A stretch of 64,000 nucleotides of DNA from Schaalia dentiphila ATCC 17982 (GTDB taxonomy: Bacteria; Actinomycetota; Actinomycetes; Actinomycetales; Actinomycetaceae), in the NCBI RefSeq assembly GCF_000154225.1, contig NZ_DS264586.1, positions 402,527 to 466,526 of the forward strand. Reading direction: 5' to 3'. Positions 1 through 64,000 of this stretch are shown one piece after another. A model generated the notes under the pieces. It made no database searches and was not told the DNA's origin. It saw nothing but the letters and a program-made list of their open reading frames with translations. The translations under genes were made by a program, and so were the position numbers. How positions within the stretch are numbered: position 1 is the stretch's first letter; every line of letters begins with the position of its first letter.

Positions 1-1135
1 CGACCAGGATGGACCAGCGCGCGCCGAACGTCGTGCCCACCCATCCGATGAGCGGCGACCCGATCGGCGTCGCTCCGAGGAACACGAGGGAGTACAGGGC
101 CATGACGCGCCCGCGCTTGTCGGGATCGGTGCGCGTCTGCACGAGGGCGCTCGCGCTCGTGTTCATCGTGAGCATGCCGAAACCCGTCGGGATCGACAGG
201 AGCGCGAACCACCAGTAGGAGGGCGACAGGGCCAGGAGAATCTCGGCGGTCCCGTAGAAGGCGGCGCCGATAAGGATGATGCGCAGGCGGGGAGCGCGGC
301 GCGCGGCGCCCGTGGAGCCGAGGATCGACCCCACCGCCATGAACGTTGAGAGGATGCCAAAAGAGCCGGCGGCCTTTCCGAACACCGTCGTCGCCATGAG
401 GGCGCTCGTCATCTGGAAGTTCATACCCAGCGCGCTCACAACGAAGATCAGCGCGAGGATGATGCGAATGTCGGTGCGGCTGTGCACGTACGCGACGGAC
501 TCGCGCAGCTGCCCCGGGGCGCGCGGCACGAGGGTGCGCGGATAGAGCTGGTCTCCGCGCATGAGGGCTAGCGCGATGACGGGGGCCATGAACATGACAG
601 CATCGATCAGAAAGACCGGACCAATACCCCACCAGTCGATGAAGAAGCCCGCAGAGGCCGGGCCAATCAGGCGGGCGGTATGGAAGGCGGTAGCGTTCAG
701 GGCAACGGCGTTCGCCATCTTCTCGTGGGGCACGAGCTCGCCCACGAAGGCCTGACGCGCCGGGGTATCGACGGCGGAGATCGTCCCCGAGATGAACGCG
801 AGGACGTACTGGTGCCAGAGCTCACCCGTCCCCGTCAGGACGACGATACCGATGATGAGGGACACGAGGCCGACGCCGACCTGCGTGCACTGCAGGAGGC
901 GGCGCCCCGGGATGCGATCCGCGAGGACCCCCGCCCACGCGGAGAACAGGATGATGGGGAGGAACTGAAGCGCCGTCACGAGGCCAACCTGCGACGCGTC
1001 ATGATCGGTGAGGACCGTCAGGACGTACCAATCCTGGGCGACGCGCTGGAGCCACACGCCCGTCGACGCAATGAGGGAGGCGACGAACCAGTACCGGTAG
1101 TTCACGTAGCGCATGGATGCAAACGTTGCCGACAT
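1..1135 (-). CDS. MFS transporter, MFS_3/EntS-type exporter (3' end cut by window)
   Basis: Polytopic membrane protein, probably a proton-driven efflux carrier of the major facilitator superfamily. About 378 residues are visible; the last part of the roughly 400-residue family length lies beyond the left edge. The N-terminal segment containing WLQRVAQDW, followed by repeated hydrophobic helices and the loop GVLADR between helices 2 and 3, is characteristic of the MFS_3 group (EntS-like exporters and many actinobacterial relatives). The ATG at 1133-1135 follows a purine-rich GGGAGGAA ribosome site, which fixes the start. No neighbour points to a substrate. Family is confident; substrate and direction are inferred from the family only. 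Confidence 0.85.
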   Translation of the reverse strand, partial: MSATFASMRYVNYRYWFVASLIASTGVWLQRVAQDWYVLTVLTDHDASQVGLVTALQFLPIILFSAWAGVLADRIPGRRLLQCTQVGVGLVSLIIGIVVLTGTGELWHQYVLAFISGTISAVDTPARQAFVGELVPHEKMANAVALNATAFHTARLIGPASAGFFIDWWGIGPVFLIDAVMFMAPVIALALMRGDQLYPRTLVPRAPGQLRESVAYVHSRTDIRIILALIFVVSALGMNFQMTSALMATTVFGKAAGSFGILSTFMAVGSILGSTGAARRAPRLRIILIGAAFYGTAEILLALSPSYWWFALLSIPTGFGMLTMNTSASALVQTRTDPDKRGRVMALYSLVFLGATPIGSPLIGWVGTTFGARWSILV

Positions 1136-1166
1136 GCCGTTCCTCCCTCTCTCACTTCGCGCACTG

Positions 1167-1179
1167 GACGAGGCAGGGG
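1167..1179 (+). repeat. Dispersed 13-mer, A variant (GACGAGGCAGGGG)
   Basis: Copy of the window-wide word GACGAGGC(C/A)GGGG, lying between the divergently read ends of the MFS exporter and the NCS2 permease. No inverted partner is adjacent. Confidence 0.6.
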
Positions 1180-1225
1180 CTGGCGGCGCTGACCGGCCCC
1201 ATCGGTGCACCTTCCCAGGATACGA

Positions 1226-1258
1226 CCGCCCCGCCGGAGGAAGGCTCCGGCGGGGCGG
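1226..1258 (-). terminator. Hairpin terminator after NCS2 permease
   Basis: A 13-bp perfect GC stem with a 7-nt loop lies 22 nt past the permease stop codon. There is no clear U-tract, as is common in actinobacteria. Confidence 0.7.
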
Positions 1259-1280
1259 GAAGGGCGTGAAGCGTGACGAA

Positions 1281-2732
1281 TCAGCCGACGCCGAGGAGGC
1301 GCTGAATCGGGCCCATCAGGAAGTAGATGATGAAGAGACCGGCGACCAGCCACATGAGCGGGTGCACCTTGGCGGGCTTGCCCTTGACGAGCTGGATGAC
1401 CGCATAGGTCACGAAGCCCACGCCGATGCCGACGGACACGGAGTAACCGAAGGGCATGAAGGCGATCGTCATGAAGGCGGGGATCGCAACCTCCGGCGAA
1501 TCCCAGTCGATGCCGGTCACCTGGGTCATCATGAGGAAGCCGACGAACACGAGGGCCGTGGAAGCGGCCTCGGTCGGAACCAGCTCAACGAGGGGTGCCA
1601 GGAAGGTCGACAGCAGGAACAGGATGCCGGTGACTACGGAGGCCAGGCCGGTACGAGCACCCTCGGCAACACCCGAGGCGGACTCGACGTAAGAGGTGTT
1701 CGAGGAGACGCCGCCGACGCCGCCCGCCACCGCGGCCAGGGAGTCGACGATCAGGATCTGGCGGGTCTTGGGCGGGTTGCCGTCCTTGTCCAGCAGGTTA
1801 CCCTCGGCGCCGACGGCCACCATGGTGCCCATCGTGTCGAAGAAGTCCGCGAGCATGAGCGAGAAGACCAGCAGGATCACGGAGACGACGCCGAGCTTGC
1901 CGAAGCCGCCGAAGAGATCCACCTTGCCGAGCGTGTCGAACACGGGAACCGCGATCGGGGAGCCCTTGAGCTCGGGGACGGTCTGGCCCCAGCCGGTCGG
2001 GTTGGTGTCGGAGATGCGGTCGATGTGGGTGAAGGCCTGAACGATGACTGCGAGGATCGTGGAGGCAATGATCGAGATCAGCACCGCGCCCTTCACCTTG
2101 CGCACGTAGAGGATCATCATGAGGAACAGGCCGAACACGAAGACGAAGGCCGGCCAGCCGTCGAGCGAGCCCGAGATGCCGAACTGGACGGGGGTCGCGC
2201 CGGTGCGCACGATGCCCGCGTTCACGAGGCCGATGAGGGCCACGAAGAGGCCCAGACCCACCGTGATGGCGGTCTTGAGGGCGGCGGGAACCGCACGGAA
2301 AACGGCCTCGCGGAAGCCCGTGAGGACGAGCAGGAAGATGAGGATACCTTCCCAGGCGATGATGCCCATGGCCTCGCCATAGCTGAGGCCGGCACCGAGG
2401 ACCAGGGTGAAGGCGACGACCGCGTTGAGGCCGAGGCCTGCGGCGAGCGCCAGGGGGTAGTTCGCGACAACGCCCATGAGGATCGTCATGATGCCCGCGA
2501 CGAGCGCGGTGCCGGCTGCGATGCCCTGGGTCGTGATGGAGCCGTCTTCGGGCACGGCATTGCCCAGGATCGCCGGGTTGACGACCAGGATGTATGCCAT
2601 CGCGAAGAAGGTGACAATTCCACCGCGGATTTCGTGACTAATAGTCGAGCCGCGCTTGGAAATCTGGAAGAACGAATCAAGTGACTGTGCGAAGCCGCCG
2701 TGGGACGGGGCGGTCTTTTCTTGTGTGCTCAC
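1281..2732 (-). CDS. NCS2 family permease (AzgA/PbuG-type purine transporter)
   Basis: Inner-membrane nucleobase permease, about 483 residues, probably importing adenine, guanine or hypoxanthine by proton symport. The N-terminal block ISHEIRGGIVTFFAMAYIL, the NPAILG motif after it, and the repeated helices with a GFREAVFRAVP segment match the AzgA-like branch of NCS2 (xanthine/uracil permease superfamily). The reading frame extends upstream to an ATG at 2780, but those residues look unlike a membrane-protein N terminus. I prefer the GTG at 2732, giving a protein beginning VSTQEKTAPS; neither start has a strong ribosome site. The gene is monocistronic, with hairpins on both sides. I saw no purine riboswitch upstream. 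Confidence 0.88.
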   Translation of the reverse strand: MSTQEKTAPSHGGFAQSLDSFFQISKRGSTISHEIRGGIVTFFAMAYILVVNPAILGNAVPEDGSITTQGIAAGTALVAGIMTILMGVVANYPLALAAGLGLNAVVAFTLVLGAGLSYGEAMGIIAWEGILIFLLVLTGFREAVFRAVPAALKTAITVGLGLFVALIGLVNAGIVRTGATPVQFGISGSLDGWPAFVFVFGLFLMMILYVRKVKGAVLISIIASTILAVIVQAFTHIDRISDTNPTGWGQTVPELKGSPIAVPVFDTLGKVDLFGGFGKLGVVSVILLVFSLMLADFFDTMGTMVAVGAEGNLLDKDGNPPKTRQILIVDSLAAVAGGVGGVSSNTSYVESASGVAEGARTGLASVVTGILFLLSTFLAPLVELVPTEAASTALVFVGFLMMTQVTGIDWDSPEVAIPAFMTIAFMPFGYSVSVGIGVGFVTYAVIQLVKGKPAKVHPLMWLVAGLFIIYFLMGPIQRLLGVG

Positions 2733-2796
2733 CGGATAATCGTGCCTGTTCGGCCGCCCGCATGCAAACAAACTCACCATTTGCCCACTTGCTGAG

Positions 2797-2827
2797 AAAG
2801 CACCCGGGGCTCAGTCCCGGGTGCTTT
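2797..2827 (-). terminator. Hairpin terminator after DUF3027 gene
   Basis: Stem AAAGCACCCGGG paired with CCCGGGTGCTTT and a 7-nt loop, 26 nt past the stop. The outer A/T pairs provide the U-run on the minus strand. Confidence 0.8.
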
Positions 2828-2853
2828 CTGTCAGTTTGTAGCGGAAGGAAACG

Positions 2854-3708
2854 TCAGCCTTCCTGTTCTTCACCCGTCGGGGCCTCGGCCTGGGAGGACG
2901 TCACTTCGGCGACCACGGCCTCATCCTTCTTCGCCTCGTTCGATGCGCGCGGCATCGGCTCGGCGTCGAGTGCCCCCTCGTTCACGCGCGAGGGACGCAC
3001 GGGCCATGCGGTGCCGTTCTTGGTCACGTCGGTCTCCGAGTGGGAGCCGCACGTGTGGTCCAGTGAGACCACAGCGCCGTCGTCGGTCGCCCACTCGTTT
3101 GCACACACGCCAAACATCGTGCGCATGTCGCCGCCCATCTTCACGAGGAAGCCGCACGTCGAACACGTGTTACGCGGGCGACGCCCGGACTTCGGGCCGC
3201 GCTCCGACTCGTACCAGCGCTTCGCGGCCTGGCTGTGCCCTTCCGGCGAGAGGACACGCACCCTCCCTAAGCCGAGCTCTCGCACGACCGGCAGGTCCGG
3301 GTCCACGCTCGTGTCCTCGAAGCTCTGCACAAGACGCTCATCGTCCGCCTTGTAGGGCAGGACGTCGTCGCGAGAAATATCCGAGGGACGCAGGCGATCC
3401 TCCCACGGAACCCACTCGGGGGCCAGAAGCGCGCCCTCACGGGGGGTCATACCGACTTCACACACGGTGGCGACGCGTCCGCGCGGCACGCGGGCGACGG
3501 TCACAGCCCAGCACCAGCCCACGTAACCCGCGTCGGTCGACGCGAAGTAGTGGGTAGCCAGGCGCTCCGACACCATCTCGAATCCGACGTGCTCGCCGAC
3601 GGGACGCGGGTGCGCGACGGCCTCGGCACCGGCGCGCGCGACGTCGACGGCGGCCTCGAGGACGGCGTCCTTCTTCACTGCCCGCAGGCGGGCATTAGTC
3701 TTAGGCAT
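2854..3708 (-). CDS. DUF3027 domain-containing protein
   Basis: A 284-residue protein of unknown function in a family largely confined to Actinobacteria. The middle carries a treble-clef-like cysteine set (CSTCG near residue 184, then a later Cys and His in VSLDHTCGSH), which suggests metal binding. The C-terminal 60 residues are acidic and low-complexity. The ATG at 3706-3708 sits 3 nt after the cold-shock stop codon, with GAGGAA upstream inside that gene, so the two are translationally coupled. The pairing with a CspA-type gene is recurrent in actinobacteria and hints at a nucleic-acid role, but no reaction is known. Confidence 0.85.
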   Translation of the reverse strand: MPKTNARLRAVKKDAVLEAAVDVARAGAEAVAHPRPVGEHVGFEMVSERLATHYFASTDAGYVGWCWAVTVARVPRGRVATVCEVGMTPREGALLAPEWVPWEDRLRPSDISRDDVLPYKADDERLVQSFEDTSVDPDLPVVRELGLGRVRVLSPEGHSQAAKRWYESERGPKSGRRPRNTCSTCGFLVKMGGDMRTMFGVCANEWATDDGAVVSLDHTCGSHSETDVTKNGTAWPVRPSRVNEGALDAEPMPRASNEAKKDEAVVAEVTSSQAEAPTGEEQEG

Positions 3709-4078
3709 CAAATTCCTCTGCGACGGCGCGCAGCACCTTCGCGATCTTGGTCGCGTTGTCCGGGTAGGAACCGCGGCGCAGCGCGGCGCTCGAGGAGTCG
3801 AGGAGCTTAATCAGGTCCTCGACGACGGGCACCATCGCCTGCGGCTTGCGGCGCTTGGCTCGGGCAACGGAAGCTGTCTCCTTGAGGAAACGCACGCTCA
3901 GAGCCTGCGGTCCCTTTCGTCCGTCGGCCACCGAATACTCCACGCGAGCGCCCACTCGCGGGTTGGCGTGGTCGGCCGGCAGCGCGGACGAGTGGAGGAA
4001 GACATCAGCTCCGTCATCTCCCGCAATGAAGCCAAAACCGCGATCTGCGTCGAAGAACCTCACTTTACCGGTGGGCAT
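3701..4078 (-). CDS. Cold-shock domain protein with C-terminal extension
   Basis: A 125-residue protein whose first 67 residues form a cold-shock domain. The RNP1-like motif RGFGFIAGDDG (about 13-23) and RNP2-like VFLHSSAL (about 26-33) mark the single-stranded nucleic-acid surface. It is longer than the 67-70-residue stand-alone Csp proteins; the added 58 residues are helical and basic, then acidic. It probably acts as an RNA chaperone in the cytoplasm. It leads a two-gene operon with the DUF3027 gene, whose start overlaps its end. An inverted repeat at 4108-4137 precedes it. Confidence 0.9.
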   Translation of the reverse strand: MPTGKVRFFDADRGFGFIAGDDGADVFLHSSALPADHANPRVGARVEYSVADGRKGPQALSVRFLKETASVARAKRRKPQAMVPVVEDLIKLLDSSSAALRRGSYPDNATKIAKVLRAVAEEFDA

Positions 4079-4107
4079 GGTCCCCTCCTTCTCTCAATAG
4101 TCTGAAA

Positions 4108-4137
4108 GCCCCTATGGGCTCTCCCTATCATAGGGGC
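4108..4137. promoter_or_regulatory. 9-bp inverted repeat upstream of cold-shock gene
   Basis: GCCCCTATG and CATAGGGGC are separated by 12 nt. The right arm overlaps a -10-like TATGAT read on the minus strand (4127-4132). It could be an operator or a 5' leader hairpin controlling the cold-shock gene. Confidence 0.45.
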
Positions 4138-4326
4138 CTCTTCCTCCGCGCGCGGGGAAGCGGCCGACGCCTGTAGCGAACAGCACCGCTGCCCCCCATT
4201 CCATCCGAGCTTTCACGTAGACTGACCCCACGGAAACAATCACCGATGCCGCGGAGCGTCACACGCTAGACGCACACGGCGTACATGGTGTATGTTGACC
4301 GGTTCGCCACATCGCAGGAGGCCCCC

Positions 4327-6372
4327 GTGACACGAATCCGCCGTTTCAGCCTCATCGCTGTTCTGACAGCGATACTGCTTGCGCTGGGCCTTCCCGCGCT
4401 CGCAGCGTCGCCCATGTCCATCAGCGATTCGGTCACCGATCCCGACGGCTGGCTCTCCAGCGCCGACCGCTCATCCATCGAGTCCTCGACGAGCAGGGCC
4501 GCCTCCTCGGGCAAACCCGTCAAGGTCGTCGTGGTCGCAAACTTCTCGGGCACGGACGCAGACTCCTGGTGCAAGCAGACCGTCGAGCGTTCCTCCCTGA
4601 CCAACGGCACCGTCGTCTACGTCATCGCATACTCGCAGCGCCGTGACGCGGCGTGTTCCTACAACGGCCCCTCGAGTTCCTCTCTCCAGAGCGCCGTGCG
4701 CGCATCCGAGGCCCAGTTGACGCCCAATCCTCTGACCTCTTCCGCGGTCGCCAACGGTGTCAACGCATTCGTCAATACCCTCGTGAGCGGTACGTCCAGT
4801 TCGGGTTCCAGTTCCACGGGCTCGAGTCACTCGAGCAACGCCGGCGCGACCAACGACGACACCGGATCACTTTTCGGCATGTTCGTCATGTTCCTGCTGC
4901 TCGTGGGTGGCGTCATTGCCGTCGCCATCGGAGTTGCACACTCGTCGCGTCGCAACAGGCTCGCGGCCCAGCTGGCCGCACAGGTCGATGCCGAGAGCGC
5001 GGCGCGTGCCGCTCAGGAAGCGAATCGACAACTCCTGTCCGCAGACGAGCAGGTGCGTACCGCGACGGACGAACTCAACTACGCGCGCGCGCAATTCGGC
5101 CTGAGTTCCACAGACGAATTCGCCCGAGCCATCGAAGCCGGGAAGGCGGCGGTCTCGCGTGGCTTCAGCGCCCAGGGACAGATGAACTCCGCGACCCTGC
5201 CCGCCGAACAGCTCCGCCTGGCCACCGCGATCATGCGGGATCTGGGCGCCAACATGAACCCGCTCAGCGCCATCCAGGCGTCGTTCGCAACGAAGCGCGC
5301 CGAGCAGGCCTCGCTCCCCGAGCGAATCGCCGAGGCCCGCGAGCGCCTCGCGGAGGAGCTGACGGATCTGGAGCGCGCGAAGTCAGAGCTGGCCAGCATT
5401 TCGGCGCTCTACCCTGCGCAGATGCTCGCCTCCCTTCAGGACAACCCGGAGCAGGCCTCGGCGCTCCTCACCTCGGCGCGCACCGCGCTCGACACCGCGG
5501 AAGCATCCGCGTCCACCGACCGTGCGCACGCCGCGAGCGCCCTCGACACCGCCCTGCGCGCCCTGACGATGGCCAACCATCAGACCGACGCGATCTTCTC
5601 GGCGAAGTCCGACCTGGACGCGATCCGCGATCGCCTCGTCGCGGCGATCAGCTCGATTTCCTCGGACATCACCGATGTCAACGAATTGCACACGGATCCG
5701 GCTGTGTTTAACCCGATGGTGGCCGACGCTCACGCGGCCATCGCCGAGGCCCAGGCGGCCCTGGCGAACACGGGCGATCCGCTCGCAGCCCTCGAGCACC
5801 TGCGCATGTCCGAGGCCACTCTGGACGCGGCACTCGAGCCGCTGCGCACCAAGGAGGAGGCCTACGAGAAGGCTCGTGCGGCCGCTGAGGCGCAGATTTC
5901 GCTGGCTGAATCCGCAGTCTCCCAGGCTCAGCGCTACGTGCAGGGCCGACGTGGAGCCATCGATCTGGAGCTGCGTTCGACCCTGAACAACGCTGAGAGC
6001 GCCCTGAGCACCGCCCACCGGTCACTCGAGGACGATCCCGAGGCCGCGTCAACGCACGCAATGAACGCACGCGCCCTCGCGGACAGCGTCATGGCGACCC
6101 CCATCCAGAACTTCGGCGGGTCGTGGGGGCAGCCCACCACGGGCAACGGGTCCTACACGGGCTCGTCCCTGGGCGACTTCCTCCTGTGGTCGACGCTGTT
6201 CTCGAATTCCGGTTCGCACCACCGAGACGACTTCGATCCCTTCCACAGCGGTTCCAGCTCGTCCGGATCCGGCTGGTCCTTCGCTTCCGGCGGCGGCTCC
6301 GACTGGGGCTCGAGCTCGAGCAGCTCCGACTGGGGTTCGGGCGGCTGGTCCTCCGCTTCCGGTAGCTTCTAG
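4327..6372 (+). CDS. TPM-domain envelope protein with long coiled coil
   Basis: A 681-residue exported protein. A signal peptide (about 1-29, ending LPALAA) precedes a TPM (YgcG/Psb32-type) domain around residues 35-150. A serine-rich linker and one transmembrane segment near 182-203 follow, then about 380 residues of Ala/Glu/Arg-rich coiled coil, and finally a Gly/Ser/Trp tail. Such tails are typical of the YgcG-like family. TPM proteins are linked to membrane-protein quality control, and some were reported as phosphatases; the role here is inferred. The GTG at 4327 has AGGAGG 6 nt upstream and is preferred over the in-frame ATG at 4285. A pspA homologue follows 108 nt downstream, supporting an envelope-stress module. 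Confidence 0.82.
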   Translation: MTRIRRFSLIAVLTAILLALGLPALAASPMSISDSVTDPDGWLSSADRSSIESSTSRAASSGKPVKVVVVANFSGTDADSWCKQTVERSSLTNGTVVYVIAYSQRRDAACSYNGPSSSSLQSAVRASEAQLTPNPLTSSAVANGVNAFVNTLVSGTSSSGSSSTGSSHSSNAGATNDDTGSLFGMFVMFLLLVGGVIAVAIGVAHSSRRNRLAAQLAAQVDAESAARAAQEANRQLLSADEQVRTATDELNYARAQFGLSSTDEFARAIEAGKAAVSRGFSAQGQMNSATLPAEQLRLATAIMRDLGANMNPLSAIQASFATKRAEQASLPERIAEARERLAEELTDLERAKSELASISALYPAQMLASLQDNPEQASALLTSARTALDTAEASASTDRAHAASALDTALRALTMANHQTDAIFSAKSDLDAIRDRLVAAISSISSDITDVNELHTDPAVFNPMVADAHAAIAEAQAALANTGDPLAALEHLRMSEATLDAALEPLRTKEEAYEKARAAAEAQISLAESAVSQAQRYVQGRRGAIDLELRSTLNNAESALSTAHRSLEDDPEAASTHAMNARALADSVMATPIQNFGGSWGQPTTGNGSYTGSSLGDFLLWSTLFSNSGSHHRDDFDPFHSGSSSSGSGWSFASGGGSDWGSSSSSSDWGSGGWSSASGSF

Positions 6373-6480
6373 TCCACCATCCACTTCCAAGACCTGCGAG
6401 GCTCGTTCCTCGCTCACAACCCGCGCGCACGCGCAACAACCCAAACCGCGCAGATGCGCACCATCTCAAAGGAGAACATC

Positions 6481-7206
6481 ATGGCCGAAAAGCAGACGAT
6501 CCTGGGCCGTATCGCTCAGCTCGCCAAGGCGAACATCAACGCCCTCCTCGACAAAGCCGAGGATCCGCAGAAGATGATCGACCAGCTCATCCGCGACTAC
6601 ACCAACTCGATCATCGAGGCCGAGAACGCAATCGCTCAGACCCTGGGCAACCTGCGCATGGCCGAGCGTGACTACGAGGAAGACGTCAAGGCCGCTGCTG
6701 ACTGGGGCCAGAAGGCCGCCGCCGCTTCCGCGAAGGCTGACTCCCTGCGCACCGCCGGCGACGAGACCGGAGCCGACAAGTGGGACAACCTGGCCAAGGT
6801 TGCCCTCGGCAAGCAGATCCAGTTCGAGAACGAGATCAAGACCGAGGAGCCCGCTCTCGCCACTCAGCGCGACGTCGCCGAGCGCCTCAAGAACGGCCTC
6901 GCTCAGATGAAGGACAAGCTCTCCGAGCTCAAGAGCCGCCGCGACCAGCTGATCGCCCGCGAGAAGACTGCCAAGGCTCAGGCCCAGGTGACGGAGGCCC
7001 TCGGCTCGATCAACATCCTGGACCCCACGAGCGAGCTCGGCCGCTTCGAGGACCGCGTGCGCCAGCAGGAGGCCCTCGCCCAGGGCAAGATGGAACTGGC
7101 AGCTTCCTCGCTGGACGCCCAGTTCGCTGAGCTCCAGACCGACTCCTCGCAGGTGGAGATCGAGGCTCGCCTGGCCGCCCTGAAGGGCAACAACACCCAG
7201 GCGTGA
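6481..7206 (+). CDS. PspA/IM30 family protein
   Basis: A 241-residue ESCRT-III-like membrane-remodelling protein of the phage-shock family. It is almost entirely helical. An amphipathic N terminus and the family signature around LLDKAEDPQKMIDQLIRD (residues 21-38) are followed by long coiled coils with regular Glu/Lys/Ala heptads. It should polymerise on the inner face of the membrane and help preserve it under stress. The start ATG has AAAGGAGA 4-10 nt upstream. It lies directly after the TPM-domain gene and ends at a strong hairpin; the pair is probably co-transcribed. No PspC or PspB gene is present here. Confidence 0.93.
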   Translation: MAEKQTILGRIAQLAKANINALLDKAEDPQKMIDQLIRDYTNSIIEAENAIAQTLGNLRMAERDYEEDVKAAADWGQKAAAASAKADSLRTAGDETGADKWDNLAKVALGKQIQFENEIKTEEPALATQRDVAERLKNGLAQMKDKLSELKSRRDQLIAREKTAKAQAQVTEALGSINILDPTSELGRFEDRVRQQEALAQGKMELAASSLDAQFAELQTDSSQVEIEARLAALKGNNTQA

Positions 7207-7236
7207 GCGGATGCGGCAACGCCGCTCATAGACAGG

Positions 7237-7264
7237 CCGGGCGGCCCCGCGAGGGGCCGCCCGG
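7237..7264. terminator. Terminator between convergent pspA-like and NYN genes
   Basis: A 12-bp perfect GC stem (CCGGGCGGCCCC and its complement) with a GCGA loop, 30 nt after the PspA stop. It can serve either direction. Confidence 0.8.
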
Positions 7265-7313
7265 TTCGTCATGTCGGTGGCAACGCATCCACGCGCGGAC
7301 GCGGGGCCAGGGT

Positions 7314-7886
7314 TTACAGGAAGGACATCGGATCGAAGTCGTCGATGTCGATGATGTGGAGCCTGGGCAGGCGCACCTGGAAGGCATGCACATCGTATTC
7401 GAGGTCAATGATCTCCAGGCCTCGCTCCTCCAGCTCGTGGAGCTGGGAAGAGAGGAACTCCTTGAAGCACATGACCGCGACGCGGCGGCCCTGGTCGAGG
7501 AGAGTCTCAATCTGGGGCAGGAAGTCGGCGTCGTGGCTCGCCAGGATGACATCGCCGCTGCCGAGCTGCGCGATCGCTTCCATGGTGCGCTGGAGGCCGA
7601 CGTCGACGACTTTCATGTCGGCCGGACCCGACAGGGGGATGACCGAGTAGTCCATGGCCGTGAGCGCCTGGACGAAGCCCATCGGCAGGAAGCCGGAGGA
7701 GCCGTTCAGGAAGAACAGGCCCTTGGCCTTCTGCCCCCATCGGCCATGCGCGCACTCGAGAACGCGGTCCCAGCGGGGGCGCTCCTCGGGGTTCGGGCGA
7801 CGATCAAGGACAGAAAGGCCCAGCGTGGCATCGATATTTTCGCCGTCTACAACGAGATATGTTGTTTGATTATTAGGGTTTTCCAT
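7314..7886 (-). CDS. NYN domain protein (PIN-like nuclease fold)
   Basis: A 190-residue single-domain protein of the NYN (LabA/DUF88) family, a PIN-like fold usually linked to RNA cleavage. The conserved acidic residues are visible: VVDGENID at 12-19 (Asp14, Asn17), Asp90 with Asp95, and the SHDADFLP motif at 118-125 (Asp119 and Asp121). It is likely a metal-dependent cytoplasmic RNase, but the substrate is unknown. The ATG at 7886 has no Shine-Dalgarno; TACTCT lies 6 nt upstream, so the message may be leaderless. It is transcribed alone. Confidence 0.88.
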   Translation of the reverse strand: MENPNNQTTYLVVDGENIDATLGLSVLDRRPNPEERPRWDRVLECAHGRWGQKAKGLFFLNGSSGFLPMGFVQALTAMDYSVIPLSGPADMKVVDVGLQRTMEAIAQLGSGDVILASHDADFLPQIETLLDQGRRVAVMCFKEFLSSQLHELEERGLEIIDLEYDVHAFQVRLPRLHIIDIDDFDPMSFL

Positions 7887-7952
7887 GGGAATAGAGTAAC
7901 TGACGATTGTCCATACCTATGCGGCCTTGAGTCCTATGTTTAACCAGAGAGC

Positions 7953-7986
7953 GAGGCCGGGACTGCTCAACGCAGCCCCGGCCTCG
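7953..7986 (-). terminator. glpK terminator containing the dispersed 13-mer
   Basis: Stem GAGGCCGGG...CTGC paired with GCAG...CCGGCCTC, 22 nt past the glpK stop. The right arm extends to an exact complement copy of GACGAGGCCGGGG at 7976-7988. Confidence 0.75.
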
Positions 7987-8007
7987 TCAATTTCTATGGG
8001 GCGACAA

Positions 8008-9528
8008 TCACTTCACGTCGTCGTCAACCCAGTCGAGCGTACGCGTGACGGCCTTCTTCCACAGGCGGTAGGTACGGTCGCGCTCGGCCGGCTCCATGGA
8101 CGGCGTCCAGCGCTTGCCTTCCTGCCAGTTGGCCACGACGTCCTCAGTGCCCGACCAGTAGCCCACGGCCATACCGGCGGCGTAGGCCGCACCCAGGGCG
8201 GTCGTCTCGATGACCTTCGGGCGAACGACGTCGACGCCGCACAGGTCGGCCTGGAACTGCATGACCAGGTCGTCGTGCGTCATGCCGCCGTCAACCTTGA
8301 GCTCCTTGAGCGGCACGCCGGAGTCAGCGTTCATCGCATCAAGGACCTCGGCGCTCTGGAACGCGGTCGACTCCTCGACAGCGCGGGCGATGTGGCCCTT
8401 GTTGACGTAGCGGGTCAGGCCCACGATCGCGCCGCGAGCATCCGAACGCCAGTAGGGGGCGAACAGACCGGAGAAGGCGGGGACGAAGTAGACCCCACCA
8501 TTGTCCTCGACCGTGCTGGCCAGCTCGCCAATGTCCGAGGACTTGACGATCATGCCCAGGTTGTCACGCAGCCACTGGACCAGCGAACCGGCGACGGCGA
8601 TCGAACCCTCAAGGGCGTAGACGGCCGGCTGGTCGCCGATCTTGTAGGCCACCGTGGTGAGCAGGCCGTTGTCGGAGAAGACGGGCTCGGTGCCGGTGTT
8701 CATGAGCATGAAGCAACCGGTACCGTAGGTATTCTTCGCCATACCCTTCTCGAAGCAGGCCTGACCAAAGGTGGCCGCCTGCTGGTCGCCGAGGATACCG
8801 GCGATCGGGGTGTCGACGAGCAGACCGTTCTTGCGTCCGTAGCCGTAGATCTCGGAGGAGGACTTGATCTCGGGGAGCATCGACATGGGGATGCCGAAGA
8901 TCTCGCAGACATCCTCACGCCACTGAAGGGTGCGGATATCCATGAGCATGGTGCGCGAGGCGTTGGTGACGTCGGTGCAGTGCACGCCGCCGTTGATGCC
9001 GCCCGTCAGGTTCCACAGGACCCAGCAGTCGGTGTTGCCGAAGAGCAGGTCGCCGGCCTCGGCGCGCTCCCGAGCACCCTCAACGTTGTCGAGGATCCAC
9101 TTGATCTTGGAACCGGAGAAGTAGGGGGACAGACCCAGGCCACAGATCTGGCGGAAGCGGTCCGGGCCCTCGTCACCCTCGAGCTCCTTGACGATGTCGG
9201 AGGTACGCATGTCCTGCCAGACGATCGCGTTGTAGACGGGCTCGCCGGTGTTCTTGTCCCACACGACGGTGGTCTCACGCTGGTTGGTGATACCGACGGC
9301 CGCGAGGTTGTGGCGGTTGATCTCCGCCTTCTGCAGAGCCTCGGCGACGACGGTGCGGGTGGTCTCCCAGATTTCAATGGGGTTGTGCTCCACCCAGCCC
9401 GGGTTCGGGAAGATCTGGGTGAACTCCTTCTGTCCGACGGAGATAATCTCACCGGAGTGGTTGAAGATGATCGCACGGGTCGAGGTGGTGCCCTGATCGA
9501 TGGCGAGAACGAACTTTTCGGTGGTCAT
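8008..9528 (-). CDS. glpK: Glycerol kinase
   Basis: A 506-residue FGGY-family kinase that phosphorylates glycerol to sn-glycerol 3-phosphate with ATP. The N-terminal phosphate loop DQGTTSTR (about 10-17), the [13 protein letters not shown] block, the substrate segment around DMRT, and the C-terminal [17 protein letters not shown] nucleotide motif are all present at the expected spacing. The ATG at 9526-9528 has AAAGGA upstream. It follows glpF on the same strand with a strong hairpin in the 152-nt gap, so the two are probably one operon with uneven output. No glpD is in view. The substrate assignment is strong for this sequence pattern. Confidence 0.97.
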
Positions 9529-9640
9529 GAGTGTCCTTTCGGAGGCGTTATCACGTCGTTGTGTATGCCGCGTCGATCCACCTGCGCGGCGGGCGGGACT
9601 TCGCAGTCCCACAAAATGTCACCCCGGCGGCGGGGTGTGA

Positions 9641-9671
9641 CGCGGGCGAGGCCGCGGAGGCCTCGCCCGCG
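9641..9671 (-). terminator. Intercistronic hairpin between glpF and glpK
   Basis: A 13-bp stem CGCGGGCGAGGCC with its complement and a 5-nt loop, 10 nt past the glpF stop and upstream of glpK. It likely acts as a partial terminator or mRNA stabiliser. Confidence 0.65.
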
Positions 9672-9680
9672 CACTCACTC

Positions 9681-10466
9681 TCAGGCGAGAATGAGGTAGT
9701 AGAGAACGGTGCCGACGATGGCGCCGATGATCGGGCCGACGACGGGAACCCAGGAGTAACCCCAGTCGGAGCCACCCTTGCCCTTGATCGGCAGGATCGC
9801 GTGAGCGATACGGGGGCCGAGGTCACGGGCCGGGTTGATGGCGTAACCGGTGGGGCCACCGAGCGAGTTACCGATGACGACGATGATGAGCGCGACGCCG
9901 AGGGGGCCGACCGCGGTCTCGGTGTAGCCGGAGACGAAGACCCACAGGATCAGGACAGCTGTGCCGATGGCCTCAGTGAGGCAGTTCCAACCGTAGGAAC
10001 GGATCTCGGGGCCGGTGGAGAAAACGCCGAGCTTGAGGGCGGGGTCGCAATCCTCATCGAAGTGCTTCTTGAAGGTCAGCCAGCACAGGACGGCGCCGGC
10101 GAAGGCACCGAGGAACTGGGCGACGATGTAGACCGCGACGTTGGTGCCGGTGACGGGAATGTCACCCGCCAGGGTGACGTTGGAGTCGAACATGTGGGCG
10201 ACGACCTTGGCGATCGTCACCGCGGGGTTCAGGTGGCCACCGGTGCGGAACGCAACGTAGACGCCGGCGAAGACCGCCAGGCCCCATCCCCAGTTGATGA
10301 GCAGCCAGCCGCCGCCCTTGCCCTTGGACTTGGGCAGCAGGTTCGTAGCAACGACGCCGCCACCGAGGAGCAGCAGGATCGTGGTGCCGAGGAACTCAGA
10401 CCAGAAAATCTGGCCCGTGGTGGGGACAGCCGCATCAGCGGCTGCCGGGAGCAGTGTTGTGAGCAT
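9681..10466 (-). CDS. glpF: Glycerol uptake facilitator (aquaglyceroporin)
   Basis: A 261-residue MIP-family channel. Both pore half-helices carry NPA motifs: HLNPAVT in the first half and INPARDLGPR in the second. The Asp after the second NPAR is the hallmark of glycerol-conducting members as opposed to strict water channels. Six hydrophobic helices can be traced. It lets glycerol diffuse in for trapping by GlpK, encoded next in the same direction. The ATG at 10466 has AGGGA a few bases upstream. The divergent SorC-type gene starts 275 nt away and is the obvious candidate regulator. Confidence 0.95.
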   Translation of the reverse strand: MLTTLLPAAADAAVPTTGQIFWSEFLGTTILLLLGGGVVATNLLPKSKGKGGGWLLINWGWGLAVFAGVYVAFRTGGHLNPAVTIAKVVAHMFDSNVTLAGDIPVTGTNVAVYIVAQFLGAFAGAVLCWLTFKKHFDEDCDPALKLGVFSTGPEIRSYGWNCLTEAIGTAVLILWVFVSGYTETAVGPLGVALIIVVIGNSLGGPTGYAINPARDLGPRIAHAILPIKGKGGSDWGYSWVPVVGPIIGAIVGTVLYYLILA

Positions 10467-10741
10467 GTTTCCCTATCTTTCTCCGACGCGTCTTCGCGCC
10501 GGGTCACCGGTGTTCTTTCACCGCCAACTGTGTACCGTCGAACAATATCCGCTCGGATAAGCTTCGCGGGTCACATCACAGTATGACACTTGATGCACGT
10601 TAGCCCAAACTGAGTGCACATCCGTGCAAGCCCTCGCGTGTGACCCTGACCATATGACACGCATTATACTTGTCGCCCCTTCAGACCCTTTAATTCCCAA
10701 AGTCACACATCTGAACGCTTGTGCATGGCACACTAGAAAAC
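10467..10741. promoter_or_regulatory. Divergent glpF / SorC-regulator control region
   Basis: A 275-nt region more AT-rich than its surroundings. TATGACAC occurs twice in direct orientation (about 10581 and 10653), and an imperfect operator-like inverted repeat GCGTGT...ACACGC spans 10636-10662. These are candidates for regulator binding; no operator consensus is known to me for this regulator. Confidence 0.4.
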
Positions 10742-11722
10742 GTGACAATACGTGACGAACAGGCGCACGAGGCCGCCTCGATGTACTACCTCCAGGGGCA
10801 GACGATGGAGACAATCGCCCGCCACCTGCAGATATCACGCTCCTCGGTCTCGCGACTTCTCGCCCACGCGCGGGAGGTCGGCCTGGTGCGCATTTCGGTG
10901 TCTGCCTCCCCCGGTCTCAAGGGCACCCTCGCAGGACAAATTGCCGACCTCTTCGGCGTCCAGGTTTCTGTCGTTCCCGTTCACGACGTCCATACCGAGG
11001 TCAACCGCCTGCACAACGTTGCGCTCGTCGCGGCGGAACACCTCATCGACATGCTCTTCCCCGGCGTCACCCTCGGCATCGCCTGGGGAAACACCACCGC
11101 CGAAGTGACGCGGGCCATGCCCCACGTGTCTTTTGCGGGTTCCACCGTCGTCCAGCTCAACGGAGCGGCCACCGCCACCGAGTCGGGCATGCCCTACGCC
11201 GAGGCCATCATCGCCCGCGCCGCGAAGGCCATCGGCGGGCGCATCGTCAACTTCCCCGTGCCCGCATTCTTCGACTACGCGGACACCAAAGAGGCGCTCT
11301 GGCGCGAACGCTCCGTCCAGTCGGTCCTCAACACGATCGACAGCGCAGACGTCGCCCTGTTCGGCGTCGGCTCCATGTCTGCCCGCCTCCCCTCCCACGT
11401 CTACTCGGGGGGCTTCCTCGACCCCAACGAGATCGCGGCGGCCCAGAACGACGGGGTCGTCGGCGATGTGTGCACCGTCCTCATCCGCGAGGACGGCTCC
11501 ACGAACATGCACCTCAACGAGCGCGCCTCGGGCCCGAGCCCGGCCACGCTCAAGAAGATCCCACGCCGCCTCTGCGTCGTCTCCGGCGCCTCGAAGGCCC
11601 TCCCGCTCCTCGGCGCCCTGCGCGCGGGGGTCGCCACCGACCTCGTCCTCGACGACGGGGCCGCGCACGAGCTCCTCGACCTCGTTCACACGCGCATGAC
11701 TCGCCGCCGCTCCTACATCTGA
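10742..11722 (+). CDS. SorC/DeoR-like sugar-binding transcriptional regulator
   Basis: A 326-residue regulator. Residues about 8-50 form a helix-turn-helix (MYYLQGQTMETIARHL, then SRSSVSRLL). The remaining 270 residues are the SorC-type effector domain, an isomerase-like fold that senses a phosphorylated sugar; GIAWGNTTAEV and FGVGSM are typical stretches. I use the GTG at 10742 because the helix-turn-helix then starts at the normal distance; an upstream GTG at 10721 is in frame. It is divergent from glpF-glpK, so a glycerol or glycerol-phosphate response is a reasonable inference, although GlpR in most bacteria belongs to the related DeoR family. Confidence 0.87.
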   Translation: MTIRDEQAHEAASMYYLQGQTMETIARHLQISRSSVSRLLAHAREVGLVRISVSASPGLKGTLAGQIADLFGVQVSVVPVHDVHTEVNRLHNVALVAAEHLIDMLFPGVTLGIAWGNTTAEVTRAMPHVSFAGSTVVQLNGAATATESGMPYAEAIIARAAKAIGGRIVNFPVPAFFDYADTKEALWRERSVQSVLNTIDSADVALFGVGSMSARLPSHVYSGGFLDPNEIAAAQNDGVVGDVCTVLIREDGSTNMHLNERASGPSPATLKKIPRRLCVVSGASKALPLLGALRAGVATDLVLDDGAAHELLDLVHTRMTRRRSYI

Positions 11723-11746
11723 GCCGGGGAGACACCGACGAGCAAG

Positions 11747-11793
11747 AAAGGGCCTCGGCCTCGTCCACGATGGGAACGAGGCCGAGGCCCTTT
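11747..11793. terminator. Bidirectional terminator between SorC regulator and lysS
   Basis: An 18-bp near-perfect stem (AAAGGGCCTCGGCCTCGT and complement) with an 11-nt loop and A/T-rich outer ends on both sides. It contains the GAGGCC-rich core shared by several terminators here. Confidence 0.9.
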
Positions 11794-11805
11794 CATCGAC
11801 TCAGA

Positions 11806-13425
11806 TCAGCCCAGGCGCTTGACCAGCGGGAACGGGATCGTCTCGCGGATGCCCTGGCCGGTGAGGACCATGAGCAGACGGTCGATGCCCATGCCCATGC
11901 CGCCGCACGGCGGGAAGCCCTGCTCCATGGCGATGAGGAAGTCCTCGTCCATGACCATGGCCTCGGGGTCGCCGTTGGCAGCCGCGAGGGCCTGCGCCTC
12001 GAAGCGCTCGCGCTGGACGACCGGGTCGGCCAGCTCGGAGTATGCGGTGCCCGTCTCGAAGCCGCGCACGTACAGGTCCCACTTTTCGGTGAGGCCGGGG
12101 CGCGAGCGGTGGTAGCGGGTCAGCGGGGAGGTGTCCTCCGGGAAGTCGTAGACGAAGGTCGGCGCCCACAGCTTGGAGGCGACGAGCTCCTCGAAGATGT
12201 CTTCGACGATCTTGCCGGACACGGCGTAGTCGTCGACCTCCAGGCCGATGCGCTCCGCGTACTTGACGAGGGTCTCGCGCGGCGTCTCCACCGTGACCTC
12301 CTCACCCAGGGCCTCGGAGGTGGAGCCGTACAGGTCGATGCGATCCCACTCGCCCGACAGGTCGTACTCGGTGCCGTCGGCCAGACGCACGATTTCCTCG
12401 CCCTCGGACAGGTCGAAGGCGTCGCGCGCGGCCTGCTGGATGAGGTCGCGGGTCAGCTCAGCCATGCCGTTGTAGTCCGAGTAGGCCTCGTAGGCCTCCA
12501 GGGAGGTGAACTCGGGGCTGTGCGAGGAGTCCATGCCCTCGTTGCGGAAGTTGCGGTTCATCTCGAAGACGCGGTCCACGCCGCCGACGACCGCGCGCTT
12601 GAGGTAGATCTCGGTCGCGATGCGCAGGTAGAGATCGGTGTCGAGCGCGTTCATGTGCGTCGTGAAGGGGCGGGCAGCCGCACCACCGTGGATCATCTGC
12701 AGCATCGGCGTCTCGAGCTCGATGTAGTCACGGCGGAAGAAGTTCTCGCGGATCGAGCGGTTGACGGCCGCGCGGATGCGGACCATGTCGCGCGCGGCGG
12801 GGCGCGTGATCAGGTCGAGCTCGCGGCGGCGGATGCGCTGATCCTCGGACAGGGTGATCTCTTCGCCGTCCTCGGTGGTCCAGGTCTTGGGCAGGGGGCG
12901 GATCGCCTTGGAGGCGATGGCCCACGAGGCGTCGGGGGCGGGCAGCGCGGTGGGCGCGGCGTCGTACTCGGCCTGGGCCTCGGGCGTGACTTCGGCGGGG
13001 GTCGCGAAGATCGACAGCTCGCCGCGGCGCGAGGAGATCACGCGGCCGTGGACGAAGAGGTGGTCGCCCAGGTCGACGTCGTTCTTGTAGGCGGCCAGGG
13101 ACTCGGCGCCGACGGAGGCGGCCGAGAGCATGACCTGGATCTTGTTGCCCTCACCGTCCATGAGGGTTGCGAAGCAGAGCTTGCCGCCGTTGCGCGCGAG
13201 GATGACGCGGCCCGCCAGGCCCACGTAGTCCTCGGTTTCTTCGCCGGCCTCGAGGTGGGCGTACTTCTCACGCACCGCCTTGATGGTGGTCGTGATCGGC
13301 AGGCGCACGGGGTAGGCGGGGATGCCGGCCTCCATGAGGCGCGCGCGCTTGGCCGCGCGAACCTTGACCTGCTCGGGGGTGTCGTCTGCGGGTGCTTGCG
13401 TGGGCGTGGAAGAAGAATCGGTCAT
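11806..13425 (-). CDS. lysS: Lysyl-tRNA synthetase, class II
   Basis: A 539-residue enzyme charging tRNA-Lys with lysine. After a charged N-terminal extension, an OB-fold anticodon-binding domain (about 85-190) precedes the class II core. Motif 1 surrounds YIELETPMLQ, motif 2 is VFEMNRNFRNEGMD, and motif 3 is GMGMGIDRLLMVLTG near the C terminus. The ATG at 13425 lacks a Shine-Dalgarno and has TACGAT 6 nt upstream, consistent with a leaderless mRNA. It is monocistronic, with a strong bidirectional terminator after it. Length and motif order are normal for the bacterial enzyme. Confidence 0.97.
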   Translation of the reverse strand: MTDSSSTPTQAPADDTPEQVKVRAAKRARLMEAGIPAYPVRLPITTTIKAVREKYAHLEAGEETEDYVGLAGRVILARNGGKLCFATLMDGEGNKIQVMLSAASVGAESLAAYKNDVDLGDHLFVHGRVISSRRGELSIFATPAEVTPEAQAEYDAAPTALPAPDASWAIASKAIRPLPKTWTTEDGEEITLSEDQRIRRRELDLITRPAARDMVRIRAAVNRSIRENFFRRDYIELETPMLQMIHGGAAARPFTTHMNALDTDLYLRIATEIYLKRAVVGGVDRVFEMNRNFRNEGMDSSHSPEFTSLEAYEAYSDYNGMAELTRDLIQQAARDAFDLSEGEEIVRLADGTEYDLSGEWDRIDLYGSTSEALGEEVTVETPRETLVKYAERIGLEVDDYAVSGKIVEDIFEELVASKLWAPTFVYDFPEDTSPLTRYHRSRPGLTEKWDLYVRGFETGTAYSELADPVVQRERFEAQALAAANGDPEAMVMDEDFLIAMEQGFPPCGGMGMGIDRLLMVLTGQGIRETIPFPLVKRLG

Positions 13426-13454
13426 GCGCCTATCGTACCGGGATTTGGCCTCGT

Positions 13455-13467
13455 GACGAGGCAGGGG
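13455..13467 (+). repeat. Dispersed 13-mer, A variant (GACGAGGCAGGGG)
   Basis: Exact copy of the A variant in the short gap between lysS and the PfkB gene. A partial inverted partner (CCTCGT) lies just before it, so a small hairpin can form at the end of the PfkB gene. Confidence 0.6.
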
Positions 13468-13481
13468 CCCGGTCGGGCCGC

Positions 13482-14369
13482 TCACGCACCCGGGAGGTCG
13501 GCCACGTAGGGGGCCGAGGAGGATCCGCCGATCCCCTGCGTGGAGTGTGCGGCGGCCGCGCAGGCGAGGGCGAGCGCCTCGGGCCACGGCATGCGGCGAG
13601 CTCGGCGCGCCCAGGCCAGCGCCGCCGAAAAGACATCCCCCGCGCCCGTCGTATCCACAGCGTTCACGGCGGGTGCTGGCACGCGCAGGATCTGTCCGTC
13701 GACGCACGCGATCACGCCGTTCTTGCCGCAGGTGACCACGCAGTCGCACTCAAAGGACGCGAACCACCGCGCGGCGTCCTCCACGGCGTCGGTGCGCGCG
13801 TAGGCGAGCGCCTCCTCCTCGTTGGGCGTGCACACGTCAGCCAGGTGCAAGGCCTCCAGGTCGGCCTCGTCCCAGGCCCCGGCCTCGTCCCATGCCGTGT
13901 CCGCCAGCACCCAGGTGCCGCGAGCGCGCCAGGAGGACACGACCTCACTGTTCGCGCCGATCCCCCGCACGTCCGCGAGCAGGCACCCCGGCGCGTCGCC
14001 TCCCAAGCGGGGCAACGCGGTCGTCCCGCGCGTGGTCATCGCGCGATCGCCGTCGAAGGACAGGGAGACGGTGACGTTTTGATCGCCCACGCGCTCGCAC
14101 GACGAGGTGTCCACGCCCTCGCGCGCGAGCATCTCATCGACGAACACGCCCATCTGATCGACGCCCACGCGGCTGTGCAGGCGTACCGGCGCACCCAGGC
14201 GAGCCAGCGCAATCGCCTGATTCGCCGCGCCGCCCGCGCACATGAGAGCTCCCTCCACCCAGGCCTCGCAACCCGGAACCGGAGGCCCGTCGAGGGGCCC
14301 CATGACGACGTCAAGGAACGTCGGACCGTACACCGCGAACTGAGATGCGGCGGGTACTCGAGATGCCAC
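13482..14369 (-). CDS. PfkB-family carbohydrate kinase (ribokinase-like)
   Basis: A 295-residue sugar kinase. The N-terminal GGAANQAIALARLG segment (about 46-59) and the C-terminal anion-hole and catalytic motif DTTGAGDVF (about 240-248, catalytic Asp in GAGD) define the PfkB fold. Substrates in this family include ribose, fructose, 2-keto-sugars and nucleosides; none can be chosen from sequence alone. The GTG at 14369 has AGGAGG at good spacing. It is divergent from the GH4 glycosidase gene with only 76 nt between starts, which suggests shared control and a role in phosphorylating a sugar released by that enzyme. Confidence 0.88.
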   Translation of the reverse strand: MASRVPAASQFAVYGPTFLDVVMGPLDGPPVPGCEAWVEGALMCAGGAANQAIALARLGAPVRLHSRVGVDQMGVFVDEMLAREGVDTSSCERVGDQNVTVSLSFDGDRAMTTRGTTALPRLGGDAPGCLLADVRGIGANSEVVSSWRARGTWVLADTAWDEAGAWDEADLEALHLADVCTPNEEEALAYARTDAVEDAARWFASFECDCVVTCGKNGVIACVDGQILRVPAPAVNAVDTTGAGDVFSAALAWARRARRMPWPEALALACAAAAHSTQGIGGSSSAPYVADLPGA

Positions 14370-14394
14370 GGGTCCTCCTAGACGTGAGCGCGAC

Positions 14395-14400
14395 TACAAT
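14395..14400 (+). promoter_or_regulatory. Candidate -10 box for the GH4 gene
   Basis: TACAAT lies 45 nt upstream of the chosen ATG, giving a leader of about 40 nt that carries the GAGAGG ribosome site. Confidence 0.4.
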
Positions 14401-14445
14401 ATGCCACTGAGCCACCACTATACGTATCCAGAGAGGATGCCCGCC

Positions 14446-15819
14446 ATGCAGCTCACCATCGTCGGAGGAGGGGGCTTCCGGGTCCCCGCGATGATCGACG
14501 TCTTGGCACGTTCGCGGTCGGGTCAGGGAGCTTACGCGTCCCTCGACGTCGACCGCGTCATCCTGTACGACACCGACGCGCGCAGGCTCGACGCAATGAT
14601 GGCCGTGCTGTCCTCACTTGACTTCCCGCACTCCCCGACCGTTCGTGCGACGACCGACATCAACGAGGCGCTTCCGGGAGCCGACTTCGTCTTCTCCGCG
14701 ATGCGCGTGGGCGGCACCTGCGGAAGGGTCCTCGACGAGCACTGCGGCCTCGATCACGGGCTGCTCGGCCAGGAGACCGTCGGCGTGGGCGGCTACTGCT
14801 ACGCGTTCCGCTCGCTCGGACCGGCACTCGAGCTGGCACGCGCCGCCAAGCGCCTGTGCCCGGGCGCCTGGCTCATCAACTTCACGAACCCAGCCGGCAT
14901 CATCACCCAGGCGATGCGTTCCGTGCTCGGCGAGCGCGTCGTCGGCATCTGCGACACCCCCATTGGCCTCGTCAACCGCACGCTGAACGCCCTGGGCGTT
15001 GCCGATGAGGAGCGCACCGACGTGTCCTTCGATTACGTCGGTCTCAACCATCTTGGCTGGCTACGCTCCCTCTCAGTCGACGGCCGCGACATCCTCCCGC
15101 GTCTCTTCGCCGACGAGGCGGCCCTAGGATCCATGGAAGAATCCCGCGCCATCGGCACGGACTGGATTCGCGCGCTGGGCGCCCTGCCCAACGAATACCT
15201 GTTCTACTACTACTGTCATCGCGAAGCCATGGCCCGCATCCACCAGGACCAAACCCGCGGCGAGTACCTGCGCGATCAGCAGGAAGCCTTCTACAACGCC
15301 GTCCTCGCGGACCCCGAGCAGGCGGGACAGACGTGGATCGATGCCCTCGCCGACCGCGAGGCGACCTACATGGCCGAGGCCCGCGACGTCGACGAGCGTT
15401 CCGGCAGGCGCGCCGAGGACATTGCGGGCGGCGGCTACCAAAAGGTGGCCCTCGACCTCATGAAGGCGCTCGCTACGAATACTCCGGCGCGCATGATCCT
15501 CAACGTCGGTAACGGCGATGGTGGATTCTCCTCGATTCCGACGCTGCGCGACGCGGACGTCGTCGAGGTTCCCTGCGACGTCGACGCCTCGGGCGTCCAT
15601 CCGATTCCGGTCGCTCCCTTGGAAGGGGCCGCTCTCGGCCTCGTCCAATCCGTGAAGGCCTGCGAGAATCTCGTCATCGACGCCGCCCGCGAGCACGACC
15701 GCAGCCTCGCGTGGCAGGCGCTGGCGCTGCACCCCCTGGTCGACTCGGTCAACGTCGCGCGCGACGTGCTCGACCAGGCGATCCGCACAAACCCACTGGT
15801 CGCCGCTGCCTTCGACTGA
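14446..15819 (+). CDS. Glycoside hydrolase family 4 (NAD- and metal-dependent glycosidase)
   Basis: A 457-residue GH4 enzyme. These use NAD+ and a divalent metal in a redox-elimination mechanism. The Rossmann loop VGGGGFRVP opens the protein. The INFTNPAG motif, the metal-ligand Cys in GICDTPIGL and the metal-ligand His in YVGLNHLGW are all in place, and the late VVEVPCDVDASGVHPI block resembles 6-phospho-beta-glucosidases. GH4 members act on phosphorylated or plain alpha- and beta-glycosides, so the substrate is open. AGAGAGG lies 9 nt before the ATG at 14446, so I prefer it over in-frame ATGs at 14401 and 14437. It lies beside a sugar ABC importer, a PIG-L deacetylase and a PfkB kinase. Confidence 0.9.
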   Translation: MQLTIVGGGGFRVPAMIDVLARSRSGQGAYASLDVDRVILYDTDARRLDAMMAVLSSLDFPHSPTVRATTDINEALPGADFVFSAMRVGGTCGRVLDEHCGLDHGLLGQETVGVGGYCYAFRSLGPALELARAAKRLCPGAWLINFTNPAGIITQAMRSVLGERVVGICDTPIGLVNRTLNALGVADEERTDVSFDYVGLNHLGWLRSLSVDGRDILPRLFADEAALGSMEESRAIGTDWIRALGALPNEYLFYYYCHREAMARIHQDQTRGEYLRDQQEAFYNAVLADPEQAGQTWIDALADREATYMAEARDVDERSGRRAEDIAGGGYQKVALDLMKALATNTPARMILNVGNGDGGFSSIPTLRDADVVEVPCDVDASGVHPIPVAPLEGAALGLVQSVKACENLVIDAAREHDRSLAWQALALHPLVDSVNVARDVLDQAIRTNPLVAAAFD

Positions 15820-15850
15820 GGGGCGCCGTCCCCCCGCCCATCAACGCACT

Positions 15851-15898
15851 GTGCCCCTGCCTCGTACGGACGAGGCCGACGCACAGTCTCAGGGGCAC
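15851..15898. terminator. Terminator between convergent GH4 and PIG-L genes
   Basis: Outer stem GTGCCCCTG/CAGGGGCAC enclosing a second stem CCTCGT/ACGAGG. The left side is the complement of ACGAGGCAGGGG, one base short of the dispersed 13-mer. Confidence 0.7.
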
Positions 15899-15914
15899 GC
15901 CGGGTGTCGGGAGA

Positions 15915-16610
15915 TCACCCGCGCGTGTCCCAGCGGAAGAACTCTTCTCCCCCCGCGTAGCCGTGGGGCTTCCCCGCGTCGCGGGTGCCCTGTCGGATCC
16001 AGGACTCCATCCGGTCGAGGTCGTCGAATTGGGTGACGTGCTCGCGCACCGCCCTGACCTTGGCCTCGACGTCTGCCTGGTCCAGCTCGACGACGTGGTT
16101 CGTCAACGGGCCCCCCTGGAACCACACTTCTTCGACCACGTGGGGGTCCAGGCCCTCGTCGAGTAGCTCGGGGAACGCGAAGGGGTTGCGCGCGGCCGGG
16201 TAGACGGCATCCGTGACCGCGGCGCCCACGGCCCGGTGGTCCGGGTGATTGGCGTAGATGGACGACCAGTTGTATTCGGGCGAGAGGGTGAGGATCAGGT
16301 TCGGCTTCACTCGCCGAATGAGGGCGACGATATCGCGCACGAGGCCGTGGGACAGGGGCACCATCCCGTCGGGGTAGCCGTCGAAGAAGACGAGCTCCGT
16401 GACGCCGAGTTGCTCGCACGCGCGGCGCTGTTCATCGCGACGCAACTCCCCCATCTGCTGATGCAGATCCTGGTCGGAGCCTCCCGCGTCACCGTCCGTG
16501 ACGACTGCGACGACAACTCTCGACCCTTCGCGCGCGAAGCGAGCGAGTGTCCCGCCCGCGTCCACATCCGCATCATCGGGGTGGGCGTAAATGCCCAGCA
16601 CGGTATCCAT
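15915..16610 (-). CDS. PIG-L (LmbE-like) family deacetylase
   Basis: A 231-residue zinc-dependent de-N-acetylase of the PIG-L fold. The zinc-site motif AHPDDADVD is at 9-17 and the third ligand is in HPDHRAVG (about 126). It has no signal peptide, so it is cytoplasmic. Family members deacetylate GlcNAc-linked compounds (diacetylchitobiose, GlcNAc-inositol, GlcNAc-PI) or mycothiol conjugates. The gene comes last after two permeases and a binding protein of a sugar importer, with a hairpin in the 68-nt gap. This suggests that an imported N-acetylated sugar is its substrate. The ATG at 16610 has AAGGAG upstream. Confidence 0.88.
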   Translation of the reverse strand: MDTVLGIYAHPDDADVDAGGTLARFAREGSRVVVAVVTDGDAGGSDQDLHQQMGELRRDEQRRACEQLGVTELVFFDGYPDGMVPLSHGLVRDIVALIRRVKPNLILTLSPEYNWSSIYANHPDHRAVGAAVTDAVYPAARNPFAFPELLDEGLDPHVVEEVWFQGGPLTNHVVELDQADVEAKVRAVREHVTQFDDLDRMESWIRQGTRDAGKPHGYAGGEEFFRWDTRG

Positions 16611-16627
16611 TCGTGTACTCCTTACCG

Positions 16628-16660
16628 AGGCGCCGGCGAGATCATGTCCCGCCGGCGCCT
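16628..16660 (-). terminator. Intercistronic hairpin between binding-protein and PIG-L genes
   Basis: A perfect 10-bp stem AGGCGCCGGC/GCCGGCGCCT with a 13-nt loop and no U-run. Probably an mRNA stabiliser or partial terminator that keeps the binding protein in excess. Confidence 0.6.
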
Positions 16661-16678
16661 GTCCCGAGTCTGTGACGG

Positions 16679-18001
16679 CTACTGATCAATCGCCGCGTTG
16701 GCGGCGTCCTGAGCGGCCTGGACGCCCTCATGTACGCCGGTGCGTCCCAGGAAGACCTCCTTGAGCACGCCGTTGTACGCGTCCATTGCCGCGCCCAGCT
16801 TCGCGCCGAAGGGAGCCATGATCGTGCCCGAAGGAGTCTTCGCCATCACCGAAGTGTCGACGCCCTTGTCCGACCAGTACGCGGTCCACGTCGCCTGGGC
16901 ATTCTCGTTCGCGGGGAAGCCGGCGCCGGTCTTGCCCAGTGCGGCACCTCCGTCCTTGCCAGCCAGCCACGCCAGCAGCTTGTGCTGAGCCTCGGGGTTC
17001 GCGCTCGCCGTCGAACCGGCGGCGACGACGGAGTTACCGACCGTCACGGCACCGGCGGGACCCTTCGGCTGGGGAGCCAGGCCCCACTCGAAGGAAGCGC
17101 CCTCGGCCACATTCGCCAGGTTGTAGGAACCGGACTGGAACAGAGCGATCTTGCCCTGCAGGAACTGGTCGCGGCTGAAGTCGCCGTTGTCGTTCGTGTC
17201 GGCCGCCGAGGGGGCCACGTGCTCCTTGTTGATCAGGTCCACCAGGTAGCCGACCGCGGCGTCGCCCTTGGGACTCGCAAACGTAAAGCGACCGCTCGCG
17301 TCCTGCAGGGTGGCACCGGCCGACCCCAGGTACGGAATGAGCATGGCCTGGCCATCCAGCGCGGCGTTGTATCCGTACTGGACGATGTGGTCCGCGTCGA
17401 ATGCAGGGTCAGCCGCGTTGCGGCCCGACGAGTCCAGCGTCAGCTTTCGGGTGATCTCTCGCAGAGAGTCGGTGGAGGCGCTCGGGTCCCACGACAGGTT
17501 CTGCAGGTCCTCGATGCTCACGCCGGCCGCGTCCAGCAGCGACTTGTTGTAGTACACCGCGATCGACGGGTCGGTGAGGACCGGGACACCGTAGAGCTTT
17601 CCGTCAACCGTGTACTGATCGATGGCGCCCTGAAGCCAGCCGTCGCGCTCGGAGGCGGGGAATTCCTCGTCGATGTTGACGATCTTGCCGCCGCGCGCGT
17701 ACTCCGTGTAGTTGTTCGTGTTGGACCAGAAGACGTCCGGTCCGGTGCCCGCGGCGAGCTCAGAACGCAGGCCCGTGAAGTAGTCCGACCACGGGACGAC
17801 CTCGACGTTGACCGTGATCCCCGTTTCCTCGGTGAACTCGGGGAGCGCCGCCTCGTACGCCTGGGCAGCCTGATCATCCCACAGACGCAGGGTCAGGGAC
17901 GTGCCCGCCTCGCTCGACGCGCTGCCACCCTGCGAGCAGGCGGCCATCAGCATCGACGCGGCACCAATCAGAGCGGTAGCGGTAACAAAACGCCTTTTCA
18001 T
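16679..18001 (-). CDS. Sugar ABC transporter substrate-binding lipoprotein
   Basis: A 440-residue cluster B (MalE-like) solute-binding protein. The signal peptide ends in the lipobox LMAAC with the acylated cysteine at position 22, so it is tethered outside the membrane. The mature part has typical features: a tryptophan-rich ligand region, GPDVFWSN, YGVPVLTDPSIAVYYNK near residue 140, and a long alternating alpha/beta core. It delivers an oligosaccharide to the two permeases encoded just upstream. No ATPase gene is in this operon. The ligand cannot be read from sequence; the adjoining deacetylase suggests an N-acetylated sugar. Confidence 0.92.
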   Translation of the reverse strand: MKRRFVTATALIGAASMLMAACSQGGSASSEAGTSLTLRLWDDQAAQAYEAALPEFTEETGITVNVEVVPWSDYFTGLRSELAAGTGPDVFWSNTNNYTEYARGGKIVNIDEEFPASERDGWLQGAIDQYTVDGKLYGVPVLTDPSIAVYYNKSLLDAAGVSIEDLQNLSWDPSASTDSLREITRKLTLDSSGRNAADPAFDADHIVQYGYNAALDGQAMLIPYLGSAGATLQDASGRFTFASPKGDAAVGYLVDLINKEHVAPSAADTNDNGDFSRDQFLQGKIALFQSGSYNLANVAEGASFEWGLAPQPKGPAGAVTVGNSVVAAGSTASANPEAQHKLLAWLAGKDGGAALGKTGAGFPANENAQATWTAYWSDKGVDTSVMAKTPSGTIMAPFGAKLGAAMDAYNGVLKEVFLGRTGVHEGVQAAQDAANAAIDQ

Positions 18002-18031
18002 GAAGACCTCCAGTTGTGATGGGGTGTGTTG

Positions 18032-18877
18032 TTACTTGATGCCCGTCAGGGCAATCGATTCAACGATGTGACGTTGAAAGACGATGAACAGAGCGATCAG
18101 GGGCACGAGCGCGATAGTCGTCGCCGCCATGACGTACGTCCAATTCGCGTTGTACTGGCTCTGTAGCGCGGCCGTCGCAACCGTGAGGACGCGTGGCCTG
18201 GTCGCGGCAATGATCCGCGGCCACATGAACGAGTTCCACTGGCTCACAACCGTGATGAGCACGAGCGTCGAAATGATCGGCTTCGACACGGGAACGACGA
18301 TGGAGAAGAGGATGCGCATCTGCCCGGCGCCGTCCATGGTCGCCGCGTCGATGATTTCCTGGGGGATCTGGCGGAACGACTGACGCAGCAGGAACACCGC
18401 GTAGGGCGACGCAAACACGAAGGGGAGGACGATGCCCCAGAAGGTGTTGTTGAGCCCCATCTTGGCCATCATGAGGTACAGCGGGATGACGAGAACCGAC
18501 GCCGGAATCATCATGGTGCCCAGGAAGAGCCAGAAGATGACCTCGCGCCCCGGGAACTCAATGCGGGCGAACGCGTAGGCGGCCAGCACGGAGGACACCA
18601 GCTGCCCGACGACCATCACCACGACCATGAGAAGCGTCGTGATGATCGCGTCGCCGAAGTTGACCCGTCCCGTGAGGATCGCCTGGAACGAGGCCAGGGA
18701 GGGCGGGGAAGGCAGCGCGAAGGGCGAGTGCGAGGCGAAGTCCTGCGGCGACTTAAAGGCCGTGACAAAGCTGAAGAGGAGCGGGACGACCATGATGAAC
18801 GCGGCCAGCGAGAGCCCCGCGTAGATCCCCAGGGTCGACCACCAGGGCCGACGCGAGTGCAACTTAGACGAGCTCAT
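18032..18877 (-). CDS. Carbohydrate ABC transporter permease (MalG type)
   Basis: A 281-residue inner-membrane permease with six hydrophobic helices. The cytoplasmic EAA loop, EIIDAATMDGAGQMRILF (about 187-204), is the docking site for the ATPase. It ends in the short C terminus usual for MalG-type subunits. Its start overlaps the end of the partner permease by 14 nt, showing translational coupling, and the binding-protein gene follows 30 nt downstream. Confidence 0.92.
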   Translation of the reverse strand: MSSSKLHSRRPWWSTLGIYAGLSLAAFIMVVPLLFSFVTAFKSPQDFASHSPFALPSPPSLASFQAILTGRVNFGDAIITTLLMVVVMVVGQLVSSVLAAYAFARIEFPGREVIFWLFLGTMMIPASVLVIPLYLMMAKMGLNNTFWGIVLPFVFASPYAVFLLRQSFRQIPQEIIDAATMDGAGQMRILFSIVVPVSKPIISTLVLITVVSQWNSFMWPRIIAATRPRVLTVATAALQSQYNANWTYVMAATTIALVPLIALFIVFQRHIVESIALTGIK

Positions 18878-19742
18878 ACGTGGTCCTCTTCCGGAAGTAC
18901 AGGTTCTGGGCCAGCGTCAGTCCCATGAGGAGCAGCATCATCACGCACGCCATGACTGCGGCGCGGCCGACGTTTCCGGTCTCGAAGGCCTCCTTGTAGA
19001 TCAGGTAGGCGAGGACCTCGGTGGAGCCGGATGGGCCTCCCTTGGTGAGGGCGTAGATCTGATCGAAAACGTTGAAGACCGAGATCACGGAGGTGACCGA
19101 GACGAAGAAGAAGGTCGGGCGCAGGAGAGGCATCTTGATGTGCCAGAACACCTGCGAGGAGGATGCCCCGTCCACGGTCGCGGCCTCGGTGAGCTCACGC
19201 GGGATCGCGAGCAATCCGGCGATGAAGAAGAGAGCCGTGTACCCCACGTTCGACCAGACGACGACGAAAGCCGCCGCGGGCAGCGCCCAGGTGGGCGACA
19301 CGAGAATTTCTAGTCGCGTGCCCGCCAGCGCGGAAAGAAGACCACCGGTGGGGGCGAAGATCCACGACCAGACGACGCCGAGGGCCAGCGGAGGCGCGAT
19401 CCACGGAATGACGATGAGCGTGCGATAGACGACGGTTCCTCGCACGCCCTTCGTCAGTAGGTTCGCGAGGAGGAGGCCCAGGATGATCTGGATGGGGACC
19501 ACGAGGAGGACGAAGAGAATCGTCGTGCGCAGGGACGACAGGAAGGACGGGTCGCTCAGTACGTTCGTGACGTTGGCCAGGCCCACGTATCGCGTATCCC
19601 CGATGAGGTCCCACCGGTACAGGCTCACCCACATGATGACACCGATGGGCACAACCATGAAGATGAGGACGCCGATGAGGGCGGGCGACAGGAACGCGTA
19701 TCCGACGAGTGCGTGGCGCGTGCGAGACGCTCGCTTGCTCAT
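18864..19742 (-). CDS. Carbohydrate ABC transporter permease (MalF type)
   Basis: A 292-residue inner-membrane permease and the first gene of the sugar-import operon. It has six helices and the EAA loop ELTEAATVDGASSSQVFWHI near residue 185. The ATG at 19742 is preceded by AAGGAAGG; the frame stays open upstream but without features of a membrane protein. The operon order is MalF-type permease, MalG-type permease, binding protein, PIG-L deacetylase. Because no ATPase is encoded, the importer most likely borrows a shared MsmK/UgpC-type ATPase such as the one encoded at 35.5 kb. Confidence 0.92.
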   Translation of the reverse strand: MSKRASRTRHALVGYAFLSPALIGVLIFMVVPIGVIMWVSLYRWDLIGDTRYVGLANVTNVLSDPSFLSSLRTTILFVLLVVPIQIILGLLLANLLTKGVRGTVVYRTLIVIPWIAPPLALGVVWSWIFAPTGGLLSALAGTRLEILVSPTWALPAAAFVVVWSNVGYTALFFIAGLLAIPRELTEAATVDGASSSQVFWHIKMPLLRPTFFFVSVTSVISVFNVFDQIYALTKGGPSGSTEVLAYLIYKEAFETGNVGRAAVMACVMMLLLMGLTLAQNLYFRKRTTYELV

Positions 19743-19880
19743 GCCCCACCTTCCTTTCGTTCGGTTCTTCGAGGATAGGTGTGACGGGCGCATCAGCGCC
19801 GGGCGAAGACAAGGTATGGACAATTGTGAACATCGCATGCCGTCAAACGAGCAAAGGTGCACAAAACGAGGCAAAACAAG

Positions 19881-19910
19881 GGAGCGCCCACTCAGCTGAG
19901 TGGGCGCTCC
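19881..19910 (-). terminator. Terminator after panD
   Basis: Perfect 30-nt palindrome (15-bp arms GGAGCGCCCACTCAG and complement), 14 nt past the panD stop, followed on the minus strand by a U-rich stretch (CTTGTTTTG). Confidence 0.88.
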
Positions 19911-19924
19911 TACCGGCGTGTCAA

Positions 19925-20359
19925 TCAGACGCCGGAGCTTTTCAGCCCCAGCTCGCGGGCACGGGGTGAGTCCTCGGGGACGCTTCCCGCGTGGTCGCCG
20001 GCGCTCACGATTTTGTTGGAGCCGTCGACGAAGACGACGGAGGGCTTAATCGTACGCACGAGGGATTCGGGCACCTGGGCGTAGGCCATGATGATGACGA
20101 GGTCACCGACGCTCACCTTGTGGGCGGCCGCGCCGTTGAGCTGAATCGTGCCGCCGCCTCGCTCACCCGCGATCGTGTAGGTCGACAGGCGCTCACCGTT
20201 GTTGACGTCGACGATGTCGACCTTCTGTCCGGGCACGATGTTCGCGGCGTCCAGCAGGTCCTCGTCCACCGTGATCGAGCCGACGTAGTGCAGGTCGGCG
20301 CCGGTGACGACGGCGCGATGGATCTTGCCGATAGCCATCTCGCGGGTCATTTCCATCAT
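19925..20359 (-). CDS. panD: Aspartate 1-decarboxylase (pantothenate synthesis)
   Basis: A 144-residue proenzyme that self-cleaves to form a pyruvoyl cofactor and converts L-aspartate to beta-alanine. The cleavage pair is Gly27-Ser28 in HYVGSITVD. The [20 protein letters not shown] block and conserved Tyr are typical. The start ATG overlaps the panC stop as ATGA, so translation is coupled and beta-alanine is made together with the ligase that uses it. Length is slightly above the usual 126-140 residues because of the C-terminal tail, as in other actinobacteria. Confidence 0.96.
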
Positions 20360-21309
20360 GCGAGGTCCCCCGCGCGTTCGGCGAGACGGCCGGTGGAACC
20401 GGAGGCGTCGCGCAGCGGCACCTCCATGTTGTCGATGAGGCGCGTCGTGCCCACCTTGGCGGCGATGAGGATACGTCCCTCACGCGAGCCGTCCGACAGG
20501 ATCGTGGGCGCGGCAGTACCCTCGCCGACGGGCACGGACTCGGTGCCCGCGAGAATCTCGAAAGTCCCCGCGTCCACGAGCGCGATGTAGTCCAGGTCAA
20601 TGCCGCCCTCGGCGTCGATAACCGAGCGGCACTCGGCGACGATCTGCGCGGGCTTGGCTCCAGCCTCGGCGGCCTCGGCGCCGCGACGAAGCGCGCGCGA
20701 GAGGGCACGGGCGCGGATGCGCTCATCGTCGCTCAGGTACTGGTTACGGCTGGACAGGGCGACCCCGTCCTCGGCGCGCACGATCGGCACGGGGTGAACG
20801 CGCACGGGGATATCCAGCTGGGAGAAAACGGTACGCAGGACGGCCAGCTGCTGGGCGTCCTTCTGTCCGTACAGGGCCACGTCGGGGCGCACAAGGTTGA
20901 CAACCTTCGTGCACACGAGCGCGACACCCGCGAAGTGCGTGGGGCGCGTCTTACCTTCGAGAACGCGCGCGATGGGGCCCGGGTCGATTGTCACGGTCGC
21001 GGGCGTGGGGTACACGTCCTGGGGCGCAGGTGCCCACACAAGGTCCGCACCCACCGTCTCGAGGGCTTCCATGTCCGCATCCAGGGTGCGCGGGTAGGCG
21101 TCGAAGTCCTCGCCGGGCGCGAACTGCGTCGGGTTGACGAAGATTGTGACGATCACGTGATCGGCCAGTTCGCGGGCTTCGCGCACGAGCTGCAGGTGCC
21201 CGGAGTGGAGAGCACCCATGGTCATCACGAGTGCCTTCGTGCCAGGCAGGCGCGACAGCGCATCGGCCAACTCGGCACGCGTGTGGGTCAGGACAGGACG
21301 GTGAGTCAT
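20356..21309 (-). CDS. panC: Pantoate-beta-alanine ligase (pantothenate synthetase)
   Basis: A 317-residue class I nucleotidyltransferase-fold enzyme joining pantoate and beta-alanine with ATP. The HIGH-type motif MGALHSGHL is at 31-39. [12 protein letters not shown] and the KMSKS-like SSRNQYLS follow at normal spacing. It is coupled to panD. The ATG at 21309 has no Shine-Dalgarno and AAGAAT 6 nt before it, suggesting a leaderless message. The DUF2520 gene lies 132 nt upstream on the same strand. Confidence 0.96.
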
Positions 21310-21379
21310 AGTTCTATTCTTGCAACTTCGGCCCGCCGGTGCGTCATCGAGTCGCTTTCCTCACGCCTCGCGTTCTCGC

Positions 21380-21392
21380 GACGAGGCCGGGG
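21380..21392 (+). repeat. Dispersed 13-mer, exact (GACGAGGCCGGGG)
   Basis: Single exact copy in the 132-nt gap between panC and the DUF2520 gene, without an inverted partner. Confidence 0.75.
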
Positions 21393-21441
21393 TTGCGCGC
21401 GTTCTCTCTCCCGCGTTTTGGGCTCGTTGGGTGTGTGATGA

Positions 21442-22329
21442 TCAGGCGTCCGGGTCGAGGAGGGCGGCCTCGACGCTGGTGGCGGCCCGTTCGTCGAGGA
21501 GACGTGCGTCGCGCAGCAGGCGGGTCAGGGCACGGGTCATGTCCGCGTAGGTGTCGCGTTCCCCGGCGAGATCCTCCCGGGCCCCCAGGCAGCGCGCGTG
21601 TGCGGCGATCGTTCCCGCGTCCCCGCGGGCGGCGGGCCCGGAGATACCCGCGACCCCCTCGGTGAGGGCACGGTCGAGGGCGGCCTCGAGGAGGGGGCGC
21701 ACGTAGAGGGCGGGGTTTTCAATGCCGGCCTCGGCCAAAATGCGCGTTGTCTGCACGGTGATTCCGGCGATGAAGTTCGCACCGTGGGCGAGACCCGCGT
21801 GGTAGAGGGGTCGGTCCTCCTCAGCGACGACGACGGGTTCGCCACCCATTTCGACGACGAGAGCCTGGGCGATCGGCAGGAAGGGGGCCGCGGCCGTCAC
21901 AGCGAAGGGCGTGCCCACGAGGCGCGCCACGTCGACGCTGGTACCGGTGAAGGTCATCGCCGGGTGGATGGCGAGCGGGATCGCTCCCGCGCCCGCGGCG
22001 GCGCCGAGCAGCCCCACGCCGGAGGCACCCGACAGGTGAATGACGATGTGCCCACTCTGCCAGGCGCCCAGGTCGGCCAGGCCGCTCACAAGGGGGCCAA
22101 TCTGGTCGTCAGGGACGGCCACGATGACCACCTCGGAGCGTCGCACGACCTCCTCGGGCGTGGCGATCGGCACGCCGGGCAGCATCGCGTCGGCGCGCTC
22201 GCGCGAGGCGTTCGAGGACGCGGAGACGGCAACGATCTGGTGGCCGACCGCGCGCAGCGCAGAGCCGATGACGGGCCCGACGTGGCCCATGCCGATGATG
22301 CCGATTCCGAGGCGTCCGGGGGTACTCAT
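21442..22329 (-). CDS. Rossmann-like and DUF2520 domain protein (ketopantoate-reductase-like)
   Basis: A 295-residue two-domain oxidoreductase-like protein. The NAD(P)-binding fold opens with GIIGMGHVGPVIGSAL (about 9-24). VVIVAVPDDQIGPL and HLSGASG follow in the first domain. The all-helical DUF2520 second domain contains HPAMTFTG and the helix run around AGLAHGANF. It lies upstream of panC-panD on the same strand. Related Rossmann/DUF2520 proteins next to pantothenate genes are candidates for a ketopantoate reductase, and I do not see panE or ilvC here. That function is inference. The ATG at 22329 has GACAAT 6 nt upstream. Confidence 0.82.
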   Translation of the reverse strand: MSTPGRLGIGIIGMGHVGPVIGSALRAVGHQIVAVSASSNASRERADAMLPGVPIATPEEVVRRSEVVIVAVPDDQIGPLVSGLADLGAWQSGHIVIHLSGASGVGLLGAAAGAGAIPLAIHPAMTFTGTSVDVARLVGTPFAVTAAAPFLPIAQALVVEMGGEPVVVAEEDRPLYHAGLAHGANFIAGITVQTTRILAEAGIENPALYVRPLLEAALDRALTEGVAGISGPAARGDAGTIAAHARCLGAREDLAGERDTYADMTRALTRLLRDARLLDERAATSVEAALLDPDA

Positions 22330-22354
22330 GGCTCCATTGTCGCCGATCACCGGG

Positions 22355-23914
22355 CTACTTGTCGCCCTCCGCACGCTGCGAGGTCGCCTCGACGATCTCG
22401 GTGACGCGCGAGAGCCAGCGCTCGGGAGCCTCGGCCTCGCGGCGGACCTTCGAGGCCTGCGACAGCTGCGCCCACAGCTCCAGCGAGCGGCCCACCTCGA
22501 CGTGCTCGGCCATGGATGCCACCGGTCCGGGGACCAGCGCGGCGCGCACGGAGGCGACGCGGCGCCAGCGCTGAATGGGCCCCTGATGCAGGGACACAGA
22601 CTGGATGCGCGTCAGCGGGATGATCGAGAAGCGCAGGTTGAAGAAGCCGTCGCGGATCGCGAACACGGCATCGGTCAGGCCGAAGGCACGGCGCTTGTAC
22701 ACGAGAGGATCCAGGATCCTCGCGCTATGCGGGATCGGTGTCATCCAGCGGTCCTCGCCCGTGCCGGCGCGGAGGGACTCGAGGAAGCTGTCGGGGTCCT
22801 CGACCCCCAGGTCGGGGATCGCCATCGCGATCGCCTGGATGGCCTCCACGCGGCTGCCGACGGGAAGCAGCACGTCGGAGGCCACATCCACCTGCATGCC
22901 CTTGTTCTTCTCGTCCGTCGTGTGCGCCGCGTTGCCAGCCTGCGTGATCTCCACGCGATACCAGCCAAACAGTCGCCAGATCAGCGGCTGGCTCACCTCG
23001 ATGGCGTGGATGCGCCCCGGAGGGATCGTCACGTGACGGCGAGCCGTCAGGCCACGGTCGATACGCACGCCGTCGGCAGCGATCGCCGCGGTAAAGCCGA
23101 ACTCTCGATCAAAACGCGCCCAGACGCCCACCAGGAGGCTGAACGCGCCCGCCAGGATGCCCAGGAAACTCATGATCGACGTCACCCCGACGACACCCAC
23201 GAGGAAGCCGTTGAGCCCCAGGAGGAAGATGCCGAAGAACAGCGCGATCGCATTGTCGATGGTCGCCAGCATGGACGCCAGGAGCTTCACGAAGCCGACC
23301 GTGAAAACGGGACGCTCCGGGGCCTCCAGCGGCGTCTTCGCCGTCGCCACGCGGGCCGAAGCGCCGGTAACGTCCGCAGGATCCACGACCTCGTCGATCG
23401 CGCCCGACGCGAGCGCGAGAAGGAGGGCGCGCAGCTCCTCGAGACACTGCGCGGGCAGCAGGCCCAGCTTGATGCTCGAGTCAGTGCCGCCGGCGACCTC
23501 GATGTCCAGATACCCCAGGCGCAGGAGGCGACCGACGAGCGAGTAGGACACGTTGATCGTCTGGATGCGCGTCAGCCGCGCGTGGCGCTGCGTACGCTTG
23601 AGGATGCCGGCGCGGTACCAGATCGCCGTATTGCTCACCGCGTAGCGAGTCTTCGTCCACGCCAGGTAGCAGTAGGCGCCCGCGATGGCGAGGACGATGC
23701 CCGCAATCATCAGAAGACCAAGGAAGATGCCGGTGGTTTCAAACCACTGCGGCGTCTCACCGTTGAGCATGCGCCCGATCGCGGAGGCGTTGCTTAGGGA
23801 CACCGCACCGACGATACCCGTGACACTTCCCACGACGCGGGGAACGTAGGTGAGTGGGTGAAGCGGCTGCCAGTCCTCGGGAGCGATGCCGTCGGAGGAG
23901 AGGTCCGCGCTCAT
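22355..23914 (-). CDS. Membrane protein with bacterial PH (bPH2) domains, YdbT-like
   Basis: A 519-residue membrane protein with paired hydrophobic helices near residues 30-85 and again near 225-270. These alternate with bPH2 (YdbS/YdbT, DUF304) domains; the TRYAVSNTAIWYRAGILKRTQ and RLTRIQTINVSYSLVGRLL stretches are typical of the fold. Function in the cell is not established; Bacillus relatives act in a small membrane-stress or bacteriocin-tolerance operon. The start overlaps the upstream small PH gene as ATGA, the same two-gene order as ydbS-ydbT. Confidence 0.85.
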   Translation of the reverse strand: MSADLSSDGIAPEDWQPLHPLTYVPRVVGSVTGIVGAVSLSNASAIGRMLNGETPQWFETTGIFLGLLMIAGIVLAIAGAYCYLAWTKTRYAVSNTAIWYRAGILKRTQRHARLTRIQTINVSYSLVGRLLRLGYLDIEVAGGTDSSIKLGLLPAQCLEELRALLLALASGAIDEVVDPADVTGASARVATAKTPLEAPERPVFTVGFVKLLASMLATIDNAIALFFGIFLLGLNGFLVGVVGVTSIMSFLGILAGAFSLLVGVWARFDREFGFTAAIAADGVRIDRGLTARRHVTIPPGRIHAIEVSQPLIWRLFGWYRVEITQAGNAAHTTDEKNKGMQVDVASDVLLPVGSRVEAIQAIAMAIPDLGVEDPDSFLESLRAGTGEDRWMTPIPHSARILDPLVYKRRAFGLTDAVFAIRDGFFNLRFSIIPLTRIQSVSLHQGPIQRWRRVASVRAALVPGPVASMAEHVEVGRSLELWAQLSQASKVRREAEAPERWLSRVTEIVEATSQRAEGDK

Positions 23915-24411
23915 AGGCCCATCAGCTCCGCCGAGCCGCGCTCCGCCAGGACGTCACGCAGACGGGCTGCATCCGCGACGGGCACACCGCTCAGCGTCGC
24001 ATCCGTCTGCGCGCTCGCGGTCGACAGCTTGATCGTCGAGATGCCAAGCAGGCGCAGCACGGGGCCCTGGTAGATGTCGACATACTGGATGCGACCGTAG
24101 GGCACGAGGGTCAGCGAGCGACTAAAGACGCCGCGGCGGATCACAAAGTCCGTGTCAGCCAGTGCGTAGCGCAGGGCGCGCACCTGGGCGGGCACGAGCC
24201 ACAAGCAGAAGAGTGCAATGGCGGCGGGCACGAGCATGAGCCACCACAGCGCCGGAATATCGACGATGAGGACGAGCGCGGAAATCGCTCCGCACAGGAC
24301 GCCGCACAGCGCGAGGGCGTTACCGAGGCGCAGGGTCGCGAGTTTAGGGGACACGTGCTGGAATTCGACGCCGTCGGGAGACATGACGTCCGCTGAGTTC
24401 TGGGATAACAT
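23911..24411 (-). CDS. Small PH-domain membrane protein, YdbS-like
   Basis: A 166-residue protein with two adjacent transmembrane helices (about 30-72) followed by one bPH2 domain (LRYALADTDFVIRRGVF and RIQYVDIYQGPVLRLLG). It is the expected partner of the larger YdbT-like protein, to which it is translationally coupled. The ATG at 24411 has no ribosome site; AAGAAT lies 6 nt upstream, so the operon mRNA is probably leaderless. It is divergent from the two-component system. Confidence 0.85.
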   Translation of the reverse strand: MLSQNSADVMSPDGVEFQHVSPKLATLRLGNALALCGVLCGAISALVLIVDIPALWWLMLVPAAIALFCLWLVPAQVRALRYALADTDFVIRRGVFSRSLTLVPYGRIQYVDIYQGPVLRLLGISTIKLSTASAQTDATLSGVPVADAARLRDVLAERGSAELMGL

Positions 24412-24540
24412 GCTTCAATTCTTGCACATCTTTTCCGCGCCTTTTCTTGTCCTTTATTTCTGCGCGACCAACCGAGGTGACGAAGCGAATAGAAGCAACG
24501 CCCACTACTCCCACCCACCTCACAGGAAACATTCAGACAC

Positions 24541-25263
24541 ATGGGCGACACTAGTTCCATGAGCACCCCGGGAACCGAAGCAAAACTGCTCGTTGTCGAC
24601 GACGAGCCCAACATCCGCGACCTCCTCGCCTCCTCCCTGCGTTTCGCCGGCTTCGACGTCATCACCGCCGAGGATGGCAGCGGCGCATTTCACGAAGCCC
24701 AGGCCTCGCGCCCGGACCTCATTGTCCTCGACGTCATGCTCCCCGACATGGACGGCTTCACCGTCACCAGGCGCCTGCGCGACGCCGGCATCACCACCCC
24801 GGTCCTCTTCCTCACCGCGCGCGACGACATGCGCGACAAGATCCAAGGCCTGACCGTCGGCGGCGACGACTACGTCACTAAGCCCTTCGGCCTCGAAGAG
24901 GTCGTCGCCCGCATCCGCGCCATCCTGCGCCGCACCATGGGCTCCGAAGAAGACGACGCGTTCCTGCGCGTCGGAGACCTCGTCATCGACGAGGACGCCC
25001 ACGAAGTCACGCGCGCCGGCGTACCCATCGACCTGTCCCCCACCGAATTCAAGCTCCTGCGCTACCTCGTCATCAACGCGGGGCGCGTCGTCTCCAAGAT
25101 GCAGATCCTCGACCACGTGTGGGAATACGACTGGGACGGCGAAGTCGCCATCGTCGAGTCCTACATCTCCTACCTGCGGCGCAAACTCGCCGTCGAGGGG
25201 GCCTCCGGGGAGCTGATCCACACCAAGCGTGGGGTCGGCTACATCCTGCGCGCTGAGGACTGA
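24541..25263 (+). CDS. OmpR-family response regulator
   Basis: A 240-residue regulator. The receiver domain (about 15-125) has the acidic pair in VVDDEPN, the phospho-acceptor Asp in VLDVMLPDMDG and Lys in VTKPFG. The winged-helix DNA-binding domain spans about 145-238 and contains LSPTEFKLLRYL and the VESYISYLRRK recognition region. AGGAAA lies upstream of the first ATG. The cognate kinase begins right after its stop codon. Overall it resembles the mycobacterial TrcR/MprA type, but the target genes are unknown. Confidence 0.94.
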   Translation: MGDTSSMSTPGTEAKLLVVDDEPNIRDLLASSLRFAGFDVITAEDGSGAFHEAQASRPDLIVLDVMLPDMDGFTVTRRLRDAGITTPVLFLTARDDMRDKIQGLTVGGDDYVTKPFGLEEVVARIRAILRRTMGSEEDDAFLRVGDLVIDEDAHEVTRAGVPIDLSPTEFKLLRYLVINAGRVVSKMQILDHVWEYDWDGEVAIVESYISYLRRKLAVEGASGELIHTKRGVGYILRAED

Positions 25264-25264
25264 C

Positions 25265-26731
25265 GTGCACCGTAGCCTGGCCCAACGCATCGAGGCGTGG
25301 TGGGACTCCAAGCCGCTATCCGCGCAGCTCGTCACGCTCATCACGCTGCTCCTGGCCATCGGACTATCCCTGTCCGGCACGGTCATGATCGGCCTCCTCC
25401 AGCGCCACCTCACCTCCCAGATCGACGACCAGCTCGTCGCCACCGCGCACACCATGCAGATCTCCGGATCGGCGGCAACCTTCTCTGCCGACGGCCAGGG
25501 CGGCATCCCCACCCTCTACTACATTCACATCCACGACACCGCCGGGGGCGATCGGTACTTCTACTCGGAGGACACCCTCAAGGCCTCGGGCAAGCCCAAC
25601 CTGCCCGAACTCGTCGACACGAGCTCCGCGCCCATCTCATCCTTCCGCACCCTCCCGGTCACCGTCTCCTCTTCCAAGGCCGGCCTCGGCTGGCGCGCCC
25701 TCGTCGTCCCCGTGTACGAGCAGGACTCCGGCCTGTTCTCCGGATACATGACGATCGCCCTGCCCCTGTCGGACATGCAGCACACCCTGCGCACCACGGC
25801 CTCGTACTTCGCGGTCGCCGGCATCATCATCGTCCTCATCGGGGGCTGGACCGGGCGCGTCCTCGTGCGCCGCGCCCTCCTCCCCCTGCGTTCCATCGAA
25901 TCCACCGCCGGAAAGATCGCCGCCGGCGACCTCACCAAGCGCGTCACCCCGCACCCTCCCACGACCGAGGTCGGCTCACTCTCACTCTCGCTCAACGCCA
26001 TGCTCACCCAGGTCGAGCAATCCTTCGAAGCCCGCCAGGCCTCGGAACAAAAGATCAAACGATTCGTCTCCGACGCCTCCCACGAGCTGCGCACCCCCCT
26101 CGCAGCCATCTCCGGCTACTGCGAGCTCTACGCTATGGGCGGGGTGCCCGCCGAGCGCATCGAGGAAGTCATGGGGCGCATCGCTTCCGAATCCTCGCGC
26201 ATGGCCACCCTCGTCGAAGACCTCCTCACCCTTGCCCGCCTCGACGAAGGCCGCCCCCTCGAGATCACCGACATCGACCTCGTCAAGCTCGCCGATAACG
26301 CCGTCTTCGACCTCCAAGCCCTCGACCCCACGCGCACGGTCGGCCTCACCGGCATCAACAGCCGCACTCCCCCGATGACCCTCATCGTCCCCGGTGACCG
26401 CGACCGCCTCTCGCAGGTCTTCACCAACCTCATCGGCAACATCGTGCGCTACACCCCTGAAGGCTCCCCCGTCGAAATCGCGCTCGGACGCAGCGGCGAC
26501 ACCGCGATCGTCGAACTGCGTGACCACGGGCCCGGCATCGACGAAACTGACCGCGGACGCGTCTTCGAACGCTTCTACCGCGCGGACACATCGCGCAACC
26601 GCAAGTCCGGGGGCTCCGGCCTCGGCCTCGCAATCGTCTCCGGCATCCTCACAGCTCACAAGGGCAACGCATCGCTCACCAAAACGAAAGGCGGCGGCCT
26701 CACCGTTCGCATCGAACTCCCCACAGCGTGA
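25265..26731 (+). CDS. Sensor histidine kinase
   Basis: A 488-residue membrane kinase paired with the upstream regulator. One helix near residue 20-45, an extracytoplasmic sensor of about 140 residues, and a second helix near 180-205 lead into a HAMP linker. HisKA has the phospho-acceptor His in SDASHELRTPLAAISGY. The ATPase domain has the N box GNIVRYTPEG, DHGPGID and SGLGLAIVSG. The GTG at 25265, with GAGGA upstream, starts 1 nt after the regulator stop. The stimulus is unknown. A good U-tract terminator follows. Confidence 0.94.
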   Translation: MHRSLAQRIEAWWDSKPLSAQLVTLITLLLAIGLSLSGTVMIGLLQRHLTSQIDDQLVATAHTMQISGSAATFSADGQGGIPTLYYIHIHDTAGGDRYFYSEDTLKASGKPNLPELVDTSSAPISSFRTLPVTVSSSKAGLGWRALVVPVYEQDSGLFSGYMTIALPLSDMQHTLRTTASYFAVAGIIIVLIGGWTGRVLVRRALLPLRSIESTAGKIAAGDLTKRVTPHPPTTEVGSLSLSLNAMLTQVEQSFEARQASEQKIKRFVSDASHELRTPLAAISGYCELYAMGGVPAERIEEVMGRIASESSRMATLVEDLLTLARLDEGRPLEITDIDLVKLADNAVFDLQALDPTRTVGLTGINSRTPPMTLIVPGDRDRLSQVFTNLIGNIVRYTPEGSPVEIALGRSGDTAIVELRDHGPGIDETDRGRVFERFYRADTSRNRKSGGSGLGLAIVSGILTAHKGNASLTKTKGGGLTVRIELPTA

Positions 26732-26811
26732 ACGACGTAACGCACCGATCAGCGCACACGGCTTTTTCGCTCAGTTTTCGCCATTTCTCACCTGACAGTT
26801 TCACGAGATCC

Positions 26812-26836
26812 ATCGGGATTTTCCCCGATTTTTTAT
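26812..26836 (+). terminator. Terminator after two-component operon
   Basis: Stem ATCGGG/CCCGAT with a 6-nt loop followed directly by a run of T, the most classical intrinsic terminator in the window. Confidence 0.85.
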
Positions 26837-26844
26837 CAACGAAC

Positions 26845-26873
26845 GTGACCTTCGCTCAAAAGCGCACTAGCAT
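26845..26873 (+). promoter_or_regulatory. Candidate promoter for the HD-like gene
   Basis: GTGACC and TAGCAT separated by 17 nt, 33 nt upstream of the ATG at 26907. Confidence 0.4.
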
Positions 26874-26906
26874 GGATCGGGTATTCCTCAGCAAGGAGAG
26901 TGGCCC

Positions 26907-27869
26907 ATGGGTGCTCAAGCACCTCAGTGGCTGCTGACGTCTTTCGTTGACGCCATGCAGCAAATCGGCGCAACCGCGACCCGGTCAGACCTCGAAACCG
27001 AAAGCGTCGACCTCGCGGAGCGCTGGAGCGCGCCCGAACGCCAATTGCACAACGTGCGTCGGCTCATGAACACGCTCACCCATATCGATGAAATCTCGTC
27101 GTCCGCGCACGATCCCGACATCCTGCGTGTCGCCGCGTGGTACCACGGCGCCTTCCTCAACAAGGCCCTCGACATCAAGCTCGGCGGGTTCCAAGCGAAC
27201 TTCGCCTCCACCCGCTGCATCGATCACGCGCACAACCGCCTCACCAACCTCGGTGTGCCCGAGGAAGTCGTCGCCCGCATCGACGAGCTGATCGCGTTCC
27301 TCACGCGCCACCGCGCGCCTCGCACCGACTTCGACGCGCAGGTGCTTGTCGACGCGGACCTAGCGGTCCTGGCCTGCAGCCCGCAGGACTACAAGAAACT
27401 CCGCACGTCGCTACGCGCCGAACTCAGCGAGCTCAACGACCTGCAGTTCACCAAGGCTCGTATGGCACTCGTCAAGAAGCTCCTGAGCTACGAGACGATC
27501 TACCAGTCCCCCCTCGGCTCCGCGTGGGAGGACACCGCCCGCGCAAACCTCGAGGTTGAGCTCACCCGCCTCGAGCGCGAGAAGGCCCAGCTGTGCCAGG
27601 CCGCCCAGGCCGAGGACACGGACGACACCGAGGATGCGGACGACACCGACGAGGTCGTGGAGGACTCCACGACGACAACCGGCACGCTGATCATCAAGCG
27701 CCGTTCGATCAAGAAGTGCATCCCCGTTGCTTCCCCGGACGACGAGGCCACGTCCACCGGCGTCCTGCCCCGCAAGATCGAGGAAGACACCGACTCGGAC
27801 GAGGACGAGGAGGCCACCTCCTCCCTTGAGTCCGCCGTCGAATCCCTGGACCTTCCCACGTCCGACTGA
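26907..27869 (+). CDS. Degenerate HD-fold protein with acidic tail
   Basis: A 320-residue cytoplasmic protein. Residues about 30-220 follow the layout of COG4339 HD-superfamily phosphohydrolases: a LHN segment where these have YHN, AAWYHGAF where they have the HD dyad, then VDADLAVL and a late IYQSPLGSAWEDTAR. The HD dyad reads HG, so a metal-dependent hydrolase reaction is doubtful. Residues 225-320 are a disordered Asp/Glu/Thr-rich tail with one basic patch. The ATG follows AAGGAG. The stop codon is embedded in a near copy of the dispersed 13-mer. Family placement is by pattern only. Confidence 0.65.
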   Translation: MGAQAPQWLLTSFVDAMQQIGATATRSDLETESVDLAERWSAPERQLHNVRRLMNTLTHIDEISSSAHDPDILRVAAWYHGAFLNKALDIKLGGFQANFASTRCIDHAHNRLTNLGVPEEVVARIDELIAFLTRHRAPRTDFDAQVLVDADLAVLACSPQDYKKLRTSLRAELSELNDLQFTKARMALVKKLLSYETIYQSPLGSAWEDTARANLEVELTRLEREKAQLCQAAQAEDTDDTEDADDTDEVVEDSTTTTGTLIIKRRSIKKCIPVASPDDEATSTGVLPRKIEEDTDSDEDEEATSSLESAVESLDLPTSD

Positions 27870-27960
27870 CGAGGCCGCGGCTGTCTTTGCCTGCTCGGGC
27901 TGCTCAGTGCGCCCGTGGTCGGCGGCACCTCGCGCGTGAGTCGCACGGGTATACCTTGGG

Positions 27961-27999
27961 CTATCCACAGGCACTTTTCGGCGCGGGCGGTTATCCACA
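27961..27999 (+). promoter_or_regulatory. Two DnaA-box-like sites upstream of WXG100 gene
   Basis: CTATCCACA at 27961-27969 and a perfect TTATCCACA at 27991-27999, exactly 30 nt apart and on the same strand. Too few for an origin, but the spacing is compatible with DnaA binding on one helix face. Confidence 0.4.
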
Positions 28000-28088
28000 A
28001 GGTTTCGTTTCTGCCTGGATCACACTTCTTCATGCGCGTAGCGTCGATGTCGACGGACCCACCCGGGGTCCCACAAAGGAGTGACATC

Positions 28089-28382
28089 ATGACCGCATAC
28101 GCCGTCGACGCCGAACAAATTGCTGCTGCCTCCGCGCAGGCCTGCACAACCGCATCCACCATCCGCACCGAAGTGGACACGATGATGGCCCAGCTGCTCG
28201 CCCTTCAGGACACGTGGACCGGCGGGGCGCAGGTGAACTTCCAGGCGACTATCACCCAGTGGCAGGGCATCCAGGCGCAGACACACGACGCCCTGGATGC
28301 GATCTCCTCGCAGATGCAGGTCGCAGCCTCCACCTACGCCGACGCAGAGACACATTCCGCTTCCCTGTTTGCGGGGGTCTGA
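28089..28382 (+). CDS. WXG100-family type VII secretion target (ESAT-6-like)
   Basis: A 97-residue all-helical protein with the WTG turn of the WXG100 motif (position 39-41) between two helices, no cysteine and no signal peptide. These form small dimers exported by the ESX/type VII system. AAAGGAG lies upstream of the ATG. No EccC ATPase, other WXG100 partner or LXG toxin gene is adjacent, so it is an orphan within this window. It stands alone between the HD-like gene and groEL. Confidence 0.88.
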   Translation: MTAYAVDAEQIAAASAQACTTASTIRTEVDTMMAQLLALQDTWTGGAQVNFQATITQWQGIQAQTHDALDAISSQMQVAASTYADAETHSASLFAGV

Positions 28383-28453
28383 CACCGCGCACTACGCCCC
28401 TTTCCTCGCGAGGCGCCACGACCGTGTGGCACACCGGCGCAGACAGACAGAAA

Positions 28454-28493
28454 CGCCTGGGGGCGGGACCCTCACGAGTCCCGCCCCCAGGCG
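28454..28493. terminator. Terminator between WXG100 gene and groEL
   Basis: Perfect 16-bp stem CGCCTGGGGGCGGGAC with its complement and an 8-nt loop, 22 nt past the groEL stop; it can serve both convergent genes. Confidence 0.88.
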
Positions 28494-28515
28494 GATCAGC
28501 TTAACACCGAGCGGA

Positions 28516-30216
<1,701 letters not shown>

Positions 30217-30233
30217 TCATCGAACCGGTGGTC

Positions 30234-30260
30234 TTATCACTCTCCATGTCGGAGTGCTAA
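30234..30260 (-). promoter_or_regulatory. CIRCE operator (HrcA site) 1, groEL
   Basis: Read on the minus strand: TTAGCACTC, 9-nt spacer, GAGTGATAA. It differs from the consensus TTAGCACTC-N9-GAGTGCTAA at a single base. Confidence 0.93.
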
Positions 30261-30268
30261 CTACGATT

Positions 30269-30295
30269 TTGGCACTCACCATCCCAGAGTGCAAG
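30269..30295. promoter_or_regulatory. CIRCE-like operator 2, groEL
   Basis: On the plus strand TTGGCACTC, 9-nt spacer, GAGTGCAAG, 8 nt beyond the first operator. The GCACTC/GAGTGC core is intact; outer bases differ from consensus. Confidence 0.75.
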
Positions 30296-30344
30296 GCGAG
30301 GTCACGAGGCTTGAGCCCGCTGCGCTCAGGGCGTAACAATCCAC

Positions 30345-30600
30345 GACGAGGCCGGGCAGGACCGCGGGGCCTGGCTACAGCGCCCGTGGGTGGCGGCGGG
30401 GCCTGGCCGGGCTTCGAGACGACGCGCCGAGCGAAGCTCGCGGCGCGGACGGCTCACGGGCGGGCCGCCGCCCGTGGGCACACCAAGCAGTCCGGCCCGA
30501 CGGCGCGCGGAACACCAGGCGCTCGGAACACCAGCGGAGCAAGACGCAACCTAGGCATAACAAAGCCGCCCGGCCCCACAGGGGCCGGGCGGCTTAGTCA
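30345..30600. repeat. GC-rich intergenic repeat, copy A
   Basis: About 250 nt without a plausible gene. It opens with GACGAGGCCGGGC, contains a 9-bp inverted repeat around 30454-30475 that includes GGGCGGGCCGCCGCCC (30458-30473), and ends in the hairpin at 30563-30595. The same 16-mer and a similar closing hairpin recur at 41.1-41.2 kb, so these look like two copies of one dispersed element. Confidence 0.55.
30563..30595 (-). terminator. Terminator after LytR_C gene
   Basis: Perfect 15-bp stem AAGCCGCCCGGCCCC with its complement and a 3-nt ACA loop, 16 nt past the stop. Confidence 0.88.
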
Positions 30601-30611
30601 GTATCAGAGGC

Positions 30612-31190
30612 TCATCGCAGGATCACGATGATGTCGGGGTCTCCGAGGCCGCTCTCCTGGCGAACGTTGGAAATACCCAGCTTGGCGGCAACGTCCTTCG
30701 CGGTTCCCTCCATTCGGGGATCCTCGTAGAAGACGGTGGAGGTCTGCGTGGCCCAGCCGTCAGCGTTCGCGGCGGAGGTGCCCGCGTAGCCGGCCTGGTT
30801 CAGGATCTGAGCCTGCTGGCCGGCGTATCCCTGGGTTCCGGTGCCGTTGAGGACCTGGATGACAGCTCCGTGGTCGGGCTCAGAGGAAGCCGACGGTGAG
30901 GAGGAGCTGGCGGAAGGCGTGGGTTCAGCGGACGCGGTGGCCTCGGCCGTGGGTGACGCGGAGGGAGCGGCGGCGCTCGGGGTGGTCGCGGCGGGGCTGG
31001 GCACGTTGCTGACAGTGGCCTGCTGGCGCGACAGTGCGGTCGCCGCTGCCCATCCGAGGGCAGGAACGATCACGAGGATGGCCAGGAAAGGCCAGACGTT
31101 CTTCCACTTGGACGGCTTGGGGCGGTGCATGCCGACGGGCATGTCTTCGCCGGTGCGGTCAAATTCATCCCTGGGGTACTGAGAACTCAC
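30612..31190 (-). CDS. LytR C-terminal domain (LytR_C) membrane protein
   Basis: A 192-residue protein with a short cytoplasmic N terminus, one transmembrane helix (about 32-53), a Pro/Ala/Ser-rich spacer of 50 residues, and an extracellular LytR_C domain from about 107 (VIQVLNGTGTQGYAGQQA) to the end. LytR_C domains often accompany LytR-CpsA-Psr ligases that attach glycopolymers to peptidoglycan; no catalytic LCP domain is present here. The GTG at 31190 has no ribosome site but TAGTCT 6 nt upstream, supporting a leaderless start. It is divergent from ung with 86 nt between starts. Confidence 0.85.
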   Translation of the reverse strand: MSSQYPRDEFDRTGEDMPVGMHRPKPSKWKNVWPFLAILVIVPALGWAAATALSRQQATVSNVPSPAATTPSAAAPSASPTAEATASAEPTPSASSSSPSASSEPDHGAVIQVLNGTGTQGYAGQQAQILNQAGYAGTSAANADGWATQTSTVFYEDPRMEGTAKDVAAKLGISNVRQESGLGDPDIIVILR

Positions 31191-31276
31191 GCGTTCAGAC
31201 TATCGGAAAAGAGGGAGTGGGGCGCGGGTGGCGCGCGGGGAATGTGGCGTGGCCTGTGCGGCATTAGGCTGGTGCT

Positions 31277-31987
31277 ATGGGTGAACACAATCCGCGTCCG
31301 TTGGCCGAGTTGATTGATCCGGGCTGGGCTCGGGCGCTGGCTCCGGTGGAGGGGCGCGTCCACGAGTTGGGCGCGATGTTGGCCGCTGAGGTCAAGGCGG
31401 GACATGGCTACCTGCCTGCGGGCACGGATGTTCTCCGTGCCTTCACGTACCCGTTCGACAAGGTGAAGGTACTGATTGTCGGGCAGGATCCGTATCCGAC
31501 GCCGGGGCATGCGATGGGGCTGTCGTTTTCGGTGCACCCGGGGGTGGCCTTGCCCAAGTCGCTCATCAACATTTTCCGCGAACTGAGCGAGGATATGGGC
31601 GTTCCCGCTCCGACGTCGGGTGACCTGACGCCGTGGTGCGAGCAGGGCGTGTGTCTGCTCAACCGCGTGTTGACGGTGCGCCCGGGTGCGCCCGCATCGC
31701 ATCGAGGCCGCGGCTGGGAGGAGGTGACGCAGTGCGCGATTGACGCCCTGGTGTCCCGGAAGCGTTCGGATGGCTCGCGCGCTCCCCTCGTGGCGATTTT
31801 GTGGGGCAAGGACGCGCAGTCGCTCACACCGCGTCTGGGTGACACGCCGACTATTGCGTCCGCCCACCCGTCGCCGCTCTCTGCGTATCGAGGGTTTTTC
31901 GGGTCGAAGCCGTTCTCGCGCGCAAATGAACTGTTGGAGGCACAGGGCGCGTCGGGCGTGGATTGGTCGCTGGGCGCTTCTCATTGA
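31277..31987 (+). CDS. ung: Uracil-DNA glycosylase, family 1
   Basis: A 236-residue base-excision repair enzyme removing uracil from DNA. The water-activating motif [13 protein letters not shown] (Asp71) and the DNA-intercalation motif [13 protein letters not shown] near residue 197 are intact. The ATG at 31277 has no Shine-Dalgarno and TAGGCT exactly 6 nt upstream, consistent with leaderless translation. Its stop codon TGA forms the first bases of a T plus GACGAGGCCGGGG element. Confidence 0.97.
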
Positions 31988-31998
31988 CGAGGCCGGGG
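31986..31998 (+). repeat. Dispersed 13-mer, exact, overlapping ung stop
   Basis: GACGAGGCCGGGG begins on the G of the ung TGA stop codon. No inverted partner follows. Confidence 0.75.
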
Positions 31999-32057
31999 CA
32001 CACCACCCGTTCGGGTGACGGTAGGGGGCGGCTGCGATGCCGCGGTGAGGGACTCCG

Positions 32058-32133
32058 TGGAGCCGGCTATCGGACTCGAACCGATGACCTGCTGTTTACA
32101 AGACAGCTGCTCTACCAACTGAGCTAAGCCGGC
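32058..32133 (-). tRNA. tRNA-Thr (anticodon UGU)
   Basis: Complete cloverleaf: 7-bp acceptor GCCGGCT/AGCCGGC, D arm with AGTTGGTA, anticodon loop CTTGTAA giving UGU, variable loop AGGTC, and T arm with TTCGAGT. The discriminator is U and the CCA end is encoded (32058-32060). It decodes ACA threonine codons. Confidence 0.96.
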
Positions 32134-32298
32134 GGCGGACACTAGTGTGCCACAGGTAGGGGCTCGCGCGCGCGGGCGGGCCAGATCGGGGTCAATGAGC
32201 ACGCAGCAACGCGATTCCCCATTGCGCAGTGTGGATAACTGGCGCGCGTCTCAAGGACCTCCAATGAGCCGCAGGGATGTGACGTTTGCGCCAAAGAA

Positions 32299-32335
32299 GT
32301 GAGGGGCGGGACCGCCGTGCGGTCCCGCCCCTCAC
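32299..32335 (-). terminator. Terminator after DsbA-like gene
   Basis: Perfect 17-bp stem GTGAGGGGCGGGACCGC with its complement and a 3-nt loop, 11 nt past the stop. Confidence 0.9.
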
Positions 32336-32346
32336 TGATTGAAGGC

Positions 32347-33279
32347 TCAGTTGGAGCTGTTGGTCGTCTCGGCGCTCTGGGCCTCGTCGGCACCGCTCTG
32401 CGAGGGCTCGGTGGCCTCGGGAGCCGGGGTCTGTGAGGTGCCCTGGCTCGCGGAATCGGTGATGCCGTATTCCTGCGCGATGGTCTCGCGCAGCGCGGGC
32501 AGCTGGGTTCCGAGCGGGATGACAGTGGAGCGGTCCTTGATGAGCTCGGGAGTTCCGAGGCCGTCGCCACGACCGTTGTAGCCGGCGTTCTGCCAGGCGG
32601 TGGTCGATGCCTTGAGGTAGTCCTCGACGGCGTTGACAGGGAAGGTCTCGATAACGTCGGAGGGGACGCCGACCTCGGCTGCAATCACCTTGACCTGCTT
32701 CCAGGAGGCGTCGAGGTTCTGGACGACGGTGCCGTTGGAGGCCTGGTACTGGGTGCGGAAGTATGCGAGCAGTGCGTGGTGGAAGTCCACCCACTTATCG
32801 GGTGCCTTCTGCGCGACGACGAGCGATGCGCTGGCCGCGGGCTTCAGGTAGTCCATGTTAACGGTGATGACCGGCTGGAGCTCAACGTTGTAGTGACCTT
32901 CGGCGGCCCAGGTGGTGAGGTCCTTGCCCATGTATGCGTCGAGGTCAGCGCACGCGTGGCAGGAGTAGTCGAAGTACTCGGTGAGGGTGGGCATGTTCGG
33001 ATCCGCCTCGGCGACGACGCCGTTTGCGTTGACGATGATCGGGCGTCCGTCGGCGTAGGCGCCGAGGACGTCCGAGGCGTCGACGTTGCGGGCGGCGTTG
33101 ACCTGCGCCTGCTGCTTCCAGATCACGCCGCCGACGGCTGCGACGACCGCGAGGACGATGACAGCGACGGCGGAGATGACGATAATGCGGGTGCGGCGGT
33201 CAGCACGCTCCTGCGCCTGGCGCATCTGGGCGGCTTTCGCGCGCACGGGATCGACGGCCGGCTTCTTCTTCTGAGCCAT
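32347..33279 (-). CDS. Membrane-anchored thioredoxin-fold (DsbA-like) protein
   Basis: A 310-residue protein with a basic cytoplasmic N terminus, one helix (about 31-54) and an extracellular DsbA/DsbG-type domain. The redox pair is Cys107-His-Ala-Cys110 in FDYSCHACADL, the motif layout of actinobacterial disulfide oxidases such as MdbA-type proteins. It should introduce disulfide bonds in exported proteins. The last 40 residues are Ser/Thr/Pro/Glu-rich and disordered. The ATG at 33279 follows GGAAGG. Oxidase rather than isomerase is inferred from the CxxC context. Confidence 0.88.
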   Translation of the reverse strand: MAQKKKPAVDPVRAKAAQMRQAQERADRRTRIIVISAVAVIVLAVVAAVGGVIWKQQAQVNAARNVDASDVLGAYADGRPIIVNANGVVAEADPNMPTLTEYFDYSCHACADLDAYMGKDLTTWAAEGHYNVELQPVITVNMDYLKPAASASLVVAQKAPDKWVDFHHALLAYFRTQYQASNGTVVQNLDASWKQVKVIAAEVGVPSDVIETFPVNAVEDYLKASTTAWQNAGYNGRGDGLGTPELIKDRSTVIPLGTQLPALRETIAQEYGITDSASQGTSQTPAPEATEPSQSGADEAQSAETTNSSN

Positions 33280-33339
33280 GGACTCACCTTCCGAAAGTAG
33301 TTGAATGTTGCAAGAATATCGGGCGCAGCGCGGCTGCGC

Positions 33340-35271
33340 TTAGTGCGACAGCCCACCCGTAACGATCAGCCATGCACCTGCCAGGAACCCACCACAGCCT
33401 ACCGTGAGGAGCGCACGTCCCCAGGCAGGACGCACGATCGCGCGCAGCGATGTCGCCGTTCCAACACGCAGATCTGCGGCGAACGGCATCAGCCAGGCCG
33501 CCCAGATGGTGGCCGCCGCAAGCGCCCACACGATGATCGTCCCATGGGGGTCACTGAGCCAGTAATCGCTGCGATCGAGGCCGCTTGACGTAGCTACGTC
33601 GACTGGCCAGGTCCACAGGACACGTCCCTCATAAGAATACGAAACGCCGGCCCACACGAGATAGGGGATAAGACCCCCCACAACGAGGCCGAGGGCGGTG
33701 GTCACGATCGAACGCGCGAGCAGGATCGGGGACATAGCGATAACGGCTGCCCCATCCGATGGCTTAGGGCCGCGCAGGATGCGCCGCCGCTCGACCCACC
33801 GACTCATCGCTCCAACCAACCCGAAGGCGGTCAGGGCGATGCCGACGATGAGGGTGCCGCTCATACCGAAGACGAAGGGCAGGGAGGCCAGGAGCGCGAG
33901 CACAGCGGCACCGGAGATCCAGGCATTTTTCTTTTCCGGAGACGAGGCCGTCTCGTCGTGCGCGCCGACGACACCTGCGGCAGGGCTCGGGTTCCACTGC
34001 GGAACCGCGCCCACCGGAGGTGTCACGAAGCCCGCTTGAGGGTACGGCTGCTGCGCGGGACCGGGGGCAACGCCAGGCCCGGGACCGTAGGCACCCTGCG
34101 GGTGCGCGTAGGGAGCTTGCGGATAGGGTGCCAACACCTCGGTGGGGTCCGCATCATCGACGGCCTGCCACGTGTCGGTCGCATCGTCATGCCAGGCGAC
34201 CTCGGCGGATTCATCCTCCCAGTCACCGTAGCCTTCCGCCACTGAGGCGGTATTCACGACCTCCGTATGATCGTTTGCCGCGGTGAACTCCGAGGCGTCG
34301 CGGCGCGGGTGCTGCGGGTATGCGACGGCGCGTGCACCGGCGACACCCGGACGTTGCCCCGCATCCTCCCACTCGGGAGGCGCGGCGATCTCCTGGGGAT
34401 CGGAATTGACCATCTGCGTACGCATGCCCGTATCGAGCAGCTGCGCCCAGTTCACGGTCACGTAGTCAAGCTCGCCGGGAGCCCACCCGACTGCGCTCAT
34501 CAGGTCGGCGACGATCAGGGAGGGCGAGGGACGCTCATCGGGGTCGGGAGCAAGTCCACCCGCGAGCGCGTCGGCGACCATGGGGTGCAGTCCGGCGAGG
34601 TCGGGGTCTCCTCCGAGGACGCGCAGCATCGTGGCGGACACGTCGCCCTTGCCGAACGGCGGGCGCCCGGTGGCGCAGGACAGCAGGGTGGCACACCACG
34701 CCCACCAGTCCGACTCCTTCGTGGCACCGTGGCCCTGCAGGAGTTCAGGCGCGGTGTACCCGGCCGTCCCCGACACGAGGCCGGTGCTGGTCAGGTGCTG
34801 ATCGGAGGTCGCCATCGCAATACCGAAGTCGATGAGGACCGGGCCGCGCGGCGAACAGATGATGTTAGACGGCTTGATGTCGCGGTGGATGATGTTGGCG
34901 TGATGAACGGCCGCGATCGTGGACGCCAAGTGGTAGGAGAGGGCGGCGACACCACGCAGCGGCACCGGCCCGGAGACGAGGATTTCCGCGAGCGTGGGAC
35001 CCTCCACGTACTCCGAGACAACGAAAGGCTGGGAGGCCTCGGTTTCCGCATCGACGATGTGCGCGACGAACGGCGAGCGCACGGAGTTCACCGTGCGCGT
35101 CTCGCGCTCCAGCCGCTGGCGCGACTCCTCCGAGGCGGCCATCGCCGGATGCATAGCTTTGAGGGCGACACGCGTGCCGCCCCCGTCTTCGGCGAGCCAG
35201 ACCGTCCCAGCCCCGCCCGTACCGAGCCGACGGATCAGCCTGTAGCCGCCCAGTTCCTCGCCTTCTTCCAC
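33340..35271 (-). CDS. Membrane Ser/Thr protein kinase (Hanks type)
   Basis: A 643-residue receptor-like kinase. The kinase domain (about 8-270) has GTGGAGTVW, Lys38, the catalytic loop HRDIKPSN (Asp131), DFG at 148-150 and the APE-like TAPELL. A 180-residue Pro/Gln/Ala-rich linker follows. Four hydrophobic segments lie between about 455 and 640. There are no PASTA repeats, so it is not the PknB that senses muropeptides; it belongs with the actinobacterial kinases with multi-span tails. The GTG at 35271 has TAGGCT 6 nt upstream and no clear ribosome site, suggesting a leaderless start. Substrates are unknown. Confidence 0.9.
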   Translation of the reverse strand: MEEGEELGGYRLIRRLGTGGAGTVWLAEDGGGTRVALKAMHPAMAASEESRQRLERETRTVNSVRSPFVAHIVDAETEASQPFVVSEYVEGPTLAEILVSGPVPLRGVAALSYHLASTIAAVHHANIIHRDIKPSNIICSPRGPVLIDFGIAMATSDQHLTSTGLVSGTAGYTAPELLQGHGATKESDWWAWCATLLSCATGRPPFGKGDVSATMLRVLGGDPDLAGLHPMVADALAGGLAPDPDERPSPSLIVADLMSAVGWAPGELDYVTVNWAQLLDTGMRTQMVNSDPQEIAAPPEWEDAGQRPGVAGARAVAYPQHPRRDASEFTAANDHTEVVNTASVAEGYGDWEDESAEVAWHDDATDTWQAVDDADPTEVLAPYPQAPYAHPQGAYGPGPGVAPGPAQQPYPQAGFVTPPVGAVPQWNPSPAAGVVGAHDETASSPEKKNAWISGAAVLALLASLPFVFGMSGTLIVGIALTAFGLVGAMSRWVERRRILRGPKPSDGAAVIAMSPILLARSIVTTALGLVVGGLIPYLVWAGVSYSYEGRVLWTWPVDVATSSGLDRSDYWLSDPHGTIIVWALAAATIWAAWLMPFAADLRVGTATSLRAIVRPAWGRALLTVGCGGFLAGAWLIVTGGLSH

Positions 35272-35323
35272 GCCCTCAGCCTACCTGTCCCCTCCCCCAT
35301 CTGCGGCCACCCGCGCGGGGTGG

Positions 35324-35336
35324 CCCCGGCCTCGTC
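35324..35336 (-). repeat. Dispersed 13-mer, exact, minus orientation
   Basis: CCCCGGCCTCGTC on the plus strand, between the kinase start and the ATPase gene. No adjacent inverted partner. Confidence 0.7.
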
Positions 35337-35532
35337 CCTGAATCTGACGAGCAAACACACGCTGTCAATCCACCATGTGGCCCGAACTGTACAGCCGTGA
35401 GCAAGCATGCTAACTTCGCATTTAGTCGCGCGCGCGGAACGATCCGCGTTCGCACTCTGTGGGCGAAGACGCTCCACGGTCACCCCACTACGGATCGTCC
35501 GGCACGTACCTGCCGGTGGGAAGGAAAACTCC

Positions 35533-36663
<1,131 letters not shown>

Positions 36664-36693
36664 CGCATAGCGCTCACGCACAGCGATAATCGG

Positions 36694-36734
36694 CCCCGGC
36701 CTCGTCCACTCGTACCTCCAGGACGAGGCCGGGG
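36694..36734 (+). terminator. Terminator built from two inverted copies of the 13-mer
   Basis: CCCCGGCCTCGTC(C) at 36694-36707 pairs perfectly with (G)GACGAGGCCGGGG at 36721-36734 around a 13-nt loop, followed by TTT. Both arms are exact copies of the dispersed word. Confidence 0.9.
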
Positions 36735-36827
36735 TTTCGCTATACCCGCATGTGTTCTTGGCCGCGACTAGCGCAGGTGCCGAGTCGGAACTATGCGCAC
36801 GGCGCTCGAGATGAGATAATGGGAACC

Positions 36828-38090
36828 ATGGCTCTGGACATTACGGCGGCCGCAATTGACCCCGCCCTTTTGGACCTCCCGTGGGACGTTCCCCTCGAGG
36901 AGTGGCCATCCAACTTACTCGCGGCACTTCCCCGCGGTATTTCCCGCCACATCGTGCGCTTCGTGAACCTGTCTGGCCGCGTGCTCGCGGTCAAGGAGAT
37001 CGGTCCGACCGTCGCCCATCACGAATACGACTGCCTGCGTGACCTGACGCGCCTGGACGCCCCGTCCGTCCAACCGGTCGCCGTCATCACCGGACGCGAA
37101 AGCCCCGAGGGCGAAGAACTCAACGCCGTACTCATCACCGAGCACCTGCAGTTCTCCCTCCCCTACCGCGCACTCTTCTCCCTGTCGATGCGCGAGGACA
37201 CCGCGACGCGCCTCATCGACGCGCTCGCCCTCCTCCTCGTTCGCCTCCACCTCTTGGGCTTCTACTGGGGCGACGTCTCCCTGTCGAACACGCTGTTCCG
37301 CCGCGACGCAGGCGAGTTCGCCGCCTACCTGGTCGACGCCGAAACCGGCGAACTGCACCCAAAGCTCACCCCCGGCCAGCGCGAGTACGACGTCGACCTG
37401 GCCCGCACGAACATCATCGGCGAACTCATGGATCTCCAGGCCGGCGGTTTCTTCCCCGAAGACGCCGACCCCATCGACGTCGGCGACCGCATCCGCACCC
37501 AGTACGACCTGCTGTGGAACGAAGTAACCGCCGAGGAGTCCATTCCCAACGAGCAGCGCCAGTACCTCGTCAGCGAGCGCATTCGCCGCCTCAACGACCT
37601 CGGGTTCGATGTCGCCGAGCTGCATATGGCATCGGATTCGTCGGGCGAGCATCTGGTCATCCAGCCCAAGGTGGTCGACGCCGGGCACCACAACCGTAAG
37701 TTCATGCGCCTGACCGGGATGGACGTCGGCGAACACCAGGCCGCCCGCCTCCTCGCAGACATTGACGTGTGGCGCGCGACAAGTGGGCTGCAGGACATTC
37801 CCCTTGAGCAGGCCGCCCACCAGTGGCTCACCGACGTGTTCGCCCCCGTCGTGCGCGCGATTCCGCGCGAGCTCGCCGGCAAGCTCGAGCCGGCTCAGCT
37901 GTATCACGAGTACCTCGAACACCGCTGGTACATGGCCCAGCAGGCCGGTCACGACATTCCCGGTGAGGAGGCCGTCGCCTCCTACATCGAGAACATCTTG
38001 CCGTCCAAGCGCGACGAGGCCGTCCTCATCGAACCCGGGCCTGGCCGCGCCTCTATGCTCAGCGCCGAGGCGAACCCCGACCTGTGGTGA
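36828..38090 (+). CDS. DUF4032 domain-containing protein (kinase-like N-terminal half)
   Basis: A 420-residue cytoplasmic protein of an actinobacterial family. The first half resembles lipopolysaccharide-kinase-like folds: AVKEIG as a Lys/Glu pair, then FYWGDVSLSNTLF where protein kinases have the HxD catalytic loop, and a later VDAET like DFG. The second half (from about 210) is the DUF4032 region. Function is unknown. The ATG at 36828 has GATAAT 7 nt upstream and only a weak GGGA ribosome site; an ATG 9 nt earlier is also possible. A glycerophosphodiesterase gene follows on the same strand 38 nt on. Confidence 0.83.
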   Translation: MALDITAAAIDPALLDLPWDVPLEEWPSNLLAALPRGISRHIVRFVNLSGRVLAVKEIGPTVAHHEYDCLRDLTRLDAPSVQPVAVITGRESPEGEELNAVLITEHLQFSLPYRALFSLSMREDTATRLIDALALLLVRLHLLGFYWGDVSLSNTLFRRDAGEFAAYLVDAETGELHPKLTPGQREYDVDLARTNIIGELMDLQAGGFFPEDADPIDVGDRIRTQYDLLWNEVTAEESIPNEQRQYLVSERIRRLNDLGFDVAELHMASDSSGEHLVIQPKVVDAGHHNRKFMRLTGMDVGEHQAARLLADIDVWRATSGLQDIPLEQAAHQWLTDVFAPVVRAIPRELAGKLEPAQLYHEYLEHRWYMAQQAGHDIPGEEAVASYIENILPSKRDEAVLIEPGPGRASMLSAEANPDLW

Positions 38091-38128
38091 GGGCACAACG
38101 CCCCGTCCCGTTCACGCTAGGAGCACCT

Positions 38129-38872
38129 ATGTCTGAATTCCCCCGCATCTTTGCCCACAGAGGCGCTTCCTCGCTCGCGCCGGAGAACACGATTGCCGCG
38201 TTCTCCAAGGCGATGGAGGTCGGTGCCCGCTGGTTCGAGTTCGACGTGGATATCGCCGGCGACGGCTCTCTCATCGTCATCCACGACGACACGCTGGACC
38301 GTACGACGACGGGGTCCGGCTCCTACTACCAGCTCGGATTCGCGGATATCCGCCGACTCGACGCGGGCCGTTGGTTCTCGGACACGTACCGCTTCGAGCG
38401 CATTCCCGAGGCCGCGGATGCCCTCGCGTTCGCGCACGCCCAGCAGATGGGCGCGAACCTGGAGATCAAGCCCTGCGCGGGCGGGGATCGGCTGCGCGAA
38501 CGCCTGATCGAAGCCCTGGCCGTCACGCTGGCAGGGGACAAGGTTCCCTCCCGACTCATCGTCTCCTCCTTCGACCACGACCTCCTCGCTTCCTTCCACG
38601 AGGCCTGCCCGACGGTTGCGCTCGGCTGGCTGATCGAGCGCGCCTCCGAGGAGTGGCGCGAGGGCGCGGCCGCCCTGGGTGCGACAGCGATTCATCCGGG
38701 CGTTGAGGGCCTCACCGAGTCTGACGTGCGCGCGATGCGCGACGCGGGCTTCGAGGTCAACGTGTGGACCGTCAACGACATCGAGCAGGCTCGCGAGCTG
38801 GCCTCGTGGGGCGTCACCGGCATCTTCACGGATCGTCCGCAGGACTTCCCCGCCGAGGCCCTGAAGGCCTGA
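38129..38872 (+). CDS. Glycerophosphodiester phosphodiesterase
   Basis: A 247-residue TIM-barrel enzyme of the GDPD family, hydrolysing glycerophosphodiesters to glycerol 3-phosphate and an alcohol. The catalytic and metal residues appear in AHRGASSLAPENT (His10, Arg11, Glu18), the FEFDVD pair, and VIHDDTLDRTT with the second catalytic His. NLEIKP and the closing FTDRPQ are typical. There is no signal peptide, so it is cytoplasmic. TAGGAG precedes the ATG at 38129. It follows the DUF4032 gene and is probably co-transcribed. Its product feeds the same pool as GlpK. Confidence 0.93.
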   Translation: MSEFPRIFAHRGASSLAPENTIAAFSKAMEVGARWFEFDVDIAGDGSLIVIHDDTLDRTTTGSGSYYQLGFADIRRLDAGRWFSDTYRFERIPEAADALAFAHAQQMGANLEIKPCAGGDRLRERLIEALAVTLAGDKVPSRLIVSSFDHDLLASFHEACPTVALGWLIERASEEWREGAAALGATAIHPGVEGLTESDVRAMRDAGFEVNVWTVNDIEQARELASWGVTGIFTDRPQDFPAEALKA

Positions 38873-38956
38873 CGGGTGCGGGTGCTTCCGGGTCAGCACC
38901 CTGGATCCCTAACGAAACACGAGCGCGGCCTGCGCCCGCGCCAGCACCGACAGACA

Positions 38957-38992
38957 AGGCAGCCGGGGTCGCTCACGCGGCCCCGGCTGCCT
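38957..38992. terminator. Terminator between GDPD gene and the unknown membrane gene
   Basis: 12-bp stem AGGCAGCCGGGG/CCCCGGCTGCCT with a 12-nt loop between convergent genes. Confidence 0.8.
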
Positions 38993-39016
38993 CTTAGGTA
39001 TGCGACGGAAGGCTCC

Positions 39017-40222
39017 TTACGCCTCGCCCGCGCGGCGCGTGAAGCGCTTGGAGACGTGCTTGGCCAGGGACAGCTCGGCGATCGAGTCGACAACCATCAG
39101 GCCGCCCACGATGCCCGCGAAGCGCATCCAACCCGAACGCGGCGAGGAGGCGCGCACCGCGGCCACAAGCATGCCGGTACCGACGATGGCCTCAGCGGCG
39201 ACGGCGGCGTGGATGATCCACGGACGCTCAACGGCCACGGACTCGTAGGAGTTCCACAGGGGCTTCACGACCGACTGCGGCTGACCCATCATGATGTCGA
39301 CGCTGCGACCAATCGCGTTGGAGATACCGCGAGCCAGGTGCACGGAGACGCCCTCAACGTCCTCGAGGTCAGTGGTGCCCAGGAGGAAGCCGGCGACGGA
39401 GCCGTGCAGGCCGAGGGCGCGCACGACCTTCCACACCGATTCCTCGCCGGTCGTGGCCACAGAGGCCCACAGGGCGTCGGCGTCGGAGCCCGGGACGGCC
39501 TCGGCGATCTCCAGGAGGTCGAGACGGTCGCCCACGAGATCGATGACCTCGCCAGGCAGTTCCGACGTGCGGTCGTGTCCACCGGGGACGATCGCAGCAT
39601 CCATGCCCCAGTTGTGAGAGATGATGTGCTCGAGGTGATCGTCGGTGACCAGGAAGACCTGGAACTCACCGTCCGTCACGGAGAGAGTCACGAGCGGCAG
39701 ATCACCGAAGTTCCAGCCCTCCTTCTCGGCGGGCAGCTCAGCGAGAAGTGCGCGGTTATCATCGGCGAGCTCGAGGTCTCCGAGATCCACACCCTCAAGG
39801 GCCGCGAGGAGCGGCACGGACGAGGCAGGGGTGCGGCCAATCTCGACGATGCGAGTCGGGGTAGGTTCGACGGCGGCGGCCTCCTCCTCATCGGAGGGCC
39901 AGACCTTGCCGAGCGGCGACTCACCCTCGGGCAGGTGATCGGCCGTCGCGTTACCGATGCGCACCTCTGCGTCGAACAGGATGGCGAGCTCGTTGGCCAG
40001 TTCCGCGGGAGTCGGGCCGGGAACAACCTCGGTCGAGCCGGCGGGGACAGTCGCAACGCGTTCGTTGTCGACGGCAACGTTCAGGCCAAACAGCTGGGGC
40101 GAGGAGGGGAACCACTCGAGCTGGGCGAGGATCGAACGCTCCTTCAGCTCGCCGGCGACCACGCTGGGATCCAGATCGTGGCCGATGATCATGCCTTCAA
40201 TGCGAGTCCATTCCTGGGCCAT
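39017..40222 (-). CDS. Unrecognised protein with two C-terminal membrane helices
   Basis: A 401-residue protein I cannot assign. The first 110 residues are mixed alpha/beta with an acidic stretch. The centre (about 125-330) is a globular, Asp/Glu-rich region. Two hydrophobic helices lie near 332-352 and 365-385, followed by a basic tail KHVSKRFTRRAGEA. The MAQEW start has AGGAAGG upstream at good spacing, codon use is normal for the window, and it has its own terminator, so it is a real gene. There is no signal peptide, so most of the protein should be cytoplasmic. Neighbours give no clue. It carries an exact A-variant 13-mer at 39819-39831. Confidence 0.75.
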   Translation of the reverse strand: MAQEWTRIEGMIIGHDLDPSVVAGELKERSILAQLEWFPSSPQLFGLNVAVDNERVATVPAGSTEVVPGPTPAELANELAILFDAEVRIGNATADHLPEGESPLGKVWPSDEEEAAAVEPTPTRIVEIGRTPASSVPLLAALEGVDLGDLELADDNRALLAELPAEKEGWNFGDLPLVTLSVTDGEFQVFLVTDDHLEHIISHNWGMDAAIVPGGHDRTSELPGEVIDLVGDRLDLLEIAEAVPGSDADALWASVATTGEESVWKVVRALGLHGSVAGFLLGTTDLEDVEGVSVHLARGISNAIGRSVDIMMGQPQSVVKPLWNSYESVAVERPWIIHAAVAAEAIVGTGMLVAAVRASSPRSGWMRFAGIVGGLMVVDSIAELSLAKHVSKRFTRRAGEA

Positions 40223-41166
40223 GTCGCTACCTTCCTGTCCGTGGTGAGATGGTCTCACCACTCTATAGTTCCATTGTGTCGTGCGGATCGCATTTTCGCT
40301 CGGCCGCACGGTCAGTGACGAGAATTTGTATCACTGTGCCGGCACTTACCTGGTACGCAGCTCCTGCATGTTTTTGAGGTGTCTACTGCTAGCCTCTCGC
40401 GGTAAAGAATGAGACCACACCTGCGCGAAAACGAGTGAGCGGTAGGGGGCTCACTCCTCAATGCATCGGGCCTGTGTTCATTGCGCTTCCGCTTTCCCTG
40501 TCCTATGCCCGTCGTTGGGCGATGATCGCCGCGTATCCTTTCGCAGTTACCCCATCATACGGCCCCTCATCGCCATGTTTCAAGGGTCCACATTAGGCCA
40601 ATGGGATGCGTGGTGGTCTACCAGCGGGCACCGGGGGGTGGCCGCCGGGCCTGGCCGACGCCCCGGTGGGCGGAAGAGGGCTCAGGACCGCGGTTTCGGT
40701 GGGCACAGTGTTGGTGGCGCGACACAACTCGCCCAGCACACCCCCTCCAACGCCATTTCCGCGAGATAATTCGCCCAGCACGCCATAAATAGCCGATTGT
40801 GCGCCATTTCGAGCGCACTGGGTGAGCTTTTTCGCGCTCGCGCCCACATCAGGCCGAGCAGGGCGGAAAGTATCGCGCACGGGGCGAAGCGACGTGGCGA
40901 CTTTGAAAACGACAACACCAATGCTCACCACTGAACAGCAACCATTGAAACCAGCGACACCTTTGCACCCGATAACTGCACCAAAAACGCCCGTTTCTCG
41001 TCCGCAAAGGCGATCGCGGTTCCAATCCCACGCAGGCACGCACGAACAAAGGCAATGGCGGTATCAGACAACCATGCTGTCTGTCCTGCACGGCCAGTCT
41101 GCGGCACCCGTGGGCGGGCCGCCGCCCACCGGCACACACAGCGGCCCGGCCCAGCAAACACAACGA
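40223..41166. other. Long intergenic region holding repeat copy B and a short direct repeat
   Basis: About 940 nt with no credible gene: open frames here lack ribosome sites and look like translated GC repeats. It holds GGTGGCCGCCGGGCCTGGCC near 40625, similar to a stretch at 30393 in copy A. Two units of TCGCCCAGCA...CGCCATTTC lie at 40729-40759 and 40771-40810. An AT-richer middle follows, then GGGCGGGCCGCCGCCC (41112-41127), also found in copy A. The fba terminator closes it. Confidence 0.55.
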
Positions 41167-41198
41167 AGCCGCCCGACCCCACAGGGGGCCGGGCGGCT
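41167..41198 (-). terminator. Terminator after class II aldolase gene
   Basis: 14-bp GC stem around an ACA-containing loop, 38 nt past the stop. Nearly the same sequence as the hairpin at 30563-30595. Confidence 0.8.
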
Positions 41199-41235
41199 CA
41201 CGCATCAGGCCGCTAGGCGGCTCTCAGCGATTGTT

Positions 41236-42261
<1,026 letters not shown>

Positions 42262-42385
42262 TTGGAGCCTCCTAATCGAGTGACAGTTTTGTCGTGATAG
42301 ATTCTCTCACATTTTGCACGAGCGGGGAGGGGAAGGAAGTCCCGTTTGGACGGTTTTCTTCCAACCCCTCCCCGACTGGTATGCG

Positions 42386-44041
42386 TCAGTTGGAGCGGCC
42401 GATGCGGACTCCGAGTTCGGCGACGGACATGACGTCCGTCAGGTCCTTAGCAACGTCGGCCTGGGTCGAAGTACCGCGGAATCGGAGGTAGGAGCCGTTG
42501 CCCGCAACCGGGATGTCCACGGTGCCGGGGACGTTCGCCAGGGAAGTCGCGAGGACGGGGTTGCCCTGTGCGCTCGGGTTGCCCTTGTTGTCGCCCTGTC
42601 CCTTGAGGCCGTCGGCGGAGCCGGCGAGGTAGATCTGGACGTCCTTGGCACGGCCCGAGGCCTTGGGGCCGTTGCCGGCACGCGGCGTGTAGGAGACGGC
42701 GCAGACGTCGTATCCAGTGGCGCCGTCGCCGATCGTCAGGTCGATCCAGTTGGGCTACTTGCGGGCGTTGTCGGCGCCGGGCAGCTTGGCCTTGTTGGCG
42801 TCGATGTACTGGGAGTGCCAGTAGGTCGCGGGGTCACCGTCGGTGGCCATGGATTCCTTGCCGCGCTCCCAGCGGGTTTCGACGGAGTCGGCTGCCGCGG
42901 CCTCGGCCTTGATGCGGGGGCCGCACACGCCGATCAGGCCTTCGCTGGCCACGGTCTTCTCACCACCGTTGGGGCGGCGCGACAGGTAGCCGGAGTCGAT
43001 GACGCTCAGGTACTGGTTGGTCATGGCGTTGCGCAGGCGGAAGCCGTCGCCGGCGGTTTCCGCGACCCACTTCTGGGGGTTGCGCGTCGCGTAGTCGCCC
43101 TGGAACGTGGGGGTGAACTCCTGGCTCATGTCAGCGCACGCGTAGGCGGTTACCGGGTGTCCGGGGGTCGTCGACACGTGGGTCTCAGAGTTCGGTGTTT
43201 CCTCTGAGTAGACGGCGAGGCAACGGTTCGCGTTGACCGAGCAGATCTGGTAGTAGCCGTCGGGGGTGGCGGCCAGCTCCCAGTTATCGGAGGCGGTGCC
43301 CGCGGTCGGGGTGCCACCCGACACGCTGAGTGCTCGTCCGTCAGACAGCGCGATCGTGTACTGGCCGGGGGCGAGGGTCTCGCGCGTGGGGTCGACGTAG
43401 GTGGATGGTTCACCCAGGGCCTTGATGCGCGCCTTGAAAGCCTCAGCGTTTCCATCAGTCTTGGGGGTCTTGGTGTTCCAGAACATCTGGGCGCCGTAGT
43501 GACTGCGAATCTGTGCGAGGTACGTCTTGACGTCGCCGGGGCCCTGCTTGAAGATGAACTCGTCGGCGCCCATGTGCCATTCGGTGGACCCGAAGGCTTC
43601 CATGTACTCGTCGATGCGGTCGAAGGGGAACTGCTGGGCGACGGGGTACTTGTCGGACTTGATGCGCAGCTCGAGGGACAGGTAGTTCATCTTCAGGTCG
43701 GGCATGCGGTCGATCTGTCGGGTGATCCAGTCCGGGGTGATGTGGGTGCCGCAGGCGCACAGGGTGGCGCCACGGTCGGCGAAGCGCGGGATGTCGGTGA
43801 TGCTACCGGCGGGCACGGTTCCCTGGCCGGTGCGCACCGCCTTTTCGATGGTGCGGGCACCCCACAGGAGGCCGGAGCGGTTGGCAGCCACGACCTGGGC
43901 TCCGTTTGCGTTGACGGTCAGCTGGTAGCCCTCATCACCGAGGTCGGTGCGGGACGCGTTGATCGTGAGGATGAGCGCGACTTTCGCTCGGGTGCGCGCA
44001 AGCCGCGGCGCCCGCGCATGGCTTGGCGATGACTGAGGCAT
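42386..44041 (-). pseudogene. Decayed GH20 beta-N-acetylhexosaminidase with ricin-like and F5/8-type modules
   Basis: The first frame runs from an ATG with AGGAG (44041) to a TAG at 42755; the same frame then continues another 122 codons to a TGA at 42386. The TAG interrupts a discoidin-like module (PATYWHSQY before it, PNWIDLTIGDG after it). The catalytic domain is also shortened: an N-terminal GH20b piece (LTINASRTDLGDEGYQLTV) without a signal peptide, then RIKSDKYP fused almost directly to EWHMGADEF, so half the barrel is missing though the catalytic Asp-Glu pair remains. A ricin-like region lies between. It once encoded a secreted glycan-degrading enzyme and is now probably inactive. Confidence 0.82.
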
Positions 44042-44256
44042 TAGTTCTCCTGCTCAACGTTTTGCTTCCACGCAAACTGTCCAAAGCCCGAATGAAAAAG
44101 GATGCTCATTGTCCATTCCGACTACTTTTTGGCTTGCAAATAGCATCAAAGATCGGAGGATGAAAACAATAGAAACGGTAAAAGATCGGTGGGTCAGCGA
44201 GAATATCGGCCAACCGGGTTAATTAAGGGATTTCAGTTTGATACTTCGCCTACAAG

Positions 44257-44952
44257 TCAGGAGGTTTCCGCGCCCTCCAGACGCGACGCGTGCGCCCACA
44301 TAACGATCGCGGCAGCATGACCAACATTCATGGACCGAGTCGAACCGCGCTGAGTAATGGCGACGACACTATCGCACGCCCGGATCATCTCCTCGCTTAA
44401 TCCGGAAGCCTCGGATCCAAAAACGAGGCACGCGCGCTCCGGCAGCACCGCGCCTTCGAGCGCGACGGACCCCTCAACATTGTCGACGCCGACGAGTGTC
44501 AAGCCTTCCTTCGAGCAATGCTCCACGAGTTCACGCACTTCGGGACGGTGATCCACCGGCAGGTAGCGGTCGGTGACCATCGCGCCGCGTCGGTTCCACC
44601 GCTTGCGCCCCACGACGTGCACGCGGCGCGCACCCATGGCATTCGCCGTTCGCACAATCGACCCGATGTTGAAGTCGTGATCGAGATTCTCCACTGCCAC
44701 CTCGAAGGGCAGCGAGCGGGCAGCAATGTCCGCTCGAATCGCGTCCATCGTCCAGTAGCGGTAGCGGTCTTCGACGTTGCGCCGATCCCCCGCCTTCAGG
44801 AGCTCCCGATCGTAGTACTCGCCGACCGGCCAGGCGGCCTCCCCACCCGGCCACGGACCGACCCCGACCTGCCCGGACTGCGCAGCCCAGGCCTCGTCGT
44901 TCCCGCACGCGCCATCACGCGCGATGTCACACCCGTTTTCGAACTCGTTCAC
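44257..44952 (-). CDS. SpoU/TrmH-family RNA 2'-O-methyltransferase
   Basis: A 231-residue SPOUT enzyme that should methylate a ribose 2'-OH in tRNA or rRNA with S-adenosylmethionine. The knotted domain (about 85-225) has motif 1 DHDFNIGSIVRTANAMG, motif 2 LVFGSEASGLSEEM and motif 3 ITQRGSTRSMNVGHAAAI. The N-terminal 80 residues are a short basic/acidic extension rather than an L30e-like substrate domain. The GTG at 44952 follows AGGGTGGGA; a longer frame exists but overlaps the divergent gene. The target nucleotide is not predictable. Confidence 0.88.
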   Translation of the reverse strand: MNEFENGCDIARDGACGNDEAWAAQSGQVGVGPWPGGEAAWPVGEYYDRELLKAGDRRNVEDRYRYWTMDAIRADIAARSLPFEVAVENLDHDFNIGSIVRTANAMGARRVHVVGRKRWNRRGAMVTDRYLPVDHRPEVRELVEHCSKEGLTLVGVDNVEGSVALEGAVLPERACLVFGSEASGLSEEMIRACDSVVAITQRGSTRSMNVGHAAAIVMWAHASRLEGAETS

Positions 44953-44986
44953 GGATCCCACCCTAGCGGCACCGTAGAATGGAGGC

Positions 44987-45808
44987 ATGACTGCCCTGAC
45001 GCACGAACCGACACCCCTAACCGATCTGCCTCCCGTCACCGCGTGGCTCTCCGACATGGACGGCGTCCTGGTCAAGGAGAATCGGGCGCTTCCGGGCGCG
45101 AACGAGTTCCTCGCCGCTCTGCGCGGGAAGAATATCCCCTTCCTGGTCCTCACCAACAATTCGGTGTTCACGAACCGCGACCTGTCCGCACGCCTGGCGA
45201 ACTCCGGCCTGGACATCCCCGAAGAGAACATCTGGACCTCCGCGAACGCGACGGCCGCGTTCCTGCACCAGCAGTCGCCCGGCTCAACCGCGTACGTCAT
45301 CGGAGAGGCCGGCCTGACCACCGCGATCCACTCCGCGGGATACGTCATGACTGAGATCGATCCCGAGTTCGTGGTGCTCGGCGAGGTGCGTTCCTACGAC
45401 TTCCATGCGCTGACTCACGCGATCCGCCTCATTGAGGGCGGCGCGAAGTTCATCGCGACCAACCCCGACGTGTCTGGCCCCTCCGACGAGGGCACCCTCC
45501 CCGCCTGCGGCGCCATCGCGGCGATGATCACGGCGGCGACCGGGCAGAAACCCTACTTCGTCGGCAAGCCGAACCCCGTCATGATCCGCGCTGGCCTGAA
45601 CAAGATCGGCGCGCACTCCGAGAGCGCCGCAATGGTCGGCGACCGCATGGACACGGACGTGCGCGCTGGCGTCGAGGCCGGCCTGCGCACCCACCTGGTC
45701 CTGTCAGGTTCCACGGCCCGCGAGGACATCAACATTTTCCCGTTCCGCCCCTTCGGCATCCACGAGGGCATCGGCGATCTCATCGAGCTCGTCGAGGCGG
45801 CGCACTGA
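44987..45808 (+). CDS. HAD-IIA family phosphatase (NagD-like)
   Basis: A 273-residue cytoplasmic phosphatase. The HAD motifs are in order: DMDGVLV (nucleophile and acid Asp), VLTNNS, FVGKPNPVM with catalytic Lys, and MVGDRMDTDV. The C2A cap between motifs 1 and 3 is of NagD/4-nitrophenylphosphatase type. Substrates in the family are small phosphates (nucleotides, sugar phosphates). The ATG at 44987 has TAGAAT 6 nt upstream; GGAGG is only 1 nt away, too close to act, so leaderless translation is likely. pyrE follows 26 nt downstream on the same strand, suggesting an operon. Confidence 0.93.
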   Translation: MTALTHEPTPLTDLPPVTAWLSDMDGVLVKENRALPGANEFLAALRGKNIPFLVLTNNSVFTNRDLSARLANSGLDIPEENIWTSANATAAFLHQQSPGSTAYVIGEAGLTTAIHSAGYVMTEIDPEFVVLGEVRSYDFHALTHAIRLIEGGAKFIATNPDVSGPSDEGTLPACGAIAAMITAATGQKPYFVGKPNPVMIRAGLNKIGAHSESAAMVGDRMDTDVRAGVEAGLRTHLVLSGSTAREDINIFPFRPFGIHEGIGDLIELVEAAH

Positions 45809-45834
45809 CTCACACCGATCCGGAAGGAACACCC

Positions 45835-46404
45835 ATGACCAACGATTCCCACAAGGCGCGCCTGGCCACCCTCGTCCAGGAACTCTCCGTCATCCACGAG
45901 AAGGTCACCCTGGCGTCGGGGCGCGAGTCCGACTTCTACGTCGACATGCGCCGATCGACCCTCCACCACGAGGCGGCCCCCCTCATCGGCCACGTCATGC
46001 TGGACCTCCTGGAGGAGTCCGGCTTCGCGGTCGGCGAGGAGTACGTGGCCGTCGGCGGTCTGACGATGGGCGCTGACCCCGTTGCGACCGCGATGATGCA
46101 CGCCGCCGCGTCGCGCGGCCTGGACCTGGACGCATTCGTCGTGCGTAAGGCCGCGAAGGATCACGGCATGAAGCGCCGCATCGAGGGCCCGGACGTCGTG
46201 GGTAAGAACGTCGTCGTCCTCGAGGACACGTCCACGACCGGCGGCTCCCCGCTGGAGGCCGCGCTCACACTGCGCGAGGCCGGCGCGAACGTCGTCGCCG
46301 TCGCCGTCATCGTCGACCGCGCGACGGGCGCGAAGGAGCGTATCGAGGCCGAGGGCTTCCCGTACTTCTACGCGCTGGGCCTGGAGGACATCGGCCTGGC
46401 CTGA
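45835..46404 (+). CDS. pyrE: Orotate phosphoribosyltransferase
   Basis: A 189-residue enzyme of pyrimidine synthesis joining orotate and PRPP to give OMP. The PRPP-binding motif VVVLEDTSTTGGS lies near 122-134. The catalytic-loop Lys/His segment VRKAAKDHGMKRRIEG and the ASGRESDFYVDMRR N-terminal motif are typical. GGAAGGAA precedes the ATG. It is probably co-transcribed with the HAD phosphatase gene. No other pyr genes are in view. Confidence 0.95.
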   Translation: MTNDSHKARLATLVQELSVIHEKVTLASGRESDFYVDMRRSTLHHEAAPLIGHVMLDLLEESGFAVGEEYVAVGGLTMGADPVATAMMHAAASRGLDLDAFVVRKAAKDHGMKRRIEGPDVVGKNVVVLEDTSTTGGSPLEAALTLREAGANVVAVAVIVDRATGAKERIEAEGFPYFYALGLEDIGLA

Positions 46405-46420
46405 TTCTCCGCATGCATTG

Positions 46421-46465
46421 ACGAGGTCGGGGCCGGGTTCTGCGTGAACCCGGCCCCGGCCTCGT
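46421..46465. terminator. Terminator between convergent pyrE and SDR genes
   Basis: 20-bp stem with a 5-6-nt loop; left arm ACGAGGTCGGGGCCGGGTT and right arm ending CCCCGGCCTCGT. Each arm carries a one-mismatch copy of the dispersed 13-mer. Confidence 0.9.
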
Positions 46466-46481
46466 ATCTGTGCGAGCGCCC

Positions 46482-47270
46482 TCACATGTGGGGGACGGAG
46501 CGCATGGCGCACGCGGTCACCCAACGCGGGGCCAGCTTCATGGCGCCCATCGCGACCTTGTAGGGGATGGTGGGGGTGACCTGAACGCGGCCCGCACGCA
46601 CGGCGTCGAGGGCCTCCGTGACGACCTGCTCGGGGCTGGCCATGAGCCAGGAGGGGGTTGCACGCATGTCGACGCCCGCGCGCTCGAAGAACGGTGTGTC
46701 GACAGGGCCGGGGCACACGACTGTGGCCGTGATTCCAGATCCCTTGAGCTCGGCGGCGAGGCCCTCGGTGAAGGCGACGACCCAGGCCTTGTGGGCGGAG
46801 TAGGTGCCCGCGCCCGTGCGCGAGGCGACAGAGCCGACGTTGAGGATGGCGCCGCGTCCGCGCGAGCGCATGGAGATGCCGGCGTGGTGGGCCAGGGTCA
46901 TGACGGCGCGGACCATGACGTTCAGGCCCTTGATTTCGTTCTCAAGGCTGTTGTCCAGGAACTCTGTTCCCAATCCAAAGCCGGCGTTATTGACGAGGAG
47001 GTCCACGGGAGCCAGGTCAGGCTTGTCGCGGTCTTCGGGTCCTCCCACGTCAAGGCGGGCGGCGACGCGTCCGCAGCCGGAGTCGGTGGACAGGTCGGCG
47101 GCGATCACCTCGGCGCGCACGCCGGCGACATTCGCGAGCGAGTCCGCGAGCGCGCACAGGGCGTCTTCGCTGCGCGCGACGAGCACCAGGTCGTGGCCCG
47201 CGGCGGCCAGTTGCCAACAGAATTCTTCACCAATGCCGGAGGTTGCTCCGGTGACCAGCGCTGTTCCCAT
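46482..47270 (-). CDS. Short-chain dehydrogenase/reductase
   Basis: A 262-residue classical SDR. The cofactor loop TGATSGIGE is at 8-16, NNAG is near 95, the catalytic Ser lies in LNVGSVASR, and the YSAHK catalytic Tyr-Lys pair is near 160; PGPVDTPF follows. The Arg after VLVA suggests NADP(H) preference. The substrate is unknown; the group includes acyl- or steroid-type reductases. The ATG at 47270 has TAGACT 6 nt upstream with only pyrimidines between, another leaderless candidate. Confidence 0.92.
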   Translation of the reverse strand: MGTALVTGATSGIGEEFCWQLAAAGHDLVLVARSEDALCALADSLANVAGVRAEVIAADLSTDSGCGRVAARLDVGGPEDRDKPDLAPVDLLVNNAGFGLGTEFLDNSLENEIKGLNVMVRAVMTLAHHAGISMRSRGRGAILNVGSVASRTGAGTYSAHKAWVVAFTEGLAAELKGSGITATVVCPGPVDTPFFERAGVDMRATPSWLMASPEQVVTEALDAVRAGRVQVTPTIPYKVAMGAMKLAPRWVTACAMRSVPHM

Positions 47271-47306
47271 GGGGGAAGTCTAGCGCCGCATGGTGCGCGC
47301 AGCACG

Positions 47307-47345
47307 AAGCCGGGGCGGGAACGCGCGTGCGTCCCACCCCGGCTT
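47307..47345 (-). terminator. Terminator after surface-protein gene
   Basis: 14-bp stem AAGCCGGGGCGGGA/TCCCACCCCGGCTT with one mismatch and an 11-nt loop, 6 nt past the stop. Confidence 0.8.
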
Positions 47346-47351
47346 ACTGTG

Positions 47352-50321
47352 TCATCGGGTCCGGATCAGGTATCCGGCTCCACCGCCGGCGAGGGCCGCC
47401 GGAATGACGAGCAGGACGAGCCAGTAGGGGCTCCATCCACCCGATCGGCCGGTCTCGGCGGCCGCAGCGATCGGTACGGCGCCCGATGCGTCGGCCGTCC
47501 CGTTCTCGGGGGCAGCCACGCCACCGCTCTGCGCGACTTCACCGCTCTGCGCACCGCCCTGGGGCGCAGCCGAGGGGCTCGCGGACGGGGTGGCCGCGGG
47601 AGCCGCCTTCGGGGCGGTCACGGGTGCCGAGCTGGCCGCACCGGTCGTTCCACTTGCCGCTCCGTTGCTGCGAGCAGCCGGAGCGCCGGTCGCGCTACCA
47701 CCGGTCGCAGCGGGGGCTGCGGTACGGGTCGCGCCGGACGAGGCCGGGGTTCCTGCGTTTGTCGCGGACGCTGCGGGCACTCGAACCGGGCCGCCAGTGG
47801 GAGCGGGAGACGGGAAGGGGTGCGGCATCGGTGCAGGATCCGCGGTCGGCGCCGGAGCCGGGTCCATCGTCGGTGCGGGAGCCGGAGCCGGGTCCGTCGT
47901 CGGTGCGGGAGCCGGAGCCGGGTCCGTCGTCGGTGCGGGAGCCGGAGCCGGGTCCATCGTCGGGGCCGGAACCGGAGCGGGGTCCACGCTCGGAGCCGGA
48001 GCGGGTGCAGGATCTGCGGTCGGCGCGGGGGCGGGCGTCGGCTTGGGTGCCGGGGTGGGGACCGGCTCAGGCACCGGGGAGGGCCCGGGCGACGGCGTCG
48101 GAACGGGCTCTTCCTCGACCGGTGCGGGCCGCTCATTGTGGTGTCCGGATCGGACGATCACCGTGAAGGACTGGGGCTCGACGAGGCTGCGTTCGCCGCT
48201 GCGTGCGCCCACCTCGATGCGGTAGGTGCCGGGCGCACTGAAGACCCAGTTGCCGTGCATGTGCGTCGCTTCGGTCGTGTGGACGAGGCCGTCGCCCTTG
48301 GACGAGTCGAAGTGGACCTTCGCGCCCGCACCGAAGGTGCCGCCCTGGAAGAATGCGACGCGGGCGCCTTCGGGGGCCTGCGCGAGGTGCAGGGTCAGGT
48401 CGGCTCCCTCGGGCAGGGCCGCGTAGTCGATGCCCTCAGTGGACAGGCCGGGCCACACGATGTCGCTGTTCTGCGTCTCGGGCAGCACGTACGTGGCGGT
48501 GCCCACCGGTCCGAGCACGTCGTAGCTCGCATCCGACAGGGAGGCGGGGCGCACGAAGCGCGCGTTGGGTGCGACCGTGAGGGTCGTGGAGCCGACAGTG
48601 CGCAGCACGGAGGTGCGCGCGTTGGTCAGGGAGTCATCCTTGACGGCCAGGCCGTAGGTGAGTCCGCCCTCGCCGCTCGCCTGGGTGAGGCGCACGTCCA
48701 GGTGTCCACGCGCGATCTCCACGGGGTCGCTCAGCAGGGACGAGGCCGGGTCCGGTGTTGCGTCGTTTCCGCCGTTATCGGGGGCGGGAGCAGGGGCGGG
48801 CGTCGGGTTCGGAGCGGGTTCGGGCTCTTCGGGGGCGGCGATACCGTCGCGCATCTTGAGCATCGCGGTGAGTCCGACGTGCGGGCCGACGGTGACGTCG
48901 GCGGCGTCAGCGACGGTCATGACCGCGTCGGAGAGGGGGTGGGGGCGCAGGATGACGCGCATGTACATGGGGTCGGACTGGCACACACCGAGGTCCTGGG
49001 TCTTCGTGTCCATGCCGCCCGCACCCAGGGTGCCTTCCATGGAGCACCAGGGGCTGAAATCCCACTTGGATTCGAGGAACTCGATCTTGTAGGTGGCGCG
49101 CAGGGTCGGGTCGTTGGCGCGCACCGTGGCGGTGTACTGGTCGGTCGAGCCGGGAATGAGGTCGTAGGAGACCTCGACGCGGCGCGAGGAGATCGGCAGG
49201 TGGTCGGGGTTCCAGACGGGTGCAGGGTCCGGGTTGGAGGGGCCGAGGATCGTGTCGGTGCCACCGACGGTAACGGGTTCGGTGTCCTTCTGGGAGTACT
49301 GAACGGTCTGCGAGATCCAGCGAGCCGAGGCAGAGTCGCCGGGAATGTAAATCGCCTGGACGGCAGCAGCATCGGCGCCCAGCAGCTCGGAGACCGTCGC
49401 TCGGCCACCGTCAACGGGAACCTCGGTCAGGAAGTAGCCATTGACGGTGATCCACGCGCGGCCCTTGTCGGTGGTGACACCCGTGTCGATCGTAATGTCG
49501 GTCAGGTGATTGTCGCCGGGGTGCTCGCGTTCGGCGTGGTGGGACAGGGTGAGCGTCGGGGTAGCCGCGTTGCCGTCGGTGCGTTCAGCGCGCGCCGCGT
49601 TGTACGCGGATTCGATGTCCTTGATAGTGCCTTCGGTGGGGTTCGCGCCGCCGACCTGCCAGACCAGAGGCGTGATCGGCGAGGAGTAGATAGCGGTGCC
49701 GTCGGCACTGCGAGCGGTCATCTTATAGTTCGCGACGTAGCGACCCGGCTGCGTGAAGGTCGTGTACAGGTGCGTGTGGCGCGGGTTGTAGACGCTTCGG
49801 TATGCGGTGTCGTGACTGGAGAGGAAGCGGTTCACGCTGTCGCCGTTGTCGATGAACATCTCCATGCGACCCGGGCCGTCGACGCTGATGAGGTCGAGCG
49901 TGTAGGTCTCGCCCTCGAACTTGTCGGTGTCTCCGATTTCGCCGGCTCCGAGGCCTGCCCAGATGGGCGTGTTACCGGGGCCAGGATTCTGGGGCGCAGC
50001 GTTCAGGACGGTACCCTCGGCACCCAGGAAGGCCAGGTCGGGGCGCTTCGCCGGGATGACGAGCTGCGACTTCGCCTCGTCTTTTTCGCCGGTGCCGGTC
50101 CACGCCTTGGGGATCCACAGAGCGGTCTTCTCCATCGGCATGTTGATGGTGTTCAGGGAGAAGCTGTTGGTGTCGTCATGCCAGACGGGGATGGGTGCAT
50201 CAACGTGCTGTCCGGTAACGATCCATTCCTTGTCCTGGTCGGGACCGGCCCACGCGGCGGCGGGGGTCAATGCCAGGAAGAGGGCGAGCGCAGCCGTGCT
50301 GATGCGTCGCAGGTGTGACAT
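47352..50321 (-). CDS. Large surface protein with TIGR03769-type repeats and C-terminal anchor helix
   Basis: A 989-residue exported protein. The signal peptide (about 1-25) ends AAAWA. Two copies of the actinobacterial surface-anchored motif are visible: HTHLYTTFTQPGRYVANY near 185 and THMHGNWVFSAPGTYRIEV near 687. These repeats accompany anchored-repeat metal ABC transporters in related genomes, and their paired histidines could bind zinc. Residues about 740-835 are Pro/Ala-rich with five or so 10-residue repeats (PAPAPTTDPA), a wall-spanning stalk. A final helix and RTR tail anchor it; no LPXTG motif is present. AAAAGG precedes the ATG at 50321. A Zur-like box lies 30 nt upstream. Confidence 0.85.
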   Translation of the reverse strand: MSHLRRISTAALALFLALTPAAAWAGPDQDKEWIVTGQHVDAPIPVWHDDTNSFSLNTINMPMEKTALWIPKAWTGTGEKDEAKSQLVIPAKRPDLAFLGAEGTVLNAAPQNPGPGNTPIWAGLGAGEIGDTDKFEGETYTLDLISVDGPGRMEMFIDNGDSVNRFLSSHDTAYRSVYNPRHTHLYTTFTQPGRYVANYKMTARSADGTAIYSSPITPLVWQVGGANPTEGTIKDIESAYNAARAERTDGNAATPTLTLSHHAEREHPGDNHLTDITIDTGVTTDKGRAWITVNGYFLTEVPVDGGRATVSELLGADAAAVQAIYIPGDSASARWISQTVQYSQKDTEPVTVGGTDTILGPSNPDPAPVWNPDHLPISSRRVEVSYDLIPGSTDQYTATVRANDPTLRATYKIEFLESKWDFSPWCSMEGTLGAGGMDTKTQDLGVCQSDPMYMRVILRPHPLSDAVMTVADAADVTVGPHVGLTAMLKMRDGIAAPEEPEPAPNPTPAPAPAPDNGGNDATPDPASSLLSDPVEIARGHLDVRLTQASGEGGLTYGLAVKDDSLTNARTSVLRTVGSTTLTVAPNARFVRPASLSDASYDVLGPVGTATYVLPETQNSDIVWPGLSTEGIDYAALPEGADLTLHLAQAPEGARVAFFQGGTFGAGAKVHFDSSKGDGLVHTTEATHMHGNWVFSAPGTYRIEVGARSGERSLVEPQSFTVIVRSGHHNERPAPVEEEPVPTPSPGPSPVPEPVPTPAPKPTPAPAPTADPAPAPAPSVDPAPVPAPTMDPAPAPAPTTDPAPAPAPTTDPAPAPAPTMDPAPAPTADPAPMPHPFPSPAPTGGPVRVPAASATNAGTPASSGATRTAAPAATGGSATGAPAARSNGAASGTTGAASSAPVTAPKAAPAATPSASPSAAPQGGAQSGEVAQSGGVAAPENGTADASGAVPIAAAAETGRSGGWSPYWLVLLVIPAALAGGGAGYLIRTR
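47737..47749 (+). repeat. Dispersed 13-mer, exact, inside the surface-protein gene
   Basis: GACGAGGCCGGGG on the strand opposite to the coding strand, in the Ala/Thr-rich tail. A near copy (GACGAGGCCGGGT) lies at 48739-48751 in the same gene. Confidence 0.65.
47835..48040 (-). repeat. 30-nt tandem coding repeats
   Basis: Roughly five to six 30-nt units encoding the PAPAPTTDPA-type decapeptide of the wall-spanning region; the middle units are nearly identical. Copy number is likely variable between strains. Confidence 0.85.
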
Positions 50322-50349
50322 TCGAGTGCCTTTTCTAGCTATGTTGTAG

Positions 50350-50366
50350 GTGAGAATCATTATCAC
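50350..50366. promoter_or_regulatory. Zur/Fur-type box upstream of the surface-protein gene
   Basis: GTGAGAATCATTATCAC, an imperfect palindrome with core TGANAATNATTNTCA, which matches the general Zur/Fur pattern (compare TGATAATGATTATCA-like sites). It lies 29 nt before the surface-protein ATG, placing it over the promoter. Confidence 0.7.
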
Positions 50367-50460
50367 TCTAAATAAGCTCACACACAACTCACACCGATCA
50401 GGCTTGTTTCACGCGTGTTTCACGCGGCCTCCTCTCTTCCCCGCAGATAGGCTCGACCCC

Positions 50461-51276
50461 ATGAGATTTGCGACCTGGAATGTCAACTCCATCCGCACGC
50501 GCGTCGACCGCGTTATTGCTTTCCTCGAGCGCTCTGGTACGGACGTGCTGGCCATGCAGGAAATTAAGTGCCGCCCCGACCAGTTCCCGACGGAAGCCTT
50601 TGAGGAGGCCGGTTACCACGTCGCCATCCACGGTCTCAACCAGTGGAACGGCGTCGCTGTCGCTTCCCGTCTGCCCATCCTGGATGTGCAGGACCACTTC
50701 CCCACCCAGCCCGCCTTTGGCGAACCGCCCGTGGTCGAAGCTCGCGCGCTCGGCGTCACCATCGACACGACTGACACACTCCCCTCCGAGGATAGGCAGG
50801 CCTCGTCGATGACGATCTGGAGCCTGTACGTGCCCAACGGCCGCGAGCTCACGCACGCGCACTACGCCTACAAGCTGGAGTGGCTCGCGAACCTCGCCGA
50901 GCAGGGCCGCGGCTGGCTCACCGACCCGAGCGCCCTGATTGCCCTCGTCGGCGACTGGAACGTCGCCCCCATGGACGAGGACGTATGGGACATGAGCGCC
51001 TTCGAGGGAGCCACGCACGTGTCGGCGCCCGAGCGCGAGGCCTTCGCCGCTTTCGCCGCGGACGGCTGGGTTGAGGTCACGCGCGAGCGCGTCACAAACT
51101 ACACCTACTGGGACTACCAGAAGCTGCGCTTCCCCAAGAACGAGGGCATGCGCATCGACTTCGCCTACTGCTCGCCGGCCCTCGCTGCGCGCGTGAGCGG
51201 CGCACAGATCGACCGCGACGAGCGCAAGGGCAAGGGTGCGTCCGACCACGTGCCCGTCATCGTCGACGTCGACTAA
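50461..51276 (+). CDS. xth: Exodeoxyribonuclease III (AP endonuclease)
   Basis: A 271-residue exonuclease III/ExoA-type repair enzyme cutting at abasic sites. MRFATWNVNSIRTR, LAMQEIKCRPDQFP (metal-binding Glu), GDWNVAPMDEDVWD (catalytic Asp-Asn pair) and the C-terminal SDHVPVI (catalytic Asp-His) are intact. An extra insertion near residue 95-110 is common in actinobacterial forms. The ATG at 50461 has TAGGCT 7 nt upstream and no Shine-Dalgarno. It is divergent from the surface-protein gene. Confidence 0.95.
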   Translation: MRFATWNVNSIRTRVDRVIAFLERSGTDVLAMQEIKCRPDQFPTEAFEEAGYHVAIHGLNQWNGVAVASRLPILDVQDHFPTQPAFGEPPVVEARALGVTIDTTDTLPSEDRQASSMTIWSLYVPNGRELTHAHYAYKLEWLANLAEQGRGWLTDPSALIALVGDWNVAPMDEDVWDMSAFEGATHVSAPEREAFAAFAADGWVEVTRERVTNYTYWDYQKLRFPKNEGMRIDFAYCSPALAARVSGAQIDRDERKGKGASDHVPVIVDVD

Positions 51277-51316
51277 GAGGCGAACGAGGCCGGAACTCAG
51301 CCGGCCGATATGGGTC

Positions 51317-51342
51317 GAGGCCTGGGCGCGCGCCCAGGCCTC
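51317..51342. terminator. Terminator between xth and the serine hydrolase gene
   Basis: Perfect 26-nt palindrome GAGGCCTGGGCGC and complement between convergent genes. Confidence 0.85.
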
Positions 51343-51354
51343 GTTCCGTATCGA

Positions 51355-52158
51355 TTAGGCGTGCTCGCGCGCGAGGCGCAGCAACTCTGCATTGAGGGCT
51401 GACCAGTTGTCGTGATGCCACAGCCCGAAATGCTCCGCGCCAACAAAGGCGGCGCTGGCACGAAGGTCACGGTCCGCCCACACGAACGAGCCGGATTGTC
51501 CGAAGTGCCCGATCGTGCGCGGGGAGGCGTCGGGCGCGGTCCAGTGCGGCGACTTCTCACCGCGAATCTCGAGGCCGAGGCCCCACGGGCAGGGATTGAA
51601 ACGCCCGTAGCCAGGCACAACGCCAGCGAGCGCAGGAAACTGCGACAGAGCGGCAAGCGCAGCCAACGGTCCACTCAGCAACGTTGGGCGTGCGAGCTCG
51701 GCACCGAAGAGGCTGACGTCGGACGCACTGGCGACCCCCGCATGAGCGGGGCTACCGGGAATATCGGCCGTCGCCATGCCGAGCGGCTCAAAGACCGTCT
51801 CGCGCACCCACTGCGCAATGCCGACGCCGGTCGCAGCCTCGATCACCTCGCCGAGGACGTCGAAGCCCTCGTTCGAGTAGATCCGTCGCTTCTCCGGAGC
51901 AGCGACGGGGCGACGCCCCTCGAACGGCAGGCCCGAGGCGTGAGCCAGCAGGTGCCGGACCGTCGAACCCTCAGGACCCGCGGGATCATCGAGGGAAACC
52001 AGGCCTCGTTCGACCGCGACCAACACCGACCACGCGACGATCGGCTTGGTTACCGACGCGAGCGGGAAAACACGATCGACGTCTCCGTACGTATAGACGA
52101 CGTCGCCCCCGACACGAAGGACGAGGGCGACATCAAAGGATGGCAGTGGGCCGATCAC
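51355..52158 (-). CDS. Beta-lactamase-family serine hydrolase
   Basis: A 267-residue protein of the class C beta-lactamase/DD-peptidase fold. The nucleophile motif SVTK is at 35-38, the YSN motif at 94-96, and HFGQSGSF near 222 takes the place of KTG. It lacks a signal peptide, so it is probably a cytoplasmic esterase or peptidase rather than a resistance enzyme. The GTG start overlaps the stop of the TetR gene as GTGA, so the two are coupled and the regulator may control it. Substrate unknown. Confidence 0.87.
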   Translation of the reverse strand: MIGPLPSFDVALVLRVGGDVVYTYGDVDRVFPLASVTKPIVAWSVLVAVERGLVSLDDPAGPEGSTVRHLLAHASGLPFEGRRPVAAPEKRRIYSNEGFDVLGEVIEAATGVGIAQWVRETVFEPLGMATADIPGSPAHAGVASASDVSLFGAELARPTLLSGPLAALAALSQFPALAGVVPGYGRFNPCPWGLGLEIRGEKSPHWTAPDASPRTIGHFGQSGSFVWADRDLRASAAFVGAEHFGLWHHDNWSALNAELLRLAREHA

Positions 52159-52943
52159 GCGGTGGCCTCCGGAGCCGGAGCCACACCTGCCTCGGCGGCT
52201 GCTGTGGTCTTTTCACTGATCTTACGCAGGGTGCGCGCGTAAACTTCTGCGACCTCCTCGGGGACCGAGGCCCCGAGCTGCAGCACGTAGTGCGCAGGCA
52301 GACGCAGGAGCTGCACACACACAGCGAGGAAGTCCGCGACGAACTCACGAGCGTCGATCGGCTCGTCGTTGTAACGAGCCGAGACGACGGAGCCGTACCA
52401 GTAGCGAATGAGGATCCTCGCAAGCGTACGAGGAGTCGTACCAATTGCGGCACCCTCCTCGTCCACGAAGGTCTGGATCATCGCAGTGAGGGTTTCCTCC
52501 ATCTGCTGGGTGCGGTACTTGTAGTGTGCGTGTGCAGGGTGCGCCTCAGAGGAGGACTCCGCCCACAGGACACAGTCCAGTGCGATGGCCGCATCGGCGC
52601 CGGGCTTTATGGCGAAGCGCATTTCCCCGACTGCCCAGTCAACAAACGAGCCCACGGTGATACCGCCCTCGTCGAACCCGCCTTCGGTCTCATCGTTAAT
52701 GGAAACGTCGAAGAGTGCGTTCATCTCCTCGTGACGCTGAATCGCGCTGCGCAGGATGGCTTCCTTCGAGGGGAAGTGATAGACCACCGCGGGGTGCGAA
52801 ATGCCGACTCGGCGACCAAGGTCACGCAGGGAAAAGCCGTTATAGCCTCGCTCTGCAATCAGAACCATCGCTGCTGAGAGGATGGATTCACGCGTCGCCT
52901 GTCCTACGGAGTAGGCGCCACGGGCCTTCCTCTGGGTTGTCAT
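52155..52943 (-). CDS. TetR/AcrR-family transcriptional regulator
   Basis: A 262-residue regulator, longer than the usual 190-220. The helix-turn-helix (about 17-63) reads ILSAAMVLIAERGYNGFSL, then VGISHPAVVYHFPSKEAIL. The C-terminal ligand domain is helical and ends in an Ala/Pro/Glu tail. CAGGAGA precedes the ATG at 52943. It is coupled to the downstream serine hydrolase gene. Ligand and other targets are unknown. Confidence 0.92.
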   Translation of the reverse strand: MTTQRKARGAYSVGQATRESILSAAMVLIAERGYNGFSLRDLGRRVGISHPAVVYHFPSKEAILRSAIQRHEEMNALFDVSINDETEGGFDEGGITVGSFVDWAVGEMRFAIKPGADAAIALDCVLWAESSSEAHPAHAHYKYRTQQMEETLTAMIQTFVDEEGAAIGTTPRTLARILIRYWYGSVVSARYNDEPIDAREFVADFLAVCVQLLRLPAHYVLQLGASVPEEVAEVYARTLRKISEKTTAAAEAGVAPAPEATA

Positions 52944-53018
52944 ATCATCTCCTGCTGTTGCGGGCACCACATACCGAGCGCCCGAAATACACACTGGTAG
53001 TCAGTGTACCGCGCAATC

Positions 53019-55631
53019 TCAGGGTTTATCAACATTCATGACAAGCCCGTCAATGGAATCGTTGATGTCAACTGTCACATTCTGACCATCTTGAACGTCT
53101 CCACTGAGCAGCAGCTTGGCCAGTCGATCGCCAATCTCGCGCTGAATCAAGCGGCGCAGCGGGCGCGCTCCGAAGGCCGGATCATAGCCGACTCGAGCGA
53201 GCCATCCACGGGCCGGTTCGGTTACTGTCAATCCGATACGACGCTCGCGCAGACGAGACTCCAGCGACGCGACGAGCAAATCGACGATCTCGCCCAGATT
53301 TTCACGGGTAAGAGCGTCAAACATGACCGTCTCATCCAGCCTATTGAGAAACTCCGGACGGAAGGCCGCCGATACGACAGACATGACAGACTCCCGCTTT
53401 TCTTCGGGTGTCAAGTCCGGGTCCGCCAGGAACTGCGATCCGAGGTTCGAGGTGAGGATCAGAATGGTGTTGCGGAAGTCGACCGTCCGCCCCTGTCCGT
53501 CAGTGAGACGTCCATCATCCAGAACCTGCAAAAGAATGTCGAAAATCTCAGGATCGGCCTTCTCGACTTCGTCCAGCAGAATCACGGAATAGGGACGACG
53601 GCGCACCGCCTCGGTCAGTTGACCGCCCTGCTCGTAGCCCACGTACCCCGGAGGGGCGCCGACGAGGCGCGCCACCGAGTGCTTTTCGGAGTACTCGGAC
53701 ATGTCGATACGCACCATCGCACGCTCGTCGTCGAAGAGGAACTCCGCGAGCGCCTTGGCCAGCTCCGTCTTACCCACGCCCGTCGGGCCGAGGAAAAGGA
53801 ACGAACCGGTCGGACGATTCGGGTCGGACAGGCCTGCGCGGGAGCGACGGACCGCATCGGACACCGCACGCACGGCATCTTTCTGACCGATCAGGCGCTT
53901 TCCGAGCTCATCCTCCATGTGCAGGAGCTTGTCCGTCTCCGTTTGCAGGAGCTTACCCGTCGGAATTCCGGTCCACGCCTCGATGACATCGGCGATCTCT
54001 GCAGGGCCGACCTTCTCGGCGATCATCGGCTCGTCGTCGCTACGGGCATCCTGCTCCTCAGCCTGCGCTTCAGCCTCGGCGATCTGACGCTCGACTGCCG
54101 GGATTTCACCGTTCTGCAGGCGCCCGGCTTCCTCCCAACGCCCCTCGCGCACGGCCAGGTCCAGCTGGGTACGCAGCGAGTCGAGCTGGACGCGCAGCTC
54201 ACCAACACGGTTGTGACCAGCCTTCTCAGCCTCCCAGCGAGCCGTCAGAGCACGCAGGCTCTCCTCGCGGTCAGCGAGGTCAGCGCGCAGCTTGCTCAGC
54301 CGCTCCTGGGTAGCCTCATCCAGGCCCTCCGGATCGGATTCGGTCAGGTAGGACTCCTCCATGCGGAGGCGATCCACACTGCGGCGCAGCTCGTCGATCT
54401 CGACGGGCGAGGAGTCCAGCTCCATGCGCAGGCGCGAGGCCGCCTCATCGATCAGGTCGATCGCCTTGTCGGGCAGCTGGCGCCCCGTGATGTAGCGGTT
54501 CGACAGGGTCGCCGCAGCAACGAGCGCACCATCGGAGATGGTCACCTTGTGGTGAGCCTCGTACTTCGGCGCGATACCGCGCAGGATCGCAACGGTGTCC
54601 TCAACCGAGGGCTCGCCGACGAACACCTGCTGGAAACGACGCTCCAGCGCCGGATCCTTTTCGATGTTCTCGCGGTACTCATCGAGAGTCGTCGCGCCGA
54701 CCATGCGCAGCTCGCCGCGGGCGAGCATGGGCTTGAGCATATTGCCCGCGTCCATCGCACCCTCGGAGCCGCCGCCCGCACCAACGACGGTGTGCAGCTC
54801 GTCGATGAAGGTGATGATCTGCCCGTCTGAGCGAGAAATCTCGGACAGAACCGCCTTCAGGCGCTCCTCGAACTCACCGCGGTACTTCGCGCCGGCGACC
54901 ATCGACGCAACGTCGAGGGAGACGAGGCGCTTGTCGCGCAGGGACTCCGGGACGTCGCCCGCGACGATGCGCTGGGCGAGGCCTTCAACGACGGCCGTCT
55001 TGCCGACGCCGGGCTCGCCGATCAGAACAGGATTGTTCTTAGTACGACGGGACAGGACCTGCACGACGCGGCGAATCTCGTTGTCACGGCCGATAACCGG
55101 ATCGAGCTTGCCTTCGCGCGCCACCTCCGTGAGGTCACGCCCGTACTTGGACAGGGCCTCGAAGGACCCCTCGGGGTCCGCCGAGGTGATCGGATCGGGG
55201 CGCAGCTGCGCGAGAGCCTGAGTCAGCGCGTCGGCCTCGACGCCGCCCTGGGCGAGGATGCGACCGGCCTCGGTCTGCGACGCAGCCAGCGCGATGAGCA
55301 GATGCTCGGTCGAGATGTACTGGTCGCCGCCAGCCTCGGCCCGCTCGCCGGCGTCGCGAACGACCGCGAGCAGAGCGTTCGAGGGCTGGGCACTTCCGGC
55401 GGATGCGCCCTGCGCACTCGGGAGCGCCACGAGGGCATTGCGAGTGCGTGCGCCGATCGCGCGAACGTCGGCCCCAACGGCCTCGAGCAGGGAGAGCGCG
55501 ATGCCTTCGCGCTGTTCGATCAGTGCTTCCAGCAGGTGGATGGGCTCCACCTGCGGGTTGCCGGCTGCACCGGCAGCCTGAAGCGCAGAGGAGACGGCCT
55601 CCTGCGCCTTTGTCGTCATTTCACGTGCCAT
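53019..55631 (-). CDS. clpB: ATP-dependent disaggregase ClpB
   Basis: An 870-residue Hsp100 chaperone that, with DnaK, pulls apart heat-aggregated proteins. The Clp N domain (two repeats, about 1-145) is followed by AAA-1 with Walker A GEPGVGKT, the long coiled-coil middle domain (about 400-525) that distinguishes ClpB from ClpA/C, and AAA-2 with GPTGVGKT and [16 protein letters not shown]. It has no ClpP-binding loop. The ATG at 55631 has AGGAG 8 nt upstream. A HAIR-type inverted repeat about 80 nt upstream points to HspR control; hspR itself is at 62.6 kb. Confidence 0.97.
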
Positions 55632-55707
55632 GAAATCACTCCTCCAAATGGTTTGTCTGGTGGCGTCGAGACAGTCAACGCCTTCTGACAGACACAACGA
55701 AGCTGAA

Positions 55708-55728
55708 ATTGAGTCTATTCCACTCAAC
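55708..55728 (-). promoter_or_regulatory. HAIR operator (HspR site) upstream of clpB
   Basis: TTGAGT, 7-nt spacer within ATTGAGT-N7-ACTCAAC, matching the HAIR consensus CTTGAGT-N7-ACTCAAG except the outermost bases. Flanking CTTCAA and TTGAG segments extend the symmetry. Confidence 0.88.
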
Positions 55729-55751
55729 TTCAATTTTGAGGGGGATGTGAG

Positions 55752-56414
55752 TCAGCTCTCGGGAAGCCAGGCAGGGCCATCAAACCCGCGCTGATGACCG
55801 CCGGCAGGACCGTGCCCTTCATCATCATCGAGGCCATAGCGCTCCTCGAGCGCGCGGAAAAGCTGAAGGGTTGTCGCCAGCGCACACATCACCTGCTGCA
55901 CGAGCTGCGCATCCGTCGCGCCATACTCGTAATCGGCATTCACCTCGGCGACGACACGGTCTCCCTCGTCCTGATCAGCAACGTAGGCCTTGGGCCACAG
56001 GAACTCGCCGTGCCACGCCTGCAGGAAGTCCCGCAGATCCTCACCACATTCAATGGGAACGAGGCTCTTCATGAAGGCAACGATCGACAGCACCTCGCGC
56101 GAGTCTCCGAGGAAGCGGAAGCAGAACAGATGCCCCTCCCAAAAACCGCAGAGGTCTCCATCGCTATCGATACGCCACGCCCACCCCTCGGAATCAAAAA
56201 GGAGACCTAAGCGCTCCTGCGTGATGGGACGAACCATATCGAAACGATTGGCTTCAAACTCCGAATTACCCGTGACAATTCCTTCCGGAGGTGCTGCATT
56301 GCTACCTCCCCATTGTTCCATATCAGGGGCGATATCGTCCGGCAGTTCGCGGCGGCGAGGAGTCTCCTCACCATCGGTCCCCCCGTCGACATCCGCCCGC
56401 CATAGCCAGCCCAT
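55752..56414 (-). CDS. YbjN domain-containing protein
   Basis: A 220-residue cytoplasmic protein. The centre (about 55-175) looks like the YbjN fold, a type III-secretion-chaperone-like domain: ERLGLLFDSEGWAWRIDSDG, then a hydrophobic strand HLFCFRFLG. The ends are acidic and disordered. The biochemical role is unknown; Escherichia coli YbjN affects stress and motility. The ATG at 56414 has no clear ribosome site. It lies just upstream of clpB in the same direction, with the HAIR operator between. Confidence 0.75.
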   Translation of the reverse strand: MGWLWRADVDGGTDGEETPRRRELPDDIAPDMEQWGGSNAAPPEGIVTGNSEFEANRFDMVRPITQERLGLLFDSEGWAWRIDSDGDLCGFWEGHLFCFRFLGDSREVLSIVAFMKSLVPIECGEDLRDFLQAWHGEFLWPKAYVADQDEGDRVVAEVNADYEYGATDAQLVQQVMCALATTLQLFRALEERYGLDDDEGHGPAGGHQRGFDGPAWLPES

Positions 56415-56773
56415 GATGCACCCCTAGTCGTGCCGATAATTGGTGACGCGCCACTGCGTCGCTACCAATGGGGCGAGAGCGCGCCGATCACCCCTGACAG
56501 CGGTCTTCACATGCATACCCATTGGCGCCTCCCCAGCTCACCTCATCGTGTTACCAGCACGTGTCTTGGTAACTTCACAGTAGCGCAGAAACCGCGAAAA
56601 ACCAACGCCCCTGACAGATTCAGCCCCGCGGAGGGAATGCACAATACGACGGCGCATCACCGTCGTCGCAGCTCATCCGGCAGAGCTCACATCCCCCCAT
56701 GCCAAATGTGCAGTCTCTCACATTTTTACATAGCCCTTGCACGCAGAGCTCATTTCTATTAAATAGGAAAATT
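56415..56773. other. Intergenic region, nothing recognised
   Basis: 359 nt between the YbjN gene and the end of the DUF418 gene. No credible open frame, strong hairpin or known operator was found. Confidence 0.5.
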
Positions 56774-58186
56774 TCACTCGCTGTCGCACGTACTCCCCTG
56801 CACACTCCCATTGGGCTCGACACCCGATGCGGGGACCGGAGTCACTGGGAGCGACGAGGCCTGCGCGACTCCTGTGGACACGTCCGAGCGAACGACGGGA
56901 ACGGGAACGAAGACCGGCATCGGCCTCTTCTTGGCACTCTTCGCGACCAGCCAGCGCAGCACCCACTCAGCGGGACCGCGCGAAGATCCCATTGCCTCGG
57001 CAATGACACAGACCAGGCCGATCAGCGCCCACACGACGAGCGCAATCAGGCCGGACACGGCGACGCCCAGCGAGCGCACACCGAAGGAGATTGACAACCC
57101 GCAGATGAGGATGAAGAGCAGCGTCTGGGACAGGTAGGCGGTCATCGAACGGCGACCGATCGCGCTGAGGAAGGCGCACGCGGTGCCCAGCTTTTCGCGT
57201 GGGCCGCCGCCCACGAGGGCCAGAAGCGCCAGCCAGCCGCACGCACCCGCGACCCCCGAGGCGTGGAACAGCGGGTAAGACCAGGCGGCCGAGCCGGCGA
57301 ATGCCCAATCCAGCTGCATGAGCGCGAAAGGCAATCCTCCGAGCGCGCCGATCCCCAGGCCGCACGCCGCAATTTCGGACAGCAAAGCACCACGCCCCCG
57401 CGGGTCCTGGAGGAGGCCCCAGCGCGCCACGCCCACGCCGATCATGACGCAGGGAACCACCAGAGCCGTGAGGACAGTCATCGGCGTCGCGATGAGCCAG
57501 GAGGCAACAGACACCAGCGGATACCCCGCGTCCAGCGATGTGGGATCGTGGAATTCCAACATCATCGGTTCTCGGCCCACGAACGCCGCCATCGACCAGA
57601 TTCCCAGCAGGCTCAAGGAGCCAATGAGTACGCCAACCAGCACCCGCAACCATGCGCGCGTCATGACGATCACCTCAGCAAAAATCACCGCAACCAGGCC
57701 GTACGCCCCGATGATGTCACCCGCGAAGAAGACAGCATGCACCAGGCCGAAGGCCAGCATCCACCAGCCGCGGCGGCGAATCAGACGCGAGGCCATGCGG
57801 CGAACGTGACGCTCGACGTTCTCCTCGAGAATCTGTCGTTGGACGGGATGCCAGCCGGCAACCTCCTCGGCAGTGAAGGTCTCCATGACGGCCCGGCGCT
57901 CACGCTCCATCGTGCGCGAGGCCATGATCGCCATGCCGAAACCGAACAGGATCGAGAAGAGTGGGTAGGCCCTGCGGTCAACGAACAGGGTCCGCGCCAG
58001 GTACCACCACTGGTCGGCGCTCCCCATCGCCGCAAGCGCCGCACGCCCGGCGTGAGGCGCCTCCGGGAAGTATCTGAGCCAAAAGGGGACGTTTGCCAGC
58101 GCAATGAGCGCGAGCATAAAGCCGCGCGCGACGTCGGGGGCCGGGTATCGAAGCTGGCGTTCTCCCGTGAAAGACAGGGTATGCAT
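56774..58186 (-). CDS. DUF418 domain membrane protein
   Basis: A 470-residue membrane protein with about ten helices. The N terminus RYPAPDVARGFMLALIALAN is the family opening, and the C-terminal DUF418 region (about 270-420) contains GRRSMTAYLSQTLLF. A basic cytoplasmic loop lies near 90-140, and the last 50 residues are a Pro/Val/Ser-rich tail. DUF418 proteins resemble acyltransferase-3 membrane enzymes, but no reaction is shown. AGGAAGGA precedes the ATG. It follows the two small membrane-protein genes after a terminator. Confidence 0.88.
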   Translation of the reverse strand: MHTLSFTGERQLRYPAPDVARGFMLALIALANVPFWLRYFPEAPHAGRAALAAMGSADQWWYLARTLFVDRRAYPLFSILFGFGMAIMASRTMERERRAVMETFTAEEVAGWHPVQRQILEENVERHVRRMASRLIRRRGWWMLAFGLVHAVFFAGDIIGAYGLVAVIFAEVIVMTRAWLRVLVGVLIGSLSLLGIWSMAAFVGREPMMLEFHDPTSLDAGYPLVSVASWLIATPMTVLTALVVPCVMIGVGVARWGLLQDPRGRGALLSEIAACGLGIGALGGLPFALMQLDWAFAGSAAWSYPLFHASGVAGACGWLALLALVGGGPREKLGTACAFLSAIGRRSMTAYLSQTLLFILICGLSISFGVRSLGVAVSGLIALVVWALIGLVCVIAEAMGSSRGPAEWVLRWLVAKSAKKRPMPVFVPVPVVRSDVSTGVAQASSLPVTPVPASGVEPNGSVQGSTCDSE

Positions 58187-58220
58187 GGCGTCCTTCCTCG
58201 TGGTGCTGTCGGTGCGGCAA

Positions 58221-58258
58221 AGGGGCGAGGCCGGAGAGTCTGTCCGGGCCTCGCCCCT
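58221..58258 (-). terminator. Terminator after small membrane-protein gene 2
   Basis: 12-bp stem AGGGGCGAGGCC/GGCCTCGCCCCT with a 14-nt loop, between the membrane-protein stop and the DUF418 start. Confidence 0.75.
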
Positions 58259-58274
58259 GATCGCGTTACATGGG

Positions 58275-58982
58275 TCAGTACATCGCTGACATCATGGCCT
58301 GCTGCTGAAGCTCTTTGGTCTTACTGCCGGCTCGAACCACGAGGACGATACCGACGATCAGCAGGACGACGCCGGTGACGCCAACCGCGGTGCTCCACAG
58401 GAATGCGAAGCCGACCGTGTTCGTAAAGTCATTGGGGCTCACGCTCATGCCCGTCATGGACGCCTTCTGGTCGACACCTTCGCAGCGGACCGTGTAGGTG
58501 CCATTGTTCAGGCCGTCGATGTAGTAGAGCGACTTGTCGCTCTGGAACGGGGACATGTCGTACACGTTGTTGCCCGAGTCAATCATCTTGCACGTAGTTG
58601 CCTCGCCGCCCGAGATCTGGAGCATGTAGCTGCCGGCTCCGCCGACCTCAACGGTGCCGCCATTCGAGAAGGTGGCACCTTGAGCCAGAGCGCCAGCCAT
58701 ATCCGTGACGCCCTGGAACCACAGGACAAAGAAAAGGATGGGAGCGGCGACAAAAGACGCGAGGACGCCCAGGACGATGAGAATGGTGCCGGGGGCCTTG
58801 CTGGGGCCCTTCACGATCGGCATCGGGGCCGGACCACCGTAACCCTGGAAGTTCTGAGGCCCTCCCTGCATCGGCATACCCTGCATCGGCATACCCTGCA
58901 TCGGAGCTCCCGCTCCGTTGTCACCGTACTGGGGCCAGGGTGTGCCCTGATCGCCGGGGACACCGTAGGGGGGATTCGACAT
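58275..58982 (-). CDS. Two-helix membrane protein with Met-Gln-Gly repeats (paralogue 2)
   Basis: A 235-residue protein. A Pro/Gly/Met-rich cytoplasmic N terminus includes three MPMQG-type repeats. It is followed by a helix (about 65-88), an extracytoplasmic domain of about 90 residues with one Cys pair (TTCKMID and VRCEG), a second helix (about 198-222) and a basic tail ending QQQAMMSAMY. The domain order and the end sequences match the next gene upstream, so they are tandem paralogues. I do not recognise a named family. AGGAAGG precedes the ATG at 58982. Confidence 0.8.
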   Translation of the reverse strand: MSNPPYGVPGDQGTPWPQYGDNGAGAPMQGMPMQGMPMQGGPQNFQGYGGPAPMPIVKGPSKAPGTILIVLGVLASFVAAPILFFVLWFQGVTDMAGALAQGATFSNGGTVEVGGAGSYMLQISGGEATTCKMIDSGNNVYDMSPFQSDKSLYYIDGLNNGTYTVRCEGVDQKASMTGMSVSPNDFTNTVGFAFLWSTAVGVTGVVLLIVGIVLVVRAGSKTKELQQQAMMSAMY

Positions 58983-59184
58983 GTGCGTGCCTTCCTGAAG
59001 AAAACTTTGCTTAAGCATAACAATGCGGCAGGCAGACTGAACAGTGCGCCGACGCGATTGGAACGCTCAGATAACCCTCGATCGTACGCTGTTTCCTGCC
59101 GTGGAGGAAAACGCCAGAGGGAACCACAAAGGGGACGGGGCCCGGGATAAACCCCCAGCCTCGCCCCCTTTCGCGGAGCTTGAG

Positions 59185-59841
59185 TCAGCGCACGGCGCTC
59201 AGCATGGATTCCTGCGTAATGCGGCGGCGCTTGCCGTTCACCTTCACCAGGAGAACGATGCCGACGATCAGGAGAATCAGGCCGACAACACCGACGACGG
59301 TGCCCCACACGAAGGGCATGGCGAAGACCTTTGTCACGACCTCAGGCGATGCGTTGAATGCGGTGATGTTCGCGCCGCTGGCGATGCCGTCACACTGCAG
59401 CACGTACGAGCCCGCGGGCAGGTTCTCTGCCAGGTACACGTCCTCGCTGCCAGCGTAGGGTTCCAGCTCGTAGCTCTTGTCATCTGCGCCAATCAGCGAG
59501 CAGGAGGGATCCTTGTGCGCGTCGGCCCGCACCATGAAGATGCCATCCGCGGTCACAGTGACGACGCTGCCGTTGGCGGTGGTGCCACCCTTGACCGCGT
59601 TGCCATCGGTGCCAGCCACACCGGCGATCATCGTGGCAAAGAAGACAATCGGCGCGATGAAAACCATGAGTACCACGCCGAGAACGAGCGTGGTGATGGC
59701 GCCGCCTCGACCGGGCAGCTTCGACATGACCACGGGCGCGGGAGCACCGTAGCCCTGCGGGGCTGCGGCACCCGGGTAGGAAGTGCCGTTCATAGGCACC
59801 GCGTTCTGCTGGTCCGCGGGGCCGTAGGAGGGATTCGACAT
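59185..59841 (-). CDS. Two-helix membrane protein (paralogue 1)
   Basis: A 218-residue paralogue of the downstream gene: MSNPSYG start, Pro/Gly/Ala-rich head, helix near 48-72, an extracytoplasmic domain with two cysteines (DPSCSLIG and VLQCDG), second helix near 178-200 (VGLILLIVGIVLLVK), and tail ESMLSAVR. It lacks the MPMQG repeats. The two conserved cysteines probably form a disulfide outside the cell, in line with the DsbA-like protein encoded at 32.3 kb. Function unknown. AGAAAGG precedes the ATG. Confidence 0.8.
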   Translation of the reverse strand: MSNPSYGPADQQNAVPMNGTSYPGAAAPQGYGAPAPVVMSKLPGRGGAITTLVLGVVLMVFIAPIVFFATMIAGVAGTDGNAVKGGTTANGSVVTVTADGIFMVRADAHKDPSCSLIGADDKSYELEPYAGSEDVYLAENLPAGSYVLQCDGIASGANITAFNASPEVVTKVFAMPFVWGTVVGVVGLILLIVGIVLLVKVNGKRRRITQESMLSAVR

Positions 59842-59971
59842 GTCTATGCCTTTCTGATGGAAGATCGAGCTCAGAATACTAGAGTCCCGCAACCAGAGCG
59901 CGACAGAACCAGATTGTGCGTCGCCGATCCCCGCCGGGAATCGGCGACGGATGAATGAGGCTGAGGCGAGG

Positions 59972-60712
59972 TCAGGACAGCTGAATGCCGGCCAGCCGTT
60001 CCTTGCGTAGCTCGTCGACACCCGGCACGTCGAGTGGTTCCAGCGTTGCGCCCGTGGCACGCTCCAGCAGCAGGTCCGCCAGCTCGGGGTTACGGGCGAG
60101 AGCGGGGCCATGCATGTAGGTGGCGATGACGGACCCCTGAACGGCGCCGTCATAGCGCACCTCGGGCGCTTCCTCTCCCTGGGGTGTGCCGTTTCCGACG
60201 CCCGAGATGACGCGTCCCAGCGGGGAGGCGTCGGGGCCGAGAACGGTGCCGCCCCCGTGATTTTCAAAGCCCGTCAGAGTCTGCGTAAGGCCGTCGAGAA
60301 CGGGCTCACAGACGAGCTCACCGATCGCTCGGTGCCCCTGTGGGCGCGTCGTAATATCGAGGACGCCCATACCGGGAACGCGCACGCCCCGCGCATCCTC
60401 GTACCAGTGGCCGAGAACCTGCAGGGAGGCGCAGATCGCGAGGAGCGGGCGCCCCGCGTGGAGGGCGCGGGCGAGACCGGAGGTGCCGCGGAACTTGTCG
60501 GCCGCGAGCGCCTGGGCGGTATCCTCGCCACCTCCGAGAGTGTAAATGTCTAGGCTGTCCGGGATCTCCTCGGTCAAGCCGACGTGGACGACCTCGGCGT
60601 CGATGCCGCGCCTGCGGGCGCGCTCGGCGAGGATCACCGCATTACCGCTGTCGCCGTAGGTGCCCAGGACCTCGGGCATGAGGACGCCGATTCGCAGCGT
60701 GGAGACACTCAT
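59972..60712 (-). CDS. gatD: Lipid II isoglutaminyl synthase, glutaminase subunit GatD
   Basis: A 246-residue class I glutamine amidotransferase of the CobB/CobQ type that supplies ammonia to MurT for amidating D-Glu in lipid II. The catalytic Cys94 is in AICASLQVLG and His201 in TYMHGPALA; TLGGGEDTAQ at 58-67 is also characteristic. The start ATG overlaps the murT stop as ATGA, so the subunits are made together. It acts at the cytoplasmic face of the membrane in peptidoglycan synthesis. Confidence 0.94.
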   Translation of the reverse strand: MSVSTLRIGVLMPEVLGTYGDSGNAVILAERARRRGIDAEVVHVGLTEEIPDSLDIYTLGGGEDTAQALAADKFRGTSGLARALHAGRPLLAICASLQVLGHWYEDARGVRVPGMGVLDITTRPQGHRAIGELVCEPVLDGLTQTLTGFENHGGGTVLGPDASPLGRVISGVGNGTPQGEEAPEVRYDGAVQGSVIATYMHGPALARNPELADLLLERATGATLEPLDVPGVDELRKERLAGIQLS

Positions 60713-62019
60713 CGCGTGCCTTCCTTTCGATCAAGCAGGACCTTGAAGTCGCGCATGGCCGTGTAGTTGAGGAGCATCTCAACGCGGCCGGGCTCGCACG
60801 CGGCGAGGGCGTCGATGGGCAGCGGAACGAGGTCACAGTGGACGCCCGCATATTCGAGGCGCACGGCCAGGTCGGCGCCGCGCTCACCGCAGGCCACAAC
60901 GCGGCGGCCGGGCTGCTTGACGGCGGAAAAGTCGACGTCCCACAGCCAGGAGAGGTCCTGGCCGTCGGGCACCTGGCCGTTGACGCCGATGACAACTTGG
61001 TCGACGCGCGGGTCGATCATCGTCATGGCTTCCTGCCATCCGGCGGGGTTCTTGGCGAGCATGAGGCGCGCACTGCGTCCGTTGACATCGTGGACGGAGT
61101 AGCGTCCCGCGACTTCGGTGACGCTGCTGACGGCCGCGGCGGCAGCAGCGGGGTCAATGCCCATCGCGACGGCGGCGGCGACAGCCTGCGCGGCATTGCC
61201 AAGGTTGGCGCGCCCGGGAAGCTTCAGCTTGAGGGGGACGCTGACGCCGTCGGGTCCACGCAGCGTCGCGCGCGGCCCCTCGGGGGCCAGCTCGATGTCC
61301 TCGAGCCACCACTGAGGCTGAGGACGGCTGCTGAGCTCAGGGAGTTCCTCGCCGTCGAAGGCGGGGATCAGGTGCCAGTCCTCACCGGAGCGGACGACGC
61401 GGCCACCGCGCGGGTATGCGGCGGAGTCTCCTCCCCAACCGGCGCCTGCGGCCACCCACACGACGTTCGGATTGTCGGCGGCGGCGGACACGATCAACGG
61501 GTCGTCGCAGTTGGCGACGACGACGGCGCCCGGGTGGGCCGAGGCCCCGTCACGCAGGCGACGCTCGACGGAGCCAATTTCGCCGACGCGGTCAAGCTGA
61601 TCACGCGAGAGATTCAGGTACACGAAGACCGCCGGCTTCACGTCGGCGGCGACGGCGGGCACGTGCATCTCGTCGACCTCGAGGGCCGCTCGCGTCGCCC
61701 CCTTACCCTGCATGAGGGCCGTAATCACGCCCGAGGTCATGTTGTCACCATTGATGTTCGAAGCGACGGGTCCGGCGCTTTCGAGGGCCGCCCGCACCAT
61801 ACGCGTCGTCGTCGACTTTCCGTTCGTACCGGTCACGATGACGGAAGAGTAGGGGGCTGCCAGCTCCGAAAGGAACGTCGGCGAGATGCGCATGGCAACC
61901 TCACCGCCAATCATGCCGCCGGAGCCGCGCCCGAGGGCCCGGGAGGCGAAGCGGGCGGCACCGCCGGCCGCTTTGGCCACGCGCGAGCGCACCGACAGGT
62001 GATGCGAAGATTTCGTCAT
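60709..62019 (-). CDS. murT: Lipid II isoglutaminyl synthase, ligase subunit MurT (zinc ribbon degenerate)
   Basis: A 436-residue Mur-ligase-like subunit that, with GatD, converts the D-Glu of lipid II to D-isoGln using ATP. The P-loop TGTNGKSTTT is at 63-72, the central domain ends near 290, and the C-terminal DUF1727 domain begins near 310. In well-studied MurT proteins a four-cysteine zinc ribbon sits in the central domain. Here the matching stretch (about 196-236) reads AYPRGGRVVRSGEDWH and has no cysteine, so metal binding there is lost. The ATG at 62019 has TAACGT 6 nt upstream and no ribosome site. Confidence 0.93.
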   Translation of the reverse strand: MTKSSHHLSVRSRVAKAAGGAARFASRALGRGSGGMIGGEVAMRISPTFLSELAAPYSSVIVTGTNGKSTTTRMVRAALESAGPVASNINGDNMTSGVITALMQGKGATRAALEVDEMHVPAVAADVKPAVFVYLNLSRDQLDRVGEIGSVERRLRDGASAHPGAVVVANCDDPLIVSAAADNPNVVWVAAGAGWGGDSAAYPRGGRVVRSGEDWHLIPAFDGEELPELSSRPQPQWWLEDIELAPEGPRATLRGPDGVSVPLKLKLPGRANLGNAAQAVAAAVAMGIDPAAAAAAVSSVTEVAGRYSVHDVNGRSARLMLAKNPAGWQEAMTMIDPRVDQVVIGVNGQVPDGQDLSWLWDVDFSAVKQPGRRVVACGERGADLAVRLEYAGVHCDLVPLPIDALAACEPGRVEMLLNYTAMRDFKVLLDRKEGTR

Positions 62020-62584
62020 GCGTCCACGTTAACGCATGCGGGGCATCGGTCGCACCGCTGACGCATCTCGATCCTTTCTATCAGGACACAGACGAGGGAC
62101 ACCTCTCAGACCGCCTTCCTCGCGCAACACGCTGATACTCATCTGACCTGCACAGATAGTTACATATTGCATACCGACGTTATCCACGCCATCTCTGTGT
62201 GATGGCATCGATATTTCCTAACGGTCAATACCGACCGATGAGCCACCCACGAGCATCGTCCTACCGGCCCACAACATGAGCATTTTCAAGGAAAAGGCGT
62301 ACCCACCAACAAACTTGCAGGTCAGAGGACATTTCCAAAAAATAGTAGCGAATCTGACGCACACATTTCACGCAGCCCCTGCACGTTTGCGCCAAGCGGT
62401 CCACACCCCAACAATCAACTATCGAAACAGGTCGTGACCTGGTAAAACTATGTTCAGCAGGTGCAAGCCTGTTGCCTGTTCCAGGCTTCGGTCGAGGATC
62501 CTGTGTGCCCCCGGATCTTCGATCGAATTACGCTGCGGGACCCATCCACTGGATGGGTCCCGCAGTCCTTTATGTCCCGATGTC
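62020..62584. other. AT-richer intergenic region upstream of murT
   Basis: 565 nt without a credible gene. The left two-thirds is lower in GC than its surroundings and contains one DnaA-box-like TTATCCACG (about 62181). The right part ends in the strong hairpin at 62533-62565. Nothing else recognised. Confidence 0.5.
62533..62565. terminator. Terminator after the dnaJ-hspR operon
   Basis: 16-bp perfect stem CTGCGGGACCCATCCA with its complement, 20 nt past the hspR stop. Confidence 0.8.
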
Positions 62585-63139
62585 CTAGTGGCGAGGGACG
62601 ATCGTCCCCTCAATCACCGCGCGTGCCTTCGATCGCGGCGCAGCCGGAAGGGCCGAACGCGCCGGGGCCTGGGAGGAGGCGAGCGCCGCGAGCGCCCGCA
62701 CCGGATTCCACACGGTGAGAGAGCCGCCGGAGCGGCCCTCAGACCTCGAGGAGCTATCCCACGGGCGCTGGCCTCGTCGCATCGGCATGACCTGACCGTC
62801 CGCAGACGCAGCGAACACACGGTTGCGCTTAGCTTCGGCCGCGGCGACCGCCCCACGCAGAGCGTCCCGTTCCTCTTCCAAGGCCTCGACGCGGCGCTCG
62901 AGCTCGAGGATGCGTCGGATGCCCGCCAGGTTGATACCCTCTTCCTGGCTCATCCGCTGCACGTCGCGCAGACGCTGCACGTCCCGCTTCGTATAGCGGC
63001 GACCCCGCCCCTTAGTACGGGCGGGGGTCACCAGGCCGAGACGGTCGTACTGGCGCAGGGTCTGCGGATGCATGCCCGCCAGCTCAGCCGCAACCGAGAT
63101 GACAAACGTGATCGCATCGTCCGATCCCGTCTTCGCCAT
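62585..63139 (-). CDS. hspR: Heat-shock repressor HspR (MerR family)
   Basis: A 184-residue repressor of the dnaK operon and clpB in actinobacteria. The MerR-type winged helix spans about 12-80: VAAELAGMHPQTLRQYDRLG, then RRYTKRDVQRL and EEGINLAGIRRIL. A short coiled coil (about 78-100) mediates dimerisation. The tail of 80 residues is poorly conserved and ends in a basic patch. It starts 3 nt after dnaJ stops, the standard dnaK-grpE-dnaJ-hspR order, so it should repress its own operon with DnaK as co-repressor. A HAIR site upstream of clpB at 55.7 kb is a visible target. Confidence 0.95.
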   Translation of the reverse strand: MAKTGSDDAITFVISVAAELAGMHPQTLRQYDRLGLVTPARTKGRGRRYTKRDVQRLRDVQRMSQEEGINLAGIRRILELERRVEALEEERDALRGAVAAAEAKRNRVFAASADGQVMPMRRGQRPWDSSSRSEGRSGGSLTVWNPVRALAALASSQAPARSALPAAPRSKARAVIEGTIVPRH

Positions 63140-63142
63140 GGC

Positions 63143-64000
63143 TTACTCCTCCACGGCCTCGAACAGGGAGGCGCGGACGTCGAGGTCACCCTCGGCCTTC
63201 GCCATCTCCTTCGCGAGCTTCTTGAGGTCGCGGCTCGGCTTGGCGGGAACCTGGATGGCCACGCGGGCAATCAGGTCACCCGTCGCCTTGGAGGTCTTCA
63301 CTCCCCCGCCGCGCACGCGGATCTCGGAGCCCGAGGAGGAACCTGCAGGCACCTTGACCGTGGCCGTGTTGCCGTCGATCATCGGCACGTCAACGACGGT
63401 GCCAAGGATGGCCTCGGACACGGTCACGGGCAGGGTGAGAACCAGGTCGTCACCCTCGCGCGAGAACACGGGATGCGGCTTGACCGTCACAACAACCTCA
63501 AGGTCGCCCGCGGGACCGCCATGCGTACCGGGCTTGCCGTGGCCCTTGACGCGGACCTTCTGGCCGTCCTTAATGCCCGCGGGGATGCGAACCTTGATCG
63601 GAGAGCCGCCGACCTTGATGGTCAGGGTCGCACCATTCAGGGCCTGACGGAAGGAAATGGCCAGCTTTGCGCGCACGGTCCCGCCCTTTTCAGGGGTGGG
63701 TGCCGCCTGCTGGGCGTGACCAGCGGCGCCGAAGGGCGAACCGTAGGGGTCGCCCCCAAAACGCGCGCCACCGCCGCCACCACCGAAGAGGCCGGAGAGG
63801 ATGTCTTCGAAGCCACCACCGCCGGGCATGCCGGAGGTCTGGAAGCGCACGTTATGACCGCCGCCTCCGAAGCCGCCGGCACCGCCGAAAGCACCGAAGA
63901 GGTCCTCGAAGCCGCCCGCGCCGCCCGATCCGGCGGAGAAGCGTGCCCCGCCGCTAGCCATCGCGCGGATCGCGTCATAGCGCTTGCGATCCTCGTCATT
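63143..64000 (-). CDS. dnaJ: DnaJ-type co-chaperone without zinc finger (5' end beyond window)
   Basis: 285 residues are visible; the J domain is cut off by the right edge except its last helix (DRKRYDAIRAM). A Gly/Phe-rich linker with many GGFGG runs (about 15-90 of the visible part) leads directly to the C-terminal substrate-binding domains: GGTVRAKLAISFRQAL, VRIPAGIKDGQKVRVKGHG, HPVFSREGDDLVLTLPV. There are no CxxCxGxG repeats, so this is a type II (CbpA-like) J protein. It stimulates DnaK ATPase. dnaK and grpE are expected just outside the window. Confidence 0.93.
   Translation of the reverse strand, partial: NDEDRKRYDAIRAMASGGARFSAGSGGAGGFEDLFGAFGGAGGFGGGGHNVRFQTSGMPGGGGFEDILSGLFGGGGGGARFGGDPYGSPFGAAGHAQQAAPTPEKGGTVRAKLAISFRQALNGATLTIKVGGSPIKVRIPAGIKDGQKVRVKGHGKPGTHGGPAGDLEVVVTVKPHPVFSREGDDLVLTLPVTVSEAILGTVVDVPMIDGNTATVKVPAGSSSGSEIRVRGGGVKTSKATGDLIARVAIQVPAKPSRDLKKLAKEMAKAEGDLDVRASLFEAVEE

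Follow-up and report, generated by a model that had tools for sequence, protein, structure and literature searches.

A recurrent word in the window

The window (the whole stretch of DNA analysed here, 64,000 nucleotides long) carries an MsiK-like ABC ATPase gene at 35533-36663, and two inverted copies of a short word follow its stop codon. Directly upstream of the gene lies the msiK RNA of Rfam (RF01747, 35472-35531, plus strand). A known RNA family was considered for the word and set aside, as this RNA and a tRNA were the only matches in the window at gathering thresholds. The word itself has 13 bases and comes in a C and an A variant. Allowing one mismatch, we found it at 19 sites in the window, namely 8 exact C-variant, 3 exact A-variant, and 8 one-mismatch copies (Table 1), compared with a mean of 0.86 sites and a largest count of 5 in 100 dinucleotide shuffles. 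By our own gene calls, 10 of the 13 window copies fitting ACGAGGC[ACT]GGGG are intergenic.

Every exact copy, C or A, that a preliminary description of this DNA had listed was found again. Its C-variant list lacked one exact copy, at 13877-13889 on the minus strand. The four one-mismatch copies it gave are present, one of them beginning at 46420 rather than 46421, and four others, at 11753, 15854, 27868, and 44886, had been overlooked. The chance expectation it offered assumed equal base frequencies and is too low for the GC content of this DNA, although the excess itself stands against the dinucleotide shuffles.

Table 1. Copies of the word in the 64-kb window, with their surroundings and the state of the 12-base core in relatives
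Feature	Position	Strand	Context	Core in relatives
Word, A variant	1167..1179	+	intergenic	no counterpart aligned in relatives' stretches
Word, C variant	7976..7988	-	intergenic, ~20 bp past stop end (8008) of minus-strand gene	intact in 5 of 6 aligned (G058, G020, G024, G026, G011)
One-mismatch word	11753..11765	-	within long hairpin, -46.2 kcal/mol	
Word, A variant	13455..13467	+	intergenic, 15 bp past stop end (13482) of minus-strand gene	
Word, C variant	13877..13889	-	inside gene	
One-mismatch 13-mer, A variant, 12-base core intact	15854..15866	-	between two convergent gene ends	
Word, C variant	21380..21392	+	intergenic, 50 bp past stop end (21442) of minus-strand gene	
One-mismatch word	27868..27880	+	overlaps stop codon of ORF 26907-27869	
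One-mismatch word	30345..30357	+		
Word, C variant	31986..31998	+	intergenic (own gene calls)	
Word, C variant	35324..35336	-	intergenic, flanked by two divergent genes, away from gene ends	intact in G058, G020, G024, G026, G011; not in G031
Word, C variant, left arm of inverted pair	36694..36706	-	30 bp after stop codon of MsiK-like gene	intact in 6 of 7 compared (not G007)
Word, C variant, right arm of inverted pair	36722..36734	+		intact in 5 of 7 compared (not G031, G007)
Word, A variant	39819..39831	+	inside gene	
One-mismatch word	44886..44898	-		
One-mismatch word, left arm of inverted pair	46420..46432	+	between two convergent gene ends	
Right arm of the 46420 pair; 13-mer with one mismatch, 12-base core intact	46454..46466	-		
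Word, C variant	47737..47749	+	inside gene	
One-mismatch word	48739..48751	+		

Abundance and form across the genome

Throughout the 2,393,958-base genome of the window (G000), the 13-mer occurs in 252 exact copies (134 and 118 by strand) and its 12-mer core, ACGAGGCCGGGG, in 355 (187 and 168), while the reversed controls of both gave 0. The short word is thus genome-wide and far above what base composition would yield. In a 400 kb systematic sample evaluated with a fourth-order Markov model, ACGAGGCCGGGG had the highest z-score of all 12-mers occurring five times or more, with 61 copies against 0.66 expected. In 844 kb of the same genome it was counted 134 times, compared with a mean of 0.63 for 1999 permuted words; only three of these reach 15 copies, and each of the three overlaps the word when shifted along it. 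Shuffles, the Markov model, and the permuted words together rule out chance or GC bias as the source.

The core is found on average once per 6.7 kb, and 5 of 40 sampled stretches had no exact copy. Both strands are mixed within 20 kb stretches, and this mixing, together with the even strand counts, means that no polarity is seen. This bears on whether the word could serve chromosome maintenance in an orientation-dependent way, as a Chi-like recombination, FtsK-orienting, or segregation site. Such words are over-represented, short, and non-palindromic, but we rejected a strand-polar chromosome word on the even and mixed strand distribution, and the enrichment at gene ends described below also speaks against it. 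We regard this role as highly improbable.

The consensus of the word is AT-n-G-ACGAGGCCGGGG-C. Outside the core there is a weak preference for A at -3, T at -2, G at 0, and C at 13, and the flanks are otherwise information-poor; the preference for A(-3), T(-2), and C(13) is common to the two dialects described below (134 copies from G000, 61 from G011, and 128 from G015). The A variant is a minor form, with 4 of 58 copies in 464 kb. The consensus is sharp: the 14-mer GACGAGGCCGGGGC has 69 exact copies, and of its 42 single-base neighbours, two have more than 10 copies (20 and 15), two have exactly 10, and the rest have fewer. The conserved unit is limited to 12-14 bases, with nothing well conserved past the core.

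A mobile mini-element of the REP or MITE kind, spread by transposition, would also be dispersed, restricted to a genus, and in part arranged as palindromic pairs. With only 12-14 bases well conserved and no conserved unit beyond the core, this candidate was rejected; moreover, aligned orthologous sites differ mostly by point changes, e.g., at 21381 and 31987 in G058. We find transposition barely credible as the origin of the copies.

Two other word families were noted in the 844 kb sample. A GTGG variant, ACGAGGCCGTGG, has 42 copies, 19 of them in one sense reading frame, so that part of these may reflect codon use (GAC GAG GCC GTG). A 12-mer family around CCCCGCTCACGCGGG, with about 98 copies, is probably a CRISPR repeat array unrelated to the word.

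Copies at gene ends and inside genes

We evaluated where the copies lie relative to genes called with our own script. The G000 calls make 85% of the DNA coding and are an under-call: the first gene set missed comEA and comEC, and a second pass recovered comEA and still left comEC uncalled, so that intergenic DNA is over-counted. Under a third-order model fitted within each class, the coding DNA of the G000 sample would have 0.62 exact cores and has 51, and the intergenic DNA would have 0.12 and has 80. Codon use may account for some of the coding copies. Counting ACGAGGC[ACT]GGGG in the sample, 90 of 146 copies are intergenic and 56 lie inside genes, and 68 of the 90 fall within 100 bp downstream of a stop codon, a zone that makes up 29% of intergenic bases. 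In G015, whose genes were called with a third setting, 75 of 171 copies are coding, and 60 of the 96 intergenic ones are near a stop (23% of intergenic bases). The preliminary description had the word marking gene ends, which holds for the 68 of 146 copies that are intergenic and within 100 bp of a stop codon and fails for the 56 inside genes.

With the first gene set, intergenic copies in G000 were sparse between divergent genes (11 versus 19.4 expected) and rich at convergent gene ends (23 versus 12). These placements bear on the idea that an abundant DNA-binding protein inside the cell, such as a nucleoid organiser or global regulator, binds the word, and that the dialects follow changes in this protein. 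The sharp consensus would fit such a site, as would the restriction to one genus and the one-base dialects, and one copy in the window, at 35324, is indeed flanked by divergent genes. For a regulator, however, scarcity between divergent genes and richness at convergent ends would be odd, and neither the 68 of 90 intergenic copies close to a stop nor the inverted pairs that follow stop codons would be expected. We consider this explanation unlikely.

Close pairs are nearly always inverted. Of the 23 pairs spaced within 40 bp in the G000 sample (GTGG variant included), 21 are inverted, each of them between genes and no more than 100 bp from a stop codon; G015 has 12 close pairs, every one inverted and intergenic, with 10 near a stop. 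The two pairs examined in the window fold strongly, that at 36694-36734 to a hairpin of -35.2 kcal/mol (z -3.53) and that at 46420-46466 to one of -51.7 kcal/mol (z -8.21). The former had been described as a terminator. Its inverted arms and hairpin are borne out, but a scan for T-run terminator hairpins from 35300 to 37000, limited to loops of 3-8 bases and so shorter than the loop of this pair, found none.

The same place downstream of msiK holds two words in G058, G023, G020, G012, G024, G026, G011, and G010, and two with one arm mismatched in G031. Other relatives have different hairpins or none there; by eye, G006, G022, and G014 carry a GC hairpin without the word, which suggests that a hairpin at this place may be useful in itself. 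Could the word then be only a family of intrinsic terminator hairpins that share a stem sequence? The hairpins without the word, the strong folds of the two window pairs, and the fact that all 21 inverted pairs follow stop codons are in keeping with this. Against it, most copies are unpaired (20 pairs within 60 bp among 146 copies), 56 of the 146 are inside genes with exact coding cores far above expectation, and the example hairpin at 36694-36734 gave no T-run terminator in the scan of loops 3-8. A terminator-only family was rejected on the coding and unpaired copies, and we judge it very unlikely.

Persistence and dialects among relatives

To what extent the word is kept was examined in stretches of G011 that align to G000 at 79-88% identity. 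Here 12 of 20 alignable words were intact, compared with 22 of 158 neighbouring 12-mers (Fisher p 1.7e-5, with neighbours that are not independent of one another). Intergenic words were intact in 8 of 12 cases (neighbours 9 of 94) and coding words in 4 of 8 (neighbours 13 of 64). A further 9 of the 29 words had no aligned counterpart, 3 of these because no G011 stretch matched locus L043. The word is thus conserved above its flanks in this related species.

Within the window, one of 13 words aligned in no relative. Intergenic window words were intact in 7 of 9 cases in G058 (flanks 62%), 9 of 9 in G020 (52%), 7 of 8 in G024 (30%), 5 of 9 in G026 (14%), and 6 of 7 in G011 (16%). They fared no better than their surroundings in G031 (1 of 8, flanks 9%), and G007 kept 0 of 2. 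The coding window words are too few to judge, with 2 of 3 intact in G058, 3 of 3 in G020, 1 of 2 in G024, 1 of 3 in G026, 0 of 2 in G011, 1 of 2 in G031, and 0 of 1 in G007.

Across 213 genomes of the family, the word is abundant only in this genus. Sixteen of its 35 genomes have at least 137 copies of ACGAGGNCGGGG (137-1344) and the other 19 have 2-120, while in the 178 genomes of other genera the highest count is 63, in a genome whose reversed control is 9. G058, which is marked as the same species, has 366 copies and is without a dialect split. For 78 genomes, we split the counts by the letter at position 7 of the 12-mer, as C/G/A (T was not counted apart).

The dialects differ by one letter: C in the odontolytica clade and G elsewhere. 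The C dialect is seen in G000 (355/8/7), G011 (418/8/6), G024 (426/7/4), G023 (391/7/8), G020 (375/10/8), G012 (363/9/7), G010 (267/3/4), G026 (254/5/9), and G031 (119/8/6). The G dialect is strongest in G015 (167/1001/140, with the G form split 500/501 by strand), where a genome of only 56% GC makes a GC-rich word the more striking; it is also found in G016 (31/157/41), G014 (14/135/24), G018 (15/108/29), G007 (12/93/27), and weakly in G029 (7/41/15). G013 is mixed (185/190/116), and counts are low and mixed in G009 (25/39/37), G008 (34/20/41), G028 (22/23/21), and G021 (18/29/22). Some genomes have a weak excess of another letter, e.g., A in G005 (5/4/31). In G007, the top 12-mer of a 100 kb sample was GACGAGGGCGGG, with 9 copies versus 0.6 expected. 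No comparable variant was found as another dialect word in 100 kb samples of G001, G006, and G022.

Repeats of other kinds were seen in two of these samples. Within 100 kb, the G006 stretches (L075-L079) hold 8 copies of ATTGGGGCAGG and 6 of TGGGGCAGGTTA, where at most 0.04 would be expected, and those of G022 (L065-L069) hold 10-11 copies of a long repeat that includes CACCATCAGGTGCATTGAGAC and is perhaps a CRISPR array.

A tree of one gene, msiK, from 30 of the 35 genus genomes placed the C-dialect species in one supported clade (100/99), which also includes the word-poor G006 and G022. This tree is poorly resolved and does not group the G-dialect species into a single clade. For G006 and G022 (loci L124 and L125), msiK is 90-91% identical to that of the window and the adjoining genes 76%; their msiK may be recombinant, a single-gene replacement from the odontolytica clade.

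A one-base dialect could also follow a change of methyltransferase specificity, if a methylation or restriction system of the genus acted on the word. Restriction sites in genomes are usually avoided rather than enriched, and such a system would leave the gene-end bias unexplained; we give this reading a very slight chance. The division into one-base dialects by clade strengthens the analogy to DNA-uptake sequences.

Transformation machinery of the host

The competence machinery of the host, known here from its genes, is present, with ComEC, ComEA, and a type IV filament. We detected ComEC in 33 of the 35 genus genomes, the misses being G022 (70% complete) and G029 (88% complete); these 33 also have an SLBB match (ComEA) no more than about 2.3 kb from the ComEC domain. 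In G000, a ComEA with SLBB and helix-hairpin-helix domains adjoins comEC; in G003, the SLBB match is 2.1 kb upstream of the ComEC domain. G000 has two Flp/Tad loci. By Pfam, L227 encodes a T2SSE ATPase, a T2SSF protein, a DUF4244 (Flp-like) pilin, and a Tad-like protein, and L041 a T2SSE ATPase and a TadE match below cut-off; further Flp- and TadB/C-like proteins at these loci were named by eye. N-methyl type IV pilins (PF07963), the class of ComP, matched in 0 of the 35 genus genomes and in 8 of 14 control genomes.

The presence of comEA, comEC, and the Tad ATPase did not separate word-rich from word-poor species among the genus genomes. The word-poor G003 (C/G/A 0/2/3) and G030 (4/0/1) keep ComEA, ComEC, and two T2SSE ATPases, so having the machinery is not enough to predict the word. 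In a comparison of pilus and com proteins, from loci some of which hold partial clusters, no candidate for a word-specific receptor emerged; these proteins simply diverge with species.

The small genomes G017, G019, G025, G027, and G032 have one strong T2SSE ATPase each, and a second Tad locus seems to be missing in them; the fragmented G018 and G029 likewise have one. The ComEC domain of S. odontolytica FDAARGOS_732 (NZ_CP046315.1) is 98% identical to that of G000, and the organism of the window is very probably S. odontolytica, a member of the Actinomycetaceae. ComEC domains 95% and 89% identical to that of S. odontolytica were found in records named Xylanimonas cellulosilytica (352_XCEL) and Sanguibacter keddieii (250_SKED; L208, L210), which are probably mislabelled Schaalia genomes.

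Discussion

The word is likely a DNA uptake sequence spread through the genomes of Schaalia odontolytica and its kin, by which cells would recognise DNA of their own kind in natural transformation. Its copy number, sharp consensus, occurrence in both orientations, enrichment at gene ends and in inverted pairs, conservation above its flanks, abundance in just one genus of those surveyed, and dialects were computed directly. The preliminary description had compared the pattern to uptake sequences, and this comparison is supported by a genome-wide count far above the Markov expectation, by copies that extend through coding and intergenic DNA beyond the window and any one terminator family, and by the relatives that share the word.

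How the label works can be proposed in outline. The word would be read at the cell surface by a protein of the Flp/Tad filament (Flp-, TadE-, or TadG-like) or by ComEA, and DNA bearing it would then pass ComEC. Homologous replacement would favour incoming fragments that carry the word, and this bias would let copies build up where they do little harm. Inverted pairs after stop codons may simply be tolerated, or they may serve as hairpins at transcript ends. Were the receptor to change its specificity, the letter at position 7 of the 12-mer would switch between C and G, and with it the dialect. On balance, we favour an independent, Gram-positive actinobacterial form of self-recognition for transformation, using the Flp/Tad pilus and ComEA rather than a ComP-type pilin, in which the C and G dialects would restrict gene exchange between Schaalia species.

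The DUS of Neisseriaceae, as described in passages of PMC3630211, is like this word in being short, non-palindromic, of high copy number, and on both strands, with intergenic enrichment, inverted pairs at gene ends, and clade dialects. It differs in its unrelated sequence and in its host, here a Gram-positive actinobacterium; no N-methyl type IV pilin, the class to which ComP belongs, was found in the 35 genus genomes, and the copy number in the C clade is lower. For the two genomes discussed in PMC1939737, 1471 and 1965 copies are quoted, and the density in G000 is below these.

The word also resembles the USS of Pasteurellaceae, a different word in a different host, in having copies in coding and intergenic DNA on both strands and weaker outer positions (here A -3, T -2, and C 13) around a core; the USS likewise has an outer motif beyond its core. 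Cyanobacterial HIP1 is another very frequent short word. HIP1 is an octameric palindrome, unlike the 12-14 base non-palindrome biased to gene ends seen here.

In Micrococcus luteus, transformation needs Flp pili and the apparatus is of the same type, with comEA, comEC, and two tad-like loci, as given in passages of PMC6370729. The term 'uptake sequence' is absent from the main text of another M. luteus paper (PMC4322843) and from the competence passages of a 2023 Saccharibacteria paper in Cell (PMC10633639), which concern the epibiont. Passages of PMC3630211 and PMC1939737 name uptake sequences only for Neisseriaceae and Pasteurellaceae. Among the open-text matches listed, which leave preprints and most subscription papers outside, there was no earlier report of an uptake sequence in Actinomycetota, and we found no report of an uptake or transformation experiment in these species in the open full-text literature.

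A self tag for DNA from kin is a device best known from two Gram-negative families. If our reading is true, this would be a third, independent origin, in a monoderm phylum and with a different pilus, and sequence-selective transformation would be something that evolves repeatedly. Its origin would also be directly testable, since one genus spans 2 to 1344 copies of ACGAGGNCGGGG and the dialect changes between relatives. In practical terms, the word could show how to transform S. odontolytica, which is described as the host of the Saccharibacterium TM7x.
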